Assembly (NCBI GenBank): GCA_017512805.1
Contig: JAFWES010000038.1
Span: forward strand, 1-64,000
Length of the DNA: 64,000 bases
Origin: Clostridia bacterium
GTDB taxonomy: Bacteria; Bacillota; Clostridia; Christensenellales; Aristaeellaceae
Direction: 5' to 3'
The position numbers and the translations under genes are program-made. Positions 1-64,000 of this stretch are shown here, piece by piece. Within the stretch, counting starts at the first letter, position 1. Each line of letters starts with the position of its first letter. The notes below the pieces were generated by a model. The model did not search any database. It was not told the DNA's origin and worked only from the letters and a program-made list of their open reading frames with translations.

Positions 1-2
1 TC

Positions 3-578
3 AACTACCTGCTGTGCCGGAACGTCGGCAGCTATACCAACATTTTCCCGAATATGAATCCCCTGGTTTTCCTCATCGGCTATTTCGTCCTGGCCATCGG
101 GGGCATCCTCCTGACGATGAAGGCCAAGAACCCCCTGGTCAGCTTCCTGGGGTATAACCTGGCGGTGGTTCCCTTCGGCCTCGTCATCTCCACGATGGTG
201 GAATCCTACGGCGGCATCAACTCCTTCGCCGTGACCCAGGCTTTCCTGTATACCCTGCTGATCGCCGTTGCCATGCTGGCCACGGTCGTTACCTTCCCGA
301 ACCTTTTCGAAAAGCTGGGCGGCGCTCTCTTTTCGGTGCTTCTGGGGCTGATTCTCTGCGAGGCGCTGCTGCTGATTTTCCGGGTGCCCCAGGTGGTGAC
401 CAGCTGGATCGCCGCGGGCCTCTTCAGCCTCTATCTGGGCTATGACATTTACCGCTCCCAGCAGTATCCCCGGACGATGAAAAACGCGATCGCCTCCGCC
501 CTGGACATCTACATGGATCTGGCTAACCTGTTTATCCGAATCCTGGAGATCACCGGCAAAACCAGCGGCGACGACTGA
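3..578 (+). CDS. Bax inhibitor-1 / YccA-family membrane protein (5' truncated by window edge)
   Basis: The frame is open from the first bases of the window, so the gene starts upstream; the ATG at 54 is probably internal. About 190 residues are visible with five to six hydrophobic segments. The C-terminal part resembles the Bax-inhibitor-1/UPF0005 family: a helix with YDIYRSQQYP followed by ALDIYMDLANLFIRILEI, matching the family's conserved 'A-x-x-LYLD-x-x-NLF-x-x-LL' ending. Bacterial members are integral membrane proteins, some linked to calcium leak or protease control; the function here is unknown. The gene is followed by a strong hairpin terminator shared with queH. Confidence 0.75.
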   Translation, partial: NYLLCRNVGSYTNIFPNMNPLVFLIGYFVLAIGGILLTMKAKNPLVSFLGYNLAVVPFGLVISTMVESYGGINSFAVTQAFLYTLLIAVAMLATVVTFPNLFEKLGGALFSVLLGLILCEALLLIFRVPQVVTSWIAAGLFSLYLGYDIYRSQQYPRTMKNAIASALDIYMDLANLFIRILEITGKTSGDD

Positions 579-662
579 TCCGGCTCATCTGCGATAAGCT
601 CGGAACGGGACACCGGCAGCACATGTGATGCAGATTCCGGGACGCGTTCCAAAACAGGGTTC

Positions 663-697
663 AAAAACCCCGGCGCTTCGAGGCGCCGGGGTTTTTC
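663..697. terminator. Bidirectional intrinsic terminator
   Basis: The inverted repeat CCCCGGCGC / GCGCCGGGG with a short TTCGA-type loop is flanked by AAAAA on the left and TTTTT on the right. It can stop transcripts from the Bax-inhibitor-like gene (plus) and from queH (minus), which converge here. Confidence 0.85.
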
Positions 698-703
698 CGG
701 TTT

Positions 704-1321
704 TCATTCCGCGGGCTTCTCTGGCTTTTCGGTTTTTTCCTTCTCCGCTTCCCGCTGCGCGATTTTGCGCTCCCGTTCCTGCCGGGAATAGACGCATCCG
801 CACCAATCCTGCCGGTACAGTCCGTATTCCTTTGACAGTTCGATGGAGCGGGCATACCCATTTTGCTTTTTAAAGTCGCTGTGCACGAAGCCGATCCTAT
901 ACTCCCCCGCCAGCCTTTCCCCGATTTCATTGATCCAACGGGACACCTTATAGGGGCTGACGGACAGGGAGGTGGTAAAGCAGTCATACCCCTTGGCCTT
1001 TGCGTATTCCGCCGTCTTCCGCATTCGCAGCTCATAGCACAGATAGCATCTTTCGCCCCGCTCCGGCAGGCTTTCGCGGCCCCTGGCAATGGTTTCGAAG
1101 GCTTCGTGGTCATATTCCGCCACCATCACCCGCACGCCTCCGTCCGGCCGGAAAGCCCGGACAAACCGTTCCTCCTCCCCCGCCCTTTTCCGGAATTCCG
1201 CTTCCGGCTCGATGTTGGGATTGTAGTAGTAGATATCCGTATCATAGCTTTCCTGAAGCCGCTCCAGCGTCGCGGAAGAGCAGGGCGCGCAGCAGCAGTG
1301 CAGCAGCAGTCTGGGTTTCAT
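704..1321 (-). CDS. queH: Epoxyqueuosine reductase QueH
   Basis: QueH (formerly DUF208) performs the last step of queuosine synthesis, reducing epoxyqueuosine to queuosine in tRNA; it is the cobalamin-independent alternative to QueG. The N-terminus has the CCCAPC cysteine cluster, followed by a CYLCYELR motif near the middle and DWCGCVYS near the C-terminus, the cysteines that hold the iron-sulfur and metal sites. About 205 residues, normal for the family. I chose the ATG at 1321 because it has an AGAAAGGAAT ribosome site 8 bases upstream and starts just before the conserved LLLHCC; an ATG at 1372 would add 17 unconserved residues. It is the last gene of a minus-strand cluster. Confidence 0.93.
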   Translation of the reverse strand: MKPRLLLHCCCAPCSSATLERLQESYDTDIYYYNPNIEPEAEFRKRAGEEERFVRAFRPDGGVRVMVAEYDHEAFETIARGRESLPERGERCYLCYELRMRKTAEYAKAKGYDCFTTSLSVSPYKVSRWINEIGERLAGEYRIGFVHSDFKKQNGYARSIELSKEYGLYRQDWCGCVYSRQERERKIAQREAEKEKTEKPEKPAE

Positions 1322-1408
1322 CCCGATTCCTTTCTGTTTCCATTTATGCCGGGGAACAATCCCGGGCGTCAAGGCTCAAGTCCGCGATCCGCGAAAAGGG
1401 AGCGGAAC

Positions 1409-3352
1409 TCAGGGCTCATACCGGTAATCCATGGACGTGACGATTCCGTTCCGGTTCGTTCTGTATTCCAGCTGCCACCAGTGGCTTCCGTCGGGGGTAT
1501 ACGTCCTGTACCGGATGATCTTCCCTCCGTCCTCCTGAACCCAGATCTTCCCGGTGCCATCCTTGCTGGAATACAGGCCCCGGTTGCCGCTGGCGCTTTC
1601 GACCTGCCCCATATCCCGGAATTTGCTGACGACGAAGCTTTCGCTGTCCCCCACGCCGGTCCCCCGGGGGCCTGCAAAGGGCGTTTTTTCCGTGGTATAG
1701 ACCTCCGCCAGCAGCCATCCGCTGTTGGTCCGGCTCATGATGGCGTATCCCCAGGCATAGTCATACCGCCTGCATTCCGTATCCAGGTTCTCGACCTGAA
1801 CCTCTCCGGCCAGGGTTCCCTCGCCGAAGGCCTGCTGAAACTCAATCATCTTCGTTCCGTAAAGGGTAAAGCTCTTCGACGCGTCCTGCTCGGAATTGTA
1901 TCCCCTCAGCGGCTCGGGAATCTCAATCTTGTACAGGACTTCCAGCATATTGGAGACCTTCCTGTACTTGTTCACCGCCACCGCCTTCAGCGTGACCCAG
2001 CCTCCCGGCAGCCAGATGGCTTCCCCGTCGTAAATGGGGCTGTCTGCGTCCGGCGAGGATCCGTCAACCGTATAATAAATGATAATATCGTCGTCATTCT
2101 CGTTATCCACCCCCGGGCGCAGCCGCACCCGCTGCCTGCTCTTGTAGGTGGCAGGCGCCAGCGACGCCCTGGGCGTCTGGGGCGAAGGCATGATGATCCG
2201 GTACGTGCCGTGCAGTTCATCGGATACCAGTTCGCCGCTGACCGCCACGGCCCGCAGCGTATGAATTCCTTCATCCAAGAACACCCGCTCCGTATACAGC
2301 GTCCCGCCGGCGGGCAGCTCCGCGTTCTCGTCGAAGGTATAATATACGTCAAACCCCTGATAGGATGTAATGGCAATGTACTTCTTGCTGTCGTAATATC
2401 CCGCGGTCAGATCCACCTCCGGCGGGGCGGGCACCATGTCCGTCCGCTGGGTCAGGAAGGACTCGTCCCCCGTCTTTTCATAGACCAGCTTCATTAATTC
2501 ACTGGCTCTGGCCTTATCCCCGGGAGTGTCGCTGCCCATCAGAATGCGGATATGATTCACATACGCCTCAGAGCGGCTGGGGGTTTCCATGTAAATCTCT
2601 TCATACAGGCTGGCCGCGTCCTCCACCCGTCCGTCCGCCTCATAAGCGCTGCCCAGAAGCAGCAGGCCGTCCACGTCTACGGTGCCGTTTTCCTCATCCT
2701 GAATCCTGGCCTTCTCGAACTGCAGAATCGCCCGGCCGATATCTCCCTGATCCAGCAGCTGCTCCCCAACCGCCCAAAGCGCGGTGGAGGATGCCTCCTG
2801 GCCCAGACGGGCCATCAGCTCCTGCCCCGTTTCCGTCCGCTTCAGGAAGAAATACCCTCCGGCAAAGAAAAACAGCACCCCGATAAAGACCGCCAGCCCG
2901 ACCTTAAACCAGTTGACCATCTTCCGGTTCTGCCCGGGCGCGTGGGTTGCCGCGTACGCTGCCGCCTGCGCCTCCCGGGCGGCTTCATCCGAATAGACGT
3001 CCTGGGAAAAGCGTTCGACCGCGTCCTTTTTCCGTTCCTCGTCCTTTCCGTCCCCGACGCCGCTTTCCATGACCACCCGGGGATCGTCGAAAGCCATCTC
3101 CGCCTCCTCCCGGGTATCCTTCACGGGCGGAAGGGGAATCGTGGCCCGGCTGGCGCCGCTGCGCCGCCGGCGGCGGATCTCCTCCTGCTGCCGCTGCAGC
3201 GGACGGTTCCGGATCGCCTCCCGGGCCCTTCTGCCCTGCCGGATCGATTCCGCGCCGCCGGATTCATCCGCGGCGACGGCCAGCGTAGCCCCGCACGCCG
3301 GGCAGACGACAGCATCGTCCTCCGCGTAATATCCGCACTGTTTACAAAGCAT
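1409..3352 (-). CDS. Zinc-ribbon, single-pass membrane protein with TPR and two chitobiase-type beta domains
   Basis: 647 residues with an unusual architecture. Residues 3-20 form a CxxC-x10-CxxC zinc ribbon (C3, C6, C17, C20). Then come a basic, low-complexity cytoplasmic region, one transmembrane helix at about 149-171, and outside it TPR-like repeats at about 195-280. Two beta-sandwich repeats at about 315-385 and 395-480 resemble the chitobiase/hexosaminidase C-terminal domain; the second shows the hallmark IIYYTVDGSSPDADSPIYDG. A C-terminal region of about 160 residues has no recognised fold. Topology suggests a cytoplasmic zinc ribbon and an extracytoplasmic sensor or wall-binding part. 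No catalytic motif is visible. Only 16 bases separate it from the HEAT-repeat gene upstream, so the two are probably co-transcribed. Confidence 0.75.
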   Translation of the reverse strand: MLCKQCGYYAEDDAVVCPACGATLAVAADESGGAESIRQGRRAREAIRNRPLQRQQEEIRRRRRSGASRATIPLPPVKDTREEAEMAFDDPRVVMESGVGDGKDEERKKDAVERFSQDVYSDEAAREAQAAAYAATHAPGQNRKMVNWFKVGLAVFIGVLFFFAGGYFFLKRTETGQELMARLGQEASSTALWAVGEQLLDQGDIGRAILQFEKARIQDEENGTVDVDGLLLLGSAYEADGRVEDAASLYEEIYMETPSRSEAYVNHIRILMGSDTPGDKARASELMKLVYEKTGDESFLTQRTDMVPAPPEVDLTAGYYDSKKYIAITSYQGFDVYYTFDENAELPAGGTLYTERVFLDEGIHTLRAVAVSGELVSDELHGTYRIIMPSPQTPRASLAPATYKSRQRVRLRPGVDNENDDDIIIYYTVDGSSPDADSPIYDGEAIWLPGGWVTLKAVAVNKYRKVSNMLEVLYKIEIPEPLRGYNSEQDASKSFTLYGTKMIEFQQAFGEGTLAGEVQVENLDTECRRYDYAWGYAIMSRTNSGWLLAEVYTTEKTPFAGPRGTGVGDSESFVVSKFRDMGQVESASGNRGLYSSKDGTGKIWVQEDGGKIIRYRTYTPDGSHWWQLEYRTNRNGIVTSMDYRYEP

Positions 3353-3368
3353 CTTTCCGTTCCGATCC

Positions 3369-4208
3369 TTAATTCATGTCCAGCCCCCGCAGGGCTTCAT
3401 ATTCGGGATCATCCTCGTATTCCCGTTCCGGGCAGGTGCCTCCCAGCGCCTCGATCGCGTTGCGCAGCTCGATAAACGTCAGGTAATTGACCCGGGGATC
3501 TTTCGCCACTTCAATCAGCGCCGGGACGGCCCGATCATCCCCGATCTTTGCCAGGTATCCCGCAAAGAGCGCCCGTTTCTCCGGCCTCTCCCGGAAAAGA
3601 CGCAGGCCGATCTGAAAGATCTGCTCGTTCCCAGGATACTGGGCCAGCACGTCCATCAGCGCTTCCTGCCCCACGGCATTGGCGTGATCGAATTCCTGCA
3701 GGATGGGCTGAATCACGCTCTCCCCCATCTCCCTGAGGCTCTCCAGGGCGTAATCCCGCATCTCGTCCTTTTCCGCCCGGTCCAGCTGCCAGCCGATATA
3801 CAGCATCTTTGGCTGGGTGCTTCCCAGATCCCGCAGGAGGCCGATGGCCAGCATCTTCGCCTCTTCCCCGGCTTCCGGATCCTTCAAAAGCGCCACCAGC
3901 CGTTTTTCGCAGGGTTTCCCTACGAACTGGATCTGTTCGGTCAGCAGATCCGGCACCGGCACGCCCTCCTGGCAGTAGGCATTCATCCAGTCCACCAGCA
4001 CCTTCGGATCTTCGAACTGGGTAAAATAGGATCCCGGCGTCAGGCTTCCCAGCCATTTAGCCCTTGTATTCAGGAACATCATATATACCCGGGGCAGATC
4101 GGCCTCCATGGCGTCATAATTCGCGTATTCGCTCCCGTGATCTTTCATCCACTGGGACATAAAATCCGCGAAATGTTCATCAAAGTTGATAATCGGCATC
4201 TTCATCAT
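3369..4208 (-). CDS. HEAT-repeat-like hypothetical protein
   Basis: 279 residues, soluble, acidic and helical, without a signal peptide. Residues of about 90-250 contain repeated helical pairs such as 'AVPALIEVAKDPRVNYLTF' that look like HEAT/armadillo repeats, which normally serve as protein-binding scaffolds. No enzyme motif is visible. The start at 4208 has a GGAGG site 9 bases upstream and lies inside the last 29 bases of hslO, which implies translational coupling with the Hsp33 gene. The C-terminus is acidic (EREYEDDPEYEALRG). The function is unknown; the coupling suggests a partner or substrate adaptor in stress biology, but that is inference only. Confidence 0.7.
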   Translation of the reverse strand: MMKMPIINFDEHFADFMSQWMKDHGSEYANYDAMEADLPRVYMMFLNTRAKWLGSLTPGSYFTQFEDPKVLVDWMNAYCQEGVPVPDLLTEQIQFVGKPCEKRLVALLKDPEAGEEAKMLAIGLLRDLGSTQPKMLYIGWQLDRAEKDEMRDYALESLREMGESVIQPILQEFDHANAVGQEALMDVLAQYPGNEQIFQIGLRLFRERPEKRALFAGYLAKIGDDRAVPALIEVAKDPRVNYLTFIELRNAIEALGGTCPEREYEDDPEYEALRGLDMN

Positions 4209-5115
4209 GGTCTTTTTCCTCCCCGCTCCCCTTCCGTTCCGCCTTCTCCAGCATCTCCCTGAGCTCCTCCGTGGTAAAGAAATGCTTCCGGTGACAGAAA
4301 TGGCAGCTCAGCTCCGCCCCCTGATCCTCATCGATCAGGCTCTGCAGGTCTTTTCGTCCCAGGGAAATCAACGCCTTCTCCATCCGCTCCCGGCTGCAGG
4401 TGCACCGATACCGGATGTCCGTCCGCTCCAGGATTCGGGGGTTCATGCCCCGGAACCAGTCCTCCGTCAGCCGGTCCAGCGTGTCGAAGGTCAGCTCCCG
4501 GCTGATATCCGCGAAGAAGGGACTGCGCAGCTCCAGCTGTTCGATCGTCTCCTCCCGGCATCCCGGCAGGGGCTGGATCAGGATGCCGCCCGCCTGCAAA
4601 ACGGTTCCCTCATGCAGTCGGACCCCCAGCGCCACCAGGCTGGGAGACTGTTCGGAAACGGCGAAGTAATGGGCAAAATCCATGGCGATCTCCCCGCTGA
4701 CAATCTCGCTCTGGCCCACGTACTGCTTACCGTTTCCCAGATCCCGGATCACGGTCATCCGTCCGCTGTGTCCCACGGCGCCGCCGACGTCCAGCTTGCC
4801 GTCCGCCCGAAGGGGCAGGTTCACCGTCGGATCGTCCGCGTATCCCCGGACGTCCCCGTGATCCGCCACCGCCATCAGCGTCCCGATCGGACCGTCCCCT
4901 TTGAAGGTCACGGTGACGGATTCCTCGTCCCCCTTCATCATGATACCCATCATGGCCGCTCCGGTCAGAAGCCGCCCCATCGCCGCCGCGCAAACCGTGC
5001 TGGCCCCGTGGATATCGGCGCATTTCTGAACCGTATCGGTGGTGGAGCAAAGCAATACCCTCGCCTGTCCATCCCCCAGGTCTATCTGCAAAAGCTCGTC
5101 CTTTTTCCCGTTCAT
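4180..5115 (-). CDS. hslO: Redox-regulated chaperone Hsp33 (HslO)
   Basis: Hsp33 is a cytoplasmic holdase chaperone activated when oxidation releases zinc from four cysteines. Those cysteines are present as RCTCS and SCHFCH in the C-terminal third. The N-terminal part carries the conserved chaperone core, including VTVTFKGDGPIGTLMAVAD and GYADDPTVNLP. At 311 residues it is slightly longer than typical (about 290), because of a charged tail (EEKDHDEDAD) whose coding sequence overlaps the next gene. The upstream neighbour is a YqeM-like methyltransferase 7 bases away. Confidence 0.95.
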   Translation of the reverse strand: MNGKKDELLQIDLGDGQARVLLCSTTDTVQKCADIHGASTVCAAAMGRLLTGAAMMGIMMKGDEESVTVTFKGDGPIGTLMAVADHGDVRGYADDPTVNLPLRADGKLDVGGAVGHSGRMTVIRDLGNGKQYVGQSEIVSGEIAMDFAHYFAVSEQSPSLVALGVRLHEGTVLQAGGILIQPLPGCREETIEQLELRSPFFADISRELTFDTLDRLTEDWFRGMNPRILERTDIRYRCTCSRERMEKALISLGRKDLQSLIDEDQGAELSCHFCHRKHFFTTEELREMLEKAERKGSGEEKDHDEDADYQL

Positions 5116-5122
5116 CGTGATT

Positions 5123-5878
5123 TTACAGTGCCTCCTCCGCCGGTCTTACAGCGCAAATATGCCAACGGGCATCGCTGTCCTTCGCCGGGTTCAGGTTCCC
5201 GTCCCCGTACATGCACACGCCCCGGAATCCGGTTTGCAAAAGCATGTTCTTCAGTTCCTGCGCCTCCCAGGCCCGCTGCTTCTGGCTCTCCTCCATCCTC
5301 CGGTACCGCCCGTCCTTTTCCTGAAGAAAGAAACAGAGCTCCATGTCCACCGTCCGGGTCCGGCTGTTCCAGGTATTCTGCCAGAAATAGGTCATGTCGT
5401 CCATATCCTCACAGATGATCCCCGCGCACAGCCGGTCCCGCAGTTTATGCGGCGTGGACACATCGAAAATCAGCGCCCCGCCGGGCCGGATCGCCCGCCA
5501 GGCCGCCCGCAGGAAGCTCTTGAGATCCTCGTCGGTCAAAAGATAGTTCACCCCGTCGCAGGTCGCAATCACCGCGTCCATGGGCCGGTGCAGGTTCAGG
5601 GCCCGCATGTCCTGCTTCACGAAAGGGATGGCCATCCCCCGCTTCCGGGCCTTCTGGGCTGCCTGCCAGAGCATCTCCTGGCTCAGATCCGCTCCCGTCA
5701 TCTGAAATCCGGACCGCTGCAGGGGAATGGTCAGATTTCCCGTTCCGCAGGCGCACTCGCATATTTTCCCTTCCCGAACCCCATAAATGGACAGCAGGCG
5801 AACATAATAGTCCGCCCAGCTGTCATAATTTACGTTTTCCATCAACCGGTCATAGATCTCCGCAAAATCCTGATACAC
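5123..5878 (-). CDS. Class I SAM-dependent methyltransferase (YqeM-like)
   Basis: 251 residues. A glycine-rich SAM-binding motif I is visible as CECACGTGNLTIPL, followed by DLSQEML and a GVNYLLTDEDL region, the pattern of a methyltransferase of the Methyltransf_25 group. The N-terminus FAEIYDRLMENVNYDSWADYY closely resembles Bacillus YqeM-type proteins. The substrate is unknown. A GGAGG site lies about 11 bases before the ATG. It sits between the YesL-like gene (32 bases upstream) and hslO (7 bases downstream) and probably belongs to one operon. Confidence 0.85.
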   Translation of the reverse strand: MYQDFAEIYDRLMENVNYDSWADYYVRLLSIYGVREGKICECACGTGNLTIPLQRSGFQMTGADLSQEMLWQAAQKARKRGMAIPFVKQDMRALNLHRPMDAVIATCDGVNYLLTDEDLKSFLRAAWRAIRPGGALIFDVSTPHKLRDRLCAGIICEDMDDMTYFWQNTWNSRTRTVDMELCFFLQEKDGRYRRMEESQKQRAWEAQELKNMLLQTGFRGVCMYGDGNLNPAKDSDARWHICAVRPAEEAL

Positions 5879-5910
5879 TGTTTTTCCTCCGGCGGGATCC
5901 TCCGGGCTTC

Positions 5911-6957
5911 TCAGGCTTCCGGCGCCCCGTCCATTTTTTCGTCCTCGTCCTCGTCGTCCTCTTCGTCCTCATCATCGTCCGGCTGCCGCAGGCCCTGATT
6001 GACCTTCGCCCCTTCGATCCGGCTGTTCAGATACTTGTCAAACACGCCGTTGGTATAGCTGGCCGTGACGAAGCGGCTCAGGCTGAACCCGATCAGAATG
6101 TAATAGGCGGCCGTAATCATGATTCCGTACATCGGATTCCACAGGTAGCAAAGCAGGAATCCGATCAGCACCGGTACGCAGTGAAGCAGACGGACCCCGA
6201 TGCTCATGGGGAGCCGCGCCACCCCCAGCAGCAGGCTGTTCCGGATCAGATCCCGATACTTCAGCCGGTAGGTGACCATCAGCGGATACATATAGGTAAC
6301 GCACAGCGCCCAGATCACGCCCACCATGATGACCAGAATCTGGGGAAGGATCATGATCACCTGATTCGCGGCCATCTGCCCGTAAAACCGCCATCCAACA
6401 TACATCAGCATGGGCATCACCGACGTAATCGCCGACGTCAGCAGCGCCTGCTTCCAGTTTTCCTTGACCGCGTCCTTAAAGTCGCTACAGATGAAGGCAT
6501 GCTCGTCCCGGGCCCAGTTGCGGACGACGTAAGCGACTCCCGCGGTGCAGGGCCCTGTAATGGCGACAGCGGGAATCAGCAGCAGCAGCAGGGTATACAC
6601 CATGCTCTGTACGAAATCCGCCGGATTCACCGCCGCCAGTTCGGCGATCTGCTCGTCCGTAAAGGTGATCGCGTCCTCCTGTCCGGCCGTTTCCTCAAAC
6701 TGGGCCTTCAGTGTCCCGTCCTTTGCCGCCAGGATGCTGTTCAGATTGGAAATCCCGCTCATCAGGGTCATCATCAGGATGATGATGGCCGGCAGCCATA
6801 CCACGGCATACATCAGATTCAGCCGGCAAAGCCCGCTCAGCCGGGTCCGCAGCGTATCCCAGAAGAGCTCCCACCGGTTCTCCGGCAGATCGTCCTTCTT
6901 GAAATCGCCCTTCCCGCTTTTGCCGTAGTAATAGTTGTTCATCAGTCTTCCAAACAA
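5911..6957 (-). CDS. YesL/DUF624-like polytopic membrane protein with acidic tail
   Basis: 348 residues with about five or six hydrophobic segments. The N-terminal region (FWDTLRTRLSGLCRLNLMYAV) and spacing of helices resemble the DUF624/YesL family, often linked to carbohydrate-transport loci in Firmicutes; no activity is established. The C-terminus is strikingly acidic (residues of about 330-345 are nearly all Asp/Glu), encoded by a GAC/GAG-rich run that produces spurious serine-rich reading frames on the other strand. It is the first gene of the minus-strand cluster that continues to queH. Confidence 0.65.
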   Translation of the reverse strand: MFGRLMNNYYYGKSGKGDFKKDDLPENRWELFWDTLRTRLSGLCRLNLMYAVVWLPAIIILMMTLMSGISNLNSILAAKDGTLKAQFEETAGQEDAITFTDEQIAELAAVNPADFVQSMVYTLLLLLIPAVAITGPCTAGVAYVVRNWARDEHAFICSDFKDAVKENWKQALLTSAITSVMPMLMYVGWRFYGQMAANQVIMILPQILVIMVGVIWALCVTYMYPLMVTYRLKYRDLIRNSLLLGVARLPMSIGVRLLHCVPVLIGFLLCYLWNPMYGIMITAAYYILIGFSLSRFVTASYTNGVFDKYLNSRIEGAKVNQGLRQPDDDEDEEDDEDEDEKMDGAPEA

Positions 6958-6993
6958 AGCGCACCCCTCCCGGACTGAAAAGATTCACAGATC

Positions 6994-7020
6994 GCCCGGC
7001 CCCGAATCGGGGCCGGGCCT
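6994..7020 (-). terminator. Hairpin after pgcA
   Basis: GCCCGGCCCC / GGGGCCGGGC with a four-base loop lies 12 bases beyond the pgcA stop. The run of T on the minus-strand exit side is weak and interrupted, so termination may be partial and allow read-through into the YesL-like gene. Confidence 0.65.
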
Positions 7021-7031
7021 CTTCCTCTGGC

Positions 7032-8753
7032 TTATTTCATCAGCGCCTGGCTGGCTTCGCACAGCTTTTCGTTCAGCTTCTGCGCTTCCGCCCGATCCTT
7101 CGCGTTGGTGTTCACATACAGCTTGATCTTCGGCTCGGTGCCGCTGGGCCGTACGCACACCCAGCACCCGCCTTCCAGCTCAAAGTACAGCACATCGGAG
7201 GCCGGCAGCCCGGTCGGCTCCGTGACGCCGCCGGCGGTCCGTACGCCCTTCTTGTAGTCCCGCACCGCGGTCACCTTCATGCCGCCGATGTCCGTGGGCG
7301 GATTGTCCTGCAGCCCCGCCATGATTTCTTTCATCCGGGTCAGGCCGTCCTTTCCCGGCAGGGTGGTGGAAACCACCTTCTCCACATAATACCCGTATTC
7401 ACGGAAGATCTGCTCCATCCGGTCATACAGCGTGATGCCTTCCTCTTCGCAGGCGGCCGCCACCTCCGTCACCAGCAGGCTGGCGTTGACGCCGTCCTTG
7501 TCCCGCACGAAGGTACTGCTCAGGAAGCCGTAGCTCTCCTCAAAGCCAAACTGGAAGGTATACTCCCCGGAATCCTGGAACTGCTGAATCTTTTCGCCGA
7601 TGAACTTGAAGCCCGTCAGCACTTCGAACATTTTGACCCCGTAGCTTTCGCAGATCCGGTTCGCCAGGGAGGTGGACACAATGCTCTTGCAGGCTGCCGC
7701 GTTCGCCGGCAGGGTTCCCATCCGCTTCTTCGTGCTCAGGATGTAGTGCAGCAGCACGCATCCGATCTGGTTCCCCGTCAGCAGGTGCCATTCGCCCTGC
7801 CCGTCCTTCACGGCCACGCCCAGGCGGTCGCAGTCCGGGTCGGTGGCGAAAATCACCGTGGCGCCCACCTTCTCCGCCAGCTGGAAGGCCAGGGTGAAGG
7901 CTTCCGGGTTTTCCGGATTGGGAGCGCAGGTCAGGGTGGAAAAATGACCGTCGGGCTTTTCCTGCTCGGTGACCACCGCCAGCTTCTCGATGCCCAGCTC
8001 CTTGAGCACGCGCCGCACCGGCACATTGCCGCTCCCGTGCAGGGGCGTGTATACGATGCTCAGCTTCTTGCCCACCCGGGCCAGCATCTCCGGCTGCACC
8101 ACCAAGGTCTTTTCCTCGGCCATGTAGTCGTCGTCAATTTCCTTATCGCCGATGATCTTCAGCAGCCCCTTGTCCAGGGCTTCCTGTTCGTCCATCAGCC
8201 GGCAGTCGGTATACTTCGTAGCCCGGATCACCTTCGTGATGCCCTCCGCGGCCTCCGGCCCCACCTGGGCGCCGTCCTCTCCGTATACCTTATATCCGTT
8301 ATACTGGGGCGGATTGTGGCTGGCTGTGATGACGATGCCCGCCGCCGCGTTGAGATGCCGCACCGCGTAACTCAGCAGCGGCACGGGCCGCAGCGCGTCA
8401 AACAGGTATGCGGGCACCCCCTCGGCGCACAGCACCAGCGCCGTATCCTTCGCGAATTCCGCGCTGCAGATTCGGCTGTCGTACCCGATGGCGACGCCCC
8501 GCTTCGCGTTTTCCGGATCCTGGTTCAGATATCCGGCCAGACCCTTCGTCGCCCGCCGCACATTGTACTTATTCATGCGGTTCATTCCGGCCCCGAGGAC
8601 GCCCCGCATTCCCGCGGTGCCGAAGCTCAGCTCCGTATAAAACCGGTCTTCGATTTCCTTTTCGTCATTCCGGATGCTTTCCAGCTCGGCCACAGTCTCC
8701 GCGTCCCCCGCAAAATCCTTCAGCCAAAGCTCATAGTTTTCCATAACCGTCAT
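7032..8753 (-). CDS. pgcA: Phosphoglucomutase / phospho-sugar mutase (PgcA type)
   Basis: Interconverts glucose-1-phosphate and glucose-6-phosphate, feeding glycogen and cell-envelope sugar synthesis. The alpha-D-phosphohexomutase signature is clear: the catalytic serine loop ITASHNPPQYNG, the metal-binding ATDPDCDRLGV, and the sugar-binding GFEESYG. A C-terminal phosphate-binding RPSGTEPKIKLY is also present. With the ATG at 8753 the protein has 573 residues, normal for the PgcA group. The open frame continues upstream to 9368, but that part lies over the dnaA 3' end, a terminator and a promoter. A consensus promoter sits 41 bases upstream of the chosen start. The glgCDA operon at the far end of the window uses its product. 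Confidence 0.93.
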   Translation of the reverse strand: MTVMENYELWLKDFAGDAETVAELESIRNDEKEIEDRFYTELSFGTAGMRGVLGAGMNRMNKYNVRRATKGLAGYLNQDPENAKRGVAIGYDSRICSAEFAKDTALVLCAEGVPAYLFDALRPVPLLSYAVRHLNAAAGIVITASHNPPQYNGYKVYGEDGAQVGPEAAEGITKVIRATKYTDCRLMDEQEALDKGLLKIIGDKEIDDDYMAEEKTLVVQPEMLARVGKKLSIVYTPLHGSGNVPVRRVLKELGIEKLAVVTEQEKPDGHFSTLTCAPNPENPEAFTLAFQLAEKVGATVIFATDPDCDRLGVAVKDGQGEWHLLTGNQIGCVLLHYILSTKKRMGTLPANAAACKSIVSTSLANRICESYGVKMFEVLTGFKFIGEKIQQFQDSGEYTFQFGFEESYGFLSSTFVRDKDGVNASLLVTEVAAACEEEGITLYDRMEQIFREYGYYVEKVVSTTLPGKDGLTRMKEIMAGLQDNPPTDIGGMKVTAVRDYKKGVRTAGGVTEPTGLPASDVLYFELEGGCWVCVRPSGTEPKIKLYVNTNAKDRAEAQKLNEKLCEASQALMK

Positions 8754-8793
8754 AGTGCACCGCCGCCTTTCTCGAGAAATATTGGGTAGGCTT

Positions 8794-8822
8794 ATTATAT
8801 GATGAAACCCGGAAGTTGACAA
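8794..8822 (-). promoter_or_regulatory. Sigma-A type promoter for pgcA
   Basis: On the minus strand TTGTCA (8822-8817) is followed after 17 bases by a perfect TATAAT (8799-8794). It lies 41 bases before the pgcA ATG. Confidence 0.85.
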
Positions 8823-8904
8823 GGGGCAAAATCCGTTCGTCCATGCGCCGGCCGTTCCGGCCCGTCGGTTTTTCCTGCTGGCAAAACTGGTCCGGATCTT
8901 CAGA

Positions 8905-8928
8905 AAAACGGGCCCCGAATGGGGCCCG
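8905..8928 (-). terminator. Intrinsic terminator of dnaA
   Basis: Perfect 8-base stem CGGGCCCC / GGGGCCCG with loop GAAT, followed on the minus strand by TTTTT. It ends the dnaA transcript after the repeat element at 8962-9026. Confidence 0.85.
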
Positions 8929-8961
8929 CGATGAAAAACGAAAGGATTCCGGGGGAGGTTC

Positions 8962-9026
8962 CCGGCAAGACTCAAGGCCCCCGGAGGGAAACACCTCCGG
9001 CTGCGCTTGCGGGGCTGAACAGTTAC
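8962..9026. repeat. Intergenic repeat element, copy A
   Basis: About 65 bases that begin CCGGCAAGACTCAAGGCCCC and end GGGCTGAACAGTTAC, two bases before the dnaA stop. It is closely related to 15959-16025 and, in the opposite orientation, to 48483-48548. It would be transcribed as the 3' untranslated part of dnaA and contains a GGAGG/CCTCC hairpin. Confidence 0.8.
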
Positions 9027-9028
9027 CC

Positions 9029-10351
9029 TTACTGGCTGTTTCGGACCATTCGCTGAAGATCGTCCACCACGCTTTTCATGGTGGGGTTGTTCTTCATATT
9101 CTGTTCCACACTCTTGCAGCTGTGAAGCACCGTCGTATGATCCCGGTCGCCAAAGACCCTTCCGATCTGAGGAAGGCTCATTCCGATGATCTCCCGGACC
9201 AGATACATGGCGATCTGGCGGGGAACGGTTATTTCCCGCCGCCGGGTGGCACTGATCAGCTCGCCCATGCTGGTGCCGTAATAATCGCTGACCGTGCGCA
9301 TCACCAGCTCCGGCGTAATCTGCCTGCGCTGCCGCTGCTCGAACAGATCGCGCAGGGCCACCTGGCACATCTCCACCGAGATGGGCTGGCCTGTCAGATC
9401 AGCCTGGGCCACCAGCTTATTCAGGGCGCCTTCCAGCTCCCGGACGTTGTTTTCAATCTTTTCCGCAATCAGCTGGAGCACCTCATCGGGAATCAGCAGA
9501 TTGTCGCGCCGGGCTTTATCCCGCAGGATCGCCAGCCGGGTTTCGGCGTCCGGCCGCTGAATATCCGCGACCAGCCCCCATTCGAACCTGCTGCAAAGCC
9601 GCTCTTCCAGCCGCTGAATCTCTTTGGGGGGCTTATCGCTGGTCAGAATGATCTGCTTGCCCGCGTCATGCAGCTCGTTAAACGCATTGAAAAACTCCTG
9701 CTGGGTGCTTTCCCGGCCGGCGATAAACTGGATATCGTCGATCATGAGGATATCCACTTTGCGAATCCGGTCCCTGAAATCAAATGTTTTTTTCTGGGCG
9801 ATCGCATTGATCAGCTCGTTGGTGAAGGTTTCGCTGGTCATGTACAGCACATGAGCTTCCGGGTTCCGTTCGCGGGTATAATGCCCGATGGCCTGCATCA
9901 GATGGGTCTTGCCCAGACCCACGCCCCCGTAAATAAAGAGCGGATTATAGGCTTCCGCCGGGTTCTCGGCCACCGCCAGGGCGGCGGCGTGGGCAAAGCG
10001 GTTCGCATCCCCCACCACGAACCGCTCAAAAGTATACTTGGGGTTCAGCTTCGGGGCTTCTTCCTTCCCCGCCTGTCCGGCGGGGGAAAGCCGTTCGTCC
10101 GCCTCCGCCTGAATCAGCAGCTCCGCCCGCATGGGCCGGTTGGCCGCGCGGACCAGGCATCGGTCAATGAGCTGCTGATACTGCTTCACCACGAAGGCCC
10201 GCATCGTCTCCATCCTGACCCGCAGGAGGAGACAGTCGTTTTCCAGCTTGATGGGCGAAAGATTGTCGCCGATCCAGGTATTATAGGAGATCGCCGAGAT
10301 TTCCTGCTGCAGCAGGTCACAGGTTCCCGCCCATAATGTCTCCATATCCAT
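9029..10351 (-). CDS. dnaA: Chromosomal replication initiator DnaA
   Basis: AAA+ ATPase that binds DnaA boxes and opens oriC. All four domains are recognisable in 440 residues: the N-terminal domain (1-75), a short linker, and the AAA+ core with Walker A GGVGLGKTHL and Walker B LMIDDIQF. The C-terminal DNA-binding domain carries the signature GRDHTTVLHSCKSVEQ. The gene points away from the DnaA-box region at 10.35-10.84 kb. Unusually, dnaN, recF and gyrB do not follow it; pgcA does, behind a terminator. Confidence 0.98.
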   Translation of the reverse strand: MDMETLWAGTCDLLQQEISAISYNTWIGDNLSPIKLENDCLLLRVRMETMRAFVVKQYQQLIDRCLVRAANRPMRAELLIQAEADERLSPAGQAGKEEAPKLNPKYTFERFVVGDANRFAHAAALAVAENPAEAYNPLFIYGGVGLGKTHLMQAIGHYTRERNPEAHVLYMTSETFTNELINAIAQKKTFDFRDRIRKVDILMIDDIQFIAGRESTQQEFFNAFNELHDAGKQIILTSDKPPKEIQRLEERLCSRFEWGLVADIQRPDAETRLAILRDKARRDNLLIPDEVLQLIAEKIENNVRELEGALNKLVAQADLTGQPISVEMCQVALRDLFEQRQRRQITPELVMRTVSDYYGTSMGELISATRRREITVPRQIAMYLVREIIGMSLPQIGRVFGDRDHTTVLHSCKSVEQNMKNNPTMKSVVDDLQRMVRNSQ

Positions 10352-10836
10352 CCGTCATACTCATCCTTTAATCACTTTCTTCTGCACAGTCTGTCCATAT
10401 GCTGAACGCTTCGCCCGCTCCCCGCCTGGAGCGCTGTGCGCCTAAACCCAAAAAGGGCGAACCTGAACACGGCCCGGCCTGTGGATAACCGGGCTGTGGA
10501 AAACTTCACTTTCCCATCCGGCCGAACAATCATAGCAAATAATCCCTGAAATTTCAAGCTTTCCAACCTGTGGATTCTTTTTCGAAATTTGTTAGATTTC
10601 CCCCGTTTTATCCTCCGTGTTTTGGGGCTGAGGTAAAAGTTCACCACAACATTTTCCGTTTTTCCCATCCTGTACATGCCCTTTTCCCGCTTCAGAAATT
10701 TGTTTTGTTACAATTTGCAAAAAAAAGTAATAAAATCCCCCGATCTGCTGTTCTTTCCCTGTCAAATGTGGTAAAATGCCCCCGATGGAGGAAGAGGCGG
10801 AATTCACCGCCGGAAAAAGGAAAGGGAGGGCTGGCC
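10352..10836. other. Putative replication origin oriC
   Basis: This 485-base stretch has no credible gene. It holds one perfect DnaA box in reverse orientation (TGTGGATAA, 10480-10488) and two near matches (TGTGGAAAA at 10495-10503 and TGTGGATTC at 10569-10577). AT-rich tracts lie at about 10510-10560 and 10690-10745 in an otherwise GC-rich window and could be the unwinding element. Genes run outward on both sides: minus to the left, plus to the right. Together with the adjacent dnaA this supports oriC. GC-skew analysis of the whole chromosome would settle it. Confidence 0.7.
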
Positions 10837-11331
10837 ATGGTTCAGGCCGAGCTGGTACGGGAAACCCTGCGCCGCTGTTTCGGCGGAACCCTCGAGAAGG
10901 ATGAAGCCCTGCTTCAGGGGGTTTGCGGTCTTCTGAACGGTTACCGGCCAGGGAAGGACACCTTTTCCGACATGGCGGGCCGCATGGAGGATTATCTCTT
11001 TAACGCGCTCTATGACCGGGCGGGGCCCGGTATGTCCTTTCTGGGGGACGACGGCATCCGCCGCCGGGTGCGGCTGGCGGATTTGCCTCTCTGGGCGGAT
11101 CAGATGCTCTTTCCGCTTTTTGCTTCCCTGAAGCCCTGGTCCGTCGACTATGAACGGCTGCGGACGTGGTTCATGGAAACCGGTTCCTGGTCCGCCATGT
11201 TCGCGCTGCTGACGGTGTATTCCGACTTCCTGCCCGGGCAGGAGCGCCGGGTCCTCTCCCGGGCCGTACGGGAAAACATCTCCCCGGCTCTTTGGCCGGA
11301 AAACCTGGAGCAGTATCTGGATAAGGATTAG
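10837..11331 (+). CDS. Hypothetical protein next to oriC
   Basis: 164 residues with no family that I recognise. It is soluble, with no signal peptide or membrane segment, and rich in Leu, Trp and Arg; the sequence is plausibly all-helical. The ATG at 10837 has an AAAGGGAGGG site 7 bases upstream. The open frame extends upstream into the DnaA-box region, which is probably chance. Its last about 70 coding bases are duplicated immediately downstream of the stop. It precedes a ZnuA-like binding protein and a cell-wall operon. Confidence 0.7.
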   Translation: MVQAELVRETLRRCFGGTLEKDEALLQGVCGLLNGYRPGKDTFSDMAGRMEDYLFNALYDRAGPGMSFLGDDGIRRRVRLADLPLWADQMLFPLFASLKPWSVDYERLRTWFMETGSWSAMFALLTVYSDFLPGQERRVLSRAVRENISPALWPENLEQYLDKD

Positions 11332-11408
11332 GCGGTTCCTCTCCCGGGCCGTACGGGAAAACAGGTCCCCGGCGCTCTGGCCGGAAGGACCGGGACACGA
11401 TCTGGAAG
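11251..11408. repeat. Imperfect tandem duplication covering a gene end
   Basis: The stretch starting CCTCTCCCGGGCCGTACGGG (about 11253-11325) recurs with a period of about 85 bases at about 11338-11408. The second copy lies after the stop codon and in another frame. It carries a run of identical bases followed by scattered substitutions, so the copy is decaying. Confidence 0.8.
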
Positions 11409-11421
11409 GAGACTCTTTTTG

Positions 11422-12330
11422 ATGATTCGAAAAATCCTTGCGCTGCTGCTGGCCGTTCTCCTGCTTCCCTCTTTCGCGGCAGGAGAGGTGGTGGTGACCA
11501 GCTTTTACCCCATCTGGCTGCTGGCGCTGAATCTGGCCGATGGCGTGGAGGGCCTGGAAGTGAGAAACCTGGCGGCCCCGGATACCGGCTGCCTGCACGA
11601 TTATCAGCTGCAGACCGCGGACATGAAAGTTCTGGCGGAGGCGGACCTTTTCCTGGTGAACGGGGCAGGGATGGAATCCTACCTGGGGATGGTATACGAT
11701 GCCTTTCCGGAACTGCCTGTGGCGGAAGCCTCCCAGGGCATTCCCCTGCTGGCCGGGACGGACGCGCTTTCCATCGGGGAAAGCGGGGCGGAAGAGGAGG
11801 AAGAAGAAGTCAACGCGCATATCTGGCTCAGCGCGGCCAACGCCGCCCGCATGGCGGAAAACATGACGGCCGCCATGGCGGAGCGTTTTCCCGCCGCGGC
11901 GGAAACCATCCGCCGCAACGGAGCGGAACTCTCCGCGCGGCTGGAGGCCCTTGATCTGGAGCTGCGGGATGGGCTTTCCAACCTCTCCTCCCGGGACATC
12001 GTCACCTTCCACGAGGCGTTTCCGTACTTCGCCGCCGCCTATGATCTTCACGTGGCGGCCGTAGTGAAGCGGGAGCCCGGCGAAACGCTGACGCCTGCCC
12101 AACTGGCCCGCCTGACGGAGGTGATCCGGGCGCTGGGGAACCCGCCGCTTTTTGTAGAGCCTCAGTACGAGGATCTGTCCGCCCGGGCGCTTGCGGCCGA
12201 AACCGGCGCTCCGGTTTATACGCTGGATCCGGTGGTCACCGGGCCGGAGGCCGACGTGCCTCTGGATTATTACGAAACCGTCATGCGGCAGAATATGGCC
12301 ACCCTGCGGGAGGCGCTGGGGGCACAGTGA
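11422..12330 (+). CDS. ZnuA/AdcA-like metal-ion substrate-binding protein
   Basis: 302 residues starting with a signal peptide (MIRKILALLLAVLLLPSFAAG). It has no lipobox cysteine, so it is probably released or held by its partner. The fold matches the TroA/ZnuA cluster of metal-binding receptors: VTSFYPIWLLALNL at the start and likely ligands in GCLHDYQL, VNAHIWLS and TFHEAFPYFA. The His-rich loop typical of zinc receptors is replaced by an acidic EEEEEEVNAH. No ABC ATPase or permease is nearby, so it is an orphan here. A GGAAGGAG site lies 10 bases before the ATG; a TTG directly before it is less likely. Confidence 0.8.
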   Translation: MIRKILALLLAVLLLPSFAAGEVVVTSFYPIWLLALNLADGVEGLEVRNLAAPDTGCLHDYQLQTADMKVLAEADLFLVNGAGMESYLGMVYDAFPELPVAEASQGIPLLAGTDALSIGESGAEEEEEEVNAHIWLSAANAARMAENMTAAMAERFPAAAETIRRNGAELSARLEALDLELRDGLSNLSSRDIVTFHEAFPYFAAAYDLHVAAVVKREPGETLTPAQLARLTEVIRALGNPPLFVEPQYEDLSARALAAETGAPVYTLDPVVTGPEADVPLDYYETVMRQNMATLREALGAQ

Positions 12331-12439
12331 AGGAGGAGACGGATTTTGCCCACGGCCGCGATGCGGGCGTGGCTGCAAAAACGTCATCCGTGGCCGAATA
12401 ATCAGAAACGAAACCCGGTTTTTGGAAGGAGGTGGTTCC

Positions 12440-13189
12440 GTGTCGGCGGATTTGTTCGAAGTCCTTTCCCTGGCCGCGCGGTACCTCTTTACCCTTTTGG
12501 GCGTTCTGATTGTTCTGCGGGCCTTCGGATGGCTCCTGGCCGACAGGGCCGAAAAGCATCGCCGGCTCCGGAACCTGCCGGACGCGGGCACTGTGGGAGA
12601 ATTCGTTCTGCTGTCGGAAGCGGGAGACCTGCCGGAAGGAACCGTGATCCCCGTCCCCTGGGAAGGAGTGCTGGGCTCCGTCCGCTCCTGTGATGTGACG
12701 CTGGCCGCCCCCGGAATCAGGAGGCAGCATCTTTTCTTTTCCTTTCAGCCCGGGCAGGGGCTGATTCTGCGCCCCTTCAGCGGCTGCGACGCCTTCGTGA
12801 ACGACACCCGTCTGACCTGCAGGAGCAGGGACGGCGACGCTCCGATGACCCATGGGTCTTTTCTGCGGGTGGGATCCGCCCTGCTGCGGCTGCGGCTTCT
12901 GTCCGGGATGGATCCCCGGGCAGAATTCGGAGGAACGGATTCTCCGGCGGCGGATCCTGTCCCCGGAAACCCGGAGCCTGCGGCCTGCCCGGCCGCGGGC
13001 GGGCCTTTCCCGCCTCCTCCCTTTGATCAGGCGGCTCCCCTGCCGCCTTTCCCCGTCCGGGAGGCGCCCCCGATGACCCAACCCGCATTCAATCCGCAGG
13101 CCGATCCCTCTGCGCAGGCCGATCCCTCAGGGGCGCCTGCCCGGGGTCCGCGGCGCAGCGACCGATGGGAGGCGGACTGGAGTGAGTAA
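12440..13189 (+). CDS. Membrane-anchored FHA-domain protein
   Basis: 249 residues. One transmembrane helix lies at about 12-33 and a forkhead-associated domain at about 55-160, with a GSVRSCDVTL motif and a conserved RRQHLFF loop where phospho-threonine ligands bind in this family. The C-terminal 90 residues are proline-rich and disordered. The GTG start at 12440 has a GGAAGGAGG site. Its stop overlaps the next gene by 8 bases. The order FHA - FtsW/RodA - PBP resembles the FhaA/B-RodA-PbpA arrangement of Actinobacteria, so it probably links Ser/Thr-kinase signalling to wall synthesis; no kinase is in the window. Confidence 0.85.
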   Translation: MSADLFEVLSLAARYLFTLLGVLIVLRAFGWLLADRAEKHRRLRNLPDAGTVGEFVLLSEAGDLPEGTVIPVPWEGVLGSVRSCDVTLAAPGIRRQHLFFSFQPGQGLILRPFSGCDAFVNDTRLTCRSRDGDAPMTHGSFLRVGSALLRLRLLSGMDPRAEFGGTDSPAADPVPGNPEPAACPAAGGPFPPPPFDQAAPLPPFPVREAPPMTQPAFNPQADPSAQADPSGAPARGPRRSDRWEADWSE

Positions 13190-14411
13190 AAGCAAGCGCA
13201 CCCCCGGCCGCCGCCTGTCCGCGGCGGTGATGCTGTTTTATTTCCTGGGTTTTCTGCTGCTGGCCCTGCGGGACATGGACCGGCTGGGCATGATCCTGGC
13301 AGTGGCGGTTCCGGTGATCATTTTTCTGGGCACCAGCCTGCTGCCCCACCTGTTTCCGGCGGACCGGCTGCTGCTGTCCCTGACCAATTTCCTGTGCGCC
13401 CTGGGGGTTCTGCTGCTGTATGATACCCGCCCCGCTTATGCCCGCCAGCAGGTCATCGCCTACGGCATTGGCGTTCTCTGCATGATTGTCTGCATCTACG
13501 CGGTGCGCATCGTCCGCCGTTGGGAAAGGTGGATCCCCCTGCTGATGCTGGGCGGGCTGGGACTTCTGGCGCTCCCCCTATTGCTTGGGCAGGAAATCAA
13601 CGGCGCTCGCAACTGGGTGTCCATCGGATCCCTGTCTTTTCAGCCCAGCGAGGCGGTGAAGCTTGCGCTGGTACTGGTACTGGCGTTCTGCTTCGCCCGC
13701 CGGCGTCCCCTGCCGGGTCTGGTCTTTCTGGCGGGGTGCCTGGGGCTGCTGATGCTGCAGAAGGATCTGGGGACCGGGCTGCTGTACTTTACCACGGGGC
13801 TGCTGCTTTTCTGGGCCGCCTCCGGCAGCCTGCCCCTGACCCTGGCCGGCCTGGCCGCGGGTGCGGGCGCGGCGGTTTACGGATACCGGCACTTTGCCCA
13901 TGTTCGCCGGCGGGTTTCCATCTGGCTGAACCCCTGGGCGGACTACGAAAACGCCGGCTATCAGCTGATTCAGGGGCTCATGGCCATCGCCAGCGGCGGC
14001 TTCTTCGGCACGGGGCTGGGGCTGGGATCCCCCACCTCCATCCCGGTATACGAATCCGATTTTATCTTCGCCGTCCTGTGCGAACAGTTTGGCCTGATCT
14101 TCGGGATTTGCGTGCTGCTGATGTACATGGCCCTGATCCTGCGGGGGGCTTTCATCGCCATGCAGGCCCGCCGGGGCATTCACGGCCTGGTTGCCATGGG
14201 GGCCACCGCCCTCCTGGGGGTGCAGACCTTCGTGATCATCGGAGGGGTGCTGAAGCTGATCCCCCTGACGGGGGTGACCATGCCCTTCGTCTCCTACGGG
14301 GGAACTTCGCTGATTTCCGCCATGTGTCTGGTGGGACTCATCCAGGGGGTCGAAAGCCTGAATGAAGACGATCTGCGGGAAGAGGCGCATCTGGCCCGGC
14401 TGGAAAAATGA
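13182..14411 (+). CDS. FtsW/RodA/SpoVE-family peptidoglycan polymerase
   Basis: 409 residues with about ten membrane helices. SEDS-family glycosyltransferases polymerise lipid II into glycan strands. Family motifs are visible: GARNWVSIGSLSFQPSE, LQKDLGTGLLYF with the catalytic Asp region, GYQLIQGLMAIASGGFFGTG and PFVSYGGTS. It starts with GTG at 13182, within the FHA gene, and is followed by a transpeptidase PBP, the usual partner. It probably forms the polymerase/crosslinker pair for elongation; RodA and FtsW cannot be told apart by eye. Confidence 0.92.
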   Translation: MSKSKRTPGRRLSAAVMLFYFLGFLLLALRDMDRLGMILAVAVPVIIFLGTSLLPHLFPADRLLLSLTNFLCALGVLLLYDTRPAYARQQVIAYGIGVLCMIVCIYAVRIVRRWERWIPLLMLGGLGLLALPLLLGQEINGARNWVSIGSLSFQPSEAVKLALVLVLAFCFARRRPLPGLVFLAGCLGLLMLQKDLGTGLLYFTTGLLLFWAASGSLPLTLAGLAAGAGAAVYGYRHFAHVRRRVSIWLNPWADYENAGYQLIQGLMAIASGGFFGTGLGLGSPTSIPVYESDFIFAVLCEQFGLIFGICVLLMYMALILRGAFIAMQARRGIHGLVAMGATALLGVQTFVIIGGVLKLIPLTGVTMPFVSYGGTSLISAMCLVGLIQGVESLNEDDLREEAHLARLEK

Positions 14412-14531
14412 AAGCCAAAGGCGCATTGCGGGGCCGCTCCGGCTGTTCCGGCCCGCGCCCGGAAATGGGAGACTGAATCTTCGGAACGGGAGGCATGTTC
14501 ACTGAAAAAACAGCGATTTCGGTTTAAACTC

Positions 14532-15950
14532 ATGGCCCTGCTGCTCTCCGGCTTCCTGATCCTGGCCGGGGTGTACGGGCTCCGCTCCGTGTCACAGTAT
14601 GGGGGAAGATGGTTTTCCTATGCGGCAAACCCTCGGCTGGCGGCGCTGAAACAGCAGGTGACCCCTGGTGACATCACCGACCGCAGCGGTCTGCTGCTGG
14701 CGGCCGCGGGAACGGAAGGGCGGACCTATGCCGAGGATCCGGCCATCCGAAAAGCGATGGTCCACGTGGTAGGCGACCCCGGGAACATGGTAGCCAACGC
14801 TGTGGAAACCTTCCACGCCGGCTATCTGTACGGATACTCCTCGTCCCTGCTGGATGCGCTGACCCATCTGATGAAACCGGAGGAGCCCCGGCGCGGCAAT
14901 CAGATCACCCTGACGGTGGACGCGGGCCTTTCCAAAGCCATTCCCGAGGCCTTCGACGCCCATCCCCTGACCCGGGGAAAAAACGGCGCGGCGGTGGTTC
15001 TGAACTACCGGACGGGCGAGGTGCTGGCCCTGATTTCCCTTCCCTCCTTCGATCCGGCGGAGGAGGCTGATCTGAGCGCGCTGGATCACCCCTATTTCAA
15101 CCGCGCCACCCAGGCGCTGCTGCCTCCGGGGAGCACATTCAAGATCGTCACGACCGCCGCGGCCCTGAACCTGCTGAAAGATGCGCAGACCCGGCATTTT
15201 GTCTGTACCGGGGCGCTGCCGGTGACGGAGTCCTTCACGGTCCGGGACTTCGGGGGCACTGCCCACGGCAGCCTGACCCTGCGAAAAGCGTTCCTCCGCT
15301 CCTGCAATTCGGTGTATGCCTCCCTGGCCCTGGAAATGGGGGATACGGCCCTGCGCCGGGAAGCGGAACGGTTCGGGTTCAACCGGAACTTCCTGTTCCG
15401 GGATCTGGTGGTCTACAATTCCGCCTATCCGAAGGACGGTCAGTCGAATGAGGCGCTGGCGGCCTCCGGATACGGTCAAAGCGCCCTCACCGTCACGCCC
15501 ATGCACCTTTGCCTTCTTTCGGCCGCGGTGGCCCGGGAGGGCGTCCTGCCGGAGCCGCGGCTGCTGCTGCGGGTCGCCAGCAGCGCCGGAACCCCGGTCC
15601 TGCGTTTTTCCGCCGCCGACGCGGGAAGGGTTTGCACCCCCGAAATCGCCTCCGCCCTCAGCGACATGATGAAAGCCACCGTACAGGAAGGAGGCAGCGG
15701 CGCCTCCGCCGGAGTGTCCGGCATGGATATACGGGGCAAAACCGGGACCGCGGTCTCCTCCGCGGAGGGACGCACCGTCAGCTACGGCTGGTTTACCGGC
15801 TTCAACGCGCAGGCAGAGATGCCGGTAGCCCTCTGCGTGCTGGTGGAGGACATCCCGGATGGCGAAACCGGCGGATCCACCTCCGCCCTGATCGCCCATG
15901 ATATCTTCGATTATCTGAACACCCATCCGGAACCGGTTTCGAACCCGTAA
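14532..15950 (+). CDS. Penicillin-binding protein, class B-like transpeptidase
   Basis: 472 residues from the ATG at 14532. One N-terminal membrane anchor is followed by a small N-terminal domain and a transpeptidase domain (about 130-470). The active-site motifs are SxxK as GSTFKI, SxN as RSCNSVYAS and KTGT as GKTGTAVSS. The family is the PbpA/FtsI-like 'penicillin-binding transpeptidase'. It pairs with the upstream SEDS protein 120 bases away. The true start may be a CTG at 14502, which would supply the basic LKKQRFRFK before the anchor and has a GGGAGG site 8 bases before it. Confidence 0.92.
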   Translation: MALLLSGFLILAGVYGLRSVSQYGGRWFSYAANPRLAALKQQVTPGDITDRSGLLLAAAGTEGRTYAEDPAIRKAMVHVVGDPGNMVANAVETFHAGYLYGYSSSLLDALTHLMKPEEPRRGNQITLTVDAGLSKAIPEAFDAHPLTRGKNGAAVVLNYRTGEVLALISLPSFDPAEEADLSALDHPYFNRATQALLPPGSTFKIVTTAAALNLLKDAQTRHFVCTGALPVTESFTVRDFGGTAHGSLTLRKAFLRSCNSVYASLALEMGDTALRREAERFGFNRNFLFRDLVVYNSAYPKDGQSNEALAASGYGQSALTVTPMHLCLLSAAVAREGVLPEPRLLLRVASSAGTPVLRFSAADAGRVCTPEIASALSDMMKATVQEGGSGASAGVSGMDIRGKTGTAVSSAEGRTVSYGWFTGFNAQAEMPVALCVLVEDIPDGETGGSTSALIAHDIFDYLNTHPEPVSNP

Positions 15951-15958
15951 AGGGGGAA

Positions 15959-16025
15959 CCGGCGAGGCTCAAGGCCCCCGGAGGAAAACACCTCAGCCGC
16001 TGTGCTTGAAGGACTGAACAGTTAC
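15959..16025. repeat. Intergenic repeat element, copy B
   Basis: Begins CCGGCGAGGCTCAAGGCCCC and ends GGACTGAACAGTTAC; same orientation as copy A at 8962-9026. It lies between the PBP stop (15950) and the next gene (16046), whose ATG follows the GTTAC end by 20 bases. Confidence 0.8.
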
Positions 16026-16045
16026 GCCGAAAGGATGATGTCGCC

Positions 16046-16804
16046 GTGAAAAAAACCGTATTGATCCTGCTGATCCTGGCCTCCCTCTTTCTCCTGCCCA
16101 ACGCGATGGCGGCCCAAAAAGCCAAAGCCACCCCCACGCCCGCGCCCCTGGAGATCGGGACGGAGGTGGCGGATCCCCCGGAAGCCATTGAGCGCCTGCT
16201 GGAGGTCGCCTATAACGAGTGGATCACCGTCAACGGCAAGGATCAGGGGAAGAAAAACAAGTACACCACCTGGTTCAACAACTATGAATGGGGCCGGAAC
16301 TCCTGGTGCGCGGGGTTTGTCACCTGGTGCATGCTGGAGGCGGACATCCCCCAGGCGACCCGGGAGGAAGTCAAGGACATGACGGAGGAAGGCGGCGCCC
16401 CCTCCCCCATCTTCCATATCAAAGCTTCCTCCCCGGGCAAAATGACGCCCGGATACCTGTACATGCACCGGACCTCCTCCATTCCCCAGAGGGGCTATGT
16501 GGTGCTCTACGGCGAGGGCAGCAACAAGTACGTCCACGTGGGGCTGGTTTATGACGTGGAAGACCGGGGCGGCGGAGTCTACCGGCTGACCTGCATCGAG
16601 GGCGCCATGAAAAACACCGTCCGCATGTTCATCTACGATTACGACAGCACCGCCGAACGGAAAAAGAACATCACCCTGGTTCCCTAGGAGGAGCGCAGCG
16701 GGGAGGAAAGCAAAATCTTTACCTACGGCCGCCATGTGAAAGGAAAGAAGTATTACGTAAACTGCTTCCTGGCCCCCTGGGTTCCCGGGGAGGATCAGCC
16801 GTAA
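16046..16804 (+). CDS. Secreted CHAP/NlpC-P60-like protein, reading frame interrupted by one TAG
   Basis: A signal peptide (MKKTVLILLILASLFLLPNAMA) is followed by a domain with GRNSWCAGFVTWCMLEA and later YVHVGLVYDVED. These give the Cys and His of a papain-like peptidoglycan amidase or endopeptidase (CHAP/NlpC group). An in-frame TAG occurs at 16685-16687 after 213 residues. The same frame then continues for 38 codons (IFTYGRHVKGKKYYVN, CFLAPWVPGEDQP) to a TAA at 16804, six bases before a strong terminator. The downstream part has protein-like composition, so I give the whole span. Possible readings are a natural nonsense mutation, read-through/recoding, or a sequencing error. The shorter product would end at 16687. 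Confidence 0.75.
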
Positions 16805-16809
16805 CAGAA

Positions 16810-16840
16810 GGGACCGGCCGCTTTGGCGGCCGGTCCCTTT
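16810..16840 (+). terminator. Intrinsic terminator
   Basis: GGGACCGGCCGC / GCGGCCGGTCCC with a TTTG loop, followed by TTTGCATTT. It lies just after the TAA of the TAG-interrupted gene. Confidence 0.85.
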
Positions 16841-16951
16841 GCATTTGATCTGTACTTTCTGTCTCCGTTCCGGGGGAATTCCGTCCCGCGCCCGCCTTCC
16901 CGGAACCGGGGCGTCCCTGCTGCCCGGCTTTGAAACGGAGCGGCGGTTCCC

Positions 16952-17683
16952 TTATCCCTTATAGCCGATCTCGTCGGCCAGCGCCTTCGTCAGAATGACC
17001 GTCGCGTCCCTGTGCAGGCGCAGGAACGTGGCCGGGCACCGGGGATCAATCCGGTCCTGGAGCAGCAGCTTCTCCATCGCGTCCTTCTTATGGCCGCCCA
17101 CAATCATCAGCAGCTTCTTCGCCCGCATAATGTTGCCCATCCCCATGGTCAGCGCATGGGTGGGTACATCCGCCTTGCTGGCGAAAAACCGCTTGTTGGC
17201 CTCGATGGTGCTGTCCTCCAGGGTTTCCTCATGGGCTCCGTCCACCAGATACGCTCCGGGCTCATTGAAGCCCAGGTGCCCGTCGGGGCCCACGCCCAGG
17301 ACCTGGATCTCAATGTCGGTCCGGTCCAGAACATCGTTGAATTCCTTCAGGTTCGCCGCCACATCGCCGGTTCCCTTCGCCACATAGGTGTTCGCCTTGT
17401 CGATGTTGATATGGTCAAACAGGTTGGTATTCATGAAATACCGGTAGCTCTGGTCGTGTGTACCCGGCAGGCCCACATACTCGTCCAGGTTCACGCTGTG
17501 AATCCTGCTGAAGTCCAGTCCCTCTTCCCGATACCGTCTGGCCAGCTCCTGATACATGCCCACAGGGCTGGAGCCGGTGGCCAGTCCCAGCGTGCAGTCG
17601 GGTTTTTCCCGAACCACAGCCTCAATGATGTCCGCTCCCTTGCGGGCCGCGTCCAGTTCGTTTTCCGCGATCAGTACCTTCAT
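16952..17683 (-). CDS. nagB: Glucosamine-6-phosphate deaminase
   Basis: Converts glucosamine-6-phosphate to fructose-6-phosphate and ammonia, feeding amino sugars into glycolysis. 243 residues, normal length. Family features are GLATGSSPVGMY (phosphosugar loop), NLDEYVGLP with the catalytic Asp, and GVGPDGHLGFNEPG with the catalytic Asp/His/Glu. The ATG at 17683 has an AAAGGAGGATAC site; the upstream extension of the frame is not conserved. It is 37 bases from the GlmU-like gene and forms an amino-sugar cluster with glmM. Confidence 0.95.
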   Translation of the reverse strand: MKVLIAENELDAARKGADIIEAVVREKPDCTLGLATGSSPVGMYQELARRYREEGLDFSRIHSVNLDEYVGLPGTHDQSYRYFMNTNLFDHINIDKANTYVAKGTGDVAANLKEFNDVLDRTDIEIQVLGVGPDGHLGFNEPGAYLVDGAHEETLEDSTIEANKRFFASKADVPTHALTMGMGNIMRAKKLLMIVGGHKKDAMEKLLLQDRIDPRCPATFLRLHRDATVILTKALADEIGYKG

Positions 17684-17720
17684 GATTCGTATCCTCCTTT
17701 GAATACTTATTCCCTTCCGC

Positions 17721-18383
17721 TCAGTCGTTTTTTGGAACAACCATGCCATTGTTCTTCCAGATGCTCCGGGCCGGTACCGTCCCCCGGACACAGCTGGTGG
17801 GATAAATCTGGCTGTCCCGCCCCACGACGGTGCCCGGGTTCAGGACGCTGTTGCACCCCACCTCCACCCGGTCCCCCAGCATGGCGCCGATCTTCTTCAG
17901 GCCCGTTTCGACGCTTTCCGTCCCGCAGTGGACCGTGATCAGCTTCTTGTCGCTGCGCACGTTGGAGGTGATGGAACCCGCCCCCATATGGCTCCTGTAG
18001 CCCAGGATGCTGTCCCCCACATAGTTGTAATGCGGCACCTGCACCCGGTCAAAAAGGATCACGTTCTTCAGCTCCGTGCTGTTTCCCACCACGCACCCGT
18101 CCCCGACCAGGGCGCTGCCCCGGACGAAGGCGCCGGGGCGCACCTCGGTCTCGTGCCCAATGATACAGGGCCCGGCGATATAGTTGTTGGGATATACCAC
18201 CGCGTCCCGGGCGATCCACACATGCTCGCTGACTTCCTCAAACTCGTCCCCGGGCAGGGCGGCCCCCAGCGCCAGGATCAGCTCCTTGATTTCCGCCAGC
18301 GCTTCCCAGGGGTACCTGTGCCTGTTCAGCAGGTCCGCCGCCCGCGTATGGCTCAGATCGTACAGATCCTTGATGGTCAGCAT
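17721..18383 (-). CDS. GlmU-like left-handed beta-helix acyltransferase-type protein
   Basis: 220 residues, consisting of hexapeptide repeats from about 60 to 200, for example VWIARDAVVYPNNYIAGPCI and GAGSITSNVRSDKK. These resemble the C-terminal acetyltransferase half of GlmU but lack the uridylyltransferase half. Such proteins in Clostridia are annotated as UDP-GlcNAc pyrophosphorylase-like; acetyl-CoA-dependent glucosamine-1-phosphate acetylation is plausible given the glmM neighbour, but is inferred. The start codon overlaps the glmM stop (TGATG). Confidence 0.75.
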   Translation of the reverse strand: MLTIKDLYDLSHTRAADLLNRHRYPWEALAEIKELILALGAALPGDEFEEVSEHVWIARDAVVYPNNYIAGPCIIGHETEVRPGAFVRGSALVGDGCVVGNSTELKNVILFDRVQVPHYNYVGDSILGYRSHMGAGSITSNVRSDKKLITVHCGTESVETGLKKIGAMLGDRVEVGCNSVLNPGTVVGRDSQIYPTSCVRGTVPARSIWKNNGMVVPKND

Positions 18384-19747
18384 CAGTGTCTCACCTCCAG
18401 CAGATGTCCGCTCTTCTCCATGGCGGAAATGATGTCGTCCACATTCTTTTCACATTCCTCCGCCGTCCCGGCTTCCGCCATGACCCGGAGAACCGGCTCC
18501 GTACCGCTCTTGCGCAGAAGCACCCGGCCGCCGTTTCCCAGCCGTTCGGTGCAGCGGCTGACCGCTTCCATCACCGCGGGATCCGCCATGGTCCCGTCCT
18601 TATCGTCCACCACCACATTTTTCAGCACCTGGGGATACATGGCGCACCCCTCCGCCAGGGTGCTGAGAGGAAGCTGCGTATCGATCATCACGCTCATCAG
18701 CATGATGGCGGTAATAATCCCGTCGCCGGTCCGGGCATGCTTGCGGAAAATGACATGGCCGCTCTGCTCCCCGCCGATCAGGTGATCATATACCTTCATA
18801 TTCTCATACACATATCGGTCCCCCACGGCGGTCTTCTCATAATTGATACCCGCCGCGTCCAGGGCCTTGTACAGGCCGAAGTTACTCATGATGGTGGTAA
18901 CCACCGTGTTGCTGGGCAGCTGTCCCCGGCTCTTCATGTATTTTGCGCAGATATACATGATCTTGTCCCCGTTGACCTCCTGGCCCTTCTCATCCACGGC
19001 CAGGCAGCGGTCCGCGTCCCCGTCAAAGGCGAAACCCACGTCCAGCTTGTTCTCCGTCACGTACGCCTTCAGGGATTCCAGGTGAGTGCTGCCGCAGTTC
19101 AGATTTTCGTTCAGGCCGTCGGGGTTGTTGTTGATCACATAGGTTTTGGCCCCCAGGGCGTTAAATACCGCAGGCCCGATCATCCAGCTGGATCCGTTGG
19201 CGCAGTCCAGGGCAATCCGGTGATCGTCGAAGGGCTTGGTGGCCAGATTGGTCAGATACCCGATATACCGGTTCCGGCCCGTATAGAAGTCCACCGTACA
19301 GCCGATCTGATCCTCCACGGCAAAGGGAAGCTCCTCCATCCGGCCGTCAATATAGTCCTCCAGCTGATTCTGGAGCGCGTCCTCCATCTTTTCTCCCCAG
19401 CGGTTCAGGAGCTTGATCCCGTTGTCCCAGTACGGATTGTGGCTGGCGCTGATCATCACCCCGCAGTCAAAATCTTCCGTGCGGGTAATGTAGCTGACGC
19501 AGGGGGTCGTGGTCACATGCAGCAGATAGGCGTCCGCCCCGCTGGAGGTAATCCCCGCCGCCAGCGCCGACTCGTACATATAGGAAGACCGACGGGTATC
19601 CTTCCCGATCACGATCCTGGCCCGGTCCTTCTCATGCTTCTGGCCAAAGGACCACCCGAGGAAGCGCCCGATCCTGAAGGCGTGTTCCGCCGTCAGCACC
19701 ACCCCGGCCTTACCCCGGAATCCATCCGTTCCAAAATACTTTCCCAT
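18383..19747 (-). CDS. glmM: Phosphoglucosamine mutase
   Basis: Converts glucosamine-6-phosphate to glucosamine-1-phosphate for UDP-GlcNAc and wall synthesis. 454 residues. Shows the N-terminal KYFGTDGFRGKAG, the phosphoserine loop ISASHNPYWDNG, the metal site AFDGDADRCLAVD and the C-terminal RKSGTEPVLRVM. The ATG at 19747 has a GGGGGAGGAACC site. A perfect consensus promoter lies 52 bases upstream. The gene leads a three-gene operon with the beta-helix protein and nagB. Confidence 0.96.
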   Translation of the reverse strand: MGKYFGTDGFRGKAGVVLTAEHAFRIGRFLGWSFGQKHEKDRARIVIGKDTRRSSYMYESALAAGITSSGADAYLLHVTTTPCVSYITRTEDFDCGVMISASHNPYWDNGIKLLNRWGEKMEDALQNQLEDYIDGRMEELPFAVEDQIGCTVDFYTGRNRYIGYLTNLATKPFDDHRIALDCANGSSWMIGPAVFNALGAKTYVINNNPDGLNENLNCGSTHLESLKAYVTENKLDVGFAFDGDADRCLAVDEKGQEVNGDKIMYICAKYMKSRGQLPSNTVVTTIMSNFGLYKALDAAGINYEKTAVGDRYVYENMKVYDHLIGGEQSGHVIFRKHARTGDGIITAIMLMSVMIDTQLPLSTLAEGCAMYPQVLKNVVVDDKDGTMADPAVMEAVSRCTERLGNGGRVLLRKSGTEPVLRVMAEAGTAEECEKNVDDIISAMEKSGHLLEVRH

Positions 19748-19798
19748 ATTGGTTCCTCCCCCGGCGGACAGTTTTTTCATTCCGCCGAAACAAGACGT

Positions 19799-19827
19799 AT
19801 TATAACGTATTAATCTGGCCCTGTCAA
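19799..19827 (-). promoter_or_regulatory. Consensus promoter of the glmM operon
   Basis: On the minus strand a perfect TTGACA (19827-19822) is followed after 17 bases by a perfect TATAAT (19804-19799). Divergent to the xpaC-like gene promoter. Confidence 0.92.
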
Positions 19828-19864
19828 CAGAAAAATATAACCTGTTATTCCGCCGCAAAAAACC

Positions 19865-19893
19865 TTTTCAATCCCCTTATTCTGTGGTAAAAT
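19865..19893 (+). promoter_or_regulatory. Promoter of the XpaC-like/TelA operon
   Basis: TTTTCA (19865-19870), 17 bases, TAAAAT (19888-19893). It is embedded in TGTGGTAAAATGC, which also occurs at 10767-10779 before the oriC-proximal gene. Confidence 0.6.
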
Positions 19894-19929
19894 GCTTCCC
19901 GTAGTCACGAAGAAAGGAGACCTGGTTCC

Positions 19930-20844
19930 GTGGCAAAGAAAAACAATCCCAACAGTAATCCCAAAGCGGGAAGGATCGGGTTTCTGATCTCCGCGTTTCT
20001 GCTGGCTGGAGGCGGCTATTCTCTCTTCCGCAGCGTCGGGACCATTGTGGCCGGCGTCGTGATCGGCCTGGGGATCGGGAAGCTGGTTTCCATCATGGGC
20101 TCCGGCCTGGATACCACCACCCATAACAAGGAAGACGTGGAGCGGCAGCGCCGGGAGGAAGAAGAAGCCTCCCGCCGGAAGGAAGAAGCGGAGCGCGCCC
20201 GCCGGAAGGAAGAAGCGGAGCGGAAAGCCCGGGAAGCGTCCTCCAAGGTTCCCCTGACCGGGGACGCGGCAGCGGACGCCGTCATCACCAAAGGGCTGGA
20301 AATGGTGGAAACCATCCGGAAGGACAACGCGGCCATCCCGGATCCTGTTCTCTCCGGCCAGATGGAGGCCATCTGCGAAAAATGCGTCCAGATCTTCCGC
20401 GCCGTATCCGAGGCCCCTTCCAAGGCTCCACAGGTCCGGAAGTTTATGAATTACTACCTTCCCACTACCCTGAAGATGCTGGCCAATTACCGCACCATGC
20501 AGGACCGGGGGGTCTCCGTGCAGGATATGGCCACCGCCCGGGATACCACGGTGCGCGGGCTGAACATGATCCTGACCGCCTGCCAGAAGCAGATCGACAA
20601 TCTGCATAAGGAAAACCTGCTGGATATCTCCACGGACATCGATGTGCTGGAGCAGATGCTGAAGCGCGACGGCTATACCGAAAGCGAGCTCAACGGCATC
20701 AAAGATCCCATTCCCGCGGAGCCCAGAACCGCCGCGGAAGCCCAGATGCGGGCTTCCGGCGCCCCGGTGATGAACTTTCCCGAATCCCGCAGCCAGGAGC
20801 AAACCTCGTATAAGCCCGGCAGCTATCGCTATCAGGACCAGTAA
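19930..20844 (+). CDS. XpaC-family (5-bromo-4-chloroindolyl phosphate hydrolysis) protein
   Basis: 304 residues. Two N-terminal hydrophobic segments (about 16-50) are followed by a long charged coiled coil of E/R-rich repeats (RRKEEAERA; about 66-100) and a helical domain typical of XpaC (KCVQIFRAVSE, MNYYLPTTLKMLANY). The biochemical role is unclear despite the name. The next gene is telA 12 bases downstream; this pairing is conserved in Firmicutes. The start codon is GTG at 19930 with an AGAAAGGAGA site. Confidence 0.85.
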   Translation: MAKKNNPNSNPKAGRIGFLISAFLLAGGGYSLFRSVGTIVAGVVIGLGIGKLVSIMGSGLDTTTHNKEDVERQRREEEEASRRKEEAERARRKEEAERKAREASSKVPLTGDAAADAVITKGLEMVETIRKDNAAIPDPVLSGQMEAICEKCVQIFRAVSEAPSKAPQVRKFMNYYLPTTLKMLANYRTMQDRGVSVQDMATARDTTVRGLNMILTACQKQIDNLHKENLLDISTDIDVLEQMLKRDGYTESELNGIKDPIPAEPRTAAEAQMRASGAPVMNFPESRSQEQTSYKPGSYRYQDQ

Positions 20845-20856
20845 AGGAGGATACAA

Positions 20857-22032
20857 ATGTCTGAATTCAATCCCACTCCCGCGCCTCAGCTCTCTCTGAA
20901 CCTTCCCGGCGAGGAGCCTCAGGAAGAAGCCCCGGTTCAAAGCATCCAGCAGCCGGCGGCTGCCCCCGTCACCCAGCAGACGACGCCGCCCGCCCTGGAT
21001 GATTCCCAGCTGACCGACGCGGAGCGCCAGGCGGTGGACGAATTCATCCAGAAGGTGGACATCACCAATCCCCAGCATGTGCTGCTCTTCGGCGCCGACG
21101 CCCAGAAGAAAATCGCCGATTTCTCGGAAAATGCCCTCAACACCGTCAAGACCCAGGATACCGGCGAGGTGGGCAATATGCTGGTGAACCTGGTGGCCGA
21201 GCTCAAGGGCTTTGAACGGGATACCGAAGAGCCCAAAGGCCTGCGGAAGCTCTTTGCCAAGGGAGAGGACAAGGCGACCCGCATGAAAGCCAGATACAGC
21301 GCCGTTTCCGCCAATGTGGAAAACATCGCCGGCTCCCTGGAAAACTTTCAGGCGCAGCTGCTCAAGGACGTGGCCATGTTCGACAAGCTGTACGATCAGA
21401 ACAGCGACTACTTCCATCAGCTGACCCTCTACATCATCGCCGGCGACAAAAAGCTGGCCCAGATCCGGAATACCGATCTGAAGGAGCTTCAGGAAAAAGC
21501 CGCCCGCAGCGGGGACGCGCTGGACGCCCAGCTGGCCAATGACCTGGCCGCCCAGTGCGACCGGTTTGAAAAGAAGCTGTACGACCTGAAGCTGACCCGG
21601 CAGGTCTCCATGCAGATGGCGCCCCAGATCCGCCTGCTCCAGAATAACGACAGCCTGCTGGTGGAGCGGATTCAGAGCACCCTTTCCAACACCCTTCCCC
21701 TGTGGAAGAGCCAGATGGTCCTGGCCCTGGGCCTGCAGCACTCCAAGGAGGCCCTGGCCGCCCAGACGGCGGTCACCGATATGACCAACGAGCTCCTGCG
21801 GAAAAACGCGGAAGCCCTGAAGCTGGGGACGGTGGAAACCGCCCGGGAAGCGGAGCGCGGCATGATCGATATGGATACGCTGATCCAGACCAATCAGTCC
21901 CTGATCAGTACCCTGGACGAAGTGCTGGCCATCCAGTCCGAAGGCCACAACAAACGTCTGGAGGCAGAAAAGCAGCTCTATCAGATGGAAGCGGAGCTGA
22001 AGCAAAAGCTGCTGACCACTCATCTGGGGTAA
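20857..22032 (+). CDS. TelA-family toxic anion resistance protein
   Basis: 391 residues, cytoplasmic and mostly helical. The TelA family was named for tellurite resistance, and Firmicutes homologues (YceH type) sit beside XpaC. Visible family signatures are KIADFSENALNTVKTQDTGE, KIDNLL-type spacing through QLTLYIIAGDKKL, and MAPQIRLLQNNDSLLVERI. The first 65 residues are Pro/Gln-rich and disordered. A GGAGG site precedes the ATG. Probably acts with the XpaC-like membrane protein in envelope stress; this is inference from family context. Confidence 0.88.
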   Translation: MSEFNPTPAPQLSLNLPGEEPQEEAPVQSIQQPAAAPVTQQTTPPALDDSQLTDAERQAVDEFIQKVDITNPQHVLLFGADAQKKIADFSENALNTVKTQDTGEVGNMLVNLVAELKGFERDTEEPKGLRKLFAKGEDKATRMKARYSAVSANVENIAGSLENFQAQLLKDVAMFDKLYDQNSDYFHQLTLYIIAGDKKLAQIRNTDLKELQEKAARSGDALDAQLANDLAAQCDRFEKKLYDLKLTRQVSMQMAPQIRLLQNNDSLLVERIQSTLSNTLPLWKSQMVLALGLQHSKEALAAQTAVTDMTNELLRKNAEALKLGTVETAREAERGMIDMDTLIQTNQSLISTLDEVLAIQSEGHNKRLEAEKQLYQMEAELKQKLLTTHLG

Positions 22033-22047
22033 AGCGGATTATTCAAA

Positions 22048-22076
22048 GCCCGGCAGAGACCTCTGCCGGGCGCTTT
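22048..22076 (+). terminator. Intrinsic terminator after telA
   Basis: GCCCGGCAGA / TCTGCCGGGC, loop GACC, followed by GCTTTT. It separates telA from coaE. Confidence 0.8.
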
Positions 22077-22094
22077 TGAAAGGAGCGTCCGGGC

Positions 22095-23585
22095 TTGCGC
22101 GTCATCGGTGTCACAGGCGGCATCGCCTGCGGAAAAAGTACTGTAACCGCCTGGCTGAAGGAACAGCCCGGCTGCAGGATCGTGGACGGGGATGTCCTCT
22201 CCCGGCGGTTGACCGCGCCGGGAGGCGCCGCTTTGCCGCTGATCCGGGAAACCTTCGGTGATCGCTACTTTCTGTCCGACGGAGCCCTGAACCGGCGCCG
22301 TCTGGGCAGCCTGGTCTTTTCGGACGAGGCTGCCCGGGCCCGGCTGGACGCCCTGATGGCCCCCCTGCTGCAGGCGGAAACCCAAAGGGAAATCGCGCTG
22401 GCGCGGCAGGAGGGGGTTTCTCTTTGTTTTCTGGATTATCCCCTGCTCTTCGAGAAGGGCTACGACCGGATCTGCGATACGGTCTGGTGCGTTTACCTGC
22501 CCCGGGAACTGCAGCTTCAGCGGCTGATGGCCCGGGATCAGCTGACGGAGGAGGAAGCCCTCAGCCGGATGGACGCGGTTCTGTCCTCCGATGAAAAAGC
22601 CGCCCGGAGCAGCGTTGTCATCGACAATTCCGGATCCGTCGGCGATACCCTGTCCCGGCTTCCGTCCCTTTTGGCGGAGGAAGCGCAAAAAGCCGCGGGC
22701 GGGGAACCGCGGACCGCGGCCTCGCCCCGCCGCAGAAGGGCTCGGCAGTATGACGAAGGCGCGGACGCTTCGGCCAAACAGGCCGGCCCGCAGCGGGATG
22801 GCCAAAGCGGCGGGCAGGCGCCCGTCTCCCCGTCTCCGCCCGCCCAGGCCCCGTCTTCCGTCCCGCTCCCCGTCATGGACCGCCCCGCCTCCGCCCGGCG
22901 CAGACCCTCGGATCGGAAGGTGCAGTGGCGCCTTCCTTTGTGGCTGGTCATCGCTCTTTCCGTTTGCGGGGCGCTGCTGCTGGGAGGCGTCACGGGGCAG
23001 GCGCTGATGCGGGCCTACCTGACCCGCCAGTCGGAAGCGCACCTCTCCGCGGCCGACGCCATCCTTCGCGAGTATCCCCTGGAATATCGGGACATCATTG
23101 AATCCGTAGCTCAGGAATACAATCTCCGGCCTGCCTTCGTCGCCGCCATCATCCGCAATGAAAGCTCTTTTCAGCCCCGGGCCGAATCCAACGTGGGCGC
23201 CCGCGGCCTGATGCAGCTGATGCCGGATACAGCGGAGTGGATCGCCGGAAAAATGAAGCTTTCCGGTTATGCCTTCGACCGGATGTATGACCCGGAAAGC
23301 AATATCCGCTTCGGCTGCTGGTATCTTCGCTATCTGTCCGGCCTGTTCCGGGGGGATCCGGTCTGCGTATCCTGCGCGTATCACGCCGGTCAGGGCCAGG
23401 TCACCCGCTGGCTGTCCGATCCGTCCTTAAGCCCGGATGGCGTGACGCTGGATCTGGACCGGATGAACGACGGGCCCACCAAAACCTATGCAGGGAGGGT
23501 AACAAGAGCTTATGGCATTTATCAGACGCTGTATTATAACGGGGCTGATCCTTACGATGTGCTGCTGCCCCGCCCTGGCCAGTAA
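22095..23585 (+). CDS. coaE: Dephospho-CoA kinase fused to a membrane-anchored lytic transglycosylase
   Basis: 496 residues from a TTG start with an AAAGGAG site. Residues 1-195 are dephospho-CoA kinase (last step of coenzyme A synthesis), with P-loop GVTGGIACGKST (5-16) and FLDYPLLFEKG. Residues 200-275 are a Pro/Arg/Ser-rich linker, 280-301 a transmembrane helix, and 330-485 a Slt-type lytic transglycosylase with catalytic Glu356 in IIRNESSFQP and the GARGLMQLMP motif. Orientation places the kinase inside and the transglycosylase outside. Separate coaE and slt neighbours are known in Clostridia, but fusion in one frame is unusual. A missed frameshift or internal start could also give two proteins. 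Confidence 0.9.
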   Translation: MRVIGVTGGIACGKSTVTAWLKEQPGCRIVDGDVLSRRLTAPGGAALPLIRETFGDRYFLSDGALNRRRLGSLVFSDEAARARLDALMAPLLQAETQREIALARQEGVSLCFLDYPLLFEKGYDRICDTVWCVYLPRELQLQRLMARDQLTEEEALSRMDAVLSSDEKAARSSVVIDNSGSVGDTLSRLPSLLAEEAQKAAGGEPRTAASPRRRRARQYDEGADASAKQAGPQRDGQSGGQAPVSPSPPAQAPSSVPLPVMDRPASARRRPSDRKVQWRLPLWLVIALSVCGALLLGGVTGQALMRAYLTRQSEAHLSAADAILREYPLEYRDIIESVAQEYNLRPAFVAAIIRNESSFQPRAESNVGARGLMQLMPDTAEWIAGKMKLSGYAFDRMYDPESNIRFGCWYLRYLSGLFRGDPVCVSCAYHAGQGQVTRWLSDPSLSPDGVTLDLDRMNDGPTKTYAGRVTRAYGIYQTLYYNGADPYDVLLPRPGQ

Positions 23586-25068
23586 TGTAGGGGACAGCCT
23601 GGTCATCGGCATTCAGTCCACCAAGACCCTGACCATCCGCCCCCTGCTCCCCGTCGAGCGGGATATCGTCTCCCTGTACGACCTGGTGTACGAAAGCCTG
23701 GTTTATCTCGATGACGATTTCATCCCCCAGGGGCAGCTGGCGCAAAGCTGGGACGTTTCCTCCAACGGCAAGATCTGGACCTTCTACCTGCGCCCCGCGG
23801 TCACCTTTTCCGACGGCACGCCGCTGACCGCGAAGGACGTGGTGGCTTCCGCTCAGTACATTCTGGACCGGGCCAACGATGAAAATGTGTCCGATCCCGG
23901 GTTCTACGCCAACCTGAAATACTTCATCTCCTCCATTACCGCCAAGGACGAGAGCACGGTGGAGATCCGGTCCCAGAAGCGCCCCTGCTACGGGCTGCTC
24001 TATGCCATGACCTTCCCCATCGTTCCCGCCTCCATGGTGGATTCGGATAATCCGCCGGGGACGGGTCCGTACCGTTTCAATACCTTTGTCGCGGGTGACT
24101 ACTGCTGGCTTCAGGCGAACCCCGGCTGGTGGCAGGCCCAGCCCCAGGTACAGGAAATCATGTTCTCCTTCCATGAAACGCAGAAAGCGGTCATGGACAG
24201 CTACGAGTACGCCCGGGTGGACGCGGTGTTCTCCAGGTCCATTGCCGCCGCTCAGTACAAATCCGGGATTTCCTCCCTGTCCATCTCCTACCGCACCAAC
24301 CAGCTGGAATGCCTGCTGATGAACAATTCCGCTTCCGAGCTGACCCCGGAGGTCCGCCTCGCCATCCGGCATGTGGTGGATGTTTCGAAAATCGTTTCCA
24401 ATGTGTATTCGGGCATGGTGACCCCCACAAACCTGCCCTTCTACCCCGGGAACTGGACCTACAACGATTCCCTGGGCTCCTACTTCACCCTCAACGCCAT
24501 GGAGGCCCGGCGCCTGCTGGAAGCGGCCGGCTGGTCGGATCTGGATGAGGACGGCACGCTGGACAAGCTGAACAGCGAAGGAAAAATGGTACGGCTGCAC
24601 CTGCGCTTCTATGTCTATGAGGAGCCGGAAAATGACGTTCGGGTGGAAGCCGCCAACCAGATTTCCGCCATGCTGGCCACGGTGGGGATCGACAGCACTG
24701 TGGAAACAATGACCATGGCCAACCTGCAGGAACGCCTCTCCGCCGGTTCCTACGACCTGGCGCTGGTCTCCTTTGCCATGGACGCCGTCCCCGATCCGGG
24801 CTTTATGCTGATGCGCGGCAACACCGGCAACTACACCCGTTACAAGAGCGACAAAATGACGGAGCTCTTCGAGGACCTTCGAACCCAGACCTCTCAGTCC
24901 GGGTACCAGTCGGTCCTGTGGCAGATTCAGGCCCGTTTCGCCGAGGACTGCCCCTTTCTCTGCCTTTACTGGCGGAAGGGCAATGTGCTAACCCACTATA
25001 TGTATACCACCGCCCGGGACGTCCGGGAGCTGGAGCTGCTGCGGGGAATCGAGACCTTTCATCCCTGA
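23512..25068 (+). CDS. Peptide/nickel-type ABC substrate-binding protein (SBP family 5)
   Basis: 518 residues with a signal peptide (FIRRCIITGLILTM, then CCCPALA). Family-5 features are SLYDLVYESLVYLDD, LAQSWDVSSNGKIWTFYLRP and VTFSDGTPLTAKDVV. The C-terminal half contains the usual DLALVSFAMDAVPDP region. It binds peptides or similar ligands outside the cell. No permease or ATPase genes are adjacent. The gene begins inside the last 74 bases of the CoaE-transglycosylase gene with its own GGAGGGT site, so the two are probably co-expressed. The cysteine cluster MCCC might act as a non-canonical lipobox. Confidence 0.88.
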   Translation: MAFIRRCIITGLILTMCCCPALASNVGDSLVIGIQSTKTLTIRPLLPVERDIVSLYDLVYESLVYLDDDFIPQGQLAQSWDVSSNGKIWTFYLRPAVTFSDGTPLTAKDVVASAQYILDRANDENVSDPGFYANLKYFISSITAKDESTVEIRSQKRPCYGLLYAMTFPIVPASMVDSDNPPGTGPYRFNTFVAGDYCWLQANPGWWQAQPQVQEIMFSFHETQKAVMDSYEYARVDAVFSRSIAAAQYKSGISSLSISYRTNQLECLLMNNSASELTPEVRLAIRHVVDVSKIVSNVYSGMVTPTNLPFYPGNWTYNDSLGSYFTLNAMEARRLLEAAGWSDLDEDGTLDKLNSEGKMVRLHLRFYVYEEPENDVRVEAANQISAMLATVGIDSTVETMTMANLQERLSAGSYDLALVSFAMDAVPDPGFMLMRGNTGNYTRYKSDKMTELFEDLRTQTSQSGYQSVLWQIQARFAEDCPFLCLYWRKGNVLTHYMYTTARDVRELELLRGIETFHP

Positions 25069-25121
25069 CCGGAAAGACAGTCCGTCAGACTTCCGAAACG
25101 ACTTTTCAGGAGACATGTTTT

Positions 25122-26063
25122 ATGGATTGGACAGAGCTCATCATACATACCACCTCCGCCGGCGCCGACGCGGTCTCCCTGCTGATGATGGAGTCCGGCT
25201 CCACCGGCACCATGACGGAAGACCGGGCGGACATCCCCGATCCTTCCAAGCCCCACGGCATCTGGGAGCTGATCGATCCCAAAATGCTGGACAATATGCC
25301 GGAGGACGTGCTGGTCCACGGCTGGTTTGAACCGGGGGAGGCCTTCTCCCGCCAGCTGAAGCAGCTGTTCGATGGGCTGGCAGATCTGAAGGAGAAATAT
25401 CCCGGCTACGGTGCCCTGACGCTGGAAACAAAATCCGTCCCCGATGAAAACTGGGGAGAAAGCTGGAAGCGGTTTTATCATCCTGTCCGGGCAGGGCAGC
25501 ATCTGGTGATCAAGCCCAGCTGGGAAGCGTTCACTCCCCTCCCCGGGGATCACGTGATCCATCTGGATCCGGGGATGGCCTTTGGCAGCGGATATCATGA
25601 CACCACCTGCCTCTGCCTCGCCCTGCTGGAAAAATATCAGCAGCGGGGCGATCGCGTTATCGATGTGGGCACGGGAAGCGGCATCCTGGCCATCGGTTCC
25701 GCCATGCTGGGCGCCGGAGATGTGCTGGCCATCGATATCGATCCGGACGCCGTCCGGGTCGCGAAACAGAATGTGGAAGCCAACGGTGTGGCGGACACCG
25801 TCCGTGTGCAGGAGGGCAACCTGCTGGATCGGGTCGGGGAGATCTGCGACCTGTGCGTCGCCAACATCATCGCTGATGTGATCATCTCCTTCGCATCTCC
25901 CCTCAGGCAAAACATCCGCCCCGGCGGGCTCTTCATCTGCTCCGGCATCGTCCGGGAACGGGCGGAGGAAGTCCGCGCCGCGCTGCGGGAAGCCGGTTAT
26001 GAGGAGCTGGACGCCATTTTGACCGGAGAATGGGCGGCATTCTGTGTCAGGAGGCCGGGGTAA
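25122..26063 (+). CDS. prmA: Ribosomal protein L11 methyltransferase
   Basis: Trimethylates ribosomal protein L11. 313 residues, normal length. Motifs visible are ENWGESWKRFYHP, the SAM site VIDVGTGSGILAIGSAMLGA, DIDPDAVRVAKQN and LCVANIIADVI (post-motif NPPY-like). The ATG at 25122 has an AGGAGA site 8 bases upstream. The stop overlaps the rsmE start (TAATG), so translation is coupled. Confidence 0.95.
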   Translation: MDWTELIIHTTSAGADAVSLLMMESGSTGTMTEDRADIPDPSKPHGIWELIDPKMLDNMPEDVLVHGWFEPGEAFSRQLKQLFDGLADLKEKYPGYGALTLETKSVPDENWGESWKRFYHPVRAGQHLVIKPSWEAFTPLPGDHVIHLDPGMAFGSGYHDTTCLCLALLEKYQQRGDRVIDVGTGSGILAIGSAMLGAGDVLAIDIDPDAVRVAKQNVEANGVADTVRVQEGNLLDRVGEICDLCVANIIADVIISFASPLRQNIRPGGLFICSGIVRERAEEVRAALREAGYEELDAILTGEWAAFCVRRPG

Positions 26064-26797
26064 TGCATCGTTTTTATGTGGATCAAAATGCTCCGGCCGT
26101 CTCTTCGGAGGTGGCCCTGACGCCCGAAGACGCCCGTCACGCCCTGAAAGTGCTGCGAATGCGCCCCGGGGAAGAAGCCATGATCATTTCCGGCGGCCTG
26201 CGTTTCGCCGCGGAGCTGTCCCGGATAGAGGGAAACGCTGTCTTCTTCCGGGTCAAGGAGCCCCTCCCCTCCACGGAGCCCGGGCTCCGCATCACCCTCT
26301 TTCAAGGTCTTCCAAAGGGGGATAAAATGGAGTGGATCATCCAGAAGGCGGTGGAACTGGGGATCGCCGAAATCGTCCCCGTCCGCATGGCCCGCAGTGT
26401 CGTCCGCCTCGATGCCGCAGACGCGGAAAAGAAAAGAGAGCGCTGGCAGCGCATCGCCCGGGAAGCCGGCAAGCAATCCGGAAGATGCCTGATTCCCCAG
26501 GTCGCCCTTCCCTGTCTCCTCCCGGACCTTCCCGCCCGGGCGGAATCCCTGGACGCCTGCGCGGTTCCCTGGGAAGAAGCGGAGGCCGGCGGTCCCAGAT
26601 CCTTTTTCGAGGCCCATCCGCATCTTCGGTCTCTGGGCATTCTGATCGGCCCGGAGGGCGGCATCGAACCCGCGGAAATCCGGGCCATTGCCCCCCGCTT
26701 TCAGCCCATCACCCTGGGTTCCCGCATCCTGCGAACGGAAACCGCCGGCCTCGCCTGCGCCGCCGCGTTCCTGGGACTATACGGAGAAATGGAGTAA
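26063..26797 (+). CDS. rsmE: 16S rRNA (uracil1498-N3)-methyltransferase
   Basis: SPOUT-family enzyme methylating U1498 of 16S rRNA. 244 residues. Features are HRFYVDQ, HALKVLRMRPGEE, QGLPKGDKMEWIIQKAVELG, and the knotted SAM site IGPEGGIEPAEI with LGSRILRTETAGLA. The ATG at 26063 overlaps the prmA stop. mtaB follows 3 bases after the stop; prmA-rsmE-mtaB is a conserved Firmicutes order. Confidence 0.96.
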   Translation: MHRFYVDQNAPAVSSEVALTPEDARHALKVLRMRPGEEAMIISGGLRFAAELSRIEGNAVFFRVKEPLPSTEPGLRITLFQGLPKGDKMEWIIQKAVELGIAEIVPVRMARSVVRLDAADAEKKRERWQRIAREAGKQSGRCLIPQVALPCLLPDLPARAESLDACAVPWEEAEAGGPRSFFEAHPHLRSLGILIGPEGGIEPAEIRAIAPRFQPITLGSRILRTETAGLACAAAFLGLYGEME

Positions 26798-26800
26798 AAC

Positions 26801-28099
26801 ATGACCATCGCCTATCACACGCTGGGCTGCAAGGTCAATCAGTACGATACCGAAGCCATGCGGGAACTGCTGGAATCCGCGGGGTATGAAACCGTTCCCT
26901 TTTCCGCTCCCGCCGATGTGTATCTGATCAACACCTGCACAGTCACCGGCACCGGTGACCGCAAGTCCCTGCAGCTGGCCCGCCGGGTCCGCAGGGAGCA
27001 TCCCGGGTGCCTGCTGGTGCTGTGCGGCTGCCTGGCCCAGAAGGAAGGAGAAGCCCTCCTCGCCCGGGCGGAAGCGGATCTGGTTCTGGGAACGGCCCGC
27101 CGGGGAGAGATCGCGGATCTTCTCACCCGCGTGCAAAAGGAGAAAACGCCCCTGTGCGCCGTCGGCCCGCTGACCGCGGGCATCCCCTTTGAGCCTTTGT
27201 CCATTTCCCGGGTGTCGGAGCATACCCGGGCGACCGTCAAGATTCAGGAGGGCTGCGGCAATCATTGCACCTACTGCATTATCCCTTCCGTCCGGGGCCC
27301 TGTCCGATCCCGCTCCCTGCCTGATCTGCGAAGGGAAGTGGAACGGCTGCGGGACGCGGGCTTTTCCGAAATCGTCCTGACGGGCATTCACCTGGCCTCC
27401 TATGGACGGGACCTTCCAGACGGACAGCTGACGCTCATTGACGCCCTCCGCACCGTCCACGAGGTGGACGGCGTCCAGCGGATCCGTCTGGGTTCGCTGG
27501 AACCGGTGGTCTCCACCGAGGCCTTCTGCGCGGCCCTGTCCGCCATGCCGAAGGTCTGCCCCCAGTTCCATCTGGCCCTTCAGTCCGGCAGCGATACGGT
27601 TCTGGCGCGCATGGGCCGCCGTTACCGCGTCCGGGACTATCTGGAAGCGGCGGACCGCCTGCGGGCGGTCTTTCCCCGGGCAGCCTTTACGACAGATATT
27701 CTGACCGGTTTCCCCGGCGAAACGGAACAGGAGTTTCTGGAAACCGCGGCGATGATCCGCCGCATGGGCTATGCCCGCATCCACGTGTTTCCCTTCTCCC
27801 CCCGGGAGGGGACTCCCGCCGCCCGTATGGCCGGACAGCTGACAGCCGCCGAAAAGGAACGCAGGGCCCGAACGCTCATCCGCCTGGGAGAGGACGTTTC
27901 CCGGGCCTGGCTGGAAACCTGGGTGAACCGGACCGCCCTTCTCCTGCCGGAGGAAAAAATACAGGGCTGCTGGGAGGGCTATACGCCGGAATACATCCGG
28001 GTCACCCTTCCCCCGGACGCGGAGTGCCGCAGCGGCAAAGCCCTGGAGGTGAAGTTAACCGCCCTGACGGACAGGGGGATGTCCGCCATCCCGGTCTGA
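26801..28099 (+). CDS. mtaB: tRNA t6A37 methylthiotransferase MtaB
   Basis: Radical-SAM enzyme that converts t6A37 to ms2t6A in tRNA. 432 residues. The N-terminal domain has Cys ligands in HTLGCKVNQYD, INTCTVTG and LCGCLAQ. The radical-SAM cluster is GCGNHCTYCIIPSVRGP. The C-terminal TRAM domain is short. It ends a prmA-rsmE-mtaB run and is followed after 31 bases by the HIT gene. Confidence 0.95.
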   Translation: MTIAYHTLGCKVNQYDTEAMRELLESAGYETVPFSAPADVYLINTCTVTGTGDRKSLQLARRVRREHPGCLLVLCGCLAQKEGEALLARAEADLVLGTARRGEIADLLTRVQKEKTPLCAVGPLTAGIPFEPLSISRVSEHTRATVKIQEGCGNHCTYCIIPSVRGPVRSRSLPDLRREVERLRDAGFSEIVLTGIHLASYGRDLPDGQLTLIDALRTVHEVDGVQRIRLGSLEPVVSTEAFCAALSAMPKVCPQFHLALQSGSDTVLARMGRRYRVRDYLEAADRLRAVFPRAAFTTDILTGFPGETEQEFLETAAMIRRMGYARIHVFPFSPREGTPAARMAGQLTAAEKERRARTLIRLGEDVSRAWLETWVNRTALLLPEEKIQGCWEGYTPEYIRVTLPPDAECRSGKALEVKLTALTDRGMSAIPV

Positions 28100-28130
28100 C
28101 AGAAAAACAATAAAAAGGAGTATGAGTATC

Positions 28131-28472
28131 ATGGAAAACTGCCTCTTCTGCAAAATTCTCGCCGGAGAAATCCCTTCCGCAAAGGTCTATGAGGACGATG
28201 CCGTCTATGCCTTCCGGGATATCCATCCGCAGGCGCCGACCCATATCCTGGTCATTCCCAAAAAGCACATCGCCTCCATGGCTGAAATCGATCAGGCCTC
28301 CGACGCCGACCTGTCCGCCTGCCTCCGGGCCATCCGCACAATTGCCGAAAACGAAAAGCTGGAAAGCGGCTACCGGGTGGTCTCCAACTGCGGTCCGGAC
28401 GCCTGCCAGTCCGTCCCCCATCTTCATTTCCATATTCTGGGCGGACGCAAGCTGTCCGATACCATGGTGTAA
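28131..28472 (+). CDS. HIT-family (HinT-like) nucleotide-binding protein
   Basis: 113 residues. The histidine triad motif VPHLHFHILGG is near the C-terminus, with CLFCKILAGEIPSAKVYED at the start and THILVIPKKHI in the middle. HinT proteins hydrolyse purine nucleoside phosphoramidates. Two ATGs are in frame; the one at 28131 has AAGGAG at a spacing of 10, while the ATG at 28122 would have spacing 1, so 28131 is chosen. It is likely the last gene of the prmA operon. Confidence 0.93.
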   Translation: MENCLFCKILAGEIPSAKVYEDDAVYAFRDIHPQAPTHILVIPKKHIASMAEIDQASDADLSACLRAIRTIAENEKLESGYRVVSNCGPDACQSVPHLHFHILGGRKLSDTMV

Positions 28473-28501
28473 ACGCGGCATACGATTTTTTAAAAAAAAG
28501 A

Positions 28502-28530
28502 TTGACGGGAAGCCTGTTTTTGCATATAAT
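28502..28530 (+). promoter_or_regulatory. Promoter of rpsU
   Basis: TTGACG (28502-28507), 17 bases, perfect TATAAT (28525-28530), 74 bases before the rpsU start. Confidence 0.85.
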
Positions 28531-28603
28531 ATGTGCACAGCTTTTCCCGCAGGCCTGCTTCGGGGAAGGTGAGAATGTCGCTTGAGCGAGAGGAGGGATA
28601 AGA

Positions 28604-28777
28604 GTGTCTGAGGTTCGTATCCGTGAAAATGAGTCCCTGGAAAGTGCGCTCAAACGGTTTAAGCGGCAGTGTGCGCGCAGCGGTGTTCTCCAGGAAGTCC
28701 GTAAGCGTGAACATTACGAAAAGCCCAGTGTAAAGCGCAAGAAGAAGGCTGAAGCAGCCCGGAAGCGCAAGTGGTGA
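28604..28777 (+). CDS. rpsU: Ribosomal protein S21
   Basis: 57 residues from a GTG start with an AGGAGGGA site. The sequence [36 protein letters not shown] and the basic tail [14 protein letters not shown] is a typical Gram-positive S21, a small-subunit protein near the anti-Shine-Dalgarno end. It has its own promoter and terminator. Confidence 0.97.
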
Positions 28778-28783
28778 TTCGTT

Positions 28784-28808
28784 CCCTCCCCTTCGGGGAG
28801 GGTTTTTT
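28784..28808 (+). terminator. Intrinsic terminator of rpsU
   Basis: CCCTCCCC / GGGGAGGG with loop TTCG, followed by TTTTTT. Confidence 0.92.
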
Positions 28809-28823
28809 CGTTCTCCGACCCTC

Positions 28824-28852
28824 TTGAAATCAAACTCCTTTTATGCTATAAT
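28824..28852 (+). promoter_or_regulatory. Promoter of the TRM11-like methylase gene
   Basis: TTGAAA (28824-28829), 17 bases, perfect TATAAT (28847-28852). The start codon at 28883 is 30 bases downstream. Confidence 0.85.
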
Positions 28853-28882
28853 TTTTTTATTACATCAGGAAATGAGGGTTTC

Positions 28883-29899
28883 ATGGTTTATTCCTTTCAA
28901 TTATGGAGGCATCCCAACATTCATTATCGCGAAGCTGTTCAGCGTCTGAGTCGCTGTGAGCTTTTTTGCATGTTGCGCAGTCTCTCTATAGAAACGGTTA
29001 TCCGGCAGGACACAGTCGGCGCCGCTTTTTTTCTGACATTCGAATGCCGGCCTCTCTCCGATGGGGAGCTGGCCTTTCTCGCCGGCCATTCCTGTATTGC
29101 ATTGATGGCGGAAAAACAGGATGATCTGCTTCGTCCGCTCCCGGTTTCCCCTTCCTTCTATCTTCCGGAGGAATTGCCGGAGGTGCTGAAGTATAAGGGA
29201 AAAACAAATCCGACCTTGATGCGGATGATGTTTAACACGGCCCTTTCCCTGACGCCGTTTGTCCGCCAGGATGCCCCGGTCACCGTATTGGATCCCCTCT
29301 GCGGCCGGGGGACGGGTCTTTTCTGCGCTCTTCTCTCCGGCGCCAACGCGGTCGGGCTGGATCTGGACGGAAAGGATCTGAAGGAGGCGTCGGACTACTT
29401 TTCCCGTTTCCTGAAGCTGAACCGGTTAAAGCATACCTTTTCCCCGGTCAGTGAAACGGTTCGCGGCAGGCCGGTTTCCGGCAGAGTCTTTCGTTTCGCC
29501 GCCTCCAAAGAGGCCTTCTCCCGGGGGGATGTCCGCTTCCTCTCCTTCTTCGAAGGAGATACCGCGCTGGCTTCTTCCCTGCTGAAAAAGCAAAAGGCCC
29601 ACCTTCTTCTGGCGGATCTCCCCTACGGCGTTCAGCATGCGCCCCAGTCCGGGCCGAAACCGGAATCCTTTGAGGCCCTGCTTACCAGATCCCTGCCCGC
29701 CTGGAGAGCTGCCCTTCACCCCGGCGGCGCGCTGGCGCTGAGCTTCAACGACCTGACCTTCAAGCGTTGCCGCCTGCGTTCCCTGCTGGCGGATCACGGC
29801 TTTTCCCCGGTGGATCTTCCGGAATGTCTGAATCTCTCCCATGATGTGGAGCAGGCCGTCCATCGGGATCTGATTTTCGCGACGCTTCCCATTATCTGA
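28883..29899 (+). CDS. TRM11/UPF0020-like RNA methyltransferase
   Basis: 338 residues. The C-terminal half has the UPF0020-type SAM methyltransferase pattern: VLDPLCGRGTGLFCALLSGA (motif I), GLDLDGKDL, and LLLADLPYGVQHAP, where 'DLPYG' takes the place of the (D/N)PPY catalytic motif. The N-terminal half is divergent; a THUMP domain is not obvious. Related proteins methylate guanosine N2 in tRNA or rRNA. It lies between rpsU and the rho-like gene; the substrate is inferred to be RNA. Confidence 0.8.
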   Translation: MVYSFQLWRHPNIHYREAVQRLSRCELFCMLRSLSIETVIRQDTVGAAFFLTFECRPLSDGELAFLAGHSCIALMAEKQDDLLRPLPVSPSFYLPEELPEVLKYKGKTNPTLMRMMFNTALSLTPFVRQDAPVTVLDPLCGRGTGLFCALLSGANAVGLDLDGKDLKEASDYFSRFLKLNRLKHTFSPVSETVRGRPVSGRVFRFAASKEAFSRGDVRFLSFFEGDTALASSLLKKQKAHLLLADLPYGVQHAPQSGPKPESFEALLTRSLPAWRAALHPGGALALSFNDLTFKRCRLRSLLADHGFSPVDLPECLNLSHDVEQAVHRDLIFATLPII

Positions 29900-29915
29900 T
29901 TCAGGAGGTGAGCAC

Positions 29916-30008
29916 CCGCGACTGACGAGCGTATGCGAAGTCAGAGCGGAATGTGCCACCCCTGCTACAGGAGTCCGCGATTGACAAGCGAATGCGAAGT
30001 CAGAGCGG
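29916..30008 (+). repeat. Two hairpin-forming direct repeats in the rho leader
   Basis: A 34-base unit (CCGCGAYTGACRAGCGWATG and on to AGTCAGAGCGG) occurs at 29916-29949 and 29975-30008 with three differences. Each unit can fold with CTGAC or TTGAC pairing to GTCAG; the C-to-T change in the second copy keeps a G-U pair. They fill the leader between the methylase stop and the rho ribosome site. Confidence 0.75.
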
Positions 30009-30034
30009 TAACGACGATCACAGGAGGTTTTTCC

Positions 30035-32026
30035 ATGACCATTGCAGAACTTCAGTCCATGACAGTGCTCCAGCTTCGAAAGCTCGCCCGCGACCGGCAC
30101 GTGGTGCTGGGAGCCGGGTTGGATAAAGCCGGTATTCTGGCCAAAGTGGCGTCCAGTATGGGCCTCGATATGGTCCCCGAACAGCAGTCCTTCCTTTCCT
30201 CTTTGGAAGAGGCTCTTCCACAGGAACCCGTTCCGCAGGAGGCGGCTGTTCCTCCAGCGCCTGCGCAGGACGCTTCCGCGCCGGATCTGTCCGCGGAAAG
30301 TCCCCTGCCCGGGGCAGTCGCGCCCGTCTCCGCCGAAGGCAGCATACCCGAGGATTCTTCCCCGCGCCCGGAGGGTTTCTCCGACGTGCCCGCCGCCTCC
30401 GCTCAACAGAGAAAGCCTGCCGCCTCCCCAAAGGCGGAAGCTTCCGAGCCCCGGTTCCAGGCCGCCTGGCACAGCCCTGATTCTCCTCAGGCTCCCTCGC
30501 ATAACGCCTGGCAATCCCAGACCCCCAATAACCGCGGCTGGAACAATCCTTCTTCCGGCGACGCCCGACCCTCTCCCCTGCGGCCCCGTTCCTTCGGGCC
30601 CCGTTTCGGTCCTGCCTCTTCCGCGCCGGCAGCCCCGGCCGCCCCGGCAGCCCCGTCAGAAGGGCATCCCTCCTCCGCTTCCGTTCCGGAGCGGCGGACG
30701 GGCTTCTCCGGCGGCGGCTTCGGGCCCCGCCCGGCAGCGCAGGCGCCCGCTCAAGCGGCGCCCGCCGCGCCCATCGTCTCTCCTGCTCCCGAGGCCACCG
30801 TTGCCGCTTTGCAGGAAACGGTCGCTCCCGCCGCGGAAGCGCCTGCCACGCCCCCCACACTGGAAGAGCTTTTGTCTGCCGGCGATTTTGAGGAAGGCGG
30901 CGGGATCCTGGAGCTGCATCCTGACGGATACGGCTTTCTTCGGGCTTCCAACTTTATGCCCTCTTCCCGGGATATCTATGTCTCCATGGCTCAGATTCGC
31001 CGCTTTTCCCTGCGCACGGGGGATCTGATCCGCGGGAAGATCCGTCCCCAGCGGGAGGGCGACAAATACGCAGCCATGCTCTACATCGAAACCGTCAACG
31101 GCATTCCCGAGGACGAATTGACTGACCGGCCTTTCTTTGACGAACTGACCGCGGTGTATCCCACCCGGAAAATCTCTCTGGAGCCCAGGGACAGCAATCC
31201 CGCATCCCCCTCCCTGCGGCTGATCGACCTGATTGCCCCTCTGGGGTTTGGCCAGCGATCCCTGCTGCTCTGCCCTCCGGATACCCGGAAGCGGGACCTG
31301 CTGGCAGAATATGCCCGGGTGATCACCAGTAACTATCCCGACGTGGAAGTCCTGACCCTTCTAATCGATATGAACCCTGAGGATGTGACCGCCTACAGGG
31401 CCTCCGTCCCCTGCACGGTTCTGGCCTCCACCTTTGATCAGGCGCCCGAAGCCCATCTCCGGCTGACCGAAATGGTCCTGGAACGGGCCATGCGCCAGGT
31501 GGAACAGAAAAAGGACGTCATCATCCTGGCCGACAGCCTGACCCGTCTGGCGAAGATCTATACCTCCGCCGCCGCGGCCCAGGGGCGCAGCGTCCCCGGA
31601 ATGGTGAACCCCGCTTCCCTCCTTCGGGCCAAACGTCTCTTTGGCGCCGCCCGTGCCATTCGGGAAGGCGGTTCCCTGACGGTCATCGCCGCGATGGACA
31701 TCCAAACCGGGAACCGGGTGGATGATTCCATCGTGGAGGAATTCAAGGGCACCGCCAATATGGAACTGATGCTGGATCAGGCCGCTGCCCGGGCAGGGAT
31801 TATGCCTCCCATCAACCTGCAGCGCAGCTTTACCAAAAATACTGATATCCTTCTGAACGATCAGCAGAAAGAGGGCCTTTCCCTCATGCGCCAGCTTCTG
31901 GGCTCCGTCCCCTCGATTCAGGCCATCCCTCAGCTGGTCTCCATGATGGAAAAAGCCCCCACCAACGCCGAGCTCCTGATCAAAATGAAAGACTGGTTCC
32001 TTCTGATGAACCAGTCTAAAGCCTGA
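30035..32026 (+). CDS. rho: Rho-family transcription termination factor with degenerate ATP-binding site
   Basis: 663 residues. Order: Rho N-terminal helical domain (1-45), a 240-residue Pro/Ala/Ser-rich disordered insert, the cold-shock-like RNA-binding domain (about 288-360; LELHPDGYGFLRASN), then the RecA-like core. The core is clearly Rho: ASTFDQAPEAHLRLTEMVLE, ILADSLTRLAKIY, RLFGAARAIREGGSLTVIAA, VEEFKGTANMELMLD. However the Walker A KAGKT is DTRKR (416-420). The catalytic Glu/Arg of 'LIDERPEEVT' is Met446/Asn447. It may be ATPase-weak or inactive, or a specialised paralogue. ATG at 30035 has GGAGG. Identity as a Rho-fold protein is sure; activity is not. Confidence 0.9.
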   Translation: MTIAELQSMTVLQLRKLARDRHVVLGAGLDKAGILAKVASSMGLDMVPEQQSFLSSLEEALPQEPVPQEAAVPPAPAQDASAPDLSAESPLPGAVAPVSAEGSIPEDSSPRPEGFSDVPAASAQQRKPAASPKAEASEPRFQAAWHSPDSPQAPSHNAWQSQTPNNRGWNNPSSGDARPSPLRPRSFGPRFGPASSAPAAPAAPAAPSEGHPSSASVPERRTGFSGGGFGPRPAAQAPAQAAPAAPIVSPAPEATVAALQETVAPAAEAPATPPTLEELLSAGDFEEGGGILELHPDGYGFLRASNFMPSSRDIYVSMAQIRRFSLRTGDLIRGKIRPQREGDKYAAMLYIETVNGIPEDELTDRPFFDELTAVYPTRKISLEPRDSNPASPSLRLIDLIAPLGFGQRSLLLCPPDTRKRDLLAEYARVITSNYPDVEVLTLLIDMNPEDVTAYRASVPCTVLASTFDQAPEAHLRLTEMVLERAMRQVEQKKDVIILADSLTRLAKIYTSAAAAQGRSVPGMVNPASLLRAKRLFGAARAIREGGSLTVIAAMDIQTGNRVDDSIVEEFKGTANMELMLDQAAARAGIMPPINLQRSFTKNTDILLNDQQKEGLSLMRQLLGSVPSIQAIPQLVSMMEKAPTNAELLIKMKDWFLLMNQSKA

Positions 32027-32066
32027 CCGGGAGAGGTTTTCGCCTTCCCTGCCTTCCCCGATCATC

Positions 32067-32098
32067 CGCCTCCGGCTCTCCCGCCGGAGGCGTTTTTT
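32067..32098 (+). terminator. Intrinsic terminator of the rho-like gene
   Basis: CGCCTCCGG / CCGGAGGCG followed by TTTTTTG. Confidence 0.9.
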
Positions 32099-32125
32099 GA
32101 TTCCTTTGGATTGTAACAACCTTTA

Positions 32126-32164
32126 GATATTCAACCGCTCCGCTTTCTGGGCTGAACTGTTATC
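32126..32164. repeat. Short palindromic element, copy D
   Basis: GATATTCAACCGCTCC and GGGCTGAACTGTTATC flank CGCTTTCT. The two ends are imperfect inverted repeats. The right end contains the stop codon of the PAP2 gene. It resembles copy E at 60146-60185 and the termini of element C. Confidence 0.7.
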
Positions 32165-33104
32165 TCCCTTTTTTCCCCGAAAGCGCCCCTTCCGCCTTGG
32201 CGAAAATCATCGGATAGATGCCGAACTCCACAAACGCCACAATGGCGTACCTGGCCGCCCGGACCAGCAGCGCGCCGGTGGAACCGCCGGAGAGGAAGTC
32301 CTTGGAAAAGGGCATCTTCAGCGCTGTATTCAACAGGAAATAGATCGCGAATCCCCCCACCAGACGCAGGATTCCGAAGAGGACATTTCGCGTGTTTTCG
32401 AAGTTCACCTTCTTTTCTTCCAGCATCGACCCCAGCATAAAGCCGATCATCAGTCCCACGGACGAAAAATAATCCTCGCTGCGGCAGAAAAAGAATCCGG
32501 GCACAGCCGTCAGGAGCACAATGCCATTGAGCGCCAGCTCATTCCGGATCCGGCCGCTTAACAGACGGACGATCAACACCGCCAGCAGTCCCAGTACCCA
32601 TCCCACCATCACATCCGTGGGATAATGCGCGCCCACCACAACCCGGGAACATCCCACCAGCAGGGGAAGCACCACGGCCAGCGCCGTCATCCATTTTTTC
32701 TTCAGCTCCGCCGCCAGGGATGCATACACGGAGGACGCGTTGGCGGAATGGCCGCTGGGGAAAGAATATCCCTGCGCCGCAAGATCCATTGGATCCGCGG
32801 AAGGCTCCACCACCCGGAGAATCTGAATCCCCTCGTGATCCATATAGGGCCGGCGGCGCAGAAAGATATTCTTGAACTGCGCGTTCCATGTCATCGCTGC
32901 CAGAACGCTCAACCCCACCCGTTTTCCCATTTTCTTGTCCAAAACCCAATACAGCAGGCCCATCACCAGGATCAGGATCATTTCTTCCCCGAAAGCGGAG
33001 AAAAAGGAAATGATCCCGGTGCCCGTACTGCCCAGATTCGCCTGCAGCCACTCTTCCAGGCTGACTTCCCAGGGAAAGAAAAAGGTATTGCCCGTCAGTT
33101 CCAT
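32160..33104 (-). CDS. PAP2-superfamily membrane phosphatase
   Basis: 314 residues with about seven hydrophobic segments. All three PAP2 motifs are present: KNIFLRRRP, GYSFPSGHSANASS and CSRVVVGAHYPTD. It is probably a lipid phosphatase acting at the outer membrane face, for example on undecaprenyl or phosphatidate-type pyrophosphates; the substrate is not known. Its TAA stop lies inside the palindromic repeat D. The gene is 51 bases downstream of sua5. Confidence 0.9.
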   Translation of the reverse strand: MELTGNTFFFPWEVSLEEWLQANLGSTGTGIISFFSAFGEEMILILVMGLLYWVLDKKMGKRVGLSVLAAMTWNAQFKNIFLRRRPYMDHEGIQILRVVEPSADPMDLAAQGYSFPSGHSANASSVYASLAAELKKKWMTALAVVLPLLVGCSRVVVGAHYPTDVMVGWVLGLLAVLIVRLLSGRIRNELALNGIVLLTAVPGFFFCRSEDYFSSVGLMIGFMLGSMLEEKKVNFENTRNVLFGILRLVGGFAIYFLLNTALKMPFSKDFLSGGSTGALLVRAARYAIVAFVEFGIYPMIFAKAEGALSGKKGR

Positions 33105-33155
33105 ATGCTTCCATTCTCCTTTTTTATGCTGCCGAAGCTGCTTTTTCCCTTTGGT

Positions 33156-34196
33156 TCAGGCCCTGACCGTTCTAAACGCCGCGGCCCGTCCCAGCCTGTT
33201 CATCACCGCCAGTCCGACCCCCTCGGGCGGAATCACTTCGCTGTAGATGGTCTCCATTCCCTCCTGATCCAGCTTCCGTAAAATATCAAACAGCCGGTGG
33301 GCTACTTCCCTGTCATTCCGCACAGAGCCGATATCATGCGGGTCACAGTCGGCCAGATCCCCCATATGCTCCGTAAAGCAAAGCACGCAGCTTTTCCGTC
33401 CGTTCTGTCTGTCCGCCAGGCAATTCTTCCGCATCAGCGCCAGAACCGCGCCTGTTTCCCCTTCCACCAGCGTCACCGAGCCCATGGGCGCGTAATGCTT
33501 ATATCGCATTCCCGGACTCAGGGCTTTCTCCTCCGGCCGCAGGGGCCGCAGCACGCTCCCGGCCACCCGCACTTCCTGACCCAGAACGCGCTCGATCATT
33601 TCCTTCGTCACCCCGCCCGGCCGCAAAATGGTCGGCGCTCCCCGGGTCAGATCGAGCACCGTCGATTCCAGCCCCACCTGGCAGGGGCCCCCATCCAGAA
33701 TCAGCGGAATCCGTCCTTCCATATCCTCCATCACGTGCGCCGCCGTGGTGGGACTGGGGCGCCCGCTCAGGTTGGCGCTGGGCGCGGCAATCGGCAGCCC
33801 GCAGGTCTTCAGCAGTTCCCGGGTACAGGCCATGGACGGCATCCGCATGGCCACGGTGGGCAAGCCCGCCGTCACCTGGTCCGGAATCCGGGAAGTCCGC
33901 GGAAAAAGCATGGTCAGAGGCCCCGGCCAGAACGCGTCCATCAGCGGCTCCGCCCCCTCGGGGATTTCGCAAAGCCCCTCCATCTGCGCCCGATCCCAGA
34001 TATGGACAATCAATGGATTATCCGCCGGCCGCCCCTTGGCGGCAAAAATGGACAGCACCGCGTCCTTGTCCAGCGCGTTGGCTCCCAGCCCGTACACCGT
34101 CTCCGTGGGAAACGCCACCAGCTTTCCGGCGGAAAAAAGCTGGGAAGCCCAGCTTTGGGCTTCCGGCGAATGCGCGTTCATCATTCTGGTTTCCAT
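33156..34196 (-). CDS. sua5: L-threonylcarbamoyladenylate synthase (Sua5/YwlC type)
   Basis: Makes threonylcarbamoyl-AMP for t6A37 tRNA modification. 346 residues: YrdC domain (1-205; KLVAFPTETVYGLGANALD, KGRPADNPLIVHI, PSANLSGRPSPT) plus a C-terminal Sua5 domain that includes LSPGMRYKHYAP. This pairs functionally with MtaB, which further modifies t6A. Upstream gene prfA is separated by a 307-base non-coding stretch. Confidence 0.95.
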   Translation of the reverse strand: METRMMNAHSPEAQSWASQLFSAGKLVAFPTETVYGLGANALDKDAVLSIFAAKGRPADNPLIVHIWDRAQMEGLCEIPEGAEPLMDAFWPGPLTMLFPRTSRIPDQVTAGLPTVAMRMPSMACTRELLKTCGLPIAAPSANLSGRPSPTTAAHVMEDMEGRIPLILDGGPCQVGLESTVLDLTRGAPTILRPGGVTKEMIERVLGQEVRVAGSVLRPLRPEEKALSPGMRYKHYAPMGSVTLVEGETGAVLALMRKNCLADRQNGRKSCVLCFTEHMGDLADCDPHDIGSVRNDREVAHRLFDILRKLDQEGMETIYSEVIPPEGVGLAVMNRLGRAAAFRTVRA

Positions 34197-34503
34197 CTGT
34201 ACTCCCCTGTATCTCTCATTGTTCGGTTGCCCTCCGGGATGTTCCTGTCGGTTCTGGGATGGGATCCCGCGAAAAAAGAGTCTACTCAGCCTCGCTCTCG
34301 GAGTATTCCGTCACGGGGGACGCCTCTCGGCTCCGCCTCCACGGGGCTGCCGCCCGTTTTCTGAGCGCCCCGCAACCTCAATCGGCGCACAGCCGCTTTG
34401 GGGCAGCGGCTGCGCTTGTTTCGGTTGAGGCGGTCACCTTCCTTTCGCCTTTGGCGAACGCCCCACAGGGGCGACGGTCGGCTCCCGCCCCGAAGGCCGA
34501 TGC
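34197..34503. other. 307-base gene-free stretch between prfA and sua5
   Basis: No credible coding region on either strand. A 64-base imperfect hairpin lies at 34370-34433, with inner stem CAGCCGCT (34390-34397) / AGCGGCTG (34405-34412) and outer arms CAACCTCAA / TTGAGG. The segment 34291-34334 matches, in reverse, 48611-48653 of the intergenic element C (shared blocks GAGGCGTCCCCC and GGAATAC). It may be the prfA 3' end with a repeat insertion. Confidence 0.6.
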
Positions 34504-35565
34504 TCATTCATGCAGCGACCGAAGCTTCTCCGTCTTTTCGGCCAGCCGCAGCGCCGAAATAAAGGGATCCAGATCCCCGTTCATGGTGTTCTGCACTCTG
34601 GGCACCGTCAGGCCGATCCGATGATCCACCACATAATCATGGTTAAAATAATAGGTCCGAATCCGCTGGCTCCTGTCCCCGCCCCCGATCTGATCCTTCC
34701 GATCCGCGTCCTGGGCCGCCCTGGCCTCTTCCCGCTGCCGGTCCGCCAGCCTGCTGCGCAGAACCCGCAGCGCCTTCGCCTTGTTCTGCAGCTGGCTTCG
34801 TTCATCCTGCATGGTCACCACCGTTCCCGTGGGAATGTGGGTCATCCGGACGGCGCTGTCCGTGGTATTCACTCCCTGGCCGCCGTGCCCGGAAGCGTGA
34901 TATACGTCGATCCGGATATCCTCCGGGCGGATCACCAGCTCATCTTCCTCCGCTTCCGGAAACACCGCCACCGACGCGGTGGATGTGTGGATGCGTCCGC
35001 CGCTCTCCGTCACAGGGACCCGCTTGACGCAGTGCACCCCGCTTTCATACTTCATCCGGGCCCACGCTTCCGCCCCGCTGACCATCATCAGCGCTTCCGT
35101 CACGCCGCCCAGCTCCGTATCGTTCAGCTCCATGACGCTCAGGTCCAGCCCGCCCCTGTCGCAGTATTTCTGATACATCCGTACCAGATCCCCCGCGAAG
35201 AGCGCCGCTTCCTCTCCGCCGACCCCGGCGCGAATCTCCATCATCACATTCCGGTCGTCCAGCGGATCCGGAGGAATCAACAGCATTTTCAGTTCCTCCA
35301 GCATCGGCCCTTCCCGGGCGGCCAGATCCGCCAGTTCCATCCTGGCCTCCTCCGCCATATCCGGGTCTTCCGTCAGCTCCCGGGCCTCCGCCATATGACG
35401 CTGCAGCTCCCTGTACCGTTCGTATGCCTGTGCCGTGGGCTCCAGCCGGCTCCGCTCCTTCATGATCGTCTGAAGGCGGGTATAGTCCCCCGATACCTCC
35501 GGCTGAGCCATTTCCGCGGTCAGCTCCTCATAGCGATCCCACATCGACTGCAGCTTTCTGAACAT
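34504..35565 (-). CDS. prfA: Peptide chain release factor 1
   Basis: Recognises UAA and UAG stop codons. 353 residues. The catalytic GGQ is in ASGHGGQGVNTTDSAVRMTH. The codon-recognition tripeptide region lies in HCVKRVPVTESGGRIHTSTA (the PxT motif, here PVT). prmC, which methylates this Gln, lies 12 bases upstream. Its presence matters for the in-frame TAG at 16685, since RF1 would terminate there. Confidence 0.97.
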   Translation of the reverse strand: MFRKLQSMWDRYEELTAEMAQPEVSGDYTRLQTIMKERSRLEPTAQAYERYRELQRHMAEARELTEDPDMAEEARMELADLAAREGPMLEELKMLLIPPDPLDDRNVMMEIRAGVGGEEAALFAGDLVRMYQKYCDRGGLDLSVMELNDTELGGVTEALMMVSGAEAWARMKYESGVHCVKRVPVTESGGRIHTSTASVAVFPEAEEDELVIRPEDIRIDVYHASGHGGQGVNTTDSAVRMTHIPTGTVVTMQDERSQLQNKAKALRVLRSRLADRQREEARAAQDADRKDQIGGGDRSQRIRTYYFNHDYVVDHRIGLTVPRVQNTMNGDLDPFISALRLAEKTEKLRSLHE

Positions 35566-35577
35566 GTTCCCTCTCTG

Positions 35578-36426
35578 TTATTCCTCTGCGTAAATGCCGC
35601 ATACCATCCGGGGAATGCCCGAAAAATCCTTTTCCGTATGAACCCTCGCGGCGCCTCCGGCCCGCAGCAGCGTTTTCACCGCGTCCCCTTCCCCGTATCC
35701 GATTTCCAGAATCAGATACCCCGGGGTTCGCAGATGCTGGGGCGCCTCCAGTGCGATCCGCCGATAATAATCCAGCCCGTCCCCTCCGCCGTCCAGGGCC
35801 ATTCTGGGTTCCCGCCGGACTTCTTCCTGCAGGCTGTTCAACTCAGCGGCGGGGATATACGGAGGATTGGACAGAATCAGATCGAATGTCCGGCCGGACA
35901 CCGGCGCAAACAGATCCCCCTGCAGAATTTCACAGTCCGCCCGCAGCCGCTCCGCGTTCTCCCTGGCGATGGTCAGGGCTTCCCCGCTCAGATCCGTCAT
36001 GGTCACAGCGGCCGTCGGGACGTTTTGTTTGACGGAAATCCCCAGGCATCCGCTCCCACAGCAAAGATCCAGGACCGCCAGATCGGGCCGGGCCCGCGAG
36101 CGCAGCCACCGGATGGCTTCCTCCGCAATCATTTCCGTCTCCGGCCGGGGGATCAGCGTCCCGGGCCCTACGCGGAAAAGCGTTCCCAGGAAAACGGTAT
36201 CACCCAGAATGTACTGAAGAGGTTCCCGGCTCTTCCGGCGGCGGAGCATCTTCCGGAAGGCTTCCTCCTGGTCCGCCGTTAGATCGGCCGTCATCCCGCC
36301 GCGGATCTTTAAAGCAGGTTCCCCGGTCACCCTTTCCATCAGCAGCCCCGCGTCATAGTCCGGATCCGGCACCCTGGCCGAAGCCAGCTCCCGGGCGGCG
36401 GCCCGCAGCAGATCCCTGCCGGTCAC
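35578..36426 (-). CDS. prmC: Release-factor glutamine methyltransferase
   Basis: Methylates the Gln of the GGQ motif in release factors. 282 residues. SAM motif VLDLCCGSGCLGISV and catalytic LILSNPPYIPAAEL are clear; REPLQYILG is the usual N-terminal signature. The start is GTG at 36426, overlapping the DUF1385 stop by four bases (GTGA). The prmC-prfA order is typical of Firmicutes. Confidence 0.96.
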   Translation of the reverse strand: MTGRDLLRAAARELASARVPDPDYDAGLLMERVTGEPALKIRGGMTADLTADQEEAFRKMLRRRKSREPLQYILGDTVFLGTLFRVGPGTLIPRPETEMIAEEAIRWLRSRARPDLAVLDLCCGSGCLGISVKQNVPTAAVTMTDLSGEALTIARENAERLRADCEILQGDLFAPVSGRTFDLILSNPPYIPAAELNSLQEEVRREPRMALDGGGDGLDYYRRIALEAPQHLRTPGYLILEIGYGEGDAVKTLLRAGGAARVHTEKDFSGIPRMVCGIYAEE

Positions 36427-37496
36427 GACGCCGATGCCTCCGCTTCCGCCGCCGGCGGCACGTAATCCCTCTCCGACTCCCGATAGTCACGCAGGATCGC
36501 CCAGCCCTCCTTGGTCTTTTCCGCATGTTTGGGCAGGCCGTATAACACCACATTCACCGACACGATGGCGCATTCCAGCATGCTTTCGTCCGGCTCCCGG
36601 GTGGTCAGCCGCTGCATCTGCAGCCCCGGCCACCGCAGGATATGAGCCAGCTTGCTGTCCGAATGGGCCAGGCCCATCAGCACCTCATAGCTGACCCCCG
36701 CCACAACGGGCAGCATGGCCAGATGAAACAGCACCCTCAGGAAATAGTGATCGATTGGCACCAGCGTATTGAGCACCAGAAACAGCAGGATGCTGATGGA
36801 AAAGACAATCAGCAGGAAAGCCGTCCCGCACCGGGGATGCAGCCGGGAGAAGGCCTGGGCGTTCTGCGGAGTCAGCTCCTCCGCGCTTTCAAAACAGTGC
36901 ACGGATTTGTGTTCCGCCCCGTGGTACTGGAAGGTGCGCCTGACATCCGGCACGAAAGCCACCGCCACCATGTATCCCACCAGAAGCAGAATCTTGACCA
37001 GGCCGCCGATCAAGGTATATCCGAGGGGCTTCATGCCCGCGCTTTTCAGCAGGCTTTCCACGCCCGCCGGCAGCGCCATAAACAGCCCGATGCTCAAAAG
37101 GACCGCCAGCACTACGGCGACCGCCATGACGATCTTGTCCACGCCCTTGCCCAGCTTCTTCGCCAGCCATTTTTCAAACTTCGTGGGCTCCTCGTCCAGG
37201 ATCCCCAGCATCTGCGTGGAATCCTGCAGGGTATTCATTCCGAAATACAGCATGGTCGCCATGTTGACAACGCCCCGGATGAAAGGCTTTCCCATCCAGG
37301 GATGCTTATCCTTGGGCGCGATAAACGCTTTTCTTTTGGTGACCATGGTTCCGTCCGGCCGCCTGACGGTCACCGCCGTCGCCTGTCCGGACCGCATCAT
37401 GACCCCTTCCATGACGGCTTGCCCGCCCATATCCTTGACTGCGCAGGCCAGGCCCTTCGTCCCGTTCTGCGCGGCCCTGTCCTTCCTCATTTGCAT
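36423..37496 (-). CDS. DUF1385 (YqhQ-like) membrane protein
   Basis: 357 residues. DUF1385 signatures are VKDMGGQAVMEGVMMRSG, FQYHGAEHKSVHCFE and LHPRCGTAFLL. About four hydrophobic segments. The function is unknown, but the family is next to prmC/prfA in many Firmicutes, as here. The start is the ATG at 37496 (AGAGGAAAGG site); an upstream ATG at 37580 lies beyond a dyad and is less likely. Confidence 0.9.
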   Translation of the reverse strand: MQMRKDRAAQNGTKGLACAVKDMGGQAVMEGVMMRSGQATAVTVRRPDGTMVTKRKAFIAPKDKHPWMGKPFIRGVVNMATMLYFGMNTLQDSTQMLGILDEEPTKFEKWLAKKLGKGVDKIVMAVAVVLAVLLSIGLFMALPAGVESLLKSAGMKPLGYTLIGGLVKILLLVGYMVAVAFVPDVRRTFQYHGAEHKSVHCFESAEELTPQNAQAFSRLHPRCGTAFLLIVFSISILLFLVLNTLVPIDHYFLRVLFHLAMLPVVAGVSYEVLMGLAHSDSKLAHILRWPGLQMQRLTTREPDESMLECAIVSVNVVLYGLPKHAEKTKEGWAILRDYRESERDYVPPAAEAEASAS

Positions 37497-37517
37497 GTCC
37501 TTTCCTCTCTTTCCGGA

Positions 37518-37531
37518 TTGGTCCAGACCAA
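37518..37531. promoter_or_regulatory. Dyad TTGGTC-CA-GACCAA, possible operator
   Basis: A 6-2-6 inverted repeat lies between the DUF1385 start and the thioesterase stop, just downstream of a TATAAA-like -10 element on the minus strand (37537-37542). No -35 element is obvious. It could bind a regulator or be chance. Confidence 0.3.
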
Positions 37532-37580
37532 CCCAATTTATATGTTCGACATGCGATGTATTTTTCCTTCCCAATGGCAT

Positions 37581-38024
37581 TCACCGTCGCAGCCGAATCT
37601 GCCGCCGCTGTTCAGCGGCGGAATACTCGATGATTTCTTCCGTCGTTTCGGGCCGATAACGGGGAACCTCCGTCGGACGGTCATTTTCGTCCAGCGCGAC
37701 GAACACCAGATAGGCCTGATTGATCTTTTCCCGGGTTCCGTCCAGCCGCTCGACCCAGCTGTCCACCCGAACCTCCATGGACGTGCTGCCCGTCCAGGTG
37801 ACATAGGCTTCCTGCACCACCGTGTCATTCAGATACGCCGGCGCCAGAAAGGTAAGGTTATCCATGCACTTTGTCGTCACTGCCTTTCCGGCATACCTCC
37901 GGGCGGCTACCGCGCCGATCACGTCGATCCACGCCATGATCTGCCCGCCAAACAGCCTTGGCCTGGCGTATCCGTTGCAATGCTGCGGCATGATGATCTG
38001 GACCGATGTCGTCTTCTCCCGCAT
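37581..38024 (-). CDS. Acyl-CoA thioesterase, hot-dog fold
   Basis: 147 residues. The hot-dog helix with RPRLFGGQIMAWIDVIGAVA carries the catalytic Asp of YciA/BACH-type acyl-CoA thioesterases, preceded by CNGYARPR. It hydrolyses acyl-CoAs; chain length is unknown. The ATG at 38024 is the first conserved start; the long upstream open frame covers the next gene's end and is not conserved. It lies 26 bases after the VanY-like gene. Confidence 0.88.
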   Translation of the reverse strand: MREKTTSVQIIMPQHCNGYARPRLFGGQIMAWIDVIGAVAARRYAGKAVTTKCMDNLTFLAPAYLNDTVVQEAYVTWTGSTSMEVRVDSWVERLDGTREKINQAYLVFVALDENDRPTEVPRYRPETTEEIIEYSAAEQRRQIRLRR

Positions 38025-38050
38025 GATTCCCGTTCCGCCTCTTTTCTGTT

Positions 38051-39130
38051 TTATTCCGCCGGATGAACCTGTTCCAGGTACTCTTCCAGGCAAAGGTCCT
38101 CCTCCCAGATCTTCATGGCATGCTCGATTCCCACGTACCGGATGTGCCATGCCTCGGGAGAAAACCCCGTCAGCTGCTCTTTTCCCTCCTGGTATCGGAT
38201 GATGAACCCGTATTCCCAGCAGTTGGCATGCAGCCAGGTGCACTGCTTCGTCCCCGCAAAGGAGCTGGTTCCGGGCACATTGATGTCAAACGCCAGGCCC
38301 AGATGATGCTCGCTGGCCCCGGGTTCCGCCACCGTTTTCAGCGCCGCCCGCCGGGCCCTTCCCCGGCTCCAGTCGGGATTCTTTTTCAGATAGGTATTGA
38401 TCCGGGCATTCAGCATTCTTTCCTGATCCGCGTAACTCCGATACGCCGCGCTGCACTGCCAGTTGCCTATCCCGTCCGCCCTTGCGGCCTCCAGCATGAT
38501 CACCAGGGCTTCAATCGCGCCGCGGACCGCCATGGTCTCGGGATACTTGATTTTGATCAGCGAAGGATCGCACAGATCCGTCATCCTGACCAGATTCGCC
38601 GGCACAAAGCGCTCCCCCACCGGATATTGAAGATTGGTCAGCATGGGCCACTCCCCTGCCAGCACGTCCGTGGGCTCCGGCGGCGGCAGCGGCGGCAGCG
38701 CCTCCGGCGAATACAGCAGGGACTGGGTCTGCCTTCCGGCGATCCCGTCGACGGAAAGATTGTTGCGTTTCTGAAAAGCCTTGACCGCTTCCCTGGTGCC
38801 GGACCCAAACTTCCCGTCCGCGTCACCCGGCTCGTATCCCAGCTCCAGCAGCCGCAGCTGCAGCGCTTTCACATCCTCTCCGGAGGAGCCCTTCGCCAGC
38901 TGCCGGAATGTGTCCGGCGGCGTAACGGCGGAAAAGGGAGCGCTTGTTTCCTCCGCCGCGGGCGCGGCCCCTTCTTCCGCGCCTTCTGTCTCTTCCTCCG
39001 GGACGCTCGCGGCGTATCCGAACGCGTCTTCGCCCAGCGTCTCCTCTGTCCCGGCTCCCATCCCGGCCGCTTCCGGCACGGCAGCCGCCGTCAGGAAAAG
39101 ACACAGCAGGATGATTATCCCTGTTCTCAT
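38051..39130 (-). CDS. Secreted VanY-like D-Ala-D-Ala carboxypeptidase with peptidoglycan-binding domain
   Basis: 359 residues. Signal peptide (RTGIIILLCLFLTAAAV), an acidic low-complexity region, a PG_binding_1 domain at about 75-135 (LAKGSSGEDVKALQLRLLEL, AFQKRNNLSVDG) and a VanY/DacB-type zinc peptidase with SEHHLGLAFDIN and EAWHIRYVG as zinc ligands. It trims peptidoglycan stem peptides. The ATG at 39130 overlaps the stop of the small upstream gene (ATGA). Confidence 0.92.
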   Translation of the reverse strand: MRTGIIILLCLFLTAAAVPEAAGMGAGTEETLGEDAFGYAASVPEEETEGAEEGAAPAAEETSAPFSAVTPPDTFRQLAKGSSGEDVKALQLRLLELGYEPGDADGKFGSGTREAVKAFQKRNNLSVDGIAGRQTQSLLYSPEALPPLPPPEPTDVLAGEWPMLTNLQYPVGERFVPANLVRMTDLCDPSLIKIKYPETMAVRGAIEALVIMLEAARADGIGNWQCSAAYRSYADQERMLNARINTYLKKNPDWSRGRARRAALKTVAEPGASEHHLGLAFDINVPGTSSFAGTKQCTWLHANCWEYGFIIRYQEGKEQLTGFSPEAWHIRYVGIEHAMKIWEEDLCLEEYLEQVHPAE

Positions 39131-39369
39131 GTCGGATCCCTCGTTTCCAGCGCACGCTTTACGATTCGCAGGAAGATCGTGTTGTCCGTCATCCGCCCCA
39201 CCGCTTCGACCGCCCTGAGAATCTGTTCCCGAACCGGCGCGCCCTCCAGCGCGCCCTTTCGAAACGCTTCCCGAAGGGCGATGGACCGTTCCCTGTTCTC
39301 CGTAAAGGTCTCCCATGCCTTCTCTTTGCTGAACGGGTTTTCATAAACCTCGCGCCGCTGCTCTTCCAT
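39127..39369 (-). CDS. Small hypothetical protein coupled to the VanY-like gene
   Basis: 80 residues from the ATG at 39369, which has GGGAGG five bases upstream; a start at 39426 would add 19 residues. It is helical and charged (EVYENPFSKEKAWETF, REQILRAVEAVGR). No known family. Its stop overlaps the start of the VanY-like gene by four bases, indicating translational coupling. Confidence 0.6.
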   Translation of the reverse strand: MEEQRREVYENPFSKEKAWETFTENRERSIALREAFRKGALEGAPVREQILRAVEAVGRMTDNTIFLRIVKRALETRDPT

Positions 39370-39474
39370 GCCCGCCTCCCATATCCCTCCGTCCGTTCCG
39401 CTCTGCCGACGGACCTCCCGGTTCATTCCGCCGCGTCCTCATGGCCGGCCAGAATGCAAACGATGCCCTTTCGC

Positions 39475-39507
39475 AAGAAACAGGCCTGCATCACAGGCCT
39501 GTTTCCC
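39475..39507 (-). terminator. Terminator of apt
   Basis: AAACAGGCCTG / CAGGCCTGTTT with loop CATCA, followed on the minus strand by TTTCTTG. It separates apt from the small gene. Confidence 0.8.
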
Positions 39508-39524
39508 GCAAAGAAACGGTTTGC

Positions 39525-40049
39525 TCATTTTCCGGAATAAACGATCAGGCTGTCCACGTCGTACTTCTTCAGCTTCTTACGCCCTTCCAGACCGGCCAGT
39601 TCCATCACGAACTGCATTCTGACCACCTGTCCGCCCAGCGCCTCGACCAGCTTCGCCGCCGCTTCCGCGGAGCCGCCGGTCGCCATCAGATCGTCCACGA
39701 TCAGAACCTTCTGTCCCGGCTTGATGGCATCCTTGTGAATCTCGATTTCCGCCAGCCCGTATTCCAAGTCATACTTGACGCTGATGGTTTCCCGGGGCAG
39801 CTTTCCCTTCTTCCGGACGGGCACGAACCCCTTCCCCGTCAGATAGGCCACGGGCACACCGAAAATAAACCCCCGGCTTTCCGGCCCCACGACCACATCG
39901 TATTCCAGATTTTCCGTCGCCTTCACCAGCCCGTCAATCGCCAGCTTCAGCCCGTCCGGATCCTGAATGACGGACGTAATGTCCCGAAACATGATTCCGG
40001 GTTCCGGGAAATCCGGTATGGTCAGCACATACTCTTCCAGTTTTTTCAT
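39525..40049 (-). CDS. apt: Adenine phosphoribosyltransferase
   Basis: Salvages adenine to AMP. 174 residues, normal length. The PRPP-binding loop VLIVDDLMATGGSAEA and flexible EYVLTIPDFPEPGIMFRD are typical. The ATG at 40049 is preceded by GGGGGTGG. A promoter is at 40096-40124. Confidence 0.96.
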   Translation of the reverse strand: MKKLEEYVLTIPDFPEPGIMFRDITSVIQDPDGLKLAIDGLVKATENLEYDVVVGPESRGFIFGVPVAYLTGKGFVPVRKKGKLPRETISVKYDLEYGLAEIEIHKDAIKPGQKVLIVDDLMATGGSAEAAAKLVEALGGQVVRMQFVMELAGLEGRKKLKKYDVDSLIVYSGK

Positions 40050-40095
40050 CTCAAGTCCACCCCCTGTGTCGTTTTCCCTCCGGGAATTCCCGATG

Positions 40096-40124
40096 ATTAT
40101 ACCACACCGTCCCGGCTTTCGCAA
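40096..40124 (-). promoter_or_regulatory. Promoter of apt
   Basis: On the minus strand TTGCGA (40124-40119), 17 bases, perfect TATAAT (40101-40096). Confidence 0.75.
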
Positions 40125-40134
40125 TTCGTATCCA

Positions 40135-40226
40135 ATATTCAGGAGCCGGCGTTTCAGATATTCATGAGTCCGCGTTTCAAATATTCATGAGTCCGCGTTT
40201 CAGATATTCAGGAGCCGGCGCAGCTG
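40135..40226. repeat. Four 23-base tandem repeats copying the mreB 3' end
   Basis: Units ATATTCAGGAGCCGGCG plus TTTCAG, at 40135, 40158, 40181 and 40204. Units 2 and 3 read ATATTCATGAGTCCGCG. The last unit is the final codons of mreB (RRLLNI), and the array extends the sequence beyond the stop toward the apt promoter. Confidence 0.9.
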
Positions 40227-41204
40227 CTGGGGCTCTTCCAGCACCCTGGCGCAGCCCAGCACCGTACAGTCCCTGGGTTCGTCCGCTACGCGGCAGGGCA
40301 CCTTCAGCACGTTGGAAATCGCTTCCGCCAGCCCGTAGAGCTGGGCGCTGCCGCCGGTGAGGGTAATTCCGTCCTGAAACACGTCGGACGCCAGCTGGGG
40401 CGGCGTCCGCTCGATCAGCATCTGAATGCCCTCGATCAGGTCGTTCACCGAGTCGATCAGGGCCTCATAGATTTCATCGCTGCTGATGGTCAGCACCTTC
40501 GGCAGCCCGGAAATCAGATTCCGGCCCGTCACGTCCATGGATACCTCCGATTCCCGGCGAATCGCGCTGCCCAGGGCAATTTTGACCTCTTCAGCGGTCC
40601 GCTCCCCCACCAGCAGATTGTACTTTTTCCGCAGAAAGCGCACCACCGAGTCATCGAACACATCCCCGCCGATCCGCAGGCTGGAGACCACCGTGGCGGT
40701 GCTGTTGGAAAGAACGGCCAGATCCGTCCCTCCGGCTGAGATATCCACCAGCATACATCCGTATTCCCCCAGGAAATTCAGATCCGCCCCCAGGGCCGTG
40801 GCGATATTTTTATCCAGCAGCTGCGTGCGGCGGACGCCCGCGTCAAAAAGGGTCGTCACCAAGGCTTTTTTCTCGATCTCCTTCACCCCCGTGGGTGTGC
40901 TCAGAATTGCCCGGGGGCGGAAAAGCCGGTTCCTGCCCGTCACCTGGGAAACGAAAAACCGCAGCAGCGCCCCCGCCAGATCAAAATCGATCATTTCCCC
41001 CTGGGCCAGGGGGCGGATCACCTGAATATTGGGGGGCGTGCGCCCAATCATCCGCCAGGCCTCCGTACCGAAGGCCAGGATGTTGCGGGTTTCCTGATCC
41101 ACGGCGACGGCGCAGGGTTCCCGCAGGATGATCCCGCTGCCCTTGGCATAGATAATGATGTTGGACGTTCCCAGATCGATCGCTATATCGCTCAACTGCG
41201 CCAT
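40200..41204 (-). CDS. mreB: MreB-family rod-shape actin-like protein
   Basis: 334 residues. Actin-fold phosphate loops IAIDLGTSNIIIYAKGSG and DISAGGTDLAVLSNSTA, plus GGDVFDDSVVRFLRKKY and a C-terminal ITLTGGSAQLYGLAEAI. It organises elongation-type wall synthesis with RodA-like SEDS protein and PBP (13-16 kb). The ATG at 41204 has an AAAGGAT site. A promoter is at 41294-41322. mreC and mreD are not adjacent. The 3' end is copied as tandem repeats. Confidence 0.95.
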   Translation of the reverse strand: MAQLSDIAIDLGTSNIIIYAKGSGIILREPCAVAVDQETRNILAFGTEAWRMIGRTPPNIQVIRPLAQGEMIDFDLAGALLRFFVSQVTGRNRLFRPRAILSTPTGVKEIEKKALVTTLFDAGVRRTQLLDKNIATALGADLNFLGEYGCMLVDISAGGTDLAVLSNSTATVVSSLRIGGDVFDDSVVRFLRKKYNLLVGERTAEEVKIALGSAIRRESEVSMDVTGRNLISGLPKVLTISSDEIYEALIDSVNDLIEGIQMLIERTPPQLASDVFQDGITLTGGSAQLYGLAEAISNVLKVPCRVADEPRDCTVLGCARVLEEPQQLRRLLNI

Positions 41205-41293
41205 GATTGCTGCTATCCTTTCAAAAGGCGGAATACCGTGACTTTGACCCCAACAGGGAGGCGGAAGCGCTCCGAATGTCCTTCCGCAGGTAC

Positions 41294-41322
41294 ATGTTAG
41301 CATGAACCCCCCGGTTTTTCAA
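41294..41322 (-). promoter_or_regulatory. Promoter of mreB
   Basis: On the minus strand TTGAAA (41322-41317), 17 bases, TAACAT (41299-41294). Confidence 0.75.
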
Positions 41323-41327
41323 GCGTC

Positions 41328-41356
41328 TTGACAATCCAGGCGGAAACGGCGATAAT
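41328..41356 (+). promoter_or_regulatory. Promoter of the DUF512 gene
   Basis: TTGACA (41328-41333), 17 bases, GATAAT (41351-41356), divergent to the mreB promoter. Confidence 0.8.
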
Positions 41357-41419
41357 GAAAGGTACTGTTCACGGAAAGACCGGGGACGGGGGAATTCAGC
41401 GAAAAGGGGGGCGCAGCCT

Positions 41420-42760
41420 TTGGCGATTTCGATCCTGGATGTCAGCCGCGGTTCCCTGGCTGCCCGGATCGGCATCCTTCCGGGAGAGACGCTGATTTCC
41501 ATCAATGGCGAACCTGTGCTGGACGAAATCGACTACCAGGCGCTGACAGCCCTGCCCCGGCTCAGAATCACCGTGCGGGGCGCGGACGGCGAAAGCCGGA
41601 CGCTGCAGCTGCGCAAAGCCGCCTCCAGCCCGCTGGGGCTGAAGCTGGATGAACGGACGGTGCTGGAGCCCCGGGTTTGCAGGAATCACTGCGTATTCTG
41701 TTTTGTGGACCAGATGCCGAAGGGGATGCGCCCTTCCCTCTATGTGAAGGACGATGATTGGCGGCTGAGTCTGATGATGGGGAATTTTGTCACGCTGACC
41801 AATGTGGATGACGCGGAATTTGAGCGGATTCTGCGGCGGAAGGCCTCCCCTCTTTACATCTCCGTGCATGCGACAGACCCGGATACCCGGGTCAGAATGC
41901 TGCGCAATCCCCATGCCGGGAATCTGATGGCGCGGCTGCGCCGGATGAAGGACGCTGGGCTGAAATTCCATTGTCAGGTGGTGCTCTGTCCCGGGCTCAA
42001 TGATGGGCAGATCCTGTATCGGACCATCACGGATCTGGCGGCGCTTTTTCCCGCGGCGCAAAGCCTGGCCATCGTGCCCATTGGTCTGACCGGATTCCGC
42101 CAGGGCCTCTATCCCCTGCGGACCTTTACCCGCGCGGAAGCCCTGGATCTGGTTCGGGATCTGGAGCTGATTGCGTCTCACTATGAGAAAACCCTGGGGA
42201 CCCGGTTCCTCTTCCCTGCGGATGAGCTTTACAGCCTGGCCGGCCTGCCCATGCCCAGCGAGGAAAGCTACGAGGGATTCCCCCAGATCGAAAACGGCAT
42301 CGGAATGGTCCGCAAGCTGCAGAACGAATGCCGGGAAGCGCTCTCCCGGATGAAAACGTCCTTCGGGGCGGATCCGGAACCCCATCCCCCGCGAAAGCTG
42401 CTGGTGCCCACAGGAGAATCCGCCTTCCCCTACATACGGGACATCGTACAGGAATGTCTTCCCCCCTGGGCGGAAGCGGAGGTTTTCCCGGTGTCCAACC
42501 GGTTTTTCGGCCCCACGGTGACGGTCACGGGGCTCATCGTCGGCCAGGATCTGATCCAGGCGCTTCAGGGAAAGCGGGGGGATTGCGTGCTGATCTCCTG
42601 CGCCATGCTGCGGGAAAACGCGGATCAGTTTTTGGACGACTGGACGGTGGACAGGGTGGCCGCGGCGGTGGGGCTGCCCATCCGCGTGGTGCGCCAGCCG
42701 GGGGAAGACCTGGTTCGCGCCCTGTGGGAGGACGGGTCATATCCCAAAGGCGAAGCATGA
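41420..42760 (+). CDS. DUF512 radical-SAM/PDZ protein
   Basis: 446 residues from a TTG start with AAAGGGGGG. A PDZ-like domain (1-70; GSLAARIGILPGETLISING) precedes the cluster-binding CRNHCVFCFVDQ and a DUF512 C-terminal domain. Function is not established; it is frequent beside der in Clostridia, as here. Probably iron-sulfur dependent and in the cytoplasm. Confidence 0.9.
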   Translation: MAISILDVSRGSLAARIGILPGETLISINGEPVLDEIDYQALTALPRLRITVRGADGESRTLQLRKAASSPLGLKLDERTVLEPRVCRNHCVFCFVDQMPKGMRPSLYVKDDDWRLSLMMGNFVTLTNVDDAEFERILRRKASPLYISVHATDPDTRVRMLRNPHAGNLMARLRRMKDAGLKFHCQVVLCPGLNDGQILYRTITDLAALFPAAQSLAIVPIGLTGFRQGLYPLRTFTRAEALDLVRDLELIASHYEKTLGTRFLFPADELYSLAGLPMPSEESYEGFPQIENGIGMVRKLQNECREALSRMKTSFGADPEPHPPRKLLVPTGESAFPYIRDIVQECLPPWAEAEVFPVSNRFFGPTVTVTGLIVGQDLIQALQGKRGDCVLISCAMLRENADQFLDDWTVDRVAAAVGLPIRVVRQPGEDLVRALWEDGSYPKGEA

Positions 42761-42826
42761 CGACGCCTGGGGTGTCGGAAAGGCAAGCGCCGATCAAAGC
42801 TGCTTGTAAAGAGGAGGGATCAAAAG

Positions 42827-44161
42827 ATGGCAAAGCCGCTGGTGGCCATTATCGGCCGCCCCAATGTGGGCAAGTCCACTTTTTTCAATAAAATGGCGGG
42901 GAAACGGATCTCTATCGTGGAGGATACCCCCGGCGTCACCCGGGATCGGATTTACACCGACGTGGAATGGCTGGGACGGGGTCTGACGCTGATCGATACC
43001 GGAGGCATCGACCCCCGGAGCGAGGATGCACTTTTGTCCCAGATGCGGGAGCAGGCCCGGGTGGCCATGGAAACGGCGGATCTGATCTGCTTCTTCACCG
43101 ATGCCCGAGACGGGCTGACGGACGACGACCGGGATGTGGCCAACCTGCTGCGGAAAACGAAAAAGCCCGTCATCCTGGTCGTGAATAAGATCGATTACCC
43201 CGGGCTGAGCGATCACCTGTACGAATTCTATGAACTGGGGCTGGGAGATCCCGTGGGAATCAGCAGCGCCAACATGCTGGGCTTCGGGGATCTGCTGGAC
43301 GAGATCTTCCGCCGGCTGCCGGAGCTTCCGCCGGAGGAGGAGGAAGAAGCCCATATCCTGCAGCTGGCCATCGTGGGCCGTCCCAATGTGGGCAAAAGCT
43401 CCCTGACCAACCGGATCCTGGGTGAAAAGCGGACCATGGTGTCCGAGATCGCGGGAACCACCCGGGACGCCATCGATACCCCCTATACGGCCCCTGACGG
43501 GACGGCGTACAATATCATTGACACCGCCGGCATTCGCCGCAAACGGGCCATCGAGGACGAAAGCCTTGAGCGCTACAGCGTGCTTCGCTCGATCGCGGCC
43601 ATCCGCCGGTGCGATGTGGCTATCCTGATGCTGGACGCGGCGGACGGGGTCACGGAACAGGACACGAAAATTGCCGGGCTGATTCACGACGAGGGCAAGG
43701 CCGCGGTCATCCTGGTGAATAAATGGGATACGGTGGAAAAGGAAACCGGTACGCTGGAAAAAACAAAAAAACAGATTCTGTCGGATCTGAAATTCATGGA
43801 TTACTGTCCCGTTCTGTTCGTCTCGGCCCTGACGGGGCAGCGTGTGCACACGGTGCTTTCCCAGGTCAACACCGTATACGCCATGGCGTGCAAGCGGGTC
43901 TCCACCGGGGTGCTCAACGATGTGCTCAATGAAGCGACCAATGCCCTCCAGCCTCCGATTCAGGGCGGTCGAAGGCTCAAAATCTACTATGCCACCCAGC
44001 AGAGCGTATGCCCTCCGACCTTTATCTTCTTTGTAAACGATGAAAAGCTGATGTTCTTTGCCTATGAGCGATATCTGGAGAATTATTTCCGGAAATCCTT
44101 CGACTTTTCCGGAACGCCCATTCGCTTTATCCTGCGACAGCGAAAAAAGGAGGAAAACTGA
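42827..44161 (+). CDS. der: Ribosome-biogenesis GTPase Der (EngA)
   Basis: 444 residues with two tandem GTPase domains (GRPNVGKSTFF near residue 8, GRPNVGKSSLT near 185) and a C-terminal KH-like domain ending in a basic tail. It acts in 50S assembly. The stop overlaps the plsY start (TGATG). Confidence 0.98.
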   Translation: MAKPLVAIIGRPNVGKSTFFNKMAGKRISIVEDTPGVTRDRIYTDVEWLGRGLTLIDTGGIDPRSEDALLSQMREQARVAMETADLICFFTDARDGLTDDDRDVANLLRKTKKPVILVVNKIDYPGLSDHLYEFYELGLGDPVGISSANMLGFGDLLDEIFRRLPELPPEEEEEAHILQLAIVGRPNVGKSSLTNRILGEKRTMVSEIAGTTRDAIDTPYTAPDGTAYNIIDTAGIRRKRAIEDESLERYSVLRSIAAIRRCDVAILMLDAADGVTEQDTKIAGLIHDEGKAAVILVNKWDTVEKETGTLEKTKKQILSDLKFMDYCPVLFVSALTGQRVHTVLSQVNTVYAMACKRVSTGVLNDVLNEATNALQPPIQGGRRLKIYYATQQSVCPPTFIFFVNDEKLMFFAYERYLENYFRKSFDFSGTPIRFILRQRKKEEN

Positions 44162-44778
44162 TGCTTCTGCGCCTATTGCTGTATCTGGCGGCCGCTGCGG
44201 CCGCGTACTGTCTGGGTTCTATTTCCACGGGAATCCTGGTCGCCCGGGCGAACAACGGGCCCGACCTGAGGAAGGTGGGCAGCGGAAACACCGGCGCCAC
44301 CAACGTCCAGCGGACCATGGGATGGAAATGGGGGCTGATCACCTTCTTTGGGGACGCCCTCAAGGCCCTTCTCGCCTGTTGGCTTGGAAGTTTGATCACC
44401 GGAAGTCATATGGGCGCCCTTCTCGCCGGTCTGATGGTGATCGTCGGCCATAACTGGCCTGTCTTTTTCCAGTTCAAGGGGGGAAAGGGCGTGGCCAGCA
44501 GCTGCGGCGTGATGCTTTTCTGTTTCCCCCTGCCGGCGGTGATCTGCTTCGCGCTGACCGTGGGAATCATTGCCGTTTCCAAATATGTTTCCCTGGGGTC
44601 CATCACCATGCTGACGCTCTTCGCGATCCTGGTTTCCTGTTATCACAGCGGCGGCAATCTCTGGATCATCGGATGGGCCGCGCTGCTGGCCGGGTTTTGC
44701 GTATATCGTCACAAAGCCAATATCGCCCGCCTGATCGCCGGTACGGAAAACCGGCTGGGAACCAAGCTGAAATCGTGA
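44161..44778 (+). CDS. plsY: Acyl-phosphate glycerol-3-phosphate acyltransferase
   Basis: Starts phospholipid synthesis by acylating glycerol-3-phosphate with acyl-phosphate. 205 residues with about five membrane segments. Family motifs are GSISTGILVAR, GSGNTGATNVQR and FKGGKGVASSCG. Overlaps der; der-plsY order is conserved. Confidence 0.96.
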   Translation: MLLRLLLYLAAAAAAYCLGSISTGILVARANNGPDLRKVGSGNTGATNVQRTMGWKWGLITFFGDALKALLACWLGSLITGSHMGALLAGLMVIVGHNWPVFFQFKGGKGVASSCGVMLFCFPLPAVICFALTVGIIAVSKYVSLGSITMLTLFAILVSCYHSGGNLWIIGWAALLAGFCVYRHKANIARLIAGTENRLGTKLKS

Positions 44779-44865
44779 AGAAGAAAAACACCGCGGGATC
44801 CGTTCAGATCAGTCGGTTCGTCCCGGGAAATTGATTTGCTGACCGTTTCAAAGGAGGTGTGCCTT

Positions 44866-46665
44866 TTGTCGGATCGGGAACACATCCGCAATTTCTGCAT
44901 CATTGCCCACATTGACCATGGAAAGAGTACCCTGGCGGACCGGATTCTGGAAAAGACCGGCGTCTTTGACCGCCGGGAGATGGTGGATCAGATTCTGGAC
45001 AGCATGGAGCTGGAAAGGGAACGGGGCATTACCATCAAGAGCAAGGCGGTTCACATGCGCTACACCGCCCGCAACGGACAGACCTATACCCTGAACCTGA
45101 TCGATACCCCCGGGCACGTGGACTTTACCTACGAAGTCAGCCGTGCACTGGCCGCCTGCGAGGGAGCGCTGCTGGTGGTGGACGCCACCCAGGGCATCGA
45201 GGCCCAGACCCTGGCCAATGTTTACCTGGCGCTGGAGCATAATCTGGAGATCATCCCGGTGATCAACAAGATCGATCTGGCCTCCGCCCGGCCGGAGGAA
45301 GTCCGGGCGGAGATTGAGGACGTGATCGGCCTGGACGCCAGCTATGCTCCCTGCATTTCCGCCAAAACAGGGCTGAACGTGGAAGATGTGCTGGAAGCCA
45401 TCGTGACCCATATTCCCCCTCCCAAAGGGGATCCTGCCGCTCCGCTTCAGGCTCTGATTTTTGACGCCTTTTATGACAACTATCGGGGAGCGATCTGCTT
45501 CGTGCGGGTGAAGGAGGGCGTCCTCCGCCCCGGGATGCGGATGCGGCTGATGGCCACCGGCGGAGAATTCGATGTCGTGGAAGTGGGCATCTTCTCCCCC
45601 GGATATGAAAGCCGGCCCGAGCTAAAGGCGGGGGATGTAGGCTATGTAGGCGCGTCCATCAAAGACGTCAGTGACACCCGGGTGGGCGATACCATTACCG
45701 ACGCGGCCCGCCCGGCCGACGCGCCCCTCCCCGGCTACCGGCATGTGACCCCCATGGTTTATTGCGGCATCTATCCCGCCGACGGTGCCGATTACGGCGC
45801 CCTGAAGGACGCGCTGGAAAAGCTGCGGATGAACGACGCGTCCCTCTCCTTCGAGCCGGAGACCTCCGTCGCCCTGGGATACGGGTTCCGGTGCGGATTT
45901 CTGGGCCTGCTGCATATGGACATCATCACCACCCGGCTGGAGCGGGAATTCGACCTGAACCTGGTCACCACCGCGCCAAGCGTCATTTACCGGGTCAACA
46001 AGACCAACGGTGAAACCCTGACCATCGATAATCCCGCCAATCTGCCCCCGGTGACGGAAATCGCCAGCATGGAGGAGCCCTTTGTGCATGCCACGATCTA
46101 TACGCCCCAGGACGCGGTGGGGACGCTGATGGATCTTTGCCAGGATAAGCGGGGTATCTTTCTGGACATGCAGTACGAAGGCAACCGGATCAAACTGAAT
46201 TACGAGCTGCCCCTGAACGAAATCATCTTTGACTTTTTCGACCAGATCAAAAGCCGGTCCCGGGGATACGCCTCCTTTGACTACGAGCTGAAGGATTATC
46301 GTCCCAGTGACCTGGTGAAGCTGGACATGCTGCTCAACGGAGAGCTGTGCGACGCCTTCTCCATCATCGTTCACCGGGATAAAGCCTACGCCCGGGGGCG
46401 GTCCATCGCGGAAAAGCTGAAGGAGGTGATCCCCCGGCAGCAGTTTGAAATCCCCATTCAGGCGGCCATCGGCGGCAAGATTATTGCCAGGGAAACGGTG
46501 AAAGCCATGCGAAAGGATGTATTGGCAAAGTGCTACGGCGGCGATATCACCAGAAAGAAAAAATTACTGGAAAAGCAAAAGGAAGGCAAAAAACGAATGC
46601 GCCAGTTCGGCACCGTCCAGGTGCCCAGCGAGGCGTTTATCGCGGTACTGAAGATGGATACCTGA
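44866..46665 (+). CDS. lepA: Elongation factor 4
   Basis: 599 residues. G-domain [15 protein letters not shown], the RERGITIKS switch, IDTPGHVDF and NKIDLASA; the LepA C-terminal domain follows. It back-translocates stalled ribosomes. TTG start at 44866 has GGAGG nine bases before it; the upstream ATG-less extension is not needed to reach the normal size of about 600 residues. Confidence 0.97.
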
Positions 46666-46772
46666 GCCAAACGGGGACCGGACTGTTCCGGGAAGCAATT
46701 CCCGAAAGCCGGAGGGCAGCCGCTTTCCGCGAAGACCCCGCCGCGGCCTGTTCGGAATGGAATCCCTCCTTT

Positions 46773-47267
46773 GTGCGGGAAAAATGCCTTTGCTTTACCG
46801 GACACCGGCTGATTCCCGAAAAGGATCTTCCCGCCCTGTCCCGCGCCCTGAACGCGGCTTTGGCGGACGCGTATCGGGAAGGCATCCGGGTCTTTGTGTC
46901 CGGCGGAGCGATGGGGTTTGACCTGTTGGCGGCCCGGGCGGTGCTGCAGATGCGAGCTTCCTTCCCGGGCGCGCGTCTGGTGGTCGCGCAGCCCTGTCCT
47001 TCCCAGGCGGACCGCTGGGCTTCCGGCGACCGCCAAAGGTACCGGGACATTCTTTCCCGGGCCGATCAGGTCATCCGGGTATCTCCCGCCTATTATGAGG
47101 GCTGCATGCAAAAGCGGAACCGCTTCATGGTGGAACGGGCCTGCCGCTGCCTGTGCTATCTGCGCGCCTGCCGGGGCGGAACCTGGTATACGGTGAGTTA
47201 CGCGTACGATCAGGGCCTTTCCATCCGGAATCTGGCGCTTGAAATCGGCGGTTCGGCGGGCAGCTGA
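46773..47267 (+). CDS. DUF1273 (SLOG superfamily) protein
   Basis: 164 residues with a GTG start: CLCFTGHRLIPEKD, FVSGGAMGFDLLAARAVLQ and the Rossmann-like loop of the SLOG/DUF1273 family (nucleotide binding; Bacillus YpsA relative). No ribosome site is strong, so the start is uncertain; the frame is open upstream through the lepA end. The C-terminal half has four cysteines and CRCLCYL. Function unknown. Confidence 0.8.
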   Translation: MREKCLCFTGHRLIPEKDLPALSRALNAALADAYREGIRVFVSGGAMGFDLLAARAVLQMRASFPGARLVVAQPCPSQADRWASGDRQRYRDILSRADQVIRVSPAYYEGCMQKRNRFMVERACRCLCYLRACRGGTWYTVSYAYDQGLSIRNLALEIGGSAGS

Positions 47268-47295
47268 GCCGTTTTTTCTTTGGGAGGCTGCTTCC

Positions 47296-48456
47296 ATGGA
47301 ACTCTATGTGCATCTTCCTTTTTGCAGGCGGAAATGCCGGTACTGTGATTTTGCTTCCTTTCCCGGGCTGGACGCCCGGATGGAACCTTATGTGGATGCC
47401 CTGCTGCGGGAGGCTGACTTTTTCGCGGGGGACGCGTCGGAGCCCATCGACACGGTCTATTTCGGAGGCGGCACCCCTTCCCTGCTGCCGCCCTCCCTTC
47501 TGTCCCGGCTGATCTCCGGGCTGAAAAGCCGCCTGCCCATGGAACAGGTAAGGGAATGGACGGCGGAAGCCAATCCCGGCACCCTGACGGATCCATGGCT
47601 GGAGGCCGCCCGACGGAGCGGCGTCAACCGGCTCTCCCTGGGCATGCAGGCCGCGCAGGCTCCGCTGCTGGAGACGCTGGGCCGCATCCATCGGATGGAT
47701 CAAGTGCGGGAAAGCGTCGGCATGGCCCGGGCCGCGGGATTCCGGAATCTGAATCTGGATCTGATGTTCGGGCTGCCGGAGCAAAGCATGGCCGATTGGC
47801 GGGAAACCGTGGAAGAAGCCCTGGCCCTTTCCCCGGAGCACATCAGCGCCTACGGCCTGATTCCCGAGGAGGGCACGCCTCTTTTCCGGGATCTGGAGGC
47901 GGGACGGCTGACACTGCCGCAGGCGGAAACGGAACGGGACATGTATAATCTGCTGCTCCTCACCCTGAAAAACCGGGGATACGCCCAGTATGAAATCTCC
48001 AATTTTGCCCGGCCGGGCTTTGCCTGCCGGCATAATATCGGCTATTGGCGTCAGGTACCCTACCTGGGGCTGGGACTGTCCGCCGCTTCCATGGTTCGGA
48101 TCCGGACCGGCCCGGAGGGGACGCGCTATACCCGTCGGACCAATGGAACAGACATGGACGCCTATCTGGCCGGCATCGCTCAAAACGCGCCGAACCTGTC
48201 GGAGCAATCAGAGATCGGGCCCGCCGAAGCCCGCTTTGAAACGATGATGCTGGGGCTGCGCATGAATGAAGGCGTCCGGGACAACTTTTTTGAGGCCATG
48301 CACCGCCGCTCCCTGGAGAGCTGCTACGGGGTCCGGCTGCGGGCGCTGGAAGCGCGGGGGCTCGTCACGTACGTCAACCAGCCCGGCGCGTGGCGCCTGA
48401 CCCGGCTGGGCATGGATTTACAGAATCAGGTCCTGGTGGATCTGATGGATGAATGA
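47296..48456 (+). CDS. hemW: HemW-type radical-SAM heme chaperone
   Basis: 386 residues. The radical-SAM cluster is LPFCRRKCRYCDFASFP (C..C..C), with DTVYFGGGTPSLL and AEANPGTLT. HemW, formerly called oxygen-independent coproporphyrinogen III oxidase-like, binds heme and delivers it; true HemN activity is not expected. The ATG at 47296 has GGGAGG nine bases upstream. Confidence 0.94.
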   Translation: MELYVHLPFCRRKCRYCDFASFPGLDARMEPYVDALLREADFFAGDASEPIDTVYFGGGTPSLLPPSLLSRLISGLKSRLPMEQVREWTAEANPGTLTDPWLEAARRSGVNRLSLGMQAAQAPLLETLGRIHRMDQVRESVGMARAAGFRNLNLDLMFGLPEQSMADWRETVEEALALSPEHISAYGLIPEEGTPLFRDLEAGRLTLPQAETERDMYNLLLLTLKNRGYAQYEISNFARPGFACRHNIGYWRQVPYLGLGLSAASMVRIRTGPEGTRYTRRTNGTDMDAYLAGIAQNAPNLSEQSEIGPAEARFETMMLGLRMNEGVRDNFFEAMHRRSLESCYGVRLRALEARGLVTYVNQPGAWRLTRLGMDLQNQVLVDLMDE

Positions 48457-48482
48457 GCTGACGGAATAAGTGAAGGATTTTT

Positions 48483-48670
48483 GTAACTGTTCAGTCCTGC
48501 AAGCGCAGCGCAGAGGTGTTTCCCTCCGGGGGCCTTGAGTCTCGCCGGTTCTTAGCGATTGGCGAGGCGTACGCTGAAGACAGAGCTTAGAACCGCTGCG
48601 TAAGCGAACGGAGCCGCGAGGCGTCCCCCAGAGGGGAATACCTCTGAAAGCGGAGCGACTGAATAGCTAC
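48483..48670. repeat. Intergenic repeat element, full-length copy C
   Basis: 188 bases between the ends GTAACTGTTCAGTCC and GCGACTGAATAGCTAC (left terminus as written, right terminus as its inverse GTAGCTATTCAGTCGC). The termini are imperfect inverted repeats. The left 65 bases match copies A and B in opposite orientation; the right end matches D and E; 48611-48653 matches 34291-34334. It lies between the convergent hemW and recG genes. No coding region of its own. Confidence 0.8.
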
Positions 48671-48703
48671 GGATTTTCAACCATTTGAGCTTGACAGGAC
48701 GGG

Positions 48704-48739
48704 AAAAAGAAGAGGGCTGTTCCGTCCCGGTTCAGCCCT
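48704..48739 (-). terminator. Intrinsic terminator of recG
   Basis: AGGGCTG / CAGCCCT around ACCGGGACGGA-type loop, followed on the minus strand by CTTCTTTTT. Confidence 0.75.
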
Positions 48740-50755
48740 TTAATTCTTTGCCACCTTCAGATTGTTTTCCCGAACATAGGCGTCGGCCAGGCGGCGAATC
48801 CGGACCCACTCCCGTTCCAGCAGCGGATCGCTTTCCAGTTCGCGCACAGCCCGCGCCGCCTCATCCAGCAGCAGCGTTCCTCCTCCCTCGGCTGTCAGCC
48901 CCGGCAGGGCTTCCCCGCTTTGGCGGGTGCCTGTCAGCTCCCCGGGTCCCCGCTGTTCCAGATCCTTCCGGGCCACCTCAAAGCCATCATTGGTTTCGCA
49001 GAGAACCCGGAGCTTTTCGCCGCTTTCACTCAACAGGAAACACCAGCTTTCCAGCTTTCCCCGACCCACCCGGCCCCGCAGCTGGTGCAGCTGGCTCAGG
49101 CCGAAGCGCTCCGCGTTCTCAATGATCATGACGGTGGCATTGGGAACGTTGACCCCCACCTCGATCACGGTCGTGGCAATGAGCACATCCGTTTCCCCCG
49201 CGGCAAACGCCCTGAGCGTTTCCGCTTTTTCTTCGCTCTTTTGCCGGCCCCAGGTCAGCCCCACCCGCAGATCCTTCAGCTCCCGGGCGGTCAGCTCCTG
49301 GTACAGGGCTTTGGCGCTGCGGACCTCGTCCAGAGCTTCGCTGTCCTCCACCAGGGGGCACACGATATAGGCCTGCTGCCCTTTGGCGATCTGCCCGCGC
49401 AAAAAACGGTACATGCCTTCCCTCTTCTCCGGTGGAACCAGTCGGGTCTTCACAGGCTGCCTGCCGGGGGGCAGTTCATCCACCACGCTCAGATCCAGAT
49501 CGCCGTACAGGATCAGGGCCAGGGTTCGCGGAATCGGGGTGGCGGACATCACCAGCACATGCGGCGCCGTTTCCCTCTGGGAAAGCACTCCCTTCTCCTG
49601 CAGCCTGCTGCGCTGGCGAACCCCGAAGCGGTGCTGCTCATCGGTAATCACCAGGCCCAGCTTCCGATAGTTCACTCCCTCGCTGATCAGGGCATGGGTT
49701 CCGAAAACGGCGGCACAGCTTCCGTCCGCCAGCGCTTTCAGAATCTCCCGCCTCTCCCTGGCCCGGGTGCTCCCCGTCAGCAGGCGGCAGGAGATGCCCA
49801 GCGGCTCAAGCTGGGCGGCGGCATTTTCATAATGCTGGCGGGCCAGGATTTCCGTCGGCGCCATCATGGCCGACTGAAAACCGTTTTGCCCGGCCAGATA
49901 TATGGCGCCGAAGGCCAGCGCCGTTTTCCCGCAGCCCACATCCCCCTGTACCAGGCGGCTCATGGCCCGGTCCCGGGTCAGGTCCGCGGCGATCTCCCGC
50001 AGCACCCGCCGCTGCGCCCCGGTCGGCTGAAAGACCAGGGCCGCCCAAAACCGCTCCGGCATCTCCGGCGGGATCTCCATCGGAAACCCCGGCTGAACGT
50101 CCTCCCTCTGCAGGGCCACCCCCACCAGATACATCAGGATTTCTTCGAACCGCAGCCTGCGCAGGGCTTCCTTCAGCCGCTCCGGGCTCTCGGGAAAGTG
50201 GGCCTGCCGCAGGGCTTCCTGCCGCCCCACCAGCCGATAGCGGTCACAAAACCGTTTCGGCAGCGTCTCCGGGCAGATTTCCTCCGCCGCGCCCAGCGCC
50301 TCCCGAATCATCCCCCGCAGGGTTTTGGCGGGAACGCCGGAAACCGGCCGGTAAACCGGCATCCATCCGGGTTCGGTCACCTGCTTTGGGTTTTGCATCT
50401 GGCGCTGGTTCGCTTTGACCTGAAGGCGGCCGTAAAGCATCACCGGCGCCCCCACGGGCAGCTGCTGTACCATCCAGGGTTCGTTAAACCAGCAAAGGGG
50501 CATCGTCCCCGTGCCGTCCTGAATCCGGGCGGTGACCCGGCTGATCCCATGAAAATAAGCGATCTTCGGTTTTTCCGCCACCGTCCCCCGAATCATCACC
50601 GGGCTGCTCCAGGCGTCCCGGATGGGCGTCACGGTCTGCTGGTCTTCATATCTGACAGGCAGAAAATACAGCAAATCGCGCAATGAGGAAATCCCCATTG
50701 CGCGCAGCTGTGCAAGTCTGGAAGGGCCGACTCCCTTCAGATCCGATAGATTCAT
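48740..50755 (-). CDS. recG: ATP-dependent DNA helicase RecG
   Basis: Reverses and branch-migrates stalled replication forks. 671 residues, the usual size. Wedge domain in the N-terminal third; helicase motifs GDVGCGKTALAFGAI, TDEQHRFGVRQR and ATTVIEVGVNVPNA, with QLHQLRGRVGRG at the end. It is 8 bases from the FakA-like gene upstream. Confidence 0.97.
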   Translation of the reverse strand: MNLSDLKGVGPSRLAQLRAMGISSLRDLLYFLPVRYEDQQTVTPIRDAWSSPVMIRGTVAEKPKIAYFHGISRVTARIQDGTGTMPLCWFNEPWMVQQLPVGAPVMLYGRLQVKANQRQMQNPKQVTEPGWMPVYRPVSGVPAKTLRGMIREALGAAEEICPETLPKRFCDRYRLVGRQEALRQAHFPESPERLKEALRRLRFEEILMYLVGVALQREDVQPGFPMEIPPEMPERFWAALVFQPTGAQRRVLREIAADLTRDRAMSRLVQGDVGCGKTALAFGAIYLAGQNGFQSAMMAPTEILARQHYENAAAQLEPLGISCRLLTGSTRARERREILKALADGSCAAVFGTHALISEGVNYRKLGLVITDEQHRFGVRQRSRLQEKGVLSQRETAPHVLVMSATPIPRTLALILYGDLDLSVVDELPPGRQPVKTRLVPPEKREGMYRFLRGQIAKGQQAYIVCPLVEDSEALDEVRSAKALYQELTARELKDLRVGLTWGRQKSEEKAETLRAFAAGETDVLIATTVIEVGVNVPNATVMIIENAERFGLSQLHQLRGRVGRGKLESWCFLLSESGEKLRVLCETNDGFEVARKDLEQRGPGELTGTRQSGEALPGLTAEGGGTLLLDEAARAVRELESDPLLEREWVRIRRLADAYVRENNLKVAKN

Positions 50756-50763
50756 TTCGATGT

Positions 50764-52428
50764 TTACTCCACAGAGATCAGGTAATAATACAGGGGCTGC
50801 CCACCGTTATGGCATTCCACATCGCAGGCGCTGTACTGCTCCGCCAGCTCCCTGGTCAGGGCCTCCGCCTCCGCCTCGGTCACATCCGCCCCGTAGTAAA
50901 CCGTGATCAGTTCGTCCTCCTCCGTCACCACGCTCTTGAGCGTTTCCAACGCCACATCGTGAATGGAAGGGCCTGAGAATTCAATCTGACCGTTGTGCAG
51001 GCCGATGATATCCCCTTCCCTGATGGCGATGCCGTTATATTCGCTGTCCCGGATCGCGTAGGTCACGGTCGCGGTTTTCACATGATCCGCCGCCTCGCAC
51101 ATGGCGGCAAAATTCGCCTCCGTATCCTGGTCGTCGGCAAAAGCGATGGCTGCGGCGATCCCCATGGCCATGTTCTTGGTCGGGATGACCCGGACATCCT
51201 TCCGGCTCATCTTGGCGGCCTGATTGGCGGCAAAAATCACATTGCCGTTATTGGGAAGGATGAAGATATGCTCCGCGGGCACCCGTTTCAGGGCGCACAA
51301 AATGTCATCCACCGCAGGGTTCATGGTCTGGCCGCCTTCCACGACCTGTTCCACTCCCAGATCCCGGAAGAAGGTGGTAAACCCGGCGCCCAGGGAAACG
51401 GCCACGATGCCGTAAGGTTTCACGGCCTCCGCCTCTTCGGCGGGCTCCTCCGCGGAGGGGGCTGAATCCTTTCCCTTGTCCAGGGCCCTCTTCATCTCGG
51501 CCAGGTTATCGATTTTAATGTTGTCCAGTTCCCCCAGCTCCACCCCGTATTCCACGGCGGAGCCGGGGTTATCCGTATGCACGTGCACCTTCGCTTCGGT
51601 CAGGTCCCCCGTCACCTGCACGCAGTCCCCAATCCGGTTCAGCCGGCGGCGGAAGGAATCCAGATCGTGTTCATCGCAATCCTCCCGGAACCGGTGTATG
51701 TCAAACTGGACGCAATAGGTATGGGTCAGCTCCCTGGACAGATCGTGCCAGTCGTCCGAGGCGGCCTGATCATCCTCCATGCCCGTATCCGTCAGGTTGA
51801 TATCCTCCCCGCGGAGCACCGCGGCATACCCCTGGTAGATCAACAGCAGGCCCCGGCCGCCGGAGTCCACCACTCCTGCCTGCTTCAGCGCAGGCAGCAT
51901 ATCAGGGGTCTTTTTCAGGATGGCTTCGCCGCTTTTCAGCATCACGCTGATCAGCCCTTCATAGTCATCCGGATCCTTTTGAGCCTGCTTCAGGGCGTCC
52001 TCCGCCACCACGCGGGCCACGGTCAGAATCGTCCCTTCCTTGGGCTTCATCACCGCCTTGTATGCCACCTCGGCTCCCTTGCCCAGGGCTTCGGCAAACT
52101 GCAGGGGCGTAATCTTTTCCACGCCCTTGAGCGCTTTGGCAAAGCCCCGCAGCAGCTGGCTGGTGATCACGCCGCTGTTCCCCCGGGCGCCTTTCAGTGC
52201 GCCTTTGGACAGGGCGGAAGCCGCTTCATCCGCCCGCAGAAACTCCTTGCTGTTGATCTCCCGGATGGCGCTTTGCATGGTCAGGGACATATTGGTTCCC
52301 GTATCCCCGTCCGGCACGGGAAAGACGTTCAGCGCGTCCACCGCCTCCCGGTTCTTTTCCAGCAGAGCCGCCCCCGCCACGGCCATATCCCGCAGCAGCA
52401 GCCCGTCAATTGTCTTAAACTGTATCAA
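50764..52428 (-). CDS. DAK2/DegV-like protein (YloV / FakA type)
   Basis: 554 residues: N-terminal DhaL-like ATP-binding domain (NVFPVPDGDTGTNMSLTMQS, KGARGNSGVITSQL), a middle domain, and a C-terminal DegV-like domain. Homologues named FakA are the kinase subunit that makes acyl-phosphate from fatty acids bound to FakB. No FakB is in the window. The gene follows the Asp23-like gene by 52 bases, as in Bacillus yloUV. Confidence 0.92.
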   Translation of the reverse strand: MIQFKTIDGLLLRDMAVAGAALLEKNREAVDALNVFPVPDGDTGTNMSLTMQSAIREINSKEFLRADEAASALSKGALKGARGNSGVITSQLLRGFAKALKGVEKITPLQFAEALGKGAEVAYKAVMKPKEGTILTVARVVAEDALKQAQKDPDDYEGLISVMLKSGEAILKKTPDMLPALKQAGVVDSGGRGLLLIYQGYAAVLRGEDINLTDTGMEDDQAASDDWHDLSRELTHTYCVQFDIHRFREDCDEHDLDSFRRRLNRIGDCVQVTGDLTEAKVHVHTDNPGSAVEYGVELGELDNIKIDNLAEMKRALDKGKDSAPSAEEPAEEAEAVKPYGIVAVSLGAGFTTFFRDLGVEQVVEGGQTMNPAVDDILCALKRVPAEHIFILPNNGNVIFAANQAAKMSRKDVRVIPTKNMAMGIAAAIAFADDQDTEANFAAMCEAADHVKTATVTYAIRDSEYNGIAIREGDIIGLHNGQIEFSGPSIHDVALETLKSVVTEEDELITVYYGADVTEAEAEALTRELAEQYSACDVECHNGGQPLYYYLISVE

Positions 52429-52480
52429 AGGTTTCCCCTCCGTTCAACATAGTGAAAACAGGCATCCGTTCCGCCGGCCC

Positions 52481-52831
52481 TTATACCCGCATTCCTTCCA
52501 CGGTGATGCTCACCTTTCGGACCTGGATTCCGGCCATGGCTTCCAGTTTGTACCGAACCGTATCCACGATGGTCTTGCAGACCTCGGAGATGGATACGCC
52601 GTATTCCACAATGATAAACAGATCCACATCAAGCTTGTCTCCCACGTTCCGGATCTGGACCCCCTTGGACAGGTTTTCCCGCCCAAGCCATTCCACCAGC
52701 CCGTCGGTGGCCCGTTTGCCGCACATGGCCACGATCCCGTAGCATTCCAGGGCCGCGTACCCGACGACCTTCATCAGTACGTCTTCGGCGATGTAGATCG
52801 TCCCTTCTTCGTTTTTGATCTTGCATTCCAT
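52481..52831 (-). CDS. Asp23/Gls24-family envelope-stress protein (YloU-like)
   Basis: 116 residues. The family features are GTIYIAEDVLMKVVGYAALE and DVDLFIIVEYGVSISEVCKT. Gls24/Asp23 proteins are alkaline-shock or envelope-stress proteins of unknown mechanism. Adjacent to the YloV-like gene, and a promoter lies at 52892-52920. Confidence 0.93.
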   Translation of the reverse strand: MECKIKNEEGTIYIAEDVLMKVVGYAALECYGIVAMCGKRATDGLVEWLGRENLSKGVQIRNVGDKLDVDLFIIVEYGVSISEVCKTIVDTVRYKLEAMAGIQVRKVSITVEGMRV

Positions 52832-52891
52832 TGCTTGTCATTCCTCCCGTCCTCCCGGCGGTCTCGCCGGATGATGCCAAAGGACAGGGAA

Positions 52892-52920
52892 ATTATACCC
52901 GATTATGCTTCTTTAATCAA
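52892..52920 (-). promoter_or_regulatory. Promoter of the Asp23-like/FakA-like/recG operon
   Basis: On the minus strand TTGATT (52920-52915), 17 bases, perfect TATAAT (52897-52892). Confidence 0.75.
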
Positions 52921-52939
52921 GCTTTTTCAAAAAAGGCTC

Positions 52940-52968
52940 TTGACAAAGCCATCAAAAAAAGGTAGTTT
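52940..52968 (+). promoter_or_regulatory. Promoter of the T-box/tyrS operon
   Basis: Perfect TTGACA (52940-52945), 17 bases, TAGTTT (52963-52968), immediately before the T-box leader. Confidence 0.75.
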
Positions 52969-52970
52969 AA

Positions 52971-53223
52971 TGCGGACGCGATGAATGGGAGAAGCCCGGT
53001 CCGTTCCTTTCAGAGAGATCCCGGCTGGTGAAAGGGGTCAGGAACGCCCGGTGTCCGTACACCCACGAGCTTCGGCTCTGAAAAGCGCCCCCTGGGGCGT
53101 CCCGGTAGGAGCCGGCCGGTGCGCCGGATACAGCGCTTGATAAGAGCCCGGTTTCGAATGGTTCCGGGCTGAATGGAAGTGGTACCGCGGTCCTCCCCGC
53201 CTTCCGGGCGGAGGAGGTTTTTC
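52971..53223 (+). ncRNA. T-box riboswitch, probably tyrosine-specific
   Basis: Stem I features: GCGATGAATGGGAGAAG, CAGAGAG and GGCTGGTG (AG bulge and distal loop), in the usual order. A loop bounded by TGGG (5') and CCCA (3') contains the triplet UAC at 53058-53060, followed by A, as expected for a Tyr specifier. The antiterminator motif is GTGGTACCGCGG (53179-53190), with U in the UGGN bulge that would pair with A73 of tRNA-Tyr. A terminator CCTCC-CGCC / GGGCGGAGG plus TTTTT follows (53191-53223). It controls the aminotransferase and tyrS. Structure was drawn by hand. Confidence 0.88.
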
Positions 53224-53298
53224 TGTTTCCGGGAAGAAGCCCCCCGGGGCAGCGGGACGGCGGAATGCCGAATATACGTTTGATGAGGAGGTTTTGGA

Positions 53299-54486
53299 AT
53301 GCGTCTGGATTCCCTGCAGTATGCCCGCCGGTTTGATCATGTGTCCGGCAGCGCCATTCGTGAAATATTCAAAGTCATCGCTCAGCCGGGGATGATTTCC
53401 ATCGCCGGCGGCAATCCGTCCCTGGCCGCCCTGCCCGACGCGGAGGCGGCGGAGATCGCCCGGGATGTGCTGAGGGATCAGGGAAAAGTGATCCTGCAGT
53501 ACGGGGCCACGGAGGGGTATCGCCCCCTGCTGGAGACGATGCAGTCCTGGATTCCGGAAACCCTGGGCTTTGACGCGCCCGCGGTGCTGCCGGTCACCGG
53601 TTCCACCCAGGCCATGGATCTGCTGTGTAAGGCCCTGATCAACCCTGGAGACCGGATCGTTGTGGAAAACCCCTCCTTCCTGGGGAACCTGCAGTGCATG
53701 CGCCTGTATGAAGCGGAGCTGGTGCCGGTGGAGAGCGAGGAGGACGGGCTGGATGTCAATCATCTGGAACGGATCTTCCGGGACTGCAGGCCGAAGATGC
53801 TTTACACGATTCCCACCTTCCAGAACCCCACGGGCCGCACCCTGTCCCTGGCCAAGCGCAGGCGGGTGGCGGAGCTGGCGGAGGAATACGGCGTCATCGT
53901 GGCGGAGGATGACCCTTATCGGGATCTGCGATACCGGGGCGAATCCCTCCCCGCCATCAAATCCTTCGACCGGGAGGGCTGGGTCGTCTATCTGGGCAGC
54001 TTCAGCAAGATTATTTCCCCCGGCATGCGGGTGGGCTACATGGTCGGCGATCCGGGCCTGATCCGGAAGTGCACCATCAGGAAACAGTCCTCGGATCTGC
54101 ATACCGCCAACCTGACACAGGCGATCGTGGACCAGTTCATCCGCAGGGGGCTTCTCCCGGATCATATCCGGCGGATCAGCGCGGACTACGCGGCCCAGTG
54201 CGATACCATGCTGGGCTGCCTGGAATCCTTCCCGGAGGGGATTTCCTTTACCCGGCCGGAGGGCGGGCTCTTCCTGTGGGTGGACCTGCCGGAGGGCATC
54301 GACGCGAAGGATTTGCTGAAAAAGGCCATTGAGCGCAAGGTCGCCTTTGTGCCCGGAACGCATTTCTATGCCTTCGGGGGGCACGAGAACACCCTGCGGC
54401 TGAATTTCTCCGCCAGCACCCTGCCCCAGATTACGCAGGGCATGGATGTGCTGCGGAATCTGGTGACGGAAGCGGCGGAAGCGTAA
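53299..54486 (+). CDS. PLP-dependent class I/II aminotransferase, likely aromatic amino acid
   Basis: 395 residues. Fold-type I features: SIAGGNPSLAALPDAE, PVTGSTQAMDLLCKA, and the PLP lysine in GSFSKIISPGMRVGYMVG. The sequence resembles the 2-aminoadipate/LysN-like subgroup of MocR-related aminotransferases without the DNA-binding domain. Preceded by a T-box with a likely Tyr specifier and followed by tyrS, it probably makes tyrosine or phenylalanine from the keto acid; this is inferred from context. Confidence 0.85.
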   Translation: MRLDSLQYARRFDHVSGSAIREIFKVIAQPGMISIAGGNPSLAALPDAEAAEIARDVLRDQGKVILQYGATEGYRPLLETMQSWIPETLGFDAPAVLPVTGSTQAMDLLCKALINPGDRIVVENPSFLGNLQCMRLYEAELVPVESEEDGLDVNHLERIFRDCRPKMLYTIPTFQNPTGRTLSLAKRRRVAELAEEYGVIVAEDDPYRDLRYRGESLPAIKSFDREGWVVYLGSFSKIISPGMRVGYMVGDPGLIRKCTIRKQSSDLHTANLTQAIVDQFIRRGLLPDHIRRISADYAAQCDTMLGCLESFPEGISFTRPEGGLFLWVDLPEGIDAKDLLKKAIERKVAFVPGTHFYAFGGHENTLRLNFSASTLPQITQGMDVLRNLVTEAAEA

Positions 54487-54576
54487 GCGGTTTGATCTGC
54501 GCCTTTAAAATGCCGCGGCCGGGCGTCTCAGCCCGCTTGAAACGATGACGAATCATGATAAAGGAGTTGAATCAGT

Positions 54577-55803
54577 ATGGAGCACATTCTGGATATCCTG
54601 AAGGACCGGGGGTTCATCGCCCAGACCACCTTTGAAGACGAGCTTTACGAGCAGCTGAAATCCCCCACGACCTTCTACGTGGGGTTCGATCCCACCGCCG
54701 ACAGCCTGCACATCGGCCACTATATTCCGATTATGGCCATGGCTCACATGCAGAAGGCCGGTCACAGGCCCATCGCCCTGATGGGCGGGGGCACCGCCAT
54801 GATCGGGGATCCCTCCGGCAAGACGGATATGCGGAAGATGATGACCGTGGAGACCATCGATCACCACGTGGAATGCATCAAAAAGCAGATGGCCCGCTTC
54901 CTGGATTTCGGCGAAGACAAAGCCATCATCGTCAACAACGGGGACTGGCTGCGCCATCTGAATTTTATAGATTTCATGCGGGATATCGGCGCCATGTTCA
55001 ATGTGAACCGGATGCTGACCGCCGACTGCTACAAGGCCCGCATGGCCACGGAGAACGGTCTGTCCTTCCTGGAATTTACCTATATGCTGATGCAGAGTTA
55101 TGATTTCCTGGAGCTGTTCCAGCGCTACGGCTGCCGACTGGAAATGGGCGGAAACGACCAGTGGAGCAACATGCTGGGCGGCGCCGACCTGGTTCGCCGG
55201 AAGCTGGGCGAAAAGGCCTACGCCTGCACATTCCAGCTCCTTCTGACCCATGATGGCCGCAAAATGGGCAAAACAGAAGCCGGAGCCCTGTGGCTGGATC
55301 CCAACAAGACCTCTCCCTTCGATTTCTATCAGTACTGGCGCAACGTCGATGATCAGGATGTACAGAAATGCCTGGCTCTGCTGACCTTCCTGCCCATGGA
55401 CGAGGTCCGCAGGCTGGGCGCCTTGGAGGGCGCGGAAATCAACGAAGCCAAGAAGGTCCTCGCCTATGAGGTCACCAAGCTGGTTCACGGCGAGGAAGAA
55501 GCCCGGAAAGCCACGGAAGGCGCAGCCGCCCTCTTCGGCGGCGGAGCGGACTCCGCTCATGTGCCGACTCTGGAGATCACCGCGGCGGATCTGGAAGCGG
55601 ACGCCCGCATCACCACCCTGCTGGTCCGTTCCGGCCTGTGCAAGAGCCAGTCCGACGCCCGCAAGCAGATTGAGCAGAATGCGGTCTCTCTGGAGGGAGA
55701 AAAGGTGACGGATCCCATGGCGGTTCTTTCCGCGGATCAGGCGGCCCAGTCTCCCCTGCTGAAAAAAGGCAAAAAAGGCTTCTGCCGCGTCGTGCTGAAA
55801 TGA
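54577..55803 (+). CDS. tyrS: Tyrosyl-tRNA synthetase
   Basis: 408 residues. HIGH motif in [15 protein letters not shown] as [13 protein letters not shown], tyrosine-binding [10 protein letters not shown] and GGNDQWSN, and a C-terminal S4 domain (about 340-408). Downstream of the aminotransferase by 90 bases and in the same T-box operon. Its stop overlaps the next gene (ATGA). Confidence 0.98.
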
Positions 55804-56438
55804 GCGAATTCCTATCCTATCGAACCCTGGCCGGCCCCGGCCGGGACGAAATCGTCATTCAGAAAAGCCGTTTCATCGGCCAGGCCTGGCCCTGCGTTTC
55901 CGAGGAGGAAGCCCTCTCCCATCTCCGGCGCGTCCGCGAGGAAACCCGGGACGCCCGTCATCACTGTTACGCCTATATCATCGGAAAGAATGAGGGCATC
56001 CTGCGCTACAGCGATGACGGGGAGCCGGGCGGAACGGCGGGCATGCCCATCATCAGCCTGCTGCGCAGCGAAAAGCTGGTGGATTGCTGCTGCGTGGTCA
56101 CCCGATACTTTGGCGGCATTTTGCTGGGAACGGGCGGGCTGGTCCGGGCCTATACAGAAGGATGCCGGGTCGCCATCCGGTCCGCAGGCATGGTTCGGAT
56201 GGAAAAAACCTGCAGGGATCTTTGCGAGGTTCCCTACTCCTGCTGGGATACCGTGCGCTACACCCTGGACCGGCTTCCTGCCCGCTGCGAGGATCTTTCC
56301 TACGGCGCGGCGGTGTCCTTTACGCTTCTGACCCGTTCCCGGGACCGGGACTCGGTGCTGCGGGAGCTTGAACAGGTCTCCGGCCGCACCCTGGTGGCCC
56401 TGGAGGACGGCGAAAAATATGCCGCCTGGGAGGATTAA
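55800..56438 (+). CDS. YigZ/IMPACT-family (UPF0029) protein
   Basis: 212 residues. The IMPACT N-terminal domain shows [30 protein letters not shown] and [24 protein letters not shown]1949 C-terminal domain follows. Function is unclear; it overlaps the tyrS stop. Confidence 0.93.
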
Positions 56439-56455
56439 CTCCCAGGCGGCTTTTT
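56421..56455. terminator. Bidirectional terminator containing a stop codon
   Basis: GCCGCCTGGGAG / CTCCCAGGCGGC; the loop holds the TAA stop of the YigZ-like gene. TTTTT follows on plus, and a T-rich run (ATATTTTT) follows on minus for deoD. Confidence 0.85.
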
Positions 56456-56462
56456 CATCCCG

Positions 56463-57173
56463 TTACGCGATCTCCAGCGCAATCTCCATCATCTCGGTAA
56501 AGGTGAGCTGCCTGTCTTCCGCGGGAAGCGCTTCCCCGGTCACGATGCTGTCTGAAATCGTGCAAAGGCAAAGCGCGTTTTTCCCGGCTCTGGCCGCGTT
56601 CAGGTACAGGGCCGCGGCTTCCATCTCCACCGCCAGCACGCCCAGCTTTGCCATGGCGGCGCTGTTCATTCCTTCATCATAGAACACATCGGAGGAGTAA
56701 ACCGGCCCGCACACGATCTGCTTTCCTCGCTTCTTTCCGGCCTCAACCGCGCGGCTCAGCAGCTCGTAGCTGCAGCAGGGGGCCAGATGTCCCCTGACGC
56801 CGAACTGATCCCCGAAATGGGAATCCGTATAAGCGCTCATGGCGGCCACGATGTCCCGGAGCTTGAGCTTTTCCTGTATGGCCCCGGCGGAACCGATGCG
56901 GATGATGTTCTTCACATCGTAATAGTTGAACAGCTCGTAGCTGTAAATGCCGATGGAGGGCATGCCCATGCCGCTGGCCATCACCGAAACCCTCTTGCCG
57001 CGCCAGGTGCCTGTGTACCCCTGAACCCCGCGTACGTTATTCACCAGCGCGGGATTTTCCAGAAAGGTTTCCGCTATAAATTTGGACCGCAGCGGATCCC
57101 CGGGCATGAGAACCGTCTCGGCGAAGGCGCCCTCCGGCGCGTTGATATGGGGGGTGGGAATATGGGAATTCAT
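56463..57173 (-). CDS. deoD: Purine-nucleoside phosphorylase, DeoD type
   Basis: 236 residues. HINAPEGAFAETVLMPGDPLR, GMGMPSIGIYSYEL, and EMEAAALYL with the catalytic Asp region SDSIVTGE are typical of the hexameric family. Cleaves purine (deoxy)nucleosides with phosphate. The ATG at 57173 is chosen because the GGAGG is seven bases upstream; an ATG at 57179 touches it. Confidence 0.96.
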   Translation of the reverse strand: MNSHIPTPHINAPEGAFAETVLMPGDPLRSKFIAETFLENPALVNNVRGVQGYTGTWRGKRVSVMASGMGMPSIGIYSYELFNYYDVKNIIRIGSAGAIQEKLKLRDIVAAMSAYTDSHFGDQFGVRGHLAPCCSYELLSRAVEAGKKRGKQIVCGPVYSSDVFYDEGMNSAAMAKLGVLAVEMEAAALYLNAARAGKNALCLCTISDSIVTGEALPAEDRQLTFTEMMEIALEIA

Positions 57174-57283
57174 CTTCATGCCTCCTTGTTGATTATGATG
57201 ATACGCTCCATGCGCAGTTTTTTCTGTGCGGCTGAGCCTTCGCGCGGAATCCGCGTCGCGGACGCGCGGGGCGGCCCAGCGGT

Positions 57284-57967
57284 TCAATCCCTCAGTGCGA
57301 ACGCCGTAAGCGTGGCGGCCAGCGTTTCCGGGTTCATCAGTTCCAGCGTCCCGTAGGGGGCGGAAATCAGGTTTTCCAGCGCGGCCCGATAGGCGGAAAC
57401 GGTCTGCAGCAGCCTCCCCAGAAAGGCCTGATCCTGATCCCGCCCCAGCTGCCGGACCATTTCCTGACTCACGGCGCCCCAAAGGTCATTGACCAGGTCC
57501 AGCATGATCCCCGCTGTTTCCTCCGGATAGCGGCAGAACGCGTTTTCTTCGGCCATCAGCCGGTTCAGCGTCTCCCTCACCATGGGCTCCCAGGCGGCCT
57601 TCAGCGCCTCCTGATACCCCGCCAGAACACTCTTCCCTTCCGGCAGAGCCAGGACCGGCAGCAGCATCCGCAAAAAGGTCAGTCCCTCTCCCTGGAAGGG
57701 AATCATCCCCGACAGCAGCCGATTCATTCGCCCGAGGGCGGATTCTTCCTTTTCCTCCCGGAACGCCGCCGCCGCCCGTTCGGCCCGATGCTCGCAGATG
57801 GTCTGCAGCACCAGCGCCTTGCTCTCAAAATGATGATAAAAACTGCCCTTGCTCAGCCGCAGCCTGTCCAGAATATCCTGTACCCCGGTCTGTTCGTATC
57901 CCCGTTCCGTAAACAGCGCCTCCGCCGTTTCAAGGATCTGTTTTTTGCGTAAATCTCCCTTGATCAT
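57284..57967 (-). CDS. TetR-family transcriptional regulator
   Basis: 227 residues. N-terminal helix-turn-helix: AEALFTERGYEQTGVQDIL and SKGSFYHHFESKALVLQ. The ligand domain is divergent and rich in Leu/Ala. It starts within the four-base overlap (ATGA) with the flavoprotein gene, so it likely responds to or regulates that operon. No operator is seen. Confidence 0.9.
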   Translation of the reverse strand: MIKGDLRKKQILETAEALFTERGYEQTGVQDILDRLRLSKGSFYHHFESKALVLQTICEHRAERAAAAFREEKEESALGRMNRLLSGMIPFQGEGLTFLRMLLPVLALPEGKSVLAGYQEALKAAWEPMVRETLNRLMAEENAFCRYPEETAGIMLDLVNDLWGAVSQEMVRQLGRDQDQAFLGRLLQTVSAYRAALENLISAPYGTLELMNPETLAATLTAFALRD

Positions 57968-59196
57968 TGATTCCCTTCCTGCCTTCCGTTTGCCCCGGCC
58001 CGTATTCCGCTCAGGAACGCGAACATCAGGTTGTATCCTCCGCAGTCCCCGTCCACGTTCAGCAATTCTCCCGTCGCGTGCAGCCTCGGATAAAGCCGGG
58101 ATTCCATGTTTTCCGGGCGAAAAAAGCGGCAATCGGCGCCGCCCGCGGTGACCTGGGCGCGTTCCGGCCCTTCCGTCCCCGTAAGGGGGATCCGATAGTC
58201 CCGCAGGGCGCCGGCGACCCTTTTCAACTGATCCCGGGTCAACTGAGCGCTCGTTTCCCCCCGCAGGGGCAGCCCCGCCTGTTTACAGACCGCGTACGCC
58301 AGCTTCCCCGCGCACAGCCCCCGCAGCAGGGCCGGCGGATTTTCCGCCGGAAAGAGGCGGGCCCGGCGCGCAAGGTCGTCCGTCAGCTCCTCCTGACTGT
58401 CATACAGGTCTCTCAAAAAATCCACCCGCAGGATCGCCCTTTCATGGTCCGGGAGGAAGCGCGCGCACTGCATCACGCAGATCCCGCTGACCCCCGTGTC
58501 CGTAAACAGCATTTCCCCCTGCTCCCGGTGGAGGAGGACGCCCGCTTCCGTCTCCATCGCCACGCCGCACTTCACCCGCAGCCCGGAAAGCCCGGAAATG
58601 GCCTTCTTCTCCGCGGTCAGGGGAACCAGCGCGGGTCGGACGGGAATCATCGGATGCCCCAACCGTTCCAGCCAGGGCTTCGCGGATTCATTTCCGCCCA
58701 GCCGGGGCTGGGCGGCGCCGCCGGTGGAGAGAATGACCCGATCGGCATGCAGTTCCGTCCCATCGGAAAGGATGATCCGCGCGCCTTCCGCTTCGGGCCG
58801 CAGATCGGCCGCCTCCGTTCCTGTCCTGAGATCGACCCTGAGCCGGCAAAGCTCCGCTTTGAGCACATCCAGCACCGTCGCGGCCAAAAAGGTACAGGGA
58901 TATCCCCTCCCTTCGGTGTCAAAGCGAATCCGAAGGCCCAGCCCCTGCCAGAAGGCGATGCTTTCCGCCGCGGGATCCCCGCCCAGGACCTCCCGGGCGA
59001 ATGCCGGATCCCCGTAATAGACAGGCGGACGGCTATTCAAAAGGTTGCATCTCCCGTTTCCGCTGACGCTGACTTTTTTCCCCAGCTGGTTTTGCTTTTC
59101 CAGCAGGATCACCCGGTCCCCGCATCGGGCCGCCGCGATGGCGGCGGCCATTCCGGAAGCGCCGCCTCCAATGATTCCAACGGTTTCCGGTTTCAT
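57964..59196 (-). CDS. HI0933/BaiN-family FAD-dependent oxidoreductase
   Basis: 410 residues. N-terminal FAD-binding dinucleotide fold (VGIIGGGASGMAAAIAA), then GNGRCNLLNS and a C-terminal VTAGGADCRFFRPENMESR and NVDGDCGGYNLMFAF, typical of the HI0933 (YhiN/BaiN) family. The physiological substrate is unknown. The start is 11 bases from the methylase stop upstream. Confidence 0.9.
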   Translation of the reverse strand: MKPETVGIIGGGASGMAAAIAAARCGDRVILLEKQNQLGKKVSVSGNGRCNLLNSRPPVYYGDPAFAREVLGGDPAAESIAFWQGLGLRIRFDTEGRGYPCTFLAATVLDVLKAELCRLRVDLRTGTEAADLRPEAEGARIILSDGTELHADRVILSTGGAAQPRLGGNESAKPWLERLGHPMIPVRPALVPLTAEKKAISGLSGLRVKCGVAMETEAGVLLHREQGEMLFTDTGVSGICVMQCARFLPDHERAILRVDFLRDLYDSQEELTDDLARRARLFPAENPPALLRGLCAGKLAYAVCKQAGLPLRGETSAQLTRDQLKRVAGALRDYRIPLTGTEGPERAQVTAGGADCRFFRPENMESRLYPRLHATGELLNVDGDCGGYNLMFAFLSGIRAGANGRQEGNQ

Positions 59197-59207
59197 GATC
59201 CGCCCTC

Positions 59208-59972
59208 CTAAACTTCGGTCCCCTCCGTCATATGATAAATGGACTTCAGTTCATTTGTCAAGTCTCCGGCCGGAGTATGGACGATCAGCGGCGGCATGGG
59301 CTGCAGCAGGGGTCTGGCGTCCTTGACCGCTTCCATCAGCACCAGGTTTGCCGGATGCGAAAGGTCTGGATACACCAGCCGAAAATGCTTGGGCTCCAGG
59401 TGCGCTTCCTTCAAAGCGGTCATGAGGCTGAACATCTGGGCCGCGGGATAGACCAGAAACAGCTTTCCCTTCCCCTTCAGGATGTGAAAGGCCGCCTGCA
59501 TAAAATCCCGCAGGGTATGCTCCCCCTGATGGCGTGCGGTGGTGCGGGAGGGATCCTGATTCTTCACGGATTTCCCGGGCATGCCGTAGGGTGGATTGCA
59601 AACCACCGCATGGAAGCCGCACCGGGGCAGCAGATTCCGCAGGTCCCTCACGTCCGCCTGAAGAATTTCCACCCGATCCGAAAGCCCGTTCAGCCGCATG
59701 GTTCTTGCTGCCATTTCGGCCATTTCTTCCTGGATTTCCACTCCCAGGAAGCTTTTTCCCTTTCCCCGCCCGATCAGCAGCAGCGGCAGGATCCCCGTTC
59801 CGGTTCCCAGATCCGCCACCGCGTCCCCGGGATGGATGGCGGCAAAATCCGCCAGGAGAACCGCGTCCATTCCAAATCGGAAATTGTGCTTCTTCTGGAG
59901 AAGGCGGAGCCCTCCCAGCTGCAGGTCCTCCAGCGTCTCGTCCCCGTAGAGTGTTTCCGTCCGTTCTTCCAT
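59208..59972 (-). CDS. TrmN6-like tRNA1(Val) adenine-N6 methyltransferase
   Basis: 254 residues. QKKHNFRFGMDAVLLADFA and VADLGTGTGILPLLLIGRG (SAM motif I), with VCNPPYGMPG (NPPY catalytic motif). This group methylates A37 of tRNA-Val or similar. The ATG at 59972 has AAAGGGGGACG; the ORF extends further but is unconserved. Confidence 0.9.
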   Translation of the reverse strand: MEERTETLYGDETLEDLQLGGLRLLQKKHNFRFGMDAVLLADFAAIHPGDAVADLGTGTGILPLLLIGRGKGKSFLGVEIQEEMAEMAARTMRLNGLSDRVEILQADVRDLRNLLPRCGFHAVVCNPPYGMPGKSVKNQDPSRTTARHQGEHTLRDFMQAAFHILKGKGKLFLVYPAAQMFSLMTALKEAHLEPKHFRLVYPDLSHPANLVLMEAVKDARPLLQPMPPLIVHTPAGDLTNELKSIYHMTEGTEV

Positions 59973-60100
59973 ACGTCCCCCTTTGCCGCGTCCCCCTCCG
60001 GAGTCGAAAGGCTTCGTTCCGGGCCGCTGAAGCATCCGCCGCTTTTTTGACGTCCGGGAGCTCAAATATCTCTGCGCGGCAGCCAAAACCTCTTCGTATC

Positions 60101-60137
60101 AAAATGGATGTGAGGCCGCTCAGCCCGCACATCCATC
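60101..60137 (-). terminator. Terminator of the glg operon
   Basis: ATGGATGTG / CACATCCAT with a 15-base loop; on the minus strand followed by TTTTGATAC. It separates glgA from the trmN-like gene. Confidence 0.7.
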
Positions 60138-60145
60138 TTTTGAAG

Positions 60146-60185
60146 GTCACTATTCAGTCGCTCCGCTTTCTGGACTGAACAGTTT
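60146..60185. repeat. Short palindromic element, copy E
   Basis: GTCACTATTCAGTCGCTCC and GGACTGAACAGTTTC separated by GCTTTCT. The ends are an almost perfect inverted repeat and match the two termini of element C. It lies 15 bases after the glgA stop. Confidence 0.8.
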
Positions 60186-60199
60186 CTCTTGAGGATCCC

Positions 60200-61705
60200 T
60201 TACGCCTCAATGTCCACAACCACCGGATTCGGCTCTTCCTCCTCCGGCCCTGCGTCCTCCGGTTCTGTTCCCTCCAGGAGCCTCTTATACAGCTTCAGGT
60301 ATTCTCCTGCGGAATGGGTCCAGCTGTAATCTCCCTGCATGCCCCGCATCTGAAGCGTGTGCCAGACCTCCGGTTTCTCTTTGTAGAAGCTGATGGCCCG
60401 TTCGATGGTATGCAGCATATCATGCGCATTGTAGTTGAAGAAGGTGAACCCGTTTCCCTCCCCGGTGGCTTCGTTGTAGCTCAGAACGGTATCCCGCAGT
60501 CCCCCGGTTTCCCGGACGATGGGAACGGTTCCGTACCGCATGGCGATCATCTGGCTCAGGCCGCAGGGCTCAAACTGGCTGGGCATGAGAAACAGATCCG
60601 TCCCGGCATAAATCTGATGGGCCAGCGCATGATCCATGGTGAATCTGGCGGCAACCCGGCCCTTGTATTCTCCTTCCGCCCAGCTGAACAGATTAAAGTA
60701 CCGGCCTTCTCCCATGCCCAGCACCACCATCTGTACATCCTGACGCATAATATCGGAGATCACGTAATCCACCAGATCCAGCCCCTTCTGGTTGCTGAGC
60801 CTGCCGACCATCCCGATAATCGGAACGTCAGAACGAACCTCCAGCCCCAGGGCCTCCTGCAGGGCTTTCTTGCAGGCAGCCTTTCCCGTCAGATCCTGCG
60901 GGCTGTACCGGGCGGTGATCCGCTGATCTGTTTCGGGATTATAATTCGCCATGTCGATTCCGTTCAGCACGCCGCTCAGCTCCCGCTTCCGGGCCCGAAG
61001 CAGCCCATCCAGCCGCTCTCCGTAATAGGCGGTCTGAATCTCTTCCGCGTAGGAGGGACTGACCGTGGTGATCAGGTCACTGTACACCAACGCCGCCTTC
61101 ATAAAATTGGCGCATCCGTAGCATTCCAGCTTGTCGTCCGTCCAGAGGCTGTCCCCCAGGCCCAGCACATCCTGCACTTCGCGAATTCCGAAAATCCCCT
61201 GGTACTGCAGATTATGGATGGTAAAGATCGTTTTGATTCCGCTGTAGAAAGGCAGATGCGCGTACTGAATCTTCAGCAGCGCCGGAAGCATTCCGCTTTG
61301 CCAGTCGTGGGCGTGAATCACCTCCGGCTGGAAATCGATCAGGGGCAGCATGTTCAGAATGGACCGGCAGAAAAAGCCGAACCGCTCGTATTCATCCCCG
61401 CCCATGCCATAGATATAGGGCCTGCCGAAATAATATTTGTTGTCAATAAAATACCAGGTGACTCCGTCCTTTTCCAGCTTTTCGATGCCGCAGTACTGTT
61501 TCCGCCAGCCCAGCTGCACCTCAAAATCGGTCACATGGCTCATCTGATCCACGTATTTCTGATCGATCGCCCCGAAAAGCGGGATCACCACCCGGACGTC
61601 ATGGCCCTCTTTGGCCAGCACCGGCGCCAGGGCCCCGACCACATCCGCCAGCCCACCTGTCTTCACAAAAGGCACCGACTCACTGGCTGTAAATAAAATG
61701 TTCAT
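60200..61705 (-). CDS. glgA: Glycogen synthase (ADP-glucose)
   Basis: 501 residues. N-terminal MNILFTASESVPFVKTGGLA with the ADP-glucose-binding KTGGL; HDWQSGMLPALL, and the GT5 catalytic region SQFEPCGLSQMIAMRYGTVP. An acidic tail follows. It extends glycogen using ADP-glucose made by GlgC/GlgD upstream. Confidence 0.97.
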   Translation of the reverse strand: MNILFTASESVPFVKTGGLADVVGALAPVLAKEGHDVRVVIPLFGAIDQKYVDQMSHVTDFEVQLGWRKQYCGIEKLEKDGVTWYFIDNKYYFGRPYIYGMGGDEYERFGFFCRSILNMLPLIDFQPEVIHAHDWQSGMLPALLKIQYAHLPFYSGIKTIFTIHNLQYQGIFGIREVQDVLGLGDSLWTDDKLECYGCANFMKAALVYSDLITTVSPSYAEEIQTAYYGERLDGLLRARKRELSGVLNGIDMANYNPETDQRITARYSPQDLTGKAACKKALQEALGLEVRSDVPIIGMVGRLSNQKGLDLVDYVISDIMRQDVQMVVLGMGEGRYFNLFSWAEGEYKGRVAARFTMDHALAHQIYAGTDLFLMPSQFEPCGLSQMIAMRYGTVPIVRETGGLRDTVLSYNEATGEGNGFTFFNYNAHDMLHTIERAISFYKEKPEVWHTLQMRGMQGDYSWTHSAGEYLKLYKRLLEGTEPEDAGPEEEEPNPVVVDIEA

Positions 61706-61738
61706 CTATTCGAATCCTCCTTCCCCCGATTTGCGGAT

Positions 61739-61768
61739 GCGCGGCTGCCGATTGTCCGGCAGCCGCGC
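61739..61768. terminator. GC-rich hairpin between glgD and glgA
   Basis: GCGCGGCTGCCG / CGGCAGCCGCGC. No T run on the minus strand, so it may attenuate or protect the transcript rather than terminate it. Confidence 0.5.
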
Positions 61769-61776
61769 TGTTTTCG

Positions 61777-62898
61777 TCAGATGACAACATTCTTTCCGAT
61801 GACGATGGGATAGGCGTCCGGCCCGATCAGCTTGGCATTGCGTTTGATAACGGACTGTTTATCCAGAATGCAGTTCTCGATATAGGCTCCGAAATGAACC
61901 TGTCCGTCCTGCATGATGATGCAGTTTTTGATATGCGCGTCCGGCGCCACCCGCACCCCGCGGAACAGCACACTGTTCTCTACCGTGCCTTCAATCTGGC
62001 ATCCGTCGGCGATCAGGCTGTTGACCACATTGGCGTTATCCCCGTACAGGGCGGGCATTTCGTCCCGCACCTTGGTATACACGGGCAGCTCATCACGGAA
62101 AATCCCCTTGCGCTTTTCCGGATCCAGAATGTCCATATTGAATTTAAAGTAGCTCTGCACGGAGTCGATCCGCCAGCATTCACCCTTGTACTCGTAGGCG
62201 TTCAGTTTATACTGCCCTTCCTGAACCATCTTCATCAGCAGATCCCGGTCCAGATCGTGCAGCCCGTGGGCCACCGCCTTGTCCACCAGATTCAGCAGCA
62301 GCTCCCGTTTGATAATCATGACCTTCATGTAGGAATTCTCGTAGCTGGGGTTGGTGGGCTGGATTTCCATATCCACGATATTGCCGGCCTCATCCAGGTT
62401 CAGATAGGTTCCCAGCTCGTTGCGCCGCATGGACGGATCCTTGGTGTACATCAGGGTCACGGCCGCGCCGGTATCCTGATGGAAGCGGAGAATTTCTTCC
62501 ATCCGGGCATTATAAATAATGTCGCTTCCGCTGAGCACCAGGGTTTCCTGCTTGCTGCGCTCCAGATAGTTGGTATTGGAACGGATCGCGTCCAGCAGCC
62601 CGGTATAGACGCCTACGTTTTCCCGGGTCAGGAAGGGGGGAAGAATATGAAGCCCCTCATTTTTGCCGTGCAGATCCCATTCCTTGCCGGATCCCAGATG
62701 ATCCATCAGGCTGTGGTAATTCTTCTGCATAATGACGCCGATGTTCTTGATCCCCGCGTTCACCATGCTGGAAACCTGAAAGTCGATGACCCGGAAGCGG
62801 GCGGCTACAGGCAGCGCGGCAATCGCCCTGAGCATCGTCAGCTCCCGCAGCCGGCTGTCATTCTCCCCGGTATAGATAATTCCCATTGCGTTTTTCAT
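61777..62898 (-). CDS. glgD: GlgD, non-catalytic ADP-glucose pyrophosphorylase subunit
   Basis: 373 residues. Nucleotidyltransferase-like N-terminus (MGIIYTGENDSRLRELT) lacks the catalytic GGxGxRL of GlgC; a C-terminal beta-helix is present. In Firmicutes GlgD heteromerises with GlgC and regulates its activity. It is 42 bases downstream of glgC and 71 bases upstream of glgA. Confidence 0.96.
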   Translation of the reverse strand: MKNAMGIIYTGENDSRLRELTMLRAIAALPVAARFRVIDFQVSSMVNAGIKNIGVIMQKNYHSLMDHLGSGKEWDLHGKNEGLHILPPFLTRENVGVYTGLLDAIRSNTNYLERSKQETLVLSGSDIIYNARMEEILRFHQDTGAAVTLMYTKDPSMRRNELGTYLNLDEAGNIVDMEIQPTNPSYENSYMKVMIIKRELLLNLVDKAVAHGLHDLDRDLLMKMVQEGQYKLNAYEYKGECWRIDSVQSYFKFNMDILDPEKRKGIFRDELPVYTKVRDEMPALYGDNANVVNSLIADGCQIEGTVENSVLFRGVRVAPDAHIKNCIIMQDGQVHFGAYIENCILDKQSVIKRNAKLIGPDAYPIVIGKNVVI

Positions 62899-62940
62899 AT
62901 TCTGATCGTCCTTTCCTCAAATCCTCATCTCTTGAAAAGC

Positions 62941-64000
62941 TCAGAAGGTGGTATCCTGATCCACCTGGACGCCGGCCGCCACGCTGGTGCCTGCCGGCAG
63001 CGTCACCCCTTGACCGATGACGGCGATGTTGCCCGTCTCTTCACCTACGATGGCTCCCGCGCCGATGGCCGCGTTTTCCGCCACGATGGTCCGACGGACC
63101 ACGGCGCCCCGTTTAATGACGCTTCCGGGCATGATGACGCTGTCCTGCACGTTGGCCCCCTCTTCCACCGTTACGCCCGCGAAGATGATGCTGTGATGCA
63201 CGGTTCCGTAAATCTCGCTGCCTTCCGTGATCAGCGAATCGACCACGCTGGCGCCCTTGGCGATATAGTGAGGCGGGAAGCCCGCGTTCTTGGCGTAAAT
63301 CCGCCAGCTCTTGTCATGCAGGTTGATGGGCGCGGGATCGGACAGCAGATCCATGTTCGCCTCCCAGAGGCTCTCGATGGTCCCCACGTCTTTCCAGTAT
63401 CCCTCAAAGTTGTAGGCGAACAGCCGCTGCTGATCCCCCAGCATGTTGGGGATGATGTTCTTGCCGAAATCGTTGGAGCTCTTCTTATCGGCTTCATCGT
63501 CCATCAGGTATTTGCGCAGCTTTTCCCATGTGAAGATGTATACGCCCATGGAGGCCTTGTTGCTCTTGGGCTTCTTCGGCTTTTCCTCGAATTCGATGAT
63601 CCTGTTCTCGTCATCGGTATTCATAATGCCGAAGCGGGAGGCCTCTTCCCACGGCACGGGACGAACCGCGATGGTGGCGTCGGCGTCATTGCGAATATGA
63701 TCATTCAGCATCGCGTTGTAGTCCATCTTATAAATATGGTCGCCGCTGAGGATCAGCACATAGTCCGGATTGTATTCTTCGATGAAGGACATGTTCTGAT
63801 AGATGGCATTGGCCGTCCCCCGGTACCATTCGCTGCCTTTGACGGTTTGATAGGGCGGAAGAATGAATACGCCGCCGTTGGAAATATCCAGATCCCAGGG
63901 AGCGCCGCTGCCGATGTAGGAATTCAGCTCCAGGGGCTGATACTGGGTCAGCACGCCTACAGTATCAATGCCGCTGTTGGTGCAATTGCTGAGCGGAAAG
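62941..64000 (-). CDS. glgC: Glucose-1-phosphate adenylyltransferase (5' part outside window)
   Basis: The frame is open to the window edge ([20 protein letters not shown]), so about the first 55 residues are missing. Visible are [33 protein letters not shown], the regulatory and sugar-binding [20 protein letters not shown]-type stretch (here [16 protein letters not shown]), and the beta-helix C-terminus. Makes ADP-glucose, the first committed step of glycogen synthesis. Confidence 0.96.

Follow-up and report, generated by a model that had tools for sequence, protein, structure and literature searches.

Rho is a ring that uses ATP to pull RNA off the transcription machinery. We consider it probable that the Rho encoded in the 64,000-nucleotide stretch of DNA analyzed here (the window), the only Rho found in its genome, goes back to an ordinary Rho encoded at that locus, is no longer an ATP-driven RNA translocase, and has been kept as an RNA-binding factor. 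Across a set of bacteria from gut and rumen, the sole Rho copy found lacks the ATP-burning parts and retains the RNA-gripping part, which suggests a new role. Genus and family codes (g.., f..) are labels of this analysis, with f1 designating the family of the window.

Results

Domain organization of the window Rho and its locus

The domain order of Rho and a large Pro/Ala insert, both described in an earlier note on this DNA, were confirmed (Table 1). The protein passes the cutoffs of PF07497 (102 bits against 27), PF00006 (56 bits against 29.5), and NCBIfam NF006886 (Rho; 405.5 against 315), and it matches solved Rho chains at E 9e-93. It falls below the equivalog cutoff of TIGR00767 (400 against 509.45) and that of NF041509, paralog_Rho2, a short Rho paralogue (302.5 against 628). 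Pfam searches gave no separate match for the N-terminal domain and none for the insert.

Just upstream of rho lies a paired 26-nt repeat (29924-29949 and 29983-30008, starts 59 nt apart). With up to three mismatches it occurs at 10 sites in 7 places of the genome, three of which are pairs 59 nt apart, and the reversed pattern, used as a control, has 0 matches; the pair looks like a dispersed intergenic element. The preceding gene (28883-29899, forward strand) is methyltransferase-like with weak family matches (TIGR01177 at 20 bits, UPF0020 at E 0.15), and many genera have a relative close to rho and in the same orientation.

TABLE 1 Coordinates of rho, its ribosome-binding signal, and its domains and motifs in the window (Ec, E. 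coli K-12 Rho from NC_000913, the alignment reference)
Feature	Position	Strand	Basis
Shine-Dalgarno of rho, AGGAGG	30022..30027	+	Direct reading; 7 nt before ATG; strong
rho orthologue, 663 aa, motor residues lost	30035..32026	+	ORF translation, profile matches
N-terminal domain, about residues 1-48	30035..30178	+	TIGR00767 match 2-652, from profile position 2
Pro/Ala-rich low-complexity insert, flanked by the N-terminal and RNA-binding domains	30179..30880	+	ORF translation; no Pfam match
Rho RNA-binding (OB) domain, residues 289-357, kept	30899..31105	+	PF07497
RecA-type ATPase domain, residues 394-599 (Pfam span)	31214..31831	+	PF00006
P-loop remnant DTRKR, residues 416-420 (Ec K181-T185)	31280..31294	+	Alignment to E. 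coli Rho
M446/N447 (Ec E211/R212)	31370..31375	+	Alignment to E. coli Rho
Walker B Asp D500 (Ec D265), kept	31532..31534	+	Alignment to E. coli Rho
Q-loop (Ec 278-290), now AAAQGRSVPGMVN	31571..31609	+	Alignment to E. coli Rho
R-loop (Ec 322-326), kept as QTGNR	31703..31717	+	Alignment to E. coli Rho
K601 replacing Arg finger R366	31835..31837	+	Alignment to E. coli Rho

Motor residues are lost in the window Rho and across its genus

Translation and alignment to E. coli Rho bore out three readings of the earlier note, namely, DTRKR in place of the P-loop at residues 416 to 420, Met/Asn in place of the catalytic Glu/Arg pair, and a kept Walker B Asp. E. coli A182-G183-K184-T185 reads T-R-K-R in the window, with no Walker A GK[TS]; the catalytic Glu and the Arg valve are replaced, the Arg finger is Lys, and R353 is Gly, and the protein keeps R269 and the R-loop Lys/Arg (R561) along with the Walker B Asp. 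Two readings had to be revised. The stretch corresponding to LTGGVDANAL, reported as a changed R-loop region, is indeed replaced, but it is the Q-loop, and the R-loop itself (TGSK in E. coli) is kept as TGNR. The arginine-rich C-terminal elements, described as kept, have in fact been altered at R366 and R353, and R347 is missing from 34 of the 36 Rhos found in the genus.

The altered residues are common to relatives, as the earlier note had proposed to check. E211 is missing in all 36 genus Rhos (V in 25, M in 4, L in 3, and I and A in 2 each), as are R212 and R353, the latter being Gly throughout, and at R366 there is Lys in 34 Rhos and Arg in the other 2. G183 is kept in 35/36, K184 in 36/36, and T/S185 in 21/36. 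The change of G183 to Arg (codon CGG) is private to the window assembly among the 36, seen in that one assembly; the nearest relative of the window Rho has the P-loop DTGKR. An alignment-free count in 30 genus proteins gave ERPE in 0/30 and GK[ST] within the last 420 residues in 21/30.

It could be argued that the ATPase has been rewired, such that catalysis now relies on a different acidic base (E or D in NPED) and the ring has remained a motor. E215 is Asp in 30/30 genus sequences, which also keep the Walker B Asp and R269, and 21 of the 36 Rhos combine K184 with T/S185. Against this, the losses of E211, R212, R353, and mostly R366 and R347 coincide, and 15/36 Rhos, the window Rho included, have no Thr/Ser in the P-loop, which leaves such a rewired motor very unlikely in our estimation.

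In E. coli Rho, the E211A substitution abolishes hydrolysis and leaves ATP binding and oligomerization intact, as reported in PMC4499133, and the roles of E211, R212, K184, the Arg finger, and the Q- and R-loops are set out in PMC8828861. On these grounds, we infer with high confidence that the genus Rhos do not hydrolyze ATP, and the earlier proposal of an ATPase-deficient Rho is well supported, the lost residues including the glutamate needed for hydrolysis. Nucleotide binding may persist in most species of the genus, since G183, K184, and T/S185 are kept at the frequencies given above; the window form probably does not bind ATP. Residue L320, which sits in the bicyclomycin pocket (PMC8828861), is Asp in 36/36 genus Rhos, and insensitivity to bicyclomycin is therefore expected.

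One Rho found per genome and a gene cluster in common with canonical rho

The window genome (3.07 Mb, 93 contigs, 87.8% complete) yielded one Rho and no second one. Of 45 genomes of the genus, 36 show a Rho match, one each, and none of the remaining 9 reaches 90% completeness. Each of the 13 genomes with completeness of at least 90% and contamination of no more than 5% has one Rho, as have the single-contig genomes G001 and G031 (97% complete). The second intact rho that the earlier note had suggested looking for was found neither in the window genome nor in these 13, and its idea of a dominant regulator, in the sense of one poisoning a normal Rho, is not supported; we also considered a second Rho as a partner of the motor-dead one and found none in its own genome.

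Two Rho matches occur in 6 of the 178 family genomes with a match. Those in G085 are adjacent pieces in different frames, those in G101 and G157 are pieces on separate contigs, and G120 has an apparent contaminant with motifs identical to those of the window's genus. In G092, a canonical Rho is accompanied by another Rho truncated by a contig end (L112), and G179 has two different non-canonical Rho genes (L136 and L181).

Among loci of at least 6 kb (own-genus loci were shorter and were left out), the order MtaB-HIT-methyltransferase-rho on one strand is found in canonical g19, g26, g39, and part of g4 and g38, and also in altered g8, most of g6, part of g33 and g35, and the window. These neighbors were not found in the loci of g7, g21, g24, g25, g31, g32, g36, g37, and the outgroup families. 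As the cluster is common to several canonical relatives, the altered gene is, for this portion of the family, the orthologue of ordinary rho. The earlier note would have been undone by relatives with an unaltered motif at this locus. Such relatives exist in other genera of the family only and not in the window's own genus, which shows an ancestral intact state and not a sequencing error. An artefact, or an assembly that missed a normal Rho and kept its paralogue, might be suspected given the incompleteness of the window genome and the draft state of most relatives. With 36 genus genomes in agreement, single-contig genomes holding one Rho each, and a gene cluster common to canonical rho, we find this scarcely credible.

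Altered Rhos are spread across the family and beyond

TIGR00767 matches 178 of 194 family genomes (those at least 85% complete) at E 1e-30, 72 of them above the cutoff; in samples from the larger groups, it matches 298 of 395 order genomes at the same threshold, 192 above the cutoff, and 172 of 195 class genomes at 1e-12, 165 above the cutoff. Four of the seven class genomes under the cutoff belong to this order, leaving about three outside it (G650, G665, and G735, as judged by E-values). No Rho was found at E 1e-30 in 16/194 family genomes, although four of these 16, all g36, show an eroded Rho at 1e-5, and none was found at E 1e-30 in 97/395 order genomes. A dead site cannot be concluded just from a low TIGR00767 score, because g6 lies under the cutoff yet keeps E211, R212, and GK[TS].

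We aligned 161 family Rhos with MAFFT, eight sequences having been dropped beforehand. All of K184, T/S185, E211, R212, D265, and R366 are present in 61, and 100 lack at least one of them. E211 is missing in 61/161, and 41 of these also have an altered G183, K184, or T185; the R-loop Lys/Arg is lost in 11 of the 61 six-residue Rhos (g24, g25, and g27). Twenty further Rhos fit the pattern, 14 of them canonical and from other genera and 6 from the window's genus and without E211.

On an rpoB tree of 66 genomes (75 were asked for, and 9 had no match), the label "all six residues or not" changes 11 times, at least 10 of these changes being forced by well-supported branches, compared with 22 in shuffles. 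Within f1, one clade (g1, g5, g6, g8, g18, g21, g33, and g35; support 97) is altered in all 19 genomes, and g7, which adjoins canonical g32/g37, and the g24/g25/g27/g31/g36 group stand apart from it. Outside f1, altered Rhos occur in f12, where both states are present within one genus, g50, and in individual genomes of f7, f5, and f23. The minimum numbers of kept/lost changes are 12 for E211, 7 for R212, 5 for R353, 7 for K184, and 12 for R366. Losses would appear to have begun early with R353, followed repeatedly by E211 and the P-loop, that is, with coupling going before hydrolysis and hydrolysis before nucleotide binding. The most eroded Rhos are those of g36 (L177 to L180), with uninterrupted frames of 520 to 600 aa; their ATPase domains are 22% identical to canonical ones, and their RNA-binding site is eroded as well.

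Selection on the altered protein

Of 18 RNA-binding domain positions that are invariant in 71 canonical Rhos, the 30 genus sequences keep 17 and lose 0, and of 98 such positions in the ATPase domain they keep 60 and lose 20. A further 45 positions between Ec 45 and 407 have become near-invariant in the genus with a different residue. The dN/dS of the genus, computed by NG86 from unsaturated pairs only, is 0.074 for the RNA-binding domain and 0.111 for the ATPase domain (250 usable of 435 pairs), compared with 0.231 and 0.162 in canonical g34 (104 pairs), and the ATPase values of canonical g4, g34, g37, and g38 range from 0.099 to 0.164. Compared with g34, the genus is therefore not relaxed, and by this measure (dN/dS 0.11) its altered ATPase domain is under strong purifying selection. 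ATPase values of 0.33 to 0.47 in g21, g24, g27, g33, and g35 indicate relaxation there.

Across genera, the two domains are about equally similar in six-residue Rhos (0.64 for the RNA-binding and 0.65 for the ATPase domain; 300 genus pairs), compared with 0.55 and 0.40 in the other Rhos (78 pairs). The contrast between domains is small in g6 and g18, whose identities to canonical Rhos are 0.52 against 0.50 and 0.53 against 0.47, respectively. At F64, R66, D78, and Y80, which we take to be the RNA-site positions of Rho, 94, 92, 96, and 97 of the 100 altered f1 Rhos keep the residue, respectively. That the RNA-binding domain is kept everywhere does not hold; it is kept in most of f1 and not in g36, and in f12, f7, f5, and f23 it is kept no better than the ATPase domain. 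Whether the lost invariant positions are concentrated in named motifs was also considered, and such a concentration is weak (7/18 motif positions lost; Fisher P = 0.051), with 5/9 lost in the catalytic subset (P = 0.020). The idea that the low-complexity insert arose with the loss of the motor was rejected as well, many canonical members carrying an insert too.

These patterns have to be weighed against slow decay, in which Rho termination has become dispensable, the gene is on its way out, and the RNA-binding domain is merely longer-lasting. Such a course would suit the extremely degenerate g36 and g7, the family and order genomes without a Rho match, the five genera with elevated ATPase dN/dS, and the loss of both domains in f12. 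We nevertheless consider it unlikely, since in the window's genus the ATPase dN/dS is like that of canonical genera, the 45 positions have settled on new residues, all 36 aligned Rhos are in one open frame through Ec residue 371, and the Shine-Dalgarno sequence is strong. By these measures, Rho looks to have settled into a new state in the window's genus, to be in ongoing, plain decay in several sister genera, and to be eroding in both domains in f12.

A remodeled NusG loop

NusG was found in 14/15 and 35/40 genomes, and 49 sequences were aligned with E. coli NusG, altered genomes of f1, f12, and f7 among them. In two clades that together hold all altered f1 Rhos of the tree, the loop that contacts Rho is longer by one residue (MFLGRE and variants) in 22 of the 28 genomes; 5 of the 28 are without the insertion, and 1 is cut by a contig end. 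The insertion occurs in 0/14 other f1 genomes and in 0/7 genomes outside f1. Its presence in canonical g32 and g37 is in keeping with a gain that preceded motor loss; the position of g29, canonical and without the insertion, relative to the two clades is unsettled on the tree. Phylogenetically, the insertion amounts to about one gain plus reversions and is for that reason a lead and not a statistical association. The altered Rhos of f12 (G334) and f7 (G219) are paired with an ordinary NusG loop. In the NusG KOW domains of g35 (L386 and L389) and g21 (L384 and L387), where Rho is strongly eroded, the end of the usual GPLENFTG is lost (e.g., GNLENYIV).

Discussion

From the kept RNA-binding domain, the core model, and the signs of selection, we infer an RNA-binding oligomer with a motor-free function. 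The AlphaFold2 model of residues 283 to 663 (34 sequences) is confident (pLDDT, 87.2; pTM, 0.87) and is silent on activity. The catalytic Glu, the Arg valve, the Arg finger, R353, and the Q-loop are replaced, the P-loop is broken in the window species, and what remains is the OB-fold RNA site, the N-terminal domain, the R-loop, and the low-complexity insert. Most likely, the protein would form an RNA-binding oligomer, perhaps an open ring, with a static grip on single-stranded RNA. Candidate roles are those of an RNA chaperone or of a condensate-forming or RNA-shielding factor, and alternatively the protein might be an ATP-free ligand of paused RNA polymerase. That the window Rho traps or regulates RNA, as the earlier note suggested, is possible given its retained RNA-binding domain. 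Translocation-driven termination by Rho would have been lost, a loss that we assume to be tolerated through intrinsic terminators, and the remodeled NusG loop may have been an early step.

Termination could also continue without ATP, the protein binding paused RNA polymerase together with RNA and inactivating the complex without translocation. The RNA-binding domain, the R-loop, and NusG are all present, and E. coli Rho is said to inactivate polymerase independently of translocation. A motor-uncoupled mode was once proposed for M. tuberculosis Rho, as recounted in PMC4499133, which itself argues against such a motor-free model for that species. As the NusG loop contacting Rho is altered as well, continued termination of this kind seems improbable to us.

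We used purine bias as a readout of lost Rho termination (an idea taken from PMC13323073). In f1, the purine content of rpoB is 0.519 in canonical (n = 20) and 0.515 in non-canonical (n = 26) genomes (P = 0.35), a comparison of one gene in which canonical members are little biased too, and at 4-fold sites P is 0.16. A/(A+T) at 4-fold sites is 0.271 in canonical and 0.202 in non-canonical f1 genomes (P = 0.045, uncorrected among six measures), and in f12, with 6 genomes against 6, none of the measures falls under 0.05.

In its broadest form, our reading is that Rho has turned into an ATP-independent RNA-binding machine, with the motor lost several times in parallel, the RNA site mostly kept in f1, the f1 losses seemingly following the one-residue NusG loop expansion, and a pseudo-motor ring being selected for a new role with RNA or RNA polymerase. 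We put the chances of this whole picture at about even.

The main survey of Rho sequences reportedly dates from 2013. In the open-access literature searched, no earlier description of a motor-less Rho from these bacteria was found, going by titles, and an earlier notice is possible. Rho is regarded as a motor that conserves its catalytic residues even in divergent forms (PMC8828861). The natural series from intact through uncoupled and hydrolysis-dead to P-loop-less Rho separates the grip on RNA from the pulling, making it testable whether Rho has an ATP-free selected function, and it provides a natural example of how a cell could dispense with the Rho motor and still retain NusG. It is also a warning for annotation, in that "Rho present" does not equal "Rho termination present."

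Compared with E. coli Rho (NF006886/TIGR00767), the window protein has the same domain order, OB domain, Walker B, and R-loop, whereas its P-loop, catalytic Glu, Arg valve, Arg finger, R353, and Q-loop are replaced; with the rho of canonical relatives, it shares the gene cluster. The alpha subunits of F1-type ATPases are non-catalytic RecA-type proteins that have likewise lost the catalytic Glu, but they pair with catalytic beta subunits, whereas no catalytic partner was found for the window Rho, such that any ring would be all non-catalytic. M. tuberculosis Rho resembles the window protein in its N-terminal insertion and weakened motor (PMC8828861). The long low-complexity insert recalls Bacteroides thetaiotaomicron Rho, which has a disordered region and forms condensates that reportedly raise termination activity; among relatives of the window Rho, the insert does not go with the loss of the motor, because its median lengths are about equal in canonical (199 aa; n = 61) and altered (208 aa; n = 90) Rhos, 33 sequences without a script-detected motif having been left out.
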